Positions 1-32,340 of a stretch of 32,340 bases of DNA are shown here, piece after piece. Within the stretch, counting starts at the first letter, position 1; the number at the start of each line of letters is the position of its first letter. The stretch lies in the NCBI GenBank assembly GCA_024279555.1, contig JAJRRK010000005.1, positions 1-32,340 of the forward strand, read 5' to 3'. A model generated the notes under the pieces. The model was not told where the DNA came from. It did not search any database and saw nothing but the letters and a program-made list of their open reading frames with translations. The translations under genes were made by a program, and so were the position numbers. This DNA is from Campylobacterales bacterium. GTDB taxonomy: Bacteria > Campylobacterota > Campylobacteria > Campylobacterales > Sulfurovaceae.

Positions 1-1
1 G

Positions 2-178
2 GACTACCATGACAATTCACTCAAAGAGATGGAATATACCGATTCACTGGTGAAAGCGATCAAAAACTTCATCGGTACTTCCATGTCCGAAGAGGGTAGG
101 CTCTCAGGAAAAAGTACGCTCTTCCTGCATAGTGCGAAGTCAAAATTACAGAAGTTCCTTGACAGGCACTACGCGTGA
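2..178 (+). CDS. 3' end of an unidentified protein (truncated by window start)
   Basis: Open frame from position 2 to TGA 176-178 (...SAKSKLQKFLDRHYA*), convergent with the next gene. Family not recognised. Confidence 0.5.
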   Translation, partial: DYHDNSLKEMEYTDSLVKAIKNFIGTSMSEEGRLSGKSTLFLHSAKSKLQKFLDRHYA

Positions 179-193
179 AGGGCTGCCTAACCC

Positions 194-1348
194 TTAACTC
201 CCACAACAACTGCCGCCCTTGCGGCTCTCTTTTTTGGAAAAATAGGGCTTTGCCATGAACCAAATCACAAATCCCCACAAGATAATGCTGCTGAGTATGG
301 CAACGATGCCGCCGTGCTCTTGCATATGAACAAGCGAAGCGGGATTGATGTTGGACGCATCAAAGATCGCATCAAGCCCGAGTCCAAAGAGTATACTGCC
401 GATAATGATACTGCCAAGGTAGATGTAGAGCGAACGAGTACCCAGCATCTTTTTAACTACGCCGATGGTGACGGTATTGGTCGCAGGACCGGCAGAGAGG
501 AATACAAAGGCCGCTCCCGCGCTTACCCCGCTAAGCATCAAGCCTGCGGCAATGGGAAGCGAAGCGGTGGCACAGACATACATCGGCACGGCAATGGCGA
601 TCACAATGAGGTAGCTCAGCCAGCCATAGTGCGCAAGTATCTCACTGAGGTTGTCAGGGATAGCGACGGTTATGAGCGCACCGATAAGAAGCCCCCAAAA
701 GAGCGGTTTGGCGATGTCGCCAAGGAGGGTGACAAATCCGTATCGAAGCGCCGCAGTCAAAGAGAAGCCTTTTTGCTCGTCACCCTCACAGCAAGCAGTG
801 GTGCTGCAGCAAGAAGTTTCTTCTTTAGGGAGCGTTGAGGGCTGAGCGCTAAGTGTTGAGAAGGAGAGGTTCTGGGCACTAGATGGTTGTTGAGCCGAAA
901 AACCTATACCGCTTCTTTTGGACTCATCGCTACTATCTTTATCAAACAAATTGGTCAATATCCCTGCTGTGATGGCGATGATTATGGAGGTGACAATACG
1001 GTAAAGCGTAAAGATCGACCCAAATATCCCGTAAGTAGCCAATATGGAATCAACACCCGTAATGGGTGTAGAGATGAGGAATGAGAGGGTTGCCCCTTTG
1101 CTTGCACCGCTTTTTTTGATCGCCGTTGCCAGGGGGATCACCCCGCATGAGCAGACGGGCAGAGGAATGCCAAAGAGGGTTGACTTGACCACTGAGCCGA
1201 TGTTGTCTTTACCAAGATGTTTGGTCACAAGGCTTTCAGGAACGATCTCATGCAAGATGCCTGCAAAAAGCAGCCCGAAAAGAATGTAGGGTGCCATAGC
1301 GTAGCTTAGCTCGATGAGTGCATCCCAAAATTGAATGATGTATTCCAT
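194..1348 (-). CDS. SO_0444-type Cu/Zn efflux permease (multi-TM permease)
   Basis: 384 aa, many TM segments, motif GIPLPVCSCGVIPLATAIKKSGASKGATLSFLISTPITGVDS, Cys-rich loop (CCSTTACCEG) and C-terminal SCCGS. Confidence 0.8.
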   Translation of the reverse strand: MEYIIQFWDALIELSYAMAPYILFGLLFAGILHEIVPESLVTKHLGKDNIGSVVKSTLFGIPLPVCSCGVIPLATAIKKSGASKGATLSFLISTPITGVDSILATYGIFGSIFTLYRIVTSIIIAITAGILTNLFDKDSSDESKRSGIGFSAQQPSSAQNLSFSTLSAQPSTLPKEETSCCSTTACCEGDEQKGFSLTAALRYGFVTLLGDIAKPLFWGLLIGALITVAIPDNLSEILAHYGWLSYLIVIAIAVPMYVCATASLPIAAGLMLSGVSAGAAFVFLSAGPATNTVTIGVVKKMLGTRSLYIYLGSIIIGSILFGLGLDAIFDASNINPASLVHMQEHGGIVAILSSIILWGFVIWFMAKPYFSKKESRKGGSCCGS

Positions 1349-1396
1349 TTGCAGTTCCTAATATGCTTTTGAGAAATTTATAACATAAGTTTACTG

Positions 1397-1713
1397 TTAG
1401 AAGTTGTAGCTGGCGATGAGACGAAACTGGTCATAATCGGTCATACCGTCATCTTTGTGATCGATAAGCGCATAGGCGGCGGTAATGCTTATCTGTTCAT
1501 TGTGATGTAACCGGTACGTACCTGACCTTTGGCATGCAGTGCAGTATCGTATGTACCGAGGATACTTCTGACGCTTTGTGTTTGCACCTTGGGTGTAATA
1601 TCCAAGGTGTTTTGTTGTATTGCCTGTGCGTACATGGAGACCTCATCGGAAACTCCATAAGTATCAATAATCATTATCAATAACAGTATTGAGACCAAAC
1701 GTATTCTTTGCAT
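1397..1713 (-). pseudogene. Remnant of an Opr-type outer-membrane porin (internal deletion plus frameshift)
   Basis: Signal peptide and first-strand-like GQVRTGYIT in one frame (ATG 1713). C-terminal barrel end NEQISITAAYALIDHKDDGMTDYDQFRLIASYNF* (stop 1397-1399) in another frame. Total 317 nt, not divisible by 3 and far too short for a porin. Confidence 0.65.
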
Positions 1714-1754
1714 CTTTTCCCTTTTGTGTGATATGTCGAATGATGAAGAGAAGA

Positions 1755-1982
1755 CTACTCGTGTTTCTCTATTTCGATCTTCTCTGCCTCTTCTTTACGC
1801 AGGGCGATGAGTGTCCCTCCCACTTCTACTTCCATGGTCTGTTTGGCAAGGGAGCACCCTTTGACCGTAAGCTCTTCGCCACGCATCACGCCAAATGATG
1901 CGAGTCTGTCCTTCAAGGGTTTATCCGCATGTATGCGGATGATTTTGGCTTTGTCATCTTTATGCAGTTCATGTAGTCTCAT
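1755..1982 (-). CDS. feoA: Ferrous iron transport protein A
   Basis: 75 aa FeoA-like SH3 domain protein (MRLHELHKDDKAKIIRIHADKPLKDRLASFGVMRGEELTV), adjacent to feoB. Confidence 0.9.
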   Translation of the reverse strand: MRLHELHKDDKAKIIRIHADKPLKDRLASFGVMRGEELTVKGCSLAKQTMEVEVGGTLIALRKEEAEKIEIEKHE

Positions 1983-1983
1983 C

Positions 1984-4107
1984 TTATCCTCCTGTGATCA
2001 TGCGTGTAGTGTGATAGGCAAAGAAACTGAGTATCCACGCCGTTGCCGTGGTCATGATAAAAAGGTAGACCAGATACTTCCAGCTGCCCGATTCTCTGGC
2101 AAAGACTGCCGATGCCGCAAAGCAGGGCAGGTAGATCATGACAAAGACAATAAATGCAATGGCAGCAGGTAGAGGGATTTGTGCGCGGATCTGTGCCATG
2201 AGGCTGTCATCTTCAGGGTCAATCTGATCTCCAAGCGAGTAGAGTACACCAAGGGTGGAGACTACCACCTCTTTGGCTGCCAGCCCCGCTTCGAGTGCAA
2301 CGGACATACGCCAGTCAAACCCAAGCGGTGCAAAGAAGGGTTCTGTTGCTTTCCCTACCTTGCCCAGATAGCTCTCTTCAAGGAGTTTTGATGAGAGTTC
2401 GTTCTCTAAAGCTGCTTTGCGCTCAGGTGTCTGTGCCTGTTCGATAGTGGTCTGGTAAGTTGCTTCCAGTTGAGGATCCTTGGGATAGTTGCTTGCAAAC
2501 CATACCAGTACCGAAGCGGCAAGAATGAATGTTCCCGCTTTTTTCAGGTAGCTTTTCGCCTGTCCGTAAACTGTGTGCCAGATGAGTTTGAAAGAGGGCA
2601 TGCGGTACTTTGGCATCTCCATTACAAAGGGTTCATCATTGCCCTTGAAGACAAACATCTTCAACGCTTTTGCCATCAATAGCCCTAGCAGCGCACCGGA
2701 GATGTAGATGAGAAAGAGAATGTTGCCTGCTTGCTCCTTTCCAAAGAAGGCGCCGGCAAAGAGCACATAAATGGGCAGTCGTGCCCCACAGCTCATAAAA
2801 CCGATGATAAAGAGGGTGATGAGCCTGTCTTTTTCATTTTTGAGTGTTCGTGCCGCCATGTAGGCGGGTACGGAGCACCCAAATCCGGTTACAAGAGGAA
2901 TGAAACTCTTCCCGTGCAGTCCGAACTTGTGAAAGAATCCATCGAGCAAGAATGCCACACGGCTCATATAGCCGGTCGTCTCCAGCAGGGCGATCCCGAT
3001 GAAGAGAATGACGATGTTGGGCAGGAACATAATGACCGCTCCCACACCGCCTATCATACCGTCTGCAATGAGCGAAGCCATTTCACCGTTACCCAGCATC
3101 TTTCTTGCGCTGTCTGCCAGCCAGACAAACCCCGCGTCTATCCAGTCCATAGGGATGGCGCCCAGTTCGAATGTCAACTGAAACAGCAGCCACATAAAGA
3201 ACAAAAAGAGCGGTACACCCAGCCATTTGTTGATGAGCAGGTTGTCAATCTTTTGCGTGAGGTTCTTTGCCCGCATTGACTTGACCGACATCACCTCCAT
3301 CTTCGCCCCTTTGGCCAAAGCGAAGTGCTCATCGGCGAAGATCTCTTCAAGGTCTTTGGTACCGTAGTGGAGGTAGATATGCTCGAGTGAATCGCGCAGA
3401 ATCGGTAAAAGCTCTATCCAGATGGGTTCATCATGCATTTTCTTGTAGATATCTTCATCTTCCTGCAGCAGTTTGACGGCAAGATGTCGGTAGGGGAGGT
3501 TGCTTTTGTACTTCTTCTCTTCAAGGAAAGAGACGATGCGGTCTATCTCCTCTTCGATGGGGTCTGAGTAGACCACTTTAGCCGTGGTCTCCAGCTTTTC
3601 ATACACTTCGACGATGGCGCGTTTAAGCTCCTCGATGCCCTCTTTGGTGGTGGCTGAGGTTTTGATGACAGGTACACCCAAAATGGCACTGAGCTGCTTC
3701 TCGTCTATCTCGATGCCCTCTTTCTTTGCCTCGTCTATCATGTTGAGTACAACGATCACTTTGCGTCCGGTTTCAAGCAGTTGAGTGGTGAAGAGGAGGT
3801 TTCTTTGAAGATTAGTCGCATCGACGACATTGACGATGATGTCGTACTCGTCACTCTGAAGAAAGCTTTTGGTGACCTTCTCTTCGATGGTGTACTCGGT
3901 CAGCGAATAGGCACCGGGTAGGTCTATGATGTGTACTTCGTATTCTTTGCAAGCATGCTCATCACAAAGGTTGAAGACTACTTCTGTTTTATCGACCGTC
4001 ACCCCGGAAAAGTTGCCGACTTTGAGTTTGGCATTGGAGATAGCATTGATGAGCGAGGACTTTCCGACATTGGGCTGTCCCGCCAGCGCTACGGTGATCT
4101 TTTCCAT
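1984..4107 (-). CDS. feoB: Ferrous iron transport GTPase FeoB
   Basis: 707 aa; N-terminal G domain (GQPNVGKSSLINAI, DLPGAYSL) and Gate/nucleoside-recognition TM domains. Confidence 0.96.
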   Translation of the reverse strand: MEKITVALAGQPNVGKSSLINAISNAKLKVGNFSGVTVDKTEVVFNLCDEHACKEYEVHIIDLPGAYSLTEYTIEEKVTKSFLQSDEYDIIVNVVDATNLQRNLLFTTQLLETGRKVIVVLNMIDEAKKEGIEIDEKQLSAILGVPVIKTSATTKEGIEELKRAIVEVYEKLETTAKVVYSDPIEEEIDRIVSFLEEKKYKSNLPYRHLAVKLLQEDEDIYKKMHDEPIWIELLPILRDSLEHIYLHYGTKDLEEIFADEHFALAKGAKMEVMSVKSMRAKNLTQKIDNLLINKWLGVPLFLFFMWLLFQLTFELGAIPMDWIDAGFVWLADSARKMLGNGEMASLIADGMIGGVGAVIMFLPNIVILFIGIALLETTGYMSRVAFLLDGFFHKFGLHGKSFIPLVTGFGCSVPAYMAARTLKNEKDRLITLFIIGFMSCGARLPIYVLFAGAFFGKEQAGNILFLIYISGALLGLLMAKALKMFVFKGNDEPFVMEMPKYRMPSFKLIWHTVYGQAKSYLKKAGTFILAASVLVWFASNYPKDPQLEATYQTTIEQAQTPERKAALENELSSKLLEESYLGKVGKATEPFFAPLGFDWRMSVALEAGLAAKEVVVSTLGVLYSLGDQIDPEDDSLMAQIRAQIPLPAAIAFIVFVMIYLPCFAASAVFARESGSWKYLVYLFIMTTATAWILSFFAYHTTRMITGG

Positions 4108-4151
4108 ATGATTATTTATCCTTATCGTTTCATAAAAGTATTACTAAAGTA

Positions 4152-4172
4152 AAATGAAAATAGTTATCATTT
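4152..4172. promoter_or_regulatory. Candidate Fur box upstream of feoB
   Basis: AAATGAAAATAGTTATCATTT, an imperfect palindrome resembling the GATAATGATAATCATTATC consensus, about 45 bp upstream of the feoB start. Confidence 0.45.
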
Positions 4173-4320
4173 ATGTTTTATGGGAGAAATATACTCTTTA
4201 TTACCTTAAAGAGGGTTAAAAATGACAGTGGTTATCAAAAAGTAGATAAAGGGAAAAAGAGGTGAATGAAATAAAAAAAGAGTGCAAAATGTAAGTTGAT
4301 GTTTAAATAAGAGGAAAAGA

Positions 4321-4340
4321 ATGCAGGGCAGATGCCCCGC
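4321..4340 (-). terminator. Weak hairpin downstream of porin gene
   Basis: GC(A)GGGC-AGAT-GCCC(C)GC inverted repeat about 20 bp past the porin stop; no strong U-run. Confidence 0.3.
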
Positions 4341-4358
4341 AAAGATTACAAGTTTAGA

Positions 4359-5822
4359 TTAAAACTTGTAAGTCAGATAAAGCTGAATTTCGTCAGTGTT
4401 GTCTGTTGAAGAACCACCGGCAGCTAAGTTTGTAGTCTCCTCAGTAGCGATGTATGCGATTTGAGCATTCAGACCCATAACATCAGTTCCAAGAACAATT
4501 GCAATCTCATCGAGATCTACAGTATCGTCAAACCCAAGACCTGCAGCACCGAGAGGAGCCAAGAACTCTTTGGCATCTTTGATACTTGTATATTGTGCAG
4601 AAATCTTTGTGTCTTTAAAGATAGATACCTCACCAAGAGTATAGTCAGCTCCAACTGCTACTGTTGTCGCACCCGCTTGACCTACATAACCGTAGTTCCA
4701 CCATGCTTCAGTGTAGAGTTTAGACTGTCCAGAGTGTTTTCCTGAGTTACCCCAACCTGCACCGCTCAGCATTGTTGCTGTGTTAGATACAGAGATAGCT
4801 GTTTTACCTGCAGCAGTGTCATCTACGTCAGAGTATGCAGCCCAAACATTAAGCGCATCTATACCATAACCAATTTTTGCTGCCCATGCAGAAGAGTCTT
4901 CATATGGGTTTACACCAAGAGCAGTTACTGTTTTGTTTTCAAGTGTACTGTCTGTACCAATCCATGCATACTGTGCACCCAGGGTAAAGCCGGATACTTT
5001 CGCATCAGCCTGTACCCATACCGCCTGAGCAACGTCCATTACATCGTAGTACCATGCTTGACCTGTGATGGCATCAGTAAAGTTGTAGATGGCTGCAACA
5101 GCCCATGCGCCTTTGTCAATACCAAGAACCGGGAAGTACCCGCTTGAACCAGTGAATCCACCGGCACTTGCTTCACCAGTATAAACACCACCAGCATTTG
5201 TTACACCATCGAATGTAGTGATTCTAGGGCCGTTACCGTTACCGTCATAGATGTAGGCAGCAACAAGTGTCAGGTTGTCGATAGGATTAGCCAGCGCTAC
5301 AGCCGCATCAAAAGTATTTTGTGCAATTGTCCACTGCTCTGAGAATGCAAGTGGTGTATCAAGTGCCTGACGACCAAGAACAGTTGTCAGTTTACCGTCG
5401 AACATTGTACCAGTGATGTTCAAAGTGTCGATCCAAAGCGCGTCACCTACGCTTGTAAATGAACCAGCTGGATTATCGATAGCATCTGCTCCAGCATAAA
5501 GCCATACACCAGAGACAACAGAGTCGTCAAGACCAAGTGTCGCAAGACCAGTCAGACCGGCATTAACCTTCCAGTTGCTGTTGATTGCATAGCCGATATC
5601 AGCAGAAACTGCTGCTTGACCTTGAGCAGCAGCCTGATCAAAGATTGATGCACCTGCAACGCTACTGTTTGTTTTATAGTAAAGTTTTGCGTCTCCACCG
5701 AATGTCCAAGGTGATGTCTCAACTACCGGAGCCGCTGCCGGCTCAACAGGAGCAATGTCCCCACCTGCAAATGCAGAACTTACTGCGATTGCAGCTACCA
5801 AACTAAGTTTTGTAAACTTCAT
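4359..5822 (-). CDS. Major outer-membrane porin (Campylobacterota Opr/MOMP-like)
   Basis: 487 aa, signal peptide (MKFTKLSLVAAIAVSSAFA), alternating beta-barrel pattern, C-terminal aromatic ...LYLTYKF. Confidence 0.85.
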   Translation of the reverse strand: MKFTKLSLVAAIAVSSAFAGGDIAPVEPAAAPVVETSPWTFGGDAKLYYKTNSSVAGASIFDQAAAQGQAAVSADIGYAINSNWKVNAGLTGLATLGLDDSVVSGVWLYAGADAIDNPAGSFTSVGDALWIDTLNITGTMFDGKLTTVLGRQALDTPLAFSEQWTIAQNTFDAAVALANPIDNLTLVAAYIYDGNGNGPRITTFDGVTNAGGVYTGEASAGGFTGSSGYFPVLGIDKGAWAVAAIYNFTDAITGQAWYYDVMDVAQAVWVQADAKVSGFTLGAQYAWIGTDSTLENKTVTALGVNPYEDSSAWAAKIGYGIDALNVWAAYSDVDDTAAGKTAISVSNTATMLSGAGWGNSGKHSGQSKLYTEAWWNYGYVGQAGATTVAVGADYTLGEVSIFKDTKISAQYTSIKDAKEFLAPLGAAGLGFDDTVDLDEIAIVLGTDVMGLNAQIAYIATEETTNLAAGGSSTDNTDEIQLYLTYKF

Positions 5823-6032
5823 GTTTTTTCCTTTGTATTGTTTTTACGGAGCAATTGTAACATAAAGATTAATGAAAAGTCAATAGCTTATTAACTTTTT
5901 ACGAAAAAAGGTGAATAAAAGGGGACTATTTACGTTCAGGAGGGCGTTTGATGTTATGAAATATGGAAGAAAACAGGAGCGTCTGGAAGATGAATAAGGG
6001 TTTTTTATAAGTTAATGGTTAATAAATGGAGT

Positions 6033-6587
6033 TCAGCTATACATATGTCTAAAAAAATCCCTGACATACTCATAGCCCGAATAGAGTGTCAATGCTACAG
6101 CGATCCAAAGCAGGAGTGTGGCACCCGGCCAGTGCATCAGGAGAAAACCAATGGCGATCATCTGCACAACGGTCTTAACCTTGCCCATCCATGATGCGGA
6201 GATGTCCAAGCCCTGTGAGACTGCAGAGACACGGAGCCCTGTGATGAAGAGTTCACGGGTGAGGATGAGAAAGATCGCCCAGGGGGAGGCGACGCCCTGC
6301 ATCATAAGCCCAAGAAAGCCTGCGAGGGTAAGCATTTTGTCTGCCAGCGGGTCAAGAATGGAACCGAGCACGGTGACTTGGTCGAATGTGCGTGCGATGT
6401 AGCCGTCAAAAAAATCGGTGGCAGAAGCGACCACAAATATGAAGGCGGCAAAGTAGTTGAGCCAGCTTGGATGGATGCCTGCAAAGAAGGATGCGTCCTG
6501 GTTGACAAGGAAGAGGAACATCAGCGGTGCGAGCAGCAGGCGGATGAAGGCGAGGATGTTGGGGATGTTGACTATTTTAATTTTCAT
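6033..6587 (-). CDS. pgsA: CDP-diacylglycerol--glycerol-3-phosphate 3-phosphatidyltransferase
   Basis: 184 aa; CDP-alcohol phosphatidyltransferase motif ATDFFDGYIARTFDQVTVLGSILDPLADKML. Confidence 0.95.
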   Translation of the reverse strand: MKIKIVNIPNILAFIRLLLAPLMFLFLVNQDASFFAGIHPSWLNYFAAFIFVVASATDFFDGYIARTFDQVTVLGSILDPLADKMLTLAGFLGLMMQGVASPWAIFLILTRELFITGLRVSAVSQGLDISASWMGKVKTVVQMIAIGFLLMHWPGATLLLWIAVALTLYSGYEYVRDFFRHMYS

Positions 6588-6642
6588 CTAAACTGCTTCC
6601 TTAAAAATATTTCTATATTATCTATAGTTTGGTATATGTTCA

Positions 6643-6705
6643 TTTCTTTTTTTCTTTGTAGCAGCACAAAGAAAAGAAAGAAACGAACCAAAGAAAAAAA
6701 GAAAA
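6643..6705. repeat. A/T-rich inverted repeat, probable dispersed intergenic repeat
   Basis: TTTCTTTTTTTCTTTGT-AGCAGC-ACAAAGAAAAGAAAGAAA hairpin followed by CGAACCAAAGAAAAAAAG. Confidence 0.5.
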
Positions 6706-6838
6706 GCTGAAGCAGCTGACGCGTTAGCAAGAAACTGCCTCTCATTGTAATCTGGTGAGTCCAGCAAACTGCATGTCAAGAGAAAATATTTAATATTAAA
6801 GACTTCTTTAAGGATAGAGTTGTCATCGTGCTAAATAC

Positions 6839-7618
6839 TTATCTAAACGTCGTTCCTCCGTCTACCACAAGTGTCTGGCCTGTGATCCAGCTGGCGTCAT
6901 CGGTGCAGAGGAAGTAGACGGCACCGGCGAGATCTTCTGGAGCACCCATGCGGTTGAGGGCAGAGCGTTTGATGGTTTCGGCTTTGACCTCTTCATAGTT
7001 GGTGAAGGCGCGGAGTGCATCCGTTTCGATGGGACCGCCGCTGACGGCATTGACACGGATGCCCATTTCGCCCAGTTCTACGGCTGCGTAGCGGCTCATC
7101 GCTTCTACTGCCGCTTTATTGGTGCCGTGACCGGCATAGTTGTCAATATAGATAAGGTTACCGGTGGAGGAGAGGGTGACGATGGCGCCGCCGCCAACCT
7201 TTTCCATGCGTTTTGCCGCTTCCTGTGAACCGGCGACAAAGGCGCCGACAGTGGCAGTGTAGATATTGGTCAGTCCCTTTTTGGGGCGTAGTTTCATGAA
7301 CTTGCCGTATCCGCCGACAACGGAACGACCGTAGATCATGGCATTGCTGACAAAGAAGTCGACACGCTCGAAGTCTTCGTCAATGGCTTCAAAGAGGGGT
7401 TTGAACTGGTCGGTGTCGAGAATGTCAAGCGGATAGGCTTTGGCTTTGATGCCATACTTACTCTCAAGATCGGCAGCGATCTGATCTGCTGCTTCTTTGT
7501 TGGAGTTGTAGGTGAATGCCACATTGACCCCGTTGCTTGCAAATTTCTCTGCACACGCCTTTCCTATGCCTTTGGTCGCGCCGGTAATGACGACGGTCTT
7601 CCCTTTCATTTCACCCAT
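6839..7618 (-). CDS. SDR-family enoyl-ACP reductase, FabL-like
   Basis: 259 aa; GATKGIG cofactor motif; active site NYAGHGTNK (Tyr-x6-Lys, not the classical SDR Tyr-x3-Lys); C-terminal GQTLVVDGGTTFR; next to dapA. Confidence 0.8.
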   Translation of the reverse strand: MGEMKGKTVVITGATKGIGKACAEKFASNGVNVAFTYNSNKEAADQIAADLESKYGIKAKAYPLDILDTDQFKPLFEAIDEDFERVDFFVSNAMIYGRSVVGGYGKFMKLRPKKGLTNIYTATVGAFVAGSQEAAKRMEKVGGGAIVTLSSTGNLIYIDNYAGHGTNKAAVEAMSRYAAVELGEMGIRVNAVSGGPIETDALRAFTNYEEVKAETIKRSALNRMGAPEDLAGAVYFLCTDDASWITGQTLVVDGGTTFR

Positions 7619-8514
7619 TATGCTACTCCTACGATGTTGTATTGTTTCATGACCTGTTCAATCTTCTTCATATTCTCGCTGCTTGGCGGTACGAGCGGCA
7701 GTCTGTACTCCAGTGTCTCCGTCAGGCCAGCAATATACATCGCCGCCTTGATGGGGATGGGGTTACTTTCACAGAAAAGCACTTTGTTGATGGCGAACAG
7801 CTCATCGTTGATCGCCTTAGCGGTCTTGAAGTCGCCTGCAAGCGCGGCATGTGCCAGTTTGGCTTTCATATCGGGAAGCAGGTTTGCCGTGACCGATGTG
7901 ATCCCTTTGCCGCCGCTTGCCATGATGGGGAAGTCGATAGCATCATCGCCGCTGAAGACATAGAGATCAGGTACTTTTGCCAGAAGCTCTACGGTTCGCT
8001 CAATAGAGCCGGTCGCCTCTTTGATACCCATGATATTGGGTACATCGTCAAAGAGCCGCTTGACAGTGTCCGGAAGGATGTCCACACCGGTACGTCCGGG
8101 AACATTGTAGAGCATGAAGGGGACTGAAACCGCTTCGGCGATGGCTTTGTAGTGCTGGTAAAGCCCTTCCTGACTGGGTTTGTTGTAGTAGGGGCTCACA
8201 GAGAAAAGCGCGTCCACACCGCACTGCTCGGCATGCTTGGCGATGTCGATGGCTTCATGCGTGGCGTTGCTGCCTGCACCTGCAAGCACTTTGGTCTTCG
8301 TGCCTTTACAAACCTCTACAGCGATTTCGATGCATCGTTTGTGTTCGTCATGGCTGAGCGTGGCACTCTCGCCGGTCGTACCAACAGGACAGACCGCATC
8401 GATGTGGTTGTCGATCTGCCGCTGGATAAGCTTGGCGTAAGTAGCTTCGTCAAGCTTGCCGTTTTTCAAAGGGGTAATGAGTGCAGTGGTCGCACCGGTG
8501 ATGTAGTCGTTCAT
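7618..8514 (-). CDS. dapA: 4-hydroxy-tetrahydrodipicolinate synthase
   Basis: 298 aa; ITGATTALITPLKNGKLD, CPVGTTGESATLSHDEH, YYNKPSQEGLYQHYKAIAEAV. Confidence 0.97.
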   Translation of the reverse strand: MNDYITGATTALITPLKNGKLDEATYAKLIQRQIDNHIDAVCPVGTTGESATLSHDEHKRCIEIAVEVCKGTKTKVLAGAGSNATHEAIDIAKHAEQCGVDALFSVSPYYNKPSQEGLYQHYKAIAEAVSVPFMLYNVPGRTGVDILPDTVKRLFDDVPNIMGIKEATGSIERTVELLAKVPDLYVFSGDDAIDFPIMASGGKGITSVTANLLPDMKAKLAHAALAGDFKTAKAINDELFAINKVLFCESNPIPIKAAMYIAGLTETLEYRLPLVPPSSENMKKIEQVMKQYNIVGVA

Positions 8515-9920
8515 TCTTTTTCCTGCTGTTTGGCTTCTTCGTGTTTTTTCAGTATTACGGTCGTGGAGTGGTCATGGTTGAAGTACTGCTTCGCCACCCG
8601 CACGATATCTTTGAGTGTTATTTTATCCAAATTCTCTTCATATTCAAGTAAAGGGGTCAGGTCGCCTTTGGCAAGATAGTCCCCGTAAAGACTGGCGACA
8701 TTGTTGGAGGCTTCAAGAGAGTAGATGAACTCCGCTTTGGTGTTGATCTTGACTTTGTCGAGTTCTGCTTGGGTGACTTCACCCTTTTTGAGTTTTTCAA
8801 GTTCATTGAGTACCTCTTTTTCGACCTCTTCTACGTTGACACCGGGATTGACCATTGCCATAATGAGGAACACACCGGGGTCTTTCATCTCCATGTTGTA
8901 ACCGTAAATCTGGTTGACCAGATGCTTTTCATGCACAAGCGTACGCTCAAAACGGGAGCTCTTGCCCGCACTGAGAATATGGCTGATGGCAGAGAGTACC
9001 ACCTGGTCTTTGTGCGCATAATTGGGGATGGGGTAGGCGATGGCAATGGTGTCGACCTGATTGCTCTCTTTGTGGAGTACGGCACGCTTGGCACCGTCGA
9101 CCTTGGGTTCAGTGGCGTTGACCTCCGGGACAGGTTGTGTATTCTTGATGGATCCAAACTGCTTTTGTGCCTCTTGAAACACGGTTTCAGGGTTAATATC
9201 TCCCGCAACGACGAGAATGGCATTGTTCGGCTGGTAGTACTGGCGGTAGAAGGTGCGGATATCTTCTATTTTCCAGCGTTGGATGTCTTCCATGAAACCG
9301 ATGGGCAGCCAGTGGTAGGGGTGGTAGATATAGTGGGTATTGAAGAGTCTGAAGTAGAGGTAGCCCATGGGGTTGTTGTCGGTACGCAGTCGGCGCTCTT
9401 CGGCAACGACATCGCGCTCTCTTTGAAACTCTTCGTCATCAAGTTTGAGATTGTGCATCAATTCGGCAAAAAGTTCGAATGTCATGCCGAGATTCTTGGA
9501 AGCGGTTTTGATGTAGTAGTGTGTTTTGTCAAAACCTGTCGCGGCATTGTTGACCCCGCCTTTGCTTTTGACGATGACATCGAACTCGCCCTCTTTGAGC
9601 TTTTGGGTCGACTTGAAGCTGAGGTGTTCGAGCATGTGCGCCATGCCGCTGCTTTTGCCCATGCGTTCATTGCGGCTGCCTACTTTGTAGTAGATGTCTG
9701 TCGTGATAACGCCTGAGTTGTTGTCCATAGGGATGACAACCACCTGTAGTCCGTTGTCGAGTGTTTTGGTGTAGTGTTTGGGCAGTGAATTTGCCATGAG
9801 TGCTCCTGAGATGAAAAATAGCGCGAGGGCTATTTTTTGAGTGAAGAGTGAAGAGTGAAGAGTGAAGAGTGATGGTATGTATCGCTTTGCGATACTTTTA
9901 TAGATGATAGGAATATTCAA
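8511..9920 (-). CDS. M16 family zinc metallopeptidase (TTG start)
   Basis: HxxEH motif (SGMAHMLEHLSFKS). TTG start at 9920 with AGGAG 5 nt upstream. Signal peptide KIALALFFISGALMA lies after a heptamer-encoded stretch. Confidence 0.9.
   Translation of the reverse strand: MNIPIIYKSIAKRYIPSLFTLHSSLFTQKIALALFFISGALMANSLPKHYTKTLDNGLQVVVIPMDNNSGVITTDIYYKVGSRNERMGKSSGMAHMLEHLSFKSTQKLKEGEFDVIVKSKGGVNNAATGFDKTHYYIKTASKNLGMTFELFAELMHNLKLDDEEFQRERDVVAEERRLRTDNNPMGYLYFRLFNTHYIYHPYHWLPIGFMEDIQRWKIEDIRTFYRQYYQPNNAILVVAGDINPETVFQEAQKQFGSIKNTQPVPEVNATEPKVDGAKRAVLHKESNQVDTIAIAYPIPNYAHKDQVVLSAISHILSAGKSSRFERTLVHEKHLVNQIYGYNMEMKDPGVFLIMAMVNPGVNVEEVEKEVLNELEKLKKGEVTQAELDKVKINTKAEFIYSLEASNNVASLYGDYLAKGDLTPLLEYEENLDKITLKDIVRVAKQYFNHDHSTTVILKKHEEAKQQEKE
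9839..9872. repeat. Heptanucleotide tandem array (GAGTGAA)x4.9 on +, i.e. CACTCTT-type on -
   Basis: Direct reading: four perfect units plus 6/7 of a fifth, inside the 5' coding end of the M16 peptidase. Confidence 0.95.
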
Positions 9921-9985
9921 TGGTGCTCCTCATATAACCTTGTATGTAGGGACTGTTCTTTCAAATTGTTTGTCCTGTAGTCAAA

Positions 9986-10003
9986 GCTTTTCGAAAGAAA
10001 AGC
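9986..10003 (-). terminator. Hairpin between pyrD and the M16 peptidase
   Basis: Perfect 7-bp stem GCTTTTC-GAAA-GAAAAGC. Confidence 0.4.
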
Positions 10004-10010
10004 AAATCGA

Positions 10011-10040
10011 CACTCTTCACTCTTCGTTCTTCACTCTTCA
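10011..10040. repeat. Heptanucleotide array (CACTCTT)x4, one unit degenerate, inverted relative to 9839-9872
   Basis: CACTCTT CACTCTT CGTTCTT CACTCTT CA; the pyrD stop codon lies inside it. Confidence 0.9.
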
Positions 10041-11110
10041 TTATATGATCGCCATTCGCTTCCGATGGCTTCTGAGATGTGATTGTACCCGTCTTTCTTT
10101 AACAGTTCGACCAGTCCGTCGTTGATCTCTTTGATAAGGGCAGGGCCTCTGTAGACAAGCATGCTGTAAACCTGTACAAGTGAAGCGCCTGCTTTGATGC
10201 GTCGATAGGCCTCTTCTGCGGAGTCGATACCGCCTACGGAGATGAGCAGAGTCTTGCCGTAGAGCTCTTTGGCGACGGCTCGGAAGAGTTCGTAGCTCTT
10301 CTGGGTCAAGAGTGCGCCGCTGATACCGCCAAAGTCTTTGGCGTGTGGTGTCAGAGAGTAGTCGATGGTGGTGTTGGTAGCGATGATGCCTACGGCACCT
10401 GCTTCGACCGCCGTGGTACAGAGTGCGATGGCATCTTCGGGTGTCATATCGGGTGCGATCTTGAGCAAAACGGGCTGGTCGGTGATGGCTTTTGCCATGG
10501 CGAAGATATCTTTGATGAACTGTTCATTTTGCAGGTCTCTGAGTCCCGGGGTATTGGGTGAAGAGATGTTGATGACGATGTAGTCGCCATAGTCCTTGAA
10601 GGCATGAAAGAGGGTTTCGTAGTCCTCAAGCGCTTTATCTTCCGGTGTCACTTTGTTTTTGCCGATGTTGATGCCGATGGGGTAGTCGAAGAAGTAGAGC
10701 TTGTTGAGTTGTTCGAGCATATAGCCCATACCGTAGTTGTTGAAGCCCATGGCATTCTGGATGGAACGGTCTTCTATGAGACGGAAAAGGCGTGGTTTCG
10801 GGTTGCCTTCCTGCGGTTTGGGAGTGACTGTACCGATCTCGGTGAAACCAAAGCCCATGGTCGGCATGGCGGTAATGTACTGTCCGTTCTTGTCAAAACC
10901 CGCACCGAGCCCCACAGGGTTGTGGAAGGTGCGTCCAAAGAACTTCTGTGTGAGCATGGGGTCCTTGACGAAGAACTTTTTGCTAAAGTGGCGCATGAGG
11001 GGTGGGCAGTACTGTACACTGCGAAGTCCGAGACCTGCAAGGGTATGTGCGGTCTCCGGATCGAACTTGAAGAGGATCGTTTTGAGGGTTTCGTAGCTGA
11101 ATAGTGACAA
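10031..11110 (-). CDS. pyrD: Dihydroorotate dehydrogenase (quinone), class 2
   Basis: 359 aa; NPVGLGAGFDKNGQYI, GTVTPKPQEGNPKPRLFRL, INISSPNTPGLRDLQ, SVGGIDSAEEAYRRIKAGA. Confidence 0.96.
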   Translation of the reverse strand: MSLFSYETLKTILFKFDPETAHTLAGLGLRSVQYCPPLMRHFSKKFFVKDPMLTQKFFGRTFHNPVGLGAGFDKNGQYITAMPTMGFGFTEIGTVTPKPQEGNPKPRLFRLIEDRSIQNAMGFNNYGMGYMLEQLNKLYFFDYPIGINIGKNKVTPEDKALEDYETLFHAFKDYGDYIVINISSPNTPGLRDLQNEQFIKDIFAMAKAITDQPVLLKIAPDMTPEDAIALCTTAVEAGAVGIIATNTTIDYSLTPHAKDFGGISGALLTQKSYELFRAVAKELYGKTLLISVGGIDSAEEAYRRIKAGASLVQVYSMLVYRGPALIKEINDGLVELLKKDGYNHISEAIGSEWRSYNEE

Positions 11111-11240
11111 GGTGTGCTCCGTTCGGGTATTGTTGTGTTGTAACCGAAATATAATAAGTGCATGTATATACCGGTCGATTTAGAGGTGCCCTTTAGGGTG
11201 TCTATCTGTTACAATTATTGAAAAGGATTATACCCAAACC

Positions 11241-11738
11241 TCAATAAAAGTAGTGTAGCGAAAGTGTTGCACCCTCAATATGGTCAAGCCCCTCTATATT
11301 CTGTACAAGGTTGTAGTGGTAGCCGATGTCGATGTCGACGGTATCGGTGGCATAGATGATGAAGCCTGCCTGTCCGCCGTAACTGTAGTCGTTACTGTCG
11401 TCTATGTTATCATTCTGGTAGTGCAGATAGTTGACATTGACTCCCAGATAGGGGCGGAGTTTGGGGGTGCCGAAGAGATCATCGAGTGGGATGTAGTCGA
11501 CATTGAGCCCGGCAGATCCGTAGTCGTTGCCGTACTCGAAGAGAAAGGTGGTACGCCAGCGCAGTGTCTGTTTACCGACGTGGAAGGCAGCTGTGGTGTG
11601 GGTGGTGTCGTCGATGCCGGTCAGTGAGGCTTCATGGTAGTTGATGCTTGCTCCTATGAAAGGAAACTGCTCTTCTGCACCCAGGTACAGTGGCAGCAGG
11701 AGCAGCAAAAGAAGTCTTCTCACTATGCCTTCTCCCAT
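11241..11738 (-). CDS. Small outer-membrane beta-barrel protein
   Basis: 165 aa, signal peptide (RRLLLLLLLPLYLGAEE), alternating strands, C-terminal ATLSLHYFY; 16-nt overlap with cysS end. Confidence 0.6.
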   Translation of the reverse strand: MGEGIVRRLLLLLLLPLYLGAEEQFPFIGASINYHEASLTGIDDTTHTTAAFHVGKQTLRWRTTFLFEYGNDYGSAGLNVDYIPLDDLFGTPKLRPYLGVNVNYLHYQNDNIDDSNDYSYGGQAGFIIYATDTVDIDIGYHYNLVQNIEGLDHIEGATLSLHYFY

Positions 11739-13123
11739 ACTGTACCTTCGGGGGTATCCATAATGGCAATGCCCATGGCGGTGAGTTCGTCGCGGATAGC
11801 ATCAGAGGTGGTGAAGTCCTTGGCTTTTTTGGCTTCGGTACGTTTGTCAAGCAGGGCTTCAATCTTCTCTTTGAGTGCCTTATCGACACCTATTTGAAAG
11901 TAGCTGAACGGTTCTTTGCCGCCAAAGCCGAGCAGTTCGTCAATGAAGGCGATGTTTGCCAGTGTCTCTTCCTTGAGTGCTTTGTCTTTGGGATTGGCGT
12001 CAAGTTTCTCATTGGTCTGTGCGACCATCTCATCGATGATGGAGAGGGCGATAGAGATGTTGAGGTCATCACCCATGGCATCAAGCAGTGCTTTTTTAAA
12101 TGTTTTATTGACAGAAGAGGCTTTGCCTGGAAGCACACGTTTTTTGAGACGGTAGAGTTTGTCCAGCCGTTTTTTGGCTGTTTGCAGATCCTCTTCATTG
12201 AAGTTAAAATCGTTTCGGTAATGCACGGAGTTGAGGTAGTAACGCAGCACTTCACCGTCATAGACTTCAAGGGCATCTTTGAGGAAAAAGGAATTACCTA
12301 AACTCTTGCTCATCTTCTCTCCGTCTATCTGTACGAAACCGTTGTGCATCCAGTATTTGGCAAGTTCGTGTCCTGTGGCACAGCGGCTCTGTGCCGCTTC
12401 GTTCTCATGATGGGGAAAGAGCAGGTCGGCACCGCCGCCGTGGATGTCGATGCTGTATTCGCCGTTGCCTTGAAAATGGGCTTCGATCATGGCTGAACAC
12501 TCAATGTGCCAGCCGGGACGTCCTGCTGAGAAAGGGGCATCGAAGCAGATGTCCTCTTCGCCTTTGCAGGCTTTCCACAGGGCGAAGTCCTTGGGGTTGC
12601 GTTTTTCGCTGCTGTGCTCGACACGGCTCTGTGTGTCGTCATCGGTCACTTTATGGGAGATGTCACCGTAGTGGCTGTCTTTGGATGTGTCGAAATAGAC
12701 ATCGCCGTTATTGACCACATAGGCGAAGTCTTTGTCAATGAGGGTCTGTATCATATTTTTGATAGCGTCGAGCGATTCGGTCGCTTTGGGTTCGATGTCG
12801 GCACGTTGCACACCCAGTGCCGCCATTTCACTCAGGTAGCGGTCGATATAGTACGTGGTGATCTCCTGCATGCTTTTGCCCGTCTCTTCGACTTTTTTGA
12901 TGATCTTGTCATCAATATCGGTGAAGTTCTTTGCCAGGGTCACTTGGTAGCCGAGTGCTCTAAGGGTACGGGTGAGTAGATCGAAGGCAAGAGAGCTTCG
13001 TGCATGACCAAGATGGGCATCGTCATAGACGGTTGGACCGCAGACATAGATAGAGACTGCCGGAGGTTTGATGGGTTCGAAAGGACGTTTGGTCTTGGTG
13101 ACACTGTCGAAAATAGTCATCAT
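11723..13123 (-). CDS. cysS: Cysteinyl-tRNA synthetase
   Basis: 466 aa; YVCGPTVYDDAHLGHARSSLAFD, GGGADLLFPHHENEAAQSR, KMSKSLGN. Confidence 0.97.
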   Translation of the reverse strand: MMTIFDSVTKTKRPFEPIKPPAVSIYVCGPTVYDDAHLGHARSSLAFDLLTRTLRALGYQVTLAKNFTDIDDKIIKKVEETGKSMQEITTYYIDRYLSEMAALGVQRADIEPKATESLDAIKNMIQTLIDKDFAYVVNNGDVYFDTSKDSHYGDISHKVTDDDTQSRVEHSSEKRNPKDFALWKACKGEEDICFDAPFSAGRPGWHIECSAMIEAHFQGNGEYSIDIHGGGADLLFPHHENEAAQSRCATGHELAKYWMHNGFVQIDGEKMSKSLGNSFFLKDALEVYDGEVLRYYLNSVHYRNDFNFNEEDLQTAKKRLDKLYRLKKRVLPGKASSVNKTFKKALLDAMGDDLNISIALSIIDEMVAQTNEKLDANPKDKALKEETLANIAFIDELLGFGGKEPFSYFQIGVDKALKEKIEALLDKRTEAKKAKDFTTSDAIRDELTAMGIAIMDTPEGTVWEKA

Positions 13124-13204
13124 AGTATAAAAGCACCTTGTGTATGAATGGTGTGATTATAGCAAATTTGGGTAAAGGTGAGTTCTAAGTGGAAAAAATG
13201 TAGA

Positions 13205-13312
13205 ATTTTGTCACCAAATCAGACAAAGCCAAACCCGTTGTGAGGCGGGGACGGAAAGTTTCAGATCTTGTACTTCAAGATGGCTGGACTGCTAATGACA
13301 CTTTGCCATTAG
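13205..13312 (+). promoter_or_regulatory. GEMM-I (c-di-GMP-I) riboswitch with SD-sequestering expression platform
   Basis: GACAAAGCCAAACCCGUUGUGAGGCGGGGACGGAAAG: P2 stem CCCGUU-GUGA-GGCGGG with GNRA loop, then GACGGAAAG. P3 stem UUCAG.AUCUUG/CAAGAU..CUGGA. Closing GACUGCUAAUG aligns to GGUUGCCGAUG. Downstream hairpin CUAAUG/CAUUAG next to SD AGGA and ATG 13321. Confidence 0.85.
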
Positions 13313-13320
13313 GAAACAAA

Positions 13321-13857
13321 ATGTCCAATCTACATAAAGTCATTGTAAATATCTTTACCGGAGAGAAGATTGTTCTTCCCAAACCGATCAAGAAAGAGAT
13401 CGAGGTATTCGAGAACAGTGTGATGATCGCCGAACTCAACAAAGAAGGGTATATCCGTTATGCCAACCGCCGGTTTGTTGAGCTGTCAGGGTATGACAAG
13501 CATACATTGATCGGAGCACACCACTACATCGATAAGCATCCAGATATGCCTTTGGGGCTTTACCGTGCCTGTGAAGAGATTGCCTCTGAGAAAAAAATAT
13601 GGCGTGGATATGTGAAGCATTTGAGAAAGGACGGATCGTTCTACTGGAGTCTGACCTATATGCAGCCCAGAATTGATAGTAAAGGAGAGATTACCGGTTA
13701 CACGATCACCAGAAAAAAAGCCTATCCTGAAGCGATCATGGAGATGAGCATCAAGTATGAGAAGATGCAGGGGAAGGAGTTCATTGGAAATGACTTCTTC
13801 CTGCGCGGTGAGCTTTACCACGGAGATGAACTGGCTACGTTCGAATCACGTGCTTAG
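13321..13857 (+). CDS. PAS-domain protein (Aer/CetB-like energy-taxis or signalling sensor)
   Basis: Start at 13321 (MSNLHKVIVNIFTGEKIV...); PAS core SVMIAELNKEGYIRYANRRFVELSGYDKHTLIG...GYVKHLRKDGSFYWSLTYMQPRID. The ORF-track start at 13240 lies inside the riboswitch. Confidence 0.85.
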   Translation: MSNLHKVIVNIFTGEKIVLPKPIKKEIEVFENSVMIAELNKEGYIRYANRRFVELSGYDKHTLIGAHHYIDKHPDMPLGLYRACEEIASEKKIWRGYVKHLRKDGSFYWSLTYMQPRIDSKGEITGYTITRKKAYPEAIMEMSIKYEKMQGKEFIGNDFFLRGELYHGDELATFESRA

Positions 13858-15260
13858 CGGATAAGGGTTAGTATCCAACCGTTCAGTTCATAGATTATCA
13901 AAGCGAACAGCGGCATGACTGCCAGAAAATAGAGGGAACGTCTATGCAGTATGATGTGCCTGAACTTTCCGAACCCCACCTCCTTAACTGTAAAGATGAA
14001 GAGTACCCATCCCCCGATACTCCCTGCCAGTGCCAGACCTGCCGCGCCCATAGGGTGCATGAGGATCAGTGAAGCAGTCACGGAGGTAATGAGCGAATAG
14101 ACAGCGATCTTGGCAGCTTTTCTGTGCCGGTGTGAGGCGTAGAGAAAAAGTGAGAAGAGTTTCGCCAGACCAAAAGGGAGCAGACCGATCATATACATCT
14201 GAAGGACAAAAACAGTCTGAAGGGTCTCGGCCTGGGTAAACTTGCCGCGTTCAAAAAGCAGCCAGACGATCGGTTCTGCCAGGAGTATTCCCCCGATCAT
14301 CGCGGCACCGAGCAGAAATGAGAGCAGCCAGAACGCCTGTGTAAGATTCTCATAGGCTTTCTCCTCCTGACCATTCTTGAGTGCCTTGGAGACAGTAGGG
14401 AAGAGTACTGTCGCTGTGGCAATGGCGATGATGGCAAGGGGCAGCTGGAAGATACGGTTGGCATAGAAGAGGAATGAGACCGATCCGGTCATGAGGAAGG
14501 TTGCCAGAATGGTATCGACAAAAGCGGAGATCTGAGGGGTGGAGTTTCCGAGGATGCCGGGTAGGAAAAGGTTTTTAAAATGAATCTCCTCCTCTTTGAC
14601 ATCTTTTTTATTGCGGTACTTCCATCCGCCAAAAAGCAGGCGGTCGAGTTTGAAATGGTGGAGGGTGATGAGGTGCGCTCCTACCTGCAGCACTCCTCCG
14701 ATAAGCACGGCAAAACTGACTGCATAGGCAACGGTTTGGGGTTCCTCCTTCATGTAGATCCAAAGTGCACAAATCATCGAAATGTTCAGTAGTGCAGTAG
14801 ACATGGCAGTCGTGGCGAAGTGCTCCTTGTACTGCAGTAGAGTTGCCAAAAAAGTGACGATGAAGATGAGGTCAAGATACCAAAAGTTGATAGCAGTCAG
14901 CGGCGCGGTCTGTTCAATGAGTTCCCAACTCCACCCCCAGGCGAGCAGCTTGGTCATTGGTTCAGGGAAGAGGGTGATCACGAGCGAGAAGGCGAATAAA
15001 AAGAGCAGAAAGCGCAAAAAGATGGAGGTAGCGAAAACCCCCTTGTTTTTTGAAGCGATAAAGGAGGGCATGAACGCCTGTGTAAACGCCCCTTCGGCAA
15101 AGATACGTCTAAACAGGTTGGGCAGTTTGAAGGCAACAAAGAACATATCCGACCAGACTGAAGCCCCCAGTGCGGAAGCCATCAGCACATCGCGTCCCAG
15201 CCCTGTAATGCGGGAGAGTAGGATGCCGAAACTGTTGGTAAATATCGATCGTAGACGCAT
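13854..15260 (-). CDS. murJ: Lipid II flippase MurJ
   Basis: 468 aa; SFGILLSRITGLGRDVLMASALGASVWSDMFFVAFKLPNLFRRIFAEGAFTQAFMP and multiple TM segments. Confidence 0.95.
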   Translation of the reverse strand: MRLRSIFTNSFGILLSRITGLGRDVLMASALGASVWSDMFFVAFKLPNLFRRIFAEGAFTQAFMPSFIASKNKGVFATSIFLRFLLFLFAFSLVITLFPEPMTKLLAWGWSWELIEQTAPLTAINFWYLDLIFIVTFLATLLQYKEHFATTAMSTALLNISMICALWIYMKEEPQTVAYAVSFAVLIGGVLQVGAHLITLHHFKLDRLLFGGWKYRNKKDVKEEEIHFKNLFLPGILGNSTPQISAFVDTILATFLMTGSVSFLFYANRIFQLPLAIIAIATATVLFPTVSKALKNGQEEKAYENLTQAFWLLSFLLGAAMIGGILLAEPIVWLLFERGKFTQAETLQTVFVLQMYMIGLLPFGLAKLFSLFLYASHRHRKAAKIAVYSLITSVTASLILMHPMGAAGLALAGSIGGWVLFIFTVKEVGFGKFRHIILHRRSLYFLAVMPLFALIIYELNGWILTLIR

Positions 15261-15380
15261 AATGCCCTTTGTATAGTTTGGTGTATTTTATCGTAATGTT
15301 GGTTTGAAGTAAAAATATGACAATATGACATGTTTTTGGTGAGTAGATGTGAAGTGAGGGTATACTTTTGTCATCACTGT

Positions 15381-15433
15381 GTCATTCCCGTGAACACGGG
15401 AATCTAAAGATCCCCGATCAGGTCGGGGATGAC
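15381..15433. repeat. Palindromic double-hairpin intergenic repeat (REP/MITE-like)
   Basis: GTCATTCCCGTGAACACGGGAATCTAAAGATCCCCGATCAGGTCGGGGATGAC: ATTCCCGTG/CACGGGAAT and ATCCCCGA/TCGGGGAT hairpins, terminal inverted repeats GTCAT..ATGAC. Confidence 0.8.
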
Positions 15434-15457
15434 ATCCAATGTCGACAAGGAGAAGAG

Positions 15458-16015
15458 ATGATCGTAGGAATCGAAGGAACGGTAGAACGGAAAGATCCGA
15501 CCTATTTGCATATCAATGTCAATGGGCTCATCTATGAGGTGCATGTCTCCATCAACACCTCCAATGCCGTCAATGAAAGCAGGGTGAAGCTCTATGTGAC
15601 GCAGATCATCCGTGAGGATACCAATGCGCTGTACGGATTCAGGGAGATGAATGAGAAGAAGATGTTCGATACACTCATCAAGATCAACGGTGTCGGCCCC
15701 AAAGTAGGGTTGGCTGTCTGTTCGACCTTTACACCGGAGACCTTTGCCCGAGTGGTCAGTAGCAAGGATGTGGGGATGCTTAAACGGGTTCCCGGCATCG
15801 GTCCCAAGGCGGCAAGCCGCATTTTGGTAGAGTTGGCGGACTTTATTGTAGACGGCAGTGAAGAGAGCGGCAGCAGCGGTGCGATGGGTGAAGCGGTGAT
15901 GGCACTGGAGAGCCTGGGCTTCAAAAAAGAGGCGATACAAAAAGCACTTGCCGGTGTCAGTGGCGACACGGCGACGATGGTCAAAGAGGGCTTGAAGAAG
16001 CTGCAGCGATTATGA
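15458..16015 (+). CDS. ruvA: Holliday junction branch migration protein RuvA
   Basis: [41 protein letters not shown] and [14 protein letters not shown] HhH motifs; start after GGAGAAGAG. Confidence 0.96.
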
Positions 16016-16021
16016 TTTTGC

Positions 16022-16027
16022 TATAAT
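16022..16027 (+). promoter_or_regulatory. -10 element (TATAAT) for the TA operon
   Basis: TTTGCTATAATAGCG about 30 bp upstream of the antitoxin ATG. Confidence 0.5.
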
Positions 16028-16054
16028 AGCGAAAGATATTTTGAAGGAGCCAAG

Positions 16055-16258
16055 ATGAGTTTGAATGATATAATTGATGAGGCGCTCTCTTTGAAGCCTC
16101 AAGAAAGATATGTAATCATTGAAAACCTGATCAACAGTCTTGATGTACCAGATAGCAAGATAGAAGAAGCATGGATCGTAGAATCTGAAAAGAGAGTAGA
16201 AGCACTCAAGAAAGGAAAACTTGAAATGATCAGTGAAGAGGTGTTTTTCAGCTCATGA
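16055..16258 (+). CDS. Addiction-module antitoxin (TIGR02574-like)
   Basis: 67 aa; MSLNDIIDEALSLKPQERYVIIENLINSLDVPDSKIEEAWIVESEKRVEALKKGK; overlaps the toxin start (ATGA). Confidence 0.85.
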   Translation: MSLNDIIDEALSLKPQERYVIIENLINSLDVPDSKIEEAWIVESEKRVEALKKGKLEMISEEVFFSS

Positions 16259-16542
16259 AACTTCTCTTTTCGGTTTTGGCACAGTTGGAATTTTCAGATG
16301 CGAAAGCATACTATGAATTGCAACAGGAAGGGCTGGGAAAGAGCTTTGAAGAGCATATACATGAAAATACCGATATGATCAAACGGTTTCCTCTGTTGTA
16401 TCCAAAAGTAACCGATCATCTACACAAGGTGGTGTTGCATAAATTTCCATATAGTTTGTATTATTTCATTGAAGATGAGACTATTGTCGTGGTCTCAATA
16501 GCGCATCAGCACAGGAAACCATTCTATACGACACCCTCCTAA
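16255..16542 (+). CDS. RelE/ParE-family toxin
   Basis: 95 aa; FSVLAQLEFSDAKAYYELQQEGLGKSFEEHI...YPKVTDHLHKVVLHKFPYSLYYFIEDETIVVVSIAHQHRKP. Confidence 0.88.
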   Translation: MKLLFSVLAQLEFSDAKAYYELQQEGLGKSFEEHIHENTDMIKRFPLLYPKVTDHLHKVVLHKFPYSLYYFIEDETIVVVSIAHQHRKPFYTTPS

Positions 16543-17366
16543 TGTTTTGTAAAGACCAATTCTCCCACAGGTTGCCCAATATGCTCTGAGACGACACTGC
16601 ATTTGACAATGAAAAGGTAGTAGAGTGTACGATCGCAGACATCGTAGAGACTTTCATAGTTGCCCATTCCTTTGGCAAGAACGATGTCGGCTTCTTCGAA
16701 AAGTTTTTTTGAGCGTGTATTGGCATAACCAAGGTCAAAGCCCGGTGTGGGCACACCTGTGTCGACAATTGTTGCAACATCTTCCAAAAGTGCTGCTTCT
16801 TTCACCGTAACATCATTGATGATGGGCGCACCTCTGACAAAGTAGAAAACTTCAATATCATAGATCTCTTTGATTTTTTTGATAAGGAGTTTGTCAAAAA
16901 TATGCTCTCCGGTATTGTCACCGATATAGACCATTGTCTTTGCCCAAGCAAGCTCTTTCTCAAAAGTTTCAAAATCATCAATACCGAAATGGCGGTGAAA
17001 ATGGCTTGCTATGGTCTCGTTGAGGTCAAGCTGCTTTTGGGCACCAAAGTCAATGACATTGCCGATGACCGCAAACTTGACTGCATCATGCAGGCTTTTC
17101 ACGATAGAAGTATCGACACCGAGTGCCATCTGTGTGGCGATCTGTTTTGCTTTGGCAACCGGGTCGTCTATGCCGGTAATTTCGGCAATTTTTTGGTAGG
17201 TCTCCTTGGCGATCTGCGGCGGGGTGCGGTCGAGATCTTGTTGTATGAGGATCTCAGCGGTAGAGTCAAGCAGTTTTTTTGCTGTAGCATCGTCGACTTC
17301 CAGCAGTTTGGCGACTTTGAGGGTCTGGTTCATAATGCAGGTGATACAGTCTGGTTTGATGGTCAT
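16539..17366 (-). CDS. DUF89 / ARMT1-like damage-control phosphatase family protein
   Basis: 275 aa; N-terminal CITCIMNQ, VYIGDNTGEHIFDKLLI, VRGAPIINDVTVKEA, ADIVLAKGMGNYESL. Confidence 0.88.
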   Translation of the reverse strand: MTIKPDCITCIMNQTLKVAKLLEVDDATAKKLLDSTAEILIQQDLDRTPPQIAKETYQKIAEITGIDDPVAKAKQIATQMALGVDTSIVKSLHDAVKFAVIGNVIDFGAQKQLDLNETIASHFHRHFGIDDFETFEKELAWAKTMVYIGDNTGEHIFDKLLIKKIKEIYDIEVFYFVRGAPIINDVTVKEAALLEDVATIVDTGVPTPGFDLGYANTRSKKLFEEADIVLAKGMGNYESLYDVCDRTLYYLFIVKCSVVSEHIGQPVGELVFTKH

Positions 17367-17377
17367 ACACTTGTGCC

Positions 17378-17704
17378 TTGGAGTGGTTTTTGGGTATTAT
17401 ATCGTCCAAACTTTACAGGAAGGAAAGTCTTATCAAACGGTTCATCGTTAAAATTCTGCTACTTTTTTACCTTTTGTCGAGCTACCTTAGTGCGACACAC
17501 ATTCACAGCAGTGATGAAGCGCATGCTGACAGTTGCTCTGTCTGTATTGTGGCAAAGACGCTTCAAAGTGTCGATGTTATTCAGGCAGATATCTCTCTGG
17601 CAGAACTGCCTCATATCCATGCTCATCGTAATGTACTTCACCTGAGACTTTCTCTTTCTGTATACATGGGCTATTTCTCTACGGCTCCACCTTCTGTTTC
17701 TTAA
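17378..17704 (+). CDS. Small His/Cys-rich membrane or periplasmic protein (DUF2946-like pattern)
   Basis: 108 aa from a TTG; hydrophobic leader IVKILLLFYLLSSYLSA then THIHSSDEAHADSCSVCIVAK...PHIHAH. Exact start uncertain. Confidence 0.5.
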   Translation: MEWFLGIISSKLYRKESLIKRFIVKILLLFYLLSSYLSATHIHSSDEAHADSCSVCIVAKTLQSVDVIQADISLAELPHIHAHRNVLHLRLSLSVYMGYFSTAPPSVS

Positions 17705-17763
17705 AATATTCAAACAATATCGTCTTAACAATTATCAGAAATATCAAACAGAAGGACTATACC

Positions 17764-18603
17764 ATGAAAAAAATTACCCCCTTTGTGTGGGCATTTGTCT
17801 GCTCAAGTCTGCCGGTTCTGGCAGAAAATGCTTTTATACATCTTGAGTACCAAAATATGGATTTTGCCGGTTCGAAACAAAAGAAACAGGGACAAAGTTA
17901 TGTGGTACATACAGGATATAAATATGAAACAGGACTCTATGAAGCTGCATGGTCTAAGACTAAGACCGAAACATTCCAGCCACCACTGCCAAATGATCTG
18001 AAAGTGGACAAGTATTATCTCAAATATACATATGCAATGGATAAGGAACAGTCATTGTCACTGAACTATGCAGCGATCTCGGACAATCTTGCCAAAGAGA
18101 CTGATGGTGGGCATATCTACGGGCTTTCCTACCGTTATAAAAATATGAAGTTCAGTCAGTACCTAAGTGACTACAAGAATTTTAATGTCTATCAGACCGA
18201 ACTTGGCTATCTGTTCAAGTCGATGTTTAAGCAGTGGAAAGTGGCTGCAAGACTGAATGCAACTTATATTTATCTTCAAGACAGAAAGAGTAACGATTTC
18301 AGTGCCCAAGCAAAAGAAGACTACTTTACCCCCTCACTGATGATCCATGCTGTGTATGACAAATGGCATGTCGGTGCGGGTGCTTATATGGGCAAGCGTA
18401 TCTTTGCAGTCATGCATGACGGATTTGGCGTACAGCATCATGCCATGGAGTTTGACCGGACATTTATGGTTGCAGCAGGCAGACATTTTGGAGCGTATGA
18501 TATTACGCTCAAATATCTCTATATGCGAGCTAACGAGGTTCCTTTGTACAATCCGAATGTGAAGATCGATAGTGTGATCTTCAGTGTCGGTTATCGGTTC
18601 TAG
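17764..18603 (+). CDS. Outer-membrane beta-barrel protein
   Basis: 279 aa, signal peptide (MKKITPFVWAFVCSSLPVLA), barrel-like alternation, C-terminal DSVIFSVGYRF. Confidence 0.7.
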   Translation: MKKITPFVWAFVCSSLPVLAENAFIHLEYQNMDFAGSKQKKQGQSYVVHTGYKYETGLYEAAWSKTKTETFQPPLPNDLKVDKYYLKYTYAMDKEQSLSLNYAAISDNLAKETDGGHIYGLSYRYKNMKFSQYLSDYKNFNVYQTELGYLFKSMFKQWKVAARLNATYIYLQDRKSNDFSAQAKEDYFTPSLMIHAVYDKWHVGAGAYMGKRIFAVMHDGFGVQHHAMEFDRTFMVAAGRHFGAYDITLKYLYMRANEVPLYNPNVKIDSVIFSVGYRF

Positions 18604-19682
18604 TGTGCAGCTTTTTTCAGACTCTCTTTGTAGAGATGGCTGGCACTCTGATAGTAGGTGATGATCTCTTTCTCTTCATCGGGTGTGATGGTTTCGGGAG
18701 TGTATTTGACACTTCTGAGTTTGAGTGTGTCTATCTTCTCTTTGTGTGAGTGCTTGTCGGGTGTCAGGTAGTAGAGGTAGCCGTTTTTGACATATCCGAG
18801 TTTTTGGTAGTTTCCAACGAATGCCCTTTGTCTGAAGGTATCAGAAAGAATGTTGTTGCCGTAAAATTTCGCTTGATAGTTCAAGCCCAGAATATTGAAA
18901 ATCGTAGGCATGGTATCGACTTGTGAAGCGAGTTTGGAGACAGTCTGCGGTTTGATGATATGGGGTGCATAAATAATCAAAGGAATTTTGTAACGGTAGA
19001 GCGGCAGTGATGTTTTGCCTGCACTGCCGCCGTTGTGGTCGGAAATGATGACAAAAATAGTATTGTCAAACCACGGTTTGGTTTTGGCCTGTTCCAAAAA
19101 AGTATGGATGGCATAGTCAGTGTATTTGACCGCACCGTTTCGACCGGTATGGCTTGGAATGTCGATCTTTCCATCAGGATAGGTATAGGGGCGGTGGTTG
19201 GATGTGGTCATGACAAAAGAAAAGAAGGGTTTGTGTGCCGCGTAGGATTTGTCTGCCTCTTTGGATACTTTCTTGAGAAGGTCTTCATCGCAGACACCCC
19301 ACACATTGGCAAACGTCACTTCATCATCTGTAAAATCAAAGCGGTCAACGACCTCAAAACCGTTCCCGGAGAAGAAGGCGTTCATGTTGTCAAAATAGCC
19401 GTGACCTGCGTAGATGAATTTATTCTCGTAGCCTTTGGATTTGAGGATTTTTCCAACAGAGTCGAGTGTATTGTTCACGGGCCGTTTGACGATGCTTCGC
19501 CCCGGTGTTGGAGGGACGCTCAGGGTGACAGCCTCCATTCCTCTGACCGTTCGGGTTCCCGTGGCATAAAGATTGTCAAAGAAAAGAGAATGTTTCGTCA
19601 ACGCATCCAGATGCGGAGTGAGATGGTGTACATTACCATAGATACCCATATATTCCGCACTGAGACTCTCTACCATGATCAA
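18600..19682 (-). CDS. LTA synthase-like sulfatase, catalytic half (frameshifted continuation of 19679-20485)
   Basis: IMVESLSAEYMGIYGN...LYATGTRTVRGMEA...VMTTSNHRPYTYPDG...IFVIISDHNGG. Frame open upstream to about 19737 and encodes KVFTSNHPEKHYNIILIMVES. Confidence 0.8.
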   Translation of the reverse strand: MIMVESLSAEYMGIYGNVHHLTPHLDALTKHSLFFDNLYATGTRTVRGMEAVTLSVPPTPGRSIVKRPVNNTLDSVGKILKSKGYENKFIYAGHGYFDNMNAFFSGNGFEVVDRFDFTDDEVTFANVWGVCDEDLLKKVSKEADKSYAAHKPFFSFVMTTSNHRPYTYPDGKIDIPSHTGRNGAVKYTDYAIHTFLEQAKTKPWFDNTIFVIISDHNGGSAGKTSLPLYRYKIPLIIYAPHIIKPQTVSKLASQVDTMPTIFNILGLNYQAKFYGNNILSDTFRQRAFVGNYQKLGYVKNGYLYYLTPDKHSHKEKIDTLKLRSVKYTPETITPDEEKEIITYYQSASHLYKESLKKAAH

Positions 19683-20485
19683 AATGATATTGTAATGTTT
19701 TTCCGGATGGTTTGAGGTAAATACTTTGGGGTTTTGTCATCAAAGTGCTCCAGCTTTTTCAGGTTTGCCATCACTTCTGAAATGGAAAGTGTTTTGTAAA
19801 ACTCATCATAGTCAAGTTCATTGTGTCTGAAAGCGGAGAAGAGAGAATAGGTACCGTTTTTTGCCAGTTCGTTGTTGTAGATGTTGCCGGAAACATTGCT
19901 AAGTCCCTGTTTGTCCAGTACAATAAAAGCAATGAGAGGCAGCAGCAGAAACGGAACGCCTCTTTTTAGACGCTGCATGAGAGTAGAACGGTCACGGATC
20001 TCCAAAAGGTGCTTTCTGAAAAGATAAATCACTCCCGCACTTACAGCGGCTATTGCGGAGAGAATTGCGGGTAGAGGGTAGGACTCTTGAATGTTTTTGA
20101 TCACTTCATGGGTATAGACAAGATAGTCGACGGCGATGAAGTTAAAGCGTTTGCCAAACTCTTCCCAGAAAAAATACTCGCTTACACCCCCAAAGAGCAT
20201 GGCAAATACAATAGAAACGGCGATCAGTGTCAAAATGATCTTGTGTATCTTGGTGTTGAAAAACTTCTGTGGGATGACAATCAGATAGATGACCAGCGGG
20301 ATAAAGTAGTAAGAGGCCGCCACAAGATCATAAAAGAGACCGCTACCGAATGTTTTAAGCAGGGTAGTCAGGTGCATATCGACATCTTCAATATTCATGC
20401 CAAGCAGTACAAGGCGCGTTAGAAAGCTGACTACGATAAAACCAAAGATCATAAAATAAAGAAAAGAGAATCTGTTCTGTGACAT
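19679..20485 (-). CDS. LTA synthase-like sulfatase, N-terminal TM half (frame broken near 19724-19731)
   Basis: 268 aa with several TM helices typical of the N-terminal part of LtaS-like proteins; terminates 20 aa after the frame change. Confidence 0.75.
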   Translation of the reverse strand: MSQNRFSFLYFMIFGFIVVSFLTRLVLLGMNIEDVDMHLTTLLKTFGSGLFYDLVAASYYFIPLVIYLIVIPQKFFNTKIHKIILTLIAVSIVFAMLFGGVSEYFFWEEFGKRFNFIAVDYLVYTHEVIKNIQESYPLPAILSAIAAVSAGVIYLFRKHLLEIRDRSTLMQRLKRGVPFLLLPLIAFIVLDKQGLSNVSGNIYNNELAKNGTYSLFSAFRHNELDYDEFYKTLSISEVMANLKKLEHFDDKTPKYLPQTIRKNITISF

Positions 20486-20547
20486 GGGAGTTACCTTATT
20501 TGATTAGGAAGAATAAATGAAAAAAGATTATAGCGTAACATCATTAA

Positions 20548-21231
20548 CTATGCAGAAGGTTTCAACACCCGTGTCGCTTTGACAAAACAGTTGCGGTATT
20601 TGCCGTGGGTAATAGGTGAGATGATGATCCCTTTCTTTTTGGAAGCGGCATGGATAAACTCCCCATTGCCCAGATAGATGCCCACATGGGTGACAGGGAT
20701 GCCGCGCTTCTTGTCAGTCAGGAAGAAGAGCAGGTCGCCTTTTTCAAGCTGGGAAAGATCGACAGGTTTTCCCTGTTTGGACTGCGCCCATGCGGTACGG
20801 GGAAGGTTGATGCCATGTTTTTTGTAAAGGTACTGCACATAGCCTGAACAGTCGAAGCCTTTAGGGGTCGTGCCACCCCAGACATATTTGCCGCCCTTGA
20901 AGTATTTGGCATAATTGAGCAGTGCTTCCTTATCCGTTCTGCTCAGATGATAGTTTTTTCCCTCTTTTTTTGCAGCGGCACTCGCCTTGGCGATGCGCTC
21001 TGCCGCGGCTTTGGCCGCCTGTGCCGCACGGGCAAGGTTCTCTTCTTTGTGCAGCTCGTCATAGATTGCCTGCATTGAAAACTCTTTGGCATCCTGCATC
21101 AGACAGGCGTTGTTGCATTTTTTGAGCTTTTTCTCCTCTACTACATTTCCTTTTTTGTCAGTGATCAAAAAAAGATTGGCAGCAGTCAGTGACAATGGCA
21201 GGAGTAAAAACGTAAATTTGAATGGCTTCAT
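20548..21231 (-). CDS. NlpC/P60 (C40) peptidoglycan hydrolase
   Basis: 227 aa; signal peptide; YVWGGTTPKGFDCSGYVQYLYKKHG, GDLLFF, THVGIYLGNGEFIHA. Confidence 0.92.
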   Translation of the reverse strand: MKPFKFTFLLLPLSLTAANLFLITDKKGNVVEEKKLKKCNNACLMQDAKEFSMQAIYDELHKEENLARAAQAAKAAAERIAKASAAAKKEGKNYHLSRTDKEALLNYAKYFKGGKYVWGGTTPKGFDCSGYVQYLYKKHGINLPRTAWAQSKQGKPVDLSQLEKGDLLFFLTDKKRGIPVTHVGIYLGNGEFIHAASKKKGIIISPITHGKYRNCFVKATRVLKPSA

Positions 21232-21358
21232 ATTTCTATTTTAACACAAAAAGGGAAATAGGGGATAGATAACAAGCAGCAGGGAGGAGGGAGCAGGTAG
21301 TAATGTGTAGTGTATCTACAGACAAACGACTTGACAAAAGTTCAATCCTGTGTCAAAA

Positions 21359-21435
21359 TCACTCATCACTCATCACTCATCACTCATCACTCATCACTCA
21401 TCACTCATCACTCATCACTCATCACTCATCACTCA
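21359..21435. repeat. Perfect heptanucleotide array (TCACTCA)x11
   Basis: 77 bp of exact 7-nt units counted directly; ends one base from the stop codon of the next minus-strand gene. Confidence 0.98.
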
Positions 21436-21436
21436 T

Positions 21437-21790
21437 TTAGTGGTGTGTCCCGCAGAAATTCGCATCACACCCGTGTACCTTACCGGAGTATTTTGAGTTG
21501 TTGACAAAGAATTTCAAGAGGCGCTTTTTGTTATGTTTGAAAAGTGCGTTTTTGAGAGAGGCAAGAGCTTTGGGTTTACCCTTGTGTATCTTTTCTAGTT
21601 TTCCTTTGGTATTAAAAAAGAAATCCCAGTCGTCTTCATCGAGCTGTTTTGCCATATAAAACGGGGTACCGTGACAGGGGGTACAGAGTTTGGTGACAGT
21701 GCGAAAGGCTTTAGTGTCATACTTCTCTGCTGCAATGCTTACAACGCTTGCAGACAGAAAAAGTGAGAGGAAGAGTAGTGAACGATACAT
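21437..21790 (-). CDS. Periplasmic mono-heme c-type cytochrome
   Basis: 117 aa, signal peptide, one CTPCH motif; unusual C-terminus CDANFCGTHH. Confidence 0.7.
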   Translation of the reverse strand: MYRSLLFLSLFLSASVVSIAAEKYDTKAFRTVTKLCTPCHGTPFYMAKQLDEDDWDFFFNTKGKLEKIHKGKPKALASLKNALFKHNKKRLLKFFVNNSKYSGKVHGCDANFCGTHH

Positions 21791-21905
21791 AAAAACTCCT
21801 TATGTGTGGCAATAAAACAGTATACGAAAGATATGTGCAGTTGTTGTGTAGCGGATTAATATTTTATTGTGTCTGTCATGATGAAAAAGAGATAACAAAC
21901 GAGGC

Positions 21906-22745
21906 TTACCATAGCCGATAACCGATACTGATATTAAAAGAATTACGATCAACATCTACTGTACGAGAAGTATACAAATAGTTATCATCTATTTCATGAC
22001 TATATGAGCATAGGATAAACCATTGATCGTTCAGTTGATAAAAAAGTGTACTTGAGAGTGCTTTGATCTTGTGGTAGTTCACAAATTTTGTATCACTGTA
22101 GCTATACGAAGCGTTGAGATACAAAGATTTGGTAAAAAAATAGCCACTGCCAATATACAGTGAGGTGATATTTTGTAACGGCTCCGTAGTCGGTACATCA
22201 TTGATAAAAGTGTAGTGAGCCCCGGCAAAGATAGAGAACTTTGAAACAGGATAATAGACTGCAAAAGAGTAGAGTGTAAAGTCGGTTTTGTTTCCGGTAA
22301 AGTCGTAAGTAGGAAATCGAACTGCAGCACCCAGAGAAAATTTGAAATTTTCCGTTGGTTTGAAGCGCCTTTTGATTTTGAACGTAGTGTCGGTCATACT
22401 TCGGTTTGGGTGGCTGGTAATATATCCGGTGTGAAGCGTGTAGATCCAGTTATCGAGTACATAGCTTGCCTGTAACTTTAGAGTATGTTGTTCTTTTCTT
22501 TCAATATGGTCGTCATCAAAACGATACCCGTAACCTAAAAGGATATCTAGATTACCACTGTCTCTCTCTTGAGGGAAAAAGAGTTTTTTTGTGGAACAAC
22601 CACTACTGTCTACTTCCGTAAGAAAAGGGGTATCAAGACACTTGTCTTGTGTATCCGGAACACCGTCCATATCTTGATCAGATATCGAATCGGCATAAAG
22701 AATTGCGCTACATAGCGTAAGAAAAGTCAGTAACTTAATCAGCAT
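21906..22745 (-). CDS. Outer-membrane beta-barrel protein with N-terminal TSP3/calcium-type motif
   Basis: Start set at ATG 22745 (MLIKLLTFLTLCSAILYADS) rather than 22862. DQDMDGVPDTQDKC then strands ending NSFNISIGYRLW. Confidence 0.7.
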   Translation of the reverse strand: MLIKLLTFLTLCSAILYADSISDQDMDGVPDTQDKCLDTPFLTEVDSSGCSTKKLFFPQERDSGNLDILLGYGYRFDDDHIERKEQHTLKLQASYVLDNWIYTLHTGYITSHPNRSMTDTTFKIKRRFKPTENFKFSLGAAVRFPTYDFTGNKTDFTLYSFAVYYPVSKFSIFAGAHYTFINDVPTTEPLQNITSLYIGSGYFFTKSLYLNASYSYSDTKFVNYHKIKALSSTLFYQLNDQWFILCSYSHEIDDNYLYTSRTVDVDRNSFNISIGYRLW

Positions 22746-23265
22746 CGTTGTCCTCATGTTGATTGTTAATCTCATTGTACACATTCTCCTCAATTTGGTT
22801 TTCTGTATGATTTTCGATCTGATCATCAATACTCTGTTGCGTTTGGTTTTCAATCTGCTCATCTATTTGTGCATCAATTTTCTCTTTTGCCCGTGTCTCA
22901 ATATGATGCACTAAAGTAGATTGAGTATGTTCAAATTGGTTTTGTTTTGTTTGATGTGCAGATGTATGTTTTGTGTTATGGACATGTTTGTTGTTGTGCC
23001 TTTCTTTATGAAAAGGCGTTTTTTGTCGCTTAGGTGTAACCTCTCTAATCACCTTTTGGCTACGACGGCTTTTTGTGATAAATTTGAGTTTTTTAATCGC
23101 TTCAATGCGTTCTTGATGTTGCATATTAATAATTTGCCGTTTAAATGCATTCATCAGTTTAAAACGTTCTTGAACAGGCGCTTTGCGAATAGCCTCTATT
23201 TGCGCATCTATAGAGTTTGCATATAGAATCAAAGAAAACAAAAATATGGAAAACAGCACTTTCAT
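22735..23265 (-). CDS. Secreted His/Gln/Asn-rich low-complexity protein
   Basis: 176 aa; signal peptide MKVLFSIFLFSLILYANS; His-rich middle and ID.QIE-type repeats; overlaps neighbours on both sides. Confidence 0.6.
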   Translation of the reverse strand: MKVLFSIFLFSLILYANSIDAQIEAIRKAPVQERFKLMNAFKRQIINMQHQERIEAIKKLKFITKSRRSQKVIREVTPKRQKTPFHKERHNNKHVHNTKHTSAHQTKQNQFEHTQSTLVHHIETRAKEKIDAQIDEQIENQTQQSIDDQIENHTENQIEENVYNEINNQHEDNDAD

Positions 23266-24317
23266 GATGTTCCCTTTGAAAGATCGCTAAAATCAAGTGC
23301 GATACATGTGCCTACATCGACCTTGGAGTCGATTTTGACTTTAATATTAAGTTCTGAAGTGAGTTTTTGGACGATATGAAGTCCTAACCCAAGTCCGCGG
23401 TCTTGCTCTTTGTAGTAGCGCTGCATCACCGCTTTAGTATTAGACATACCTTTTCCTGTATCCTCGATATAGAGTGTCTCTTTGGAGATGCGCAACATCA
23501 CTTTACCGTTTGGTTTGTTGTATTTTGCTGCATTGGTGAGTAGATTGTCAAGAATACGGGTTAGCAGTTCACTGTTTGTCTGTTTTTTGAGCGTATTTTC
23601 TTGCTCAAAAGTAAATGTAATGTGGGGATAGAGATTTTGTATAAAACGCATGCGTTTTTGTGTCAATAGGGCAATATCAACACATTCACTATGTAGAGGA
23701 GAGTGGTGTAGAAAACTTTTGAGGTTATTTTGCAAAAGTAAGATCGTATCGATACTATGGTTGATGCGCTGTATAAAGATATTGCTTTCGTATTGATCTT
23801 GAAACATTTTGAGATTGAGCACTATAGAGGAAATGGGTGTATTGAAGTCATGCAGTATATCTTTAATAAATTCGTCGTTAATGCGCAGCGCCTGTCGTAT
23901 GGGCTTGAGACTGTAGAAGGTAAAAAAGAGTGCAACTCCCATTAATAAAATCGTGGCAAGTATGAATTTGAGCCATAATGAACGGCGAATAGCATGGAGG
24001 TCATGTGTATAGAGATGATGAGGATAGATGATTCGGACATTATACTTTTTGGATTTTGGTACAGGGAAATAGGCGCTGATATTTTGATCATCATAAAGTT
24101 CGTTGAGTCTTTTCTCCCCTTTAGGAGTAAATTCAAAGTCAAATTGCGTACATTCATAAGTATAGCTGCATAACTGCATTGTTTTTAAGAGGCTTTGGTT
24201 GTACTCGCGTTTTTCTGTATGGTAGAGCTCTAAAAAGAGGAGGACAAGAAGTATCTCAAGAAGAGAAAAAAAGACCCAAAAATTTTTGAGCAGCGATTCT
24301 CTTTCATAATTCTTCAA
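23262..24317 (-). CDS. Sensor histidine kinase
   Basis: 351 aa; two TM helices around a periplasmic loop; H-box LHDFNTPISSI; N-box NLLTNAAKYN; G-boxes EDTGKGMS, RGLGLGLHIV. Confidence 0.92.
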   Translation of the reverse strand: MKNYERESLLKNFWVFFSLLEILLVLLFLELYHTEKREYNQSLLKTMQLCSYTYECTQFDFEFTPKGEKRLNELYDDQNISAYFPVPKSKKYNVRIIYPHHLYTHDLHAIRRSLWLKFILATILLMGVALFFTFYSLKPIRQALRINDEFIKDILHDFNTPISSIVLNLKMFQDQYESNIFIQRINHSIDTILLLQNNLKSFLHHSPLHSECVDIALLTQKRMRFIQNLYPHITFTFEQENTLKKQTNSELLTRILDNLLTNAAKYNKPNGKVMLRISKETLYIEDTGKGMSNTKAVMQRYYKEQDRGLGLGLHIVQKLTSELNIKVKIDSKVDVGTCIALDFSDLSKGTS

Positions 24318-24930
24318 GCAAGTATCCTCGGCCTCTTATGTTTTTAATGTCTATATTGAGTTTCTGTTTAATCTTTGTAAGTGCAACACGCAAGGCGGTA
24401 TCGGAGGGATGGTCTAAGCACTCATAAAACATCTCTTTGGTGACGATTTGACCGCAATGGTAAAGCAGTTTTTCAAAAATTTTGATCTGCACATTGGCAA
24501 GATCGACGATTTCACCGTCAACTCTGACGATACGCGAACGAGTATCGTAAATAATATTTTTGTAAGTAAGCGTTGTCTGTTTAAACTTGGATTGAATACG
24601 AATCAGCAGCTCCGCCGGATCAAAAGGCTTCTTGATATAGTCGATCGCACCAAGATCAAACCCTTTCGCAATGGTTCGCATATCGGTTAATGCGGTAATG
24701 AAAATCGTGGGTGTTTGATCTTCTGCAAAACGCAAAGAGGAGAGTAGATCAAGACTGTTACCGTCAGGAAGATTAATGTCCAGAAGATACAGGTCGTATC
24801 TCTTCTCAAAACTGAGTGTTTCGGCTTCATCTATAGCGTATGCAATATCTACATCGTAACTAGCATCTTTAAGAAAGTCTTGTAGTGTTTCGCTCAATAT
24901 GCGGTCGTCTTCAAGTAGAAGTATTTTCAT
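24304..24930 (-). CDS. OmpR/PhoB-type response regulator
   Basis: 208 aa; receiver (LLLEDDRIL, LLDINLPDG, KKPFDPAELL) and C-terminal winged helix (RVALTKIKQKLNIDIKNIRGRGYLL). Confidence 0.93.
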   Translation of the reverse strand: MKILLLEDDRILSETLQDFLKDASYDVDIAYAIDEAETLSFEKRYDLYLLDINLPDGNSLDLLSSLRFAEDQTPTIFITALTDMRTIAKGFDLGAIDYIKKPFDPAELLIRIQSKFKQTTLTYKNIIYDTRSRIVRVDGEIVDLANVQIKIFEKLLYHCGQIVTKEMFYECLDHPSDTALRVALTKIKQKLNIDIKNIRGRGYLLEEL

Positions 24931-25073
24931 CTGTTTTGTCTATTTTAGTTATTAGGATAGATCATTATACATGATGTAATGTTAACACTTTGTAAAGAGA
25001 TGATGGGAAAAGTAAAGGAAGGTATCGGTTTCTTTTTTCATAGGCGGGGAGAAGGAGACAAACCCCGCCAAGT

Positions 25074-27314
25074 TTAGTCGCCGTTTGGACCGTTATGGCA
25101 GTCGTAACAACTCACCTGATGTCCTTTGGCAAAGTTCTTTTGACCCCATTCGGTTGAGAAGCTGCGCGTTGTCCATGTTTTAGAGAGGACGCTTCCTCTG
25201 TAATCTTGTCCATGACACGCTTTGCACTGTGCCGCATTTTGTTCGGCTGCATGCTCATGTCCTTCAACCCAGCTTTGTCCTACCGGGTGCATACCGTGCG
25301 GTCCGCCGTTAATCGTATTGGGGATACTCGCATGACATGCGCTACACTCTCCGATTGTTCCGCTGTGTCCTTGTATACCCTGGCTTAACAGATTGTCTGC
25401 CGTATGGGCAGGATAGATGGCATGTGTTGCCCCATGACACGCTTCACACTGTAGTCCTCCGTGACCTTTACTGAACCGATACAGGCTGTATCCTTGCATC
25501 GGTGTATTTGGAAGTGTTGCAAAGTTACTGTTAACAGCACTTCTGAGTGTCCCGTTTGCCAATACGGCAGAGGTGTCTCTGACAGGATTACCGTTGGCAT
25601 CTTTGTAGTGGCACGCTTGACAGTTTGGCTCATCCAGCCAACCTTCTCGTGTTGCGTCGCCTACAGCATGCATGTCTCCGTGACAGCTTTGACACTGCAT
25701 CGCATTGTTGCCGTTAGCATCTTTGGCATCTCCCATGGCCCCTCTGAGACATTTTGTTTGAGAACCGGGATGACAGGCATAACAGGCACTTCGATTGTTG
25801 CTATCGCCTAAGAGCATCATATTGTTTTCAGGATCTTTGACCATTGCATGCAAGCCGTGTATTGCGGAAGTAAACGCTTTAATGTTTACACCGGGTTCCC
25901 AACCGATACCGACATTGGGAAGCGCGTTGGATTTGTGGCAGGCAGCACAGAGGATAGGCGTACCGTTTTGTGCTGTTGCTTCAAGTCCGCTGGCATTATA
26001 GTCATACCCTTTTTGCTGCAACAGCGTAAGGTAATCGGAAACGGCAGAGGGGAATTTCTCGTCGTGCAATCTAAGAATATTGAATTTGAAATCTTTTTCC
26101 GGATCGGGATTGTTTGCCCATCCTGCCGAAGGTTTTGCATCGGCAAGAGAGTTGCTGGTGTGGCAGCGTTTACAATCCATCTCGTCACTCACGGGCAGTA
26201 CGGTATTTGCCGTTGCCAAGATGTTGCCCTGCGCATCTTTGGCGACTACCTTGACAAGCGGATAGTAGTTTTTGCTTCCGTCATCATTGTACGGTGTTAT
26301 CGGAATGCCTTCTGCTTCCCACCATCCGTGTGTTGCGTTAAAAGTGAGTGTTTGCGGCGTAGTAGAAGGTGTTTTCTTTCCGGTTAGTCCCGTATCGGCA
26401 GCCAGCACAACGCCAAAGAGCTTGTCGGCATACTGCCAAAAGTTTGTTTTATTGCTACTTGAAGTGTTGATCTTGCCGTCTGTACCCGTTGTTGCCTCAT
26501 AGGTGATGATGACACCTGATGTCACAAGTCCGCCGTTTTTATCTTTGAGTTGTGCATGGAGGTTGTTGTAGGGCGGGAGAATAGAAAATACGGAGAAGTC
26601 GTTACCGTCCATACAGTGCATCCCAAGATCATTCCATGCCGTTAGTGTATAACCTCCATTAGTATTTCCGCTATTGTTGACGTACGCCACAGCGTCAGGT
26701 ATTCCATCATCATCAGAATCGTCATGAATATCCGGTATACCGTTATGGTTGTCGTCATCATAAGCATCTACGGTTCCGTCATGATCATTATCTTCATATA
26801 CATCTACGATACCGTTGTGGTTGTTATCCATCACGGGTGTATCATCAGAAAGTGCTAAAGTGGTGTCATTAATGACAACATTTTTTGAAACATCGGAAAC
26901 ATGATCGCCATTGGTATCAGGAATTTCATTGGGCGAAAGTGCTAACGGGATATGTCCTATATCGATATTTTTATTTACTCTTATCGTGTTGTGTCCATTA
27001 AAACTAATAGGTGTGATGACTCGATTTGCATCATCATTTTCGTTTGTTGTCATGACGATACGACATGCTTTCCCTGTTGGCACTTGAAGTGAAAAGGGGT
27101 GTTGATTAGTACCGTTTTGCGTGGAAGAGGTACTATGATAGCTACCGTCTTCACAAAAAGCTTCGATAAAAGTTCCGGGTACCGTACCTGTGATCGTAGA
27201 TGAGGCAGTATTCCCTGCAGGATTTGAGATATCTGTCTCTGCCGTTCCACCTCCTCCGCAGCCGATAAGCAACGGAATTGTTGCCATACTCAGTAGTAAG
27301 GATCTTCGTTTCAT
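25074..27314 (-). CDS. Nine-heme c-type cytochrome lipoprotein with TSP3-like calcium-binding region
   Basis: 746 aa; lipobox PLLIGC; nine CxxCH motifs (CKRCH, CAACH, CYACH, CQSCH, CQACH, CEACH, CSACH, CKACH, CYDCH); DNNHNGIVDVYEDNDHDGTVDAYDDDNHNGIPDIHDDSDDDGIPD. Confidence 0.9.
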   Translation of the reverse strand: MKRRSLLLSMATIPLLIGCGGGGTAETDISNPAGNTASSTITGTVPGTFIEAFCEDGSYHSTSSTQNGTNQHPFSLQVPTGKACRIVMTTNENDDANRVITPISFNGHNTIRVNKNIDIGHIPLALSPNEIPDTNGDHVSDVSKNVVINDTTLALSDDTPVMDNNHNGIVDVYEDNDHDGTVDAYDDDNHNGIPDIHDDSDDDGIPDAVAYVNNSGNTNGGYTLTAWNDLGMHCMDGNDFSVFSILPPYNNLHAQLKDKNGGLVTSGVIITYEATTGTDGKINTSSSNKTNFWQYADKLFGVVLAADTGLTGKKTPSTTPQTLTFNATHGWWEAEGIPITPYNDDGSKNYYPLVKVVAKDAQGNILATANTVLPVSDEMDCKRCHTSNSLADAKPSAGWANNPDPEKDFKFNILRLHDEKFPSAVSDYLTLLQQKGYDYNASGLEATAQNGTPILCAACHKSNALPNVGIGWEPGVNIKAFTSAIHGLHAMVKDPENNMMLLGDSNNRSACYACHPGSQTKCLRGAMGDAKDANGNNAMQCQSCHGDMHAVGDATREGWLDEPNCQACHYKDANGNPVRDTSAVLANGTLRSAVNSNFATLPNTPMQGYSLYRFSKGHGGLQCEACHGATHAIYPAHTADNLLSQGIQGHSGTIGECSACHASIPNTINGGPHGMHPVGQSWVEGHEHAAEQNAAQCKACHGQDYRGSVLSKTWTTRSFSTEWGQKNFAKGHQVSCYDCHNGPNGD

Positions 27315-27449
27315 AATTTTCTCCTCTGTAGAATTTTTATTTTTAACAGTATCAGTATAGTAGAGGTGGCATTACCGATATGTTATTGGAGTGTTAGTAG
27401 TTCATTACCTCTGAATATGCGTTTTTATACGATTTGGTTACGAATGCGG

Positions 27450-27455
27450 TATAAT
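27450..27455 (+). promoter_or_regulatory. -10 element TATAAT just upstream of flavoprotein start
   Basis: GCGGTATAATGCGCCCTATGG; ATG begins 8 nt after the hexamer. Confidence 0.5.
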
Positions 27456-27462
27456 GCGCCCT

Positions 27463-28683
27463 ATGGATTATAAGATTATCATTGTAGGGGGTGGGGCGAG
27501 TGCATTGATGCTTGCATCACTGCTTCCCAAAAGTACTGCAACCGTGATTGAACACAATCCCGGTGTCGGTGCCAAAATCAAGATTTCCGGTGGAGGAAAA
27601 TGCAATATCACCAACCGGAAAATGGATGCTTCTTTCTATCTTGGTGATGATGTGTTCATCTCCAGAGTACTTGAAGTATTCGATGAGAAGAGAGTGCTCA
27701 GATGGTTGGAGAAACGAGGGTTGGAGCCTGTTTTGCGAAAAGGAAACCAGTATTTCTGTCCCCATAGTGCGGACGAACTTCTGAACCTGTTGCGCAAAGA
27801 GAGCAGAAAGCAGAAGTTCCTTCTGAACGAACAGGTGCTTGATGTGCGCAAACGTGGTGAGCAGTTTGTTGTCAGAACAAACCGTCGCTCTCTCAGCTGT
27901 GAACGGGTCATCGTCGCTTCAGGAGGCTTGAGTTTTCCCAGACTCGGGGCGAGCGGTATCGGATATGAGATTGCGGAGTATTTTGGGCATACTATTGAGA
28001 GAACGGCACCGGCACTGGTGGGATTTACGGTACAGAAGGAACAGTTCTTCTTCAAGGAGCTTAGCGGAAGCTCGACGGATGTGGTCTTTACCGTGGGGGA
28101 TCAGCGCTGTGCAGGATCACTCCTTTTTGCCCATAAAGGGATCAGCGGGCCGGCGGTGCTCGATGCTTCGCTCTATTGGAAGAAGGGAAAAATAGTGATC
28201 GATTTTTTGCCTGGGTTTGACTGGAAGAGCCTGCAAAAAAGCAAGAAACAGCTCAGCTCTCTGCTGCCGATGCCCAAACGTGTTACTAAGGCGTTTTTGC
28301 TACAATTGAACATTGAAGACCAGGTTGGTTGTGCCGTTTCTTCTGAAGCGATGAAGGTGCTGCAGGTACTCAACCATTATGCGTTTGCGCCCGCAGGAAC
28401 CTTCGGTTATGCCAAAGCGGAAGTGACCAGGGGCGGTGTGGCAACGGAGGAGGTCGATGCGTTGACGATGGAGAGCAAAAAGCAAAAGGGGCTTTTCTTC
28501 ATCGGTGAGGTGCTTGATGTGACAGGGAGACTGGGAGGTTACAATTTTCAGTGGGCCTTTTCAAGTGCCTATGTCTGTGCACTTGAGATTAAAAAACAAG
28601 GGAGAAGAAGTGAAAATAAAGGGTTTACTGGCAGTGGCGGGAGCATTGCTTTTGAGCGGATGTGTAGGCATGAAGGACAGTGA
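27463..28683 (+). CDS. NAD(P)/FAD-dependent oxidoreductase, HI0933/BaiN-like flavoprotein
   Basis: MDYKIIIVGGGASALMLASLLPKS; GAKIKISGGGKCNITNRK; LDVTGRLGGYNFQWAFSSAYV. Confidence 0.92.
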   Translation: MDYKIIIVGGGASALMLASLLPKSTATVIEHNPGVGAKIKISGGGKCNITNRKMDASFYLGDDVFISRVLEVFDEKRVLRWLEKRGLEPVLRKGNQYFCPHSADELLNLLRKESRKQKFLLNEQVLDVRKRGEQFVVRTNRRSLSCERVIVASGGLSFPRLGASGIGYEIAEYFGHTIERTAPALVGFTVQKEQFFFKELSGSSTDVVFTVGDQRCAGSLLFAHKGISGPAVLDASLYWKKGKIVIDFLPGFDWKSLQKSKKQLSSLLPMPKRVTKAFLLQLNIEDQVGCAVSSEAMKVLQVLNHYAFAPAGTFGYAKAEVTRGGVATEEVDALTMESKKQKGLFFIGEVLDVTGRLGGYNFQWAFSSAYVCALEIKKQGRRSENKGFTGSGGSIAFERMCRHEGQ

Positions 28684-29851
28684 GGGATGGCATAGTGGAC
28701 AAAAAAGTGAGTTCATGCAGATCCTTGCGAGTGACAAATACGCTTCTTTGTGTGACCAGAGAGGGCTTTATGAGAAGGTTCGCAAGACAAAAGATTCGAA
28801 GCTGATGAGCAAGCTGCTTGTCGCCTATACGGACAATCTTGCCAACAGTTGTATCGATATTCCGTCATTCAAGTCGGCACAGGATGAACGTAAATCACGT
28901 ACGTTTAAAACACACTATGAGATTTACCGGCAGAAGGTCGATCCGGCACAGATCAAAATGCAACTGGCAGCGGGATGGTCTATAGAGAAGATTCTCAAAC
29001 CCTATGTGCCGACCTACAGAGAGTGGGACAGACTGTTGAGTGCCTATCGTTCACTGCAGCGGCAGGAGGGTGCCGACCCTGTTCTGGTACACAAAGTGCG
29101 TTTGAACCTCGAGCGTGTCAAGCTGCTCAAACCTGAGACCAGCAAGAACTATGCGCTCGTGAATATTCCCGAATACCGTGTGCGGATCATCGAGAACGGC
29201 AAAACGATGTTGAGTATGAAGGTGATCGTTGGAAAGACCCGTCTGCAGACACCGATCTTTGGACAGGATCTGAAGTATATTGTCGTCAATCCTCAGTGGA
29301 ACGTACCTGACTCCATCGCCCGAAACGAGATCATTCCCAAAACACTCAAAAACCCGAACTATTTGAAAAAACAGCGTCTGGTGATCCGTCGTGATTACAA
29401 CCTCGATTCACCGGCGCTCAGTTTCAATGCGGTCAATCCCCGTGCCTATGTAGGGGGGAAGGGACCTGTACCGTTCAAATTCATCGAGCCGCCGTCAAAA
29501 CGTAATGGTCTGGGGCGTGTAAAATTCCTTTTCCCCAACCACTATTCTGTCTATATGCATGATACACAGAGCAAACATCTCTTTAAGCGAAAAGTACGTA
29601 CCTACAGCCATGGTTGTGTCCGTCTTGAGAGACCCAATGAGCTGCTGAAGTATATCATAGAGCACTATACGAACCTTAGCTGGGAAGAGGCCAAAGAGAA
29701 GTATGACAGTCTTAAAACACACTATATAGCCATTACAAAGCGGCTTCCTGTGCATACAGCCTACTTTACCACCTATATTGATGATGACGGTACACTCCGT
29801 GTATTCAAAGATATCTACGGTTATGACAGGCTTCAGAAACTGAAGTTCTAA
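28610..29851 (+). CDS. Lipoprotein L,D-transpeptidase (YkuD/YcbB-like)
   Basis: GTG start 28610; lipobox LLLSGC; NPQWNVPDSIARNEIIPK; catalytic SHGCVRLERPNELL. Confidence 0.88.
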   Translation: MKIKGLLAVAGALLLSGCVGMKDSEGWHSGQKSEFMQILASDKYASLCDQRGLYEKVRKTKDSKLMSKLLVAYTDNLANSCIDIPSFKSAQDERKSRTFKTHYEIYRQKVDPAQIKMQLAAGWSIEKILKPYVPTYREWDRLLSAYRSLQRQEGADPVLVHKVRLNLERVKLLKPETSKNYALVNIPEYRVRIIENGKTMLSMKVIVGKTRLQTPIFGQDLKYIVVNPQWNVPDSIARNEIIPKTLKNPNYLKKQRLVIRRDYNLDSPALSFNAVNPRAYVGGKGPVPFKFIEPPSKRNGLGRVKFLFPNHYSVYMHDTQSKHLFKRKVRTYSHGCVRLERPNELLKYIIEHYTNLSWEEAKEKYDSLKTHYIAITKRLPVHTAYFTTYIDDDGTLRVFKDIYGYDRLQKLKF

Positions 29852-29864
29852 AGGCTGAACGAGG

Positions 29865-30800
29865 ATGAGAAGGATAGGGCTGCTACTGGCTGATATCCTT
29901 GTTTCTGTACTGCTGTTATGCTCTTTTGTTTTGCTCTTTCTCTATCGGTCAGACTACAGGCCTCCCAGGGTAGTTCCGACAGAGGTTCAGCCTAAGATGC
30001 AGACAATGGAACATAACGAGAGCAACGGCACCACACTATTTCCGCCGGATCTGAACGTAACGCGTTCTCTCCTGAATGAGTTCAATGTCAGTGAGGTCAA
30101 CAGGAGTGTGACGATGAGTCTGGAAGAGATCATGCGGCTCTCACAGGAGGTAGCGATGCAGGAGTATCTGGAACGGAGTAAATATGTCTATACACCGCTG
30201 AAGCAGCGCCTTGAAGCTATTGGTGGCAAAAAGGGCGATCCTGTCTACATCCGCATCTTCAAAAGCGAGGCAATGCTGGAAGTGTGGATGGAAGTGAACG
30301 GTATCTACAGACACCTCAAGGACTATCCTGTATGTGCCTATTCGGGGCACCTGGGACCCAAGCTCAAAGAGGGGGACAGGCAGGCACCGGAGGGATTCTA
30401 CCGTGTCTACAAAAAACAGCTCAATCCCCACAGTAAGTTCCATCTGGCGTTCAATCTCGGCTACCCCAACGCCTACGACCGTGCCCATCACCGCAGCGGC
30501 TCCTACCTGATGGTGCACGGCAATTGTGTTTCCATCGGCTGTTATGCGATGACCGACAGAAAGATCGAGGAGATCTACGGACTTGTCAGAGCAGCATTAA
30601 ACAATGGCGAGAGGTATGTGACGGTACATATTTTCCCTTTTCAAATGGATGATGAAACGATGGCACACTACAGCAACCACCGATGGTACGACTTCTGGAC
30701 AAAGCTCAAAGAGGGCTACGATTATTTTGAAGCCGAAGAGCGTCCACCCCATGTAGAGGTGGTCAACGGAGACTATGTGATCAGTGAAGCGAAGGAATAG
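29865..30800 (+). CDS. Second L,D-transpeptidase-family protein (YafK/DpaA-like or Csd6-like)
   Basis: 311 aa; N-terminal TM; VYIRIFKSEAMLEVWM; GYPNAYDRAHHRSGSYLMVHGNCVSIGCYAMTDRKIEEIY. Confidence 0.85.
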   Translation: MRRIGLLLADILVSVLLLCSFVLLFLYRSDYRPPRVVPTEVQPKMQTMEHNESNGTTLFPPDLNVTRSLLNEFNVSEVNRSVTMSLEEIMRLSQEVAMQEYLERSKYVYTPLKQRLEAIGGKKGDPVYIRIFKSEAMLEVWMEVNGIYRHLKDYPVCAYSGHLGPKLKEGDRQAPEGFYRVYKKQLNPHSKFHLAFNLGYPNAYDRAHHRSGSYLMVHGNCVSIGCYAMTDRKIEEIYGLVRAALNNGERYVTVHIFPFQMDDETMAHYSNHRWYDFWTKLKEGYDYFEAEERPPHVEVVNGDYVISEAKE

Positions 30801-30842
30801 CCCCTTTATGATAGAATATTCCAATTTAAAAATGGTGGAACA

Positions 30843-31571
30843 ATGGCATCTAAAGAGATAGACTATAACGGAAATTCATTCAAGCTTTCCTATGAGATGG
30901 TCAATCCTTCACAGGAGGAGGCAGTGTTGATCCTGCATGGCTGGGGGAGCAACAAGGAGATCATGAAGCAGGCATTTGGGAAGCTACTGCCGGAGTTTAA
31001 GCATATCTACCTCGATATGCCCGGTTTTGGCAAAAGCAGCAACGATGTGGTGCTTCAGACAGAGGATTATGCACAGATCGTACGGCTGTTCCTTGAGACG
31101 CTGGATGTCACACCCCAAGTGGTGATGGGGCACTCCTTTGGCGGCAAGGTTGCCACGCTGCTTAACCCGCCCTGTCTGGTACTGCTCTCCTCTTCGGGTG
31201 TTCTCGTACCTAAGCCTCTTTCGGTGCGTATTAAGATCGCGCTGACCAAAGTGCTCAAGGCTGTGGGGATTTCCAAGCTTGGCAGGCTCTTTGCTTCCAA
31301 AGATGTCGAGGGGATGAGCCATGAGATGTACGAGACATTCAAAAATGTGGTTAATGAAGATTTTGAAGAGAACTTCTCCAAAGTAAGCGGCAAGGGACTG
31401 CTGTTCTGGGGCAAGGCAGATACCGCTACCCCGCTTTGGACGGCGGAGAAGATCGCACAGATGATCCCTAATGCCACGCTTTATCCGTTGGAGGGAGACC
31501 ACTACTTCTTTTTACACCATGCGCCCTTCATCGCACAGACCGTCACAGACCAATGCAAGGATCACCATTGA
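30843..31571 (+). CDS. Alpha/beta-fold hydrolase
   Basis: 242 aa; LILHGWGSNKEIM, nucleophile elbow VMGHSFGGKVA, C-terminal EGDHYFFLHH. Confidence 0.92.
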   Translation: MASKEIDYNGNSFKLSYEMVNPSQEEAVLILHGWGSNKEIMKQAFGKLLPEFKHIYLDMPGFGKSSNDVVLQTEDYAQIVRLFLETLDVTPQVVMGHSFGGKVATLLNPPCLVLLSSSGVLVPKPLSVRIKIALTKVLKAVGISKLGRLFASKDVEGMSHEMYETFKNVVNEDFEENFSKVSGKGLLFWGKADTATPLWTAEKIAQMIPNATLYPLEGDHYFFLHHAPFIAQTVTDQCKDHH

Positions 31572-32340
31572 TGCAGATACTCAACCTCATAGGCTACTTC
31601 GTTTTTCTACTCGCGATGGGCTACTACGCCATCACCAACCTCCAGTGGTACAGCTACAAGCTTGAACGCGTACTCTTTCACCATACCAAAGGCTGGTGGC
31701 ACTTTGCCTACTTCCTGATCCCGTACGGTATCTATATGCTGGCAGACTATGCCACCGACTACGCCTTTGTGGTCGCATTTGCCTATGTGGGACTGCTCTA
31801 CTACTGGTACAGAGGATTGGACAAACCGCTGGTATGGACAGGACGGGTCAAGCGTTTCTACGCGGTGATGGTGCTCTTTGGGCTCTTCATCACTTTTGCC
31901 TTTGGACATTTTGGGGTGATCATTCCTATTTTCTTGGCGTACTTCATTTCGACATTCATCGAAAAGATGCTCTTCAACGGTTTCAAGGTCAAAGCAAAGA
32001 AAAAGCTTGAAAGCATGGAACAGCTTCAGGTAGTGGGCATTACCGCCAGCTACGGAAAGACAAGCATCAAGAACTTTGCCGCCCATCTGCTCTCTGCCAA
32101 GTACCACACCTATGCCACCCCGCGCTCGGTCAATACCCTCGGCGGGGTAATGAAAGATATCAACGACGATCTGCCTGCGGACACCGAGGTTTATGTAGTA
32201 GAGATGGGAGCCAGAGGGGAGGGTGACATCGCTGAGATTTCCACCTTCGTCAACCCGCACTATGTGGTGGTGGGCAAGATCGGCCCTGCACATATCGAGT
32301 ACTTCAAGAGTATGGAGAATATCCGCAATACCAAGATGGA
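31571..32340 (+). CDS. murF: UDP-N-acetylmuramoyl-tripeptide--D-alanyl-D-alanine ligase with N-terminal TM domain (truncated by window end)
   Basis: ATG overlaps the hydrolase stop (TGATG). MQILNLIGYFVFLLAMGYYAI... TM region, then QLQVVGITASYGKTSIKNFAAHLLSAKYHTYATPRSVNTLGGVMKDIN...VVEMGARGEGDIAEI. Absent from the ORF track because it is open at the window end. Confidence 0.9.
   Translation, partial: MQILNLIGYFVFLLAMGYYAITNLQWYSYKLERVLFHHTKGWWHFAYFLIPYGIYMLADYATDYAFVVAFAYVGLLYYWYRGLDKPLVWTGRVKRFYAVMVLFGLFITFAFGHFGVIIPIFLAYFISTFIEKMLFNGFKVKAKKKLESMEQLQVVGITASYGKTSIKNFAAHLLSAKYHTYATPRSVNTLGGVMKDINDDLPADTEVYVVEMGARGEGDIAEISTFVNPHYVVVGKIGPAHIEYFKSMENIRNTKM

Follow-up and report, generated by a model that had tools for sequence, protein, structure and literature searches.

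Our data show that a PAS-domain gene in the window, by which we mean the whole 32,340-nucleotide stretch of Campylobacterales DNA analyzed here, is preceded by a c-di-GMP-I (GEMM-I) riboswitch aptamer; model match, covariation and genomic context leave almost no doubt about this identity. The RNA belongs to an already known riboswitch family. What the literature we searched does not describe is how large the regulon is in this genus and that it is tied to orphan Aer-type PAS proteins. Folding models lead us to a best explanation that we hold with slightly better than even confidence, in which the element would be a translational ON switch of the c-di-GMP-I class controlling a PAS sensor of the sessile state. 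The account draws on these features of the window:

11723-13123, reverse strand: cysS, the divergent upstream neighbor and a synteny anchor (Pfam; kept beside the PAS gene in relatives)
13201-13206, forward strand: putative -10 box TAGAAT (suggested by sequence and a weak TANNNT enrichment)
13218-13296, forward strand: c-di-GMP-I (GEMM-I) aptamer (RF01051 at 55.9 bits, model R1 at 77.1 bits, covariation in 48 relatives and five same-locus leaders)
13292-13312, forward strand: proposed anti-Shine-Dalgarno hairpin, CUAAUG (13292-13297) with CAUUAG (13307-13312), about -4.6 kcal/mol (from sequence)
13311-13314, forward strand: Shine-Dalgarno AGGA, half under the stem (from sequence)
13321-13857, forward strand: 178-residue single-domain Aer-type PAS protein (Pfam PAS_3, 5.1e-10; PDB Aer PAS domain 8dik, E = 3.5e-16)
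13854-15260, reverse strand: murJ, the convergent downstream neighbor and a synteny anchor (Pfam; kept beside the PAS gene in relatives)

We scanned the whole window against Rfam 15 with cmscan, and RF01051 was the sole family to exceed its gathering score, with all 87 model positions aligned and an E-value of 1.5e-8 against a gathering cut-off of 35 bits. The scan bears out an earlier sequence-only reading, which had proposed a c-di-GMP-I riboswitch spanning 13205-13321; the aptamer does lie there, but it measures 79 nt rather than 117. Every sequence element listed in that reading is found in the window, including P2 (CCCGUU-GUGA-GGCGGG, with a GNRA loop), and P3 is also present. In Vc2 numbering, the contact positions G20, A47 and C92 fall at 13228, 13255 and 13292, and the equivalents of positions 21 and 46 form a C-G pair (C21 at 13229, G46 at 13254). 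The window element resembles the Vc2-type RF01051 riboswitch of Vibrio cholerae in matching the model over its full length and in having P2 with its GNRA loop, P3 and the three contact bases; the copies collected here differ from that type in a weak P1 and in having C-G rather than G-C at 21-46.

For comparison we assembled a set of 184 different aptamers, most of them from the window's genus. G20 is conserved in 183, A47 in all 184, C92 in 179 and the C-G pair at 21-46 in 183. The retention of G20 and C92 and the replacement of G21-C46 by C-G, both noted from the sequence beforehand, thus hold across relatives, and the C-G pair is the rule in this group rather than a peculiarity of the window. 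A further compensation had been proposed, from G19-C93 to A-U, and it did not survive: in the joint counts of the 184 relatives A-C is the commonest combination at 19-93, and standard pairs number 34 against the roughly 40 that independent columns would give, so this position pair does not covary. The helices themselves covary strongly. In an alignment of 48 sequences, 98.1% of cells are paired and 15 of 20 pairs show double changes; none of 500 shuffles reached the observed values, and sliding the partner strand abolished the pairing signal. Pairing is likewise conserved in orthologous leaders: across the window and four other leaders from the same locus, whose PAS proteins are 44-63% identical to the window's, 98% of cells are paired and 9 of 20 pairs have changed on both sides, as high as in 0-1 of 500 shuffles.

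The aptamer ends 24 nt before the ATG at 13321 and therefore sits in the 5' leader. This start, which the sequence-only reading had preferred, is backed by the AGGA at 13311-13314 and by the matching start of homologous proteins, and the PAS_3 match confirms that a PAS gene lies downstream. Transcription probably begins near 13213, just ahead of the aptamer and behind TAGAAT; TANNNT is weakly enriched in a zone some 13-25 nt ahead of 183 aptamers.

The short spacer, the lack of a U run and the predicted stem on the Shine-Dalgarno sequence suggest that the riboswitch probably acts on translation. C92 is the first base of the CUAAUG strand, and CAUUAG overlaps the first half of AGGA. At low c-di-GMP, the aptamer tail from C92 onward would pair with the strand overlapping the Shine-Dalgarno sequence and keep translation low; c-di-GMP binding would capture C92, cost the stem a base pair at the ribosome site and raise translation of this monocistronic PAS gene. 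The window's stem taken alone is no better than chance (p = 0.15). At the same place, L057, a leader from the same locus, has another and stronger stem of 8 bp (UUGCUAUA/UAUAGCAG, p = 0.003) and the same-locus leader L059 a short one. On going from the free to the bound model, openness of the Shine-Dalgarno sequence rises from 0.55 to 0.97 in L057, from 0.28 to 0.54 in L059 and from 0.38 to 0.49 in the window, where the gain is small. We favor a translational ON switch because the Shine-Dalgarno sequence opens in these three bound models and because some paralogous leaders contain terminator-like hairpins with the ON arrangement known from pilM; that the switch is of ON type is, on these models, moderately probable.

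In pilM of Geobacter metallireducens, a GEMM-I ON switch, the ligand-pairing C is sequestered in the terminator (PMC9262584). The arrangement proposed here is similar in that the ligand-pairing C would also lie in a competing, expression-blocking stem. It differs in that pilM binds cGAMP and uses transcription termination, whereas the window has G20 and a proposed Shine-Dalgarno stem and lacks a terminator-like U run ahead of the gene. Terminator-like hairpins that use the 3' arm of P3 occur in the paralogous leaders G033:C115, G468:C6, G473:C1, G266:C1 and G464:C14, most clearly before a U run in G033:C115 and in the PAS leader G468:C6. The G033:C115 example (L200, position 1069) is a clear ON-type platform, a 13-bp hairpin whose 5' arm consists of the P3 3' strand plus C92 and which is followed by a U run.

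Two other candidates for the expression platform were rejected. An intrinsic terminator does not fit the window's leader, with its 24-nt spacer free of a U run, and a strict search found terminators in 4 of 167 leaders, the window's not among them. A family-wide rule of Shine-Dalgarno sequestration was also discarded: mean z-scores were -0.19 in 24 short leaders and +0.26 in 84 longer ones, and modelled Shine-Dalgarno change across 110 leaders shows no shared direction (15 up, 29 down). Folding alone was uninformative (z = -0.96).

The same aptamer could instead be an OFF switch, with the ligand allowing a GACA...UGUC hairpin to form over the start codon and reduce PAS translation. We consider this unlikely: the bound model of the window does contain the hairpin, at an energy similar to that of the Shine-Dalgarno stem, and modelled openness of the AUG falls from 0.62 to 0.40 on binding, but the bound models of the window, L057 and L059 open the Shine-Dalgarno sequence instead of closing it, and the paralogous terminator-like platforms are of ON type. 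GEMM-I aptamers as a class work in either direction (PMC9262584).

Between cysS and murJ, the aptamer is patchily distributed. Of the 14 relatives' loci L057-L070, 13 have the PAS gene between these two neighbors, the exception being L068. Five genomes have an intact aptamer, namely the window's and those of L057, L059, L060 and L063; in L058 it has decayed to 23 bits and lost the C92 region, and with filters off it was undetected in the eight cysS/murJ loci L061, L062, L064-L067, L069 and L070. No remnant exceeded noise in L061, L062 or L064-L070, again with filters off. The aptamer is therefore not essential for the PAS gene. Such losses also fit an aptamer that is decaying and has no regulatory function, a reading we regard as quite improbable for the window, whose copy retains all contacts and pairs and shows compensation at two pairs of alignment columns, 42-81 (U-A) and 46-78 (A-U). 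Patchy occurrence at one syntenic locus offers a system for studying riboswitch gain and loss.

The sequence-only reading had treated the aptamer as a single element; it is instead one of a set found across the genus, with as many as 21 in a single genome. The window's own genome (1.82 Mb, 178 contigs) holds three c-di-GMP-I aptamers, and 34 of 36 same-genus relatives have at least one, with 1-21 each. A search for the same aptamer across the phylum, as that reading had suggested, found it in 43 of 397 genomes and 13 of 68 genera in an even draw. The two further copies in the window's genome (C102:3840-3913 and C113:539-613) have as targets one main-subfamily PAS gene and one secreted-looking uncharacterized protein cut by the contig end. 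Tandem c-di-GMP-I riboswitches are known to be common (PMC9481103), and the sampled loci of the genus include 15 tandem pairs; the window copy is single. Tandem pairs (in G027, G003, G014, G029, G036 and others) often lie upstream of lipoprotein-like genes with a GCGGG motif.

The genes that follow aptamers in the genus encode single-PAS proteins or have envelope or adhesion functions. Of the PAS homologues classified in the genus, 91 in all, 35 come directly after an aptamer, which is weak in two cases. Mapped onto the PAS tree, the aptamer label is clustered, yet at least 12 changes are needed on well-supported branches, so gains and losses must have been frequent. By a hand count of the relatives' listing, 20 of about 150 aptamers (roughly one in seven) precede a single-PAS gene; PAS domains occur in 43 of 147 downstream genes, a proportion inflated by the way the loci were fetched. 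Other domains among these 147 genes are DUF4382, LysM, NlpC/P60, CAP, CarboxypepD_reg, PilJ and beta-barrel. LysM-like proteins with TTG starts about 170-230 nt after the aptamer recur in many genomes (L154, L159, L024, L014, L161, L185, L197 and L179). We found no description of a c-di-GMP riboswitch in Sulfurovum or Sulfurimonas in the literature searched, where subscription journals are little covered. With as many as 21 aptamers in one genome, these bacteria have a riboswitch-based c-di-GMP regulon where the searched literature describes none.

Judging from G20, C92 and A47, the ligand is very likely c-di-GMP. The earlier preference for c-di-GMP over the cGAMP class stands, as the window has G20 and not the A20 that marks GEMM-Ib, and G20 in 183 of 184 aptamers makes c-di-GMP the likelier ligand for the set. 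It is therefore very improbable that the aptamer mainly senses cGAMP or another dinucleotide: GEMM-I aptamers do include cGAMP sensors (PMC8835794), but cGAMP binding is enabled by a G20A mutation (PMC7288161), the sole A20 copy is degenerate, and GGDEF enzymes are plentiful, with 13 GGDEF domains in the window's genome, counted regardless of product type. That A20 copy (L208, G003:C2:493685) is a tandem member scoring 55 bits with the model built here, and it lies beside an intact copy.

The best PDB match of the window's PAS protein is the aerotaxis receptor Aer (8dik). Main-subfamily homologues retain the Aer FAD contacts, for which we used published lists (PMC9668731; PMC2628428). The window protein keeps H53, H58, D60 and R115 at these positions and differs from Aer by R57K, M69C, W70E and N85H, so flavin binding is uncertain. 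It has an Aer-type PAS domain and, like CetB, is a single-domain protein. The setting differs from that of Aer and CetB in that the genus lacks CheW and flagellar export and nearly lacks MCPs: among 78 same-genus genomes, CheW was found in none (control genomes were positive), FlhA passed its cut-off in none and the MCPsignal domain in two, with controls scoring as expected. The window's own genome gave no matches for an MCP partner, CheW or flagella. Sulfurovum, which we infer to be the window's genus, is reported to lack flagella (PMC5401914); according to the same study, Mcp, CheB and CheR do occur in the family, where here MCPsignal passes in only 2 of 78 genomes. A role for the PAS protein in taxis is therefore unlikely. 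The earlier proposal of energy taxis, with the gene encoding a receptor subunit like the PAS-domain energy-taxis protein CetB of Campylobacter jejuni (PMC2628428), has on its side the nearness of the domain to Aer, but it is contradicted by these gene counts, by the reported lack of flagella and by the loss of the residues equivalent to W70 and N85 in the FAD pocket of Aer, and we give it scarcely any credence.

Under the preferred ON-switch reading, cells would produce the PAS protein when they are sessile and c-di-GMP is high, along with the products of the envelope and adhesion genes that this kind of aptamer precedes elsewhere in the genus. As the genus lacks chemotaxis genes, we propose that the PAS protein could then sense redox state or a ligand and serve some partner that is not a chemoreceptor. 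A broader conjecture, tentative and on balance rather doubtful, is that the expanded Aer-type PAS proteins of this non-motile genus without chemotaxis genes are c-di-GMP-induced, mainly sessile-state sensors, brought under control by repeatedly gained and lost riboswitches and passing redox information to surface or biofilm behavior through a non-chemoreceptor partner. Through the aptamers, stand-alone Aer-type PAS sensors are tied to c-di-GMP in bacteria that offer them no chemotaxis system, and the role of such orphan sensors becomes a testable question.

Elsewhere in the window, positions 25074-27314 of the reverse strand encode a 746-residue protein that is rich in CxxCH motifs and has an N-terminus like that of a lipoprotein, near a sensor kinase and response regulator pair at 23262-24930.
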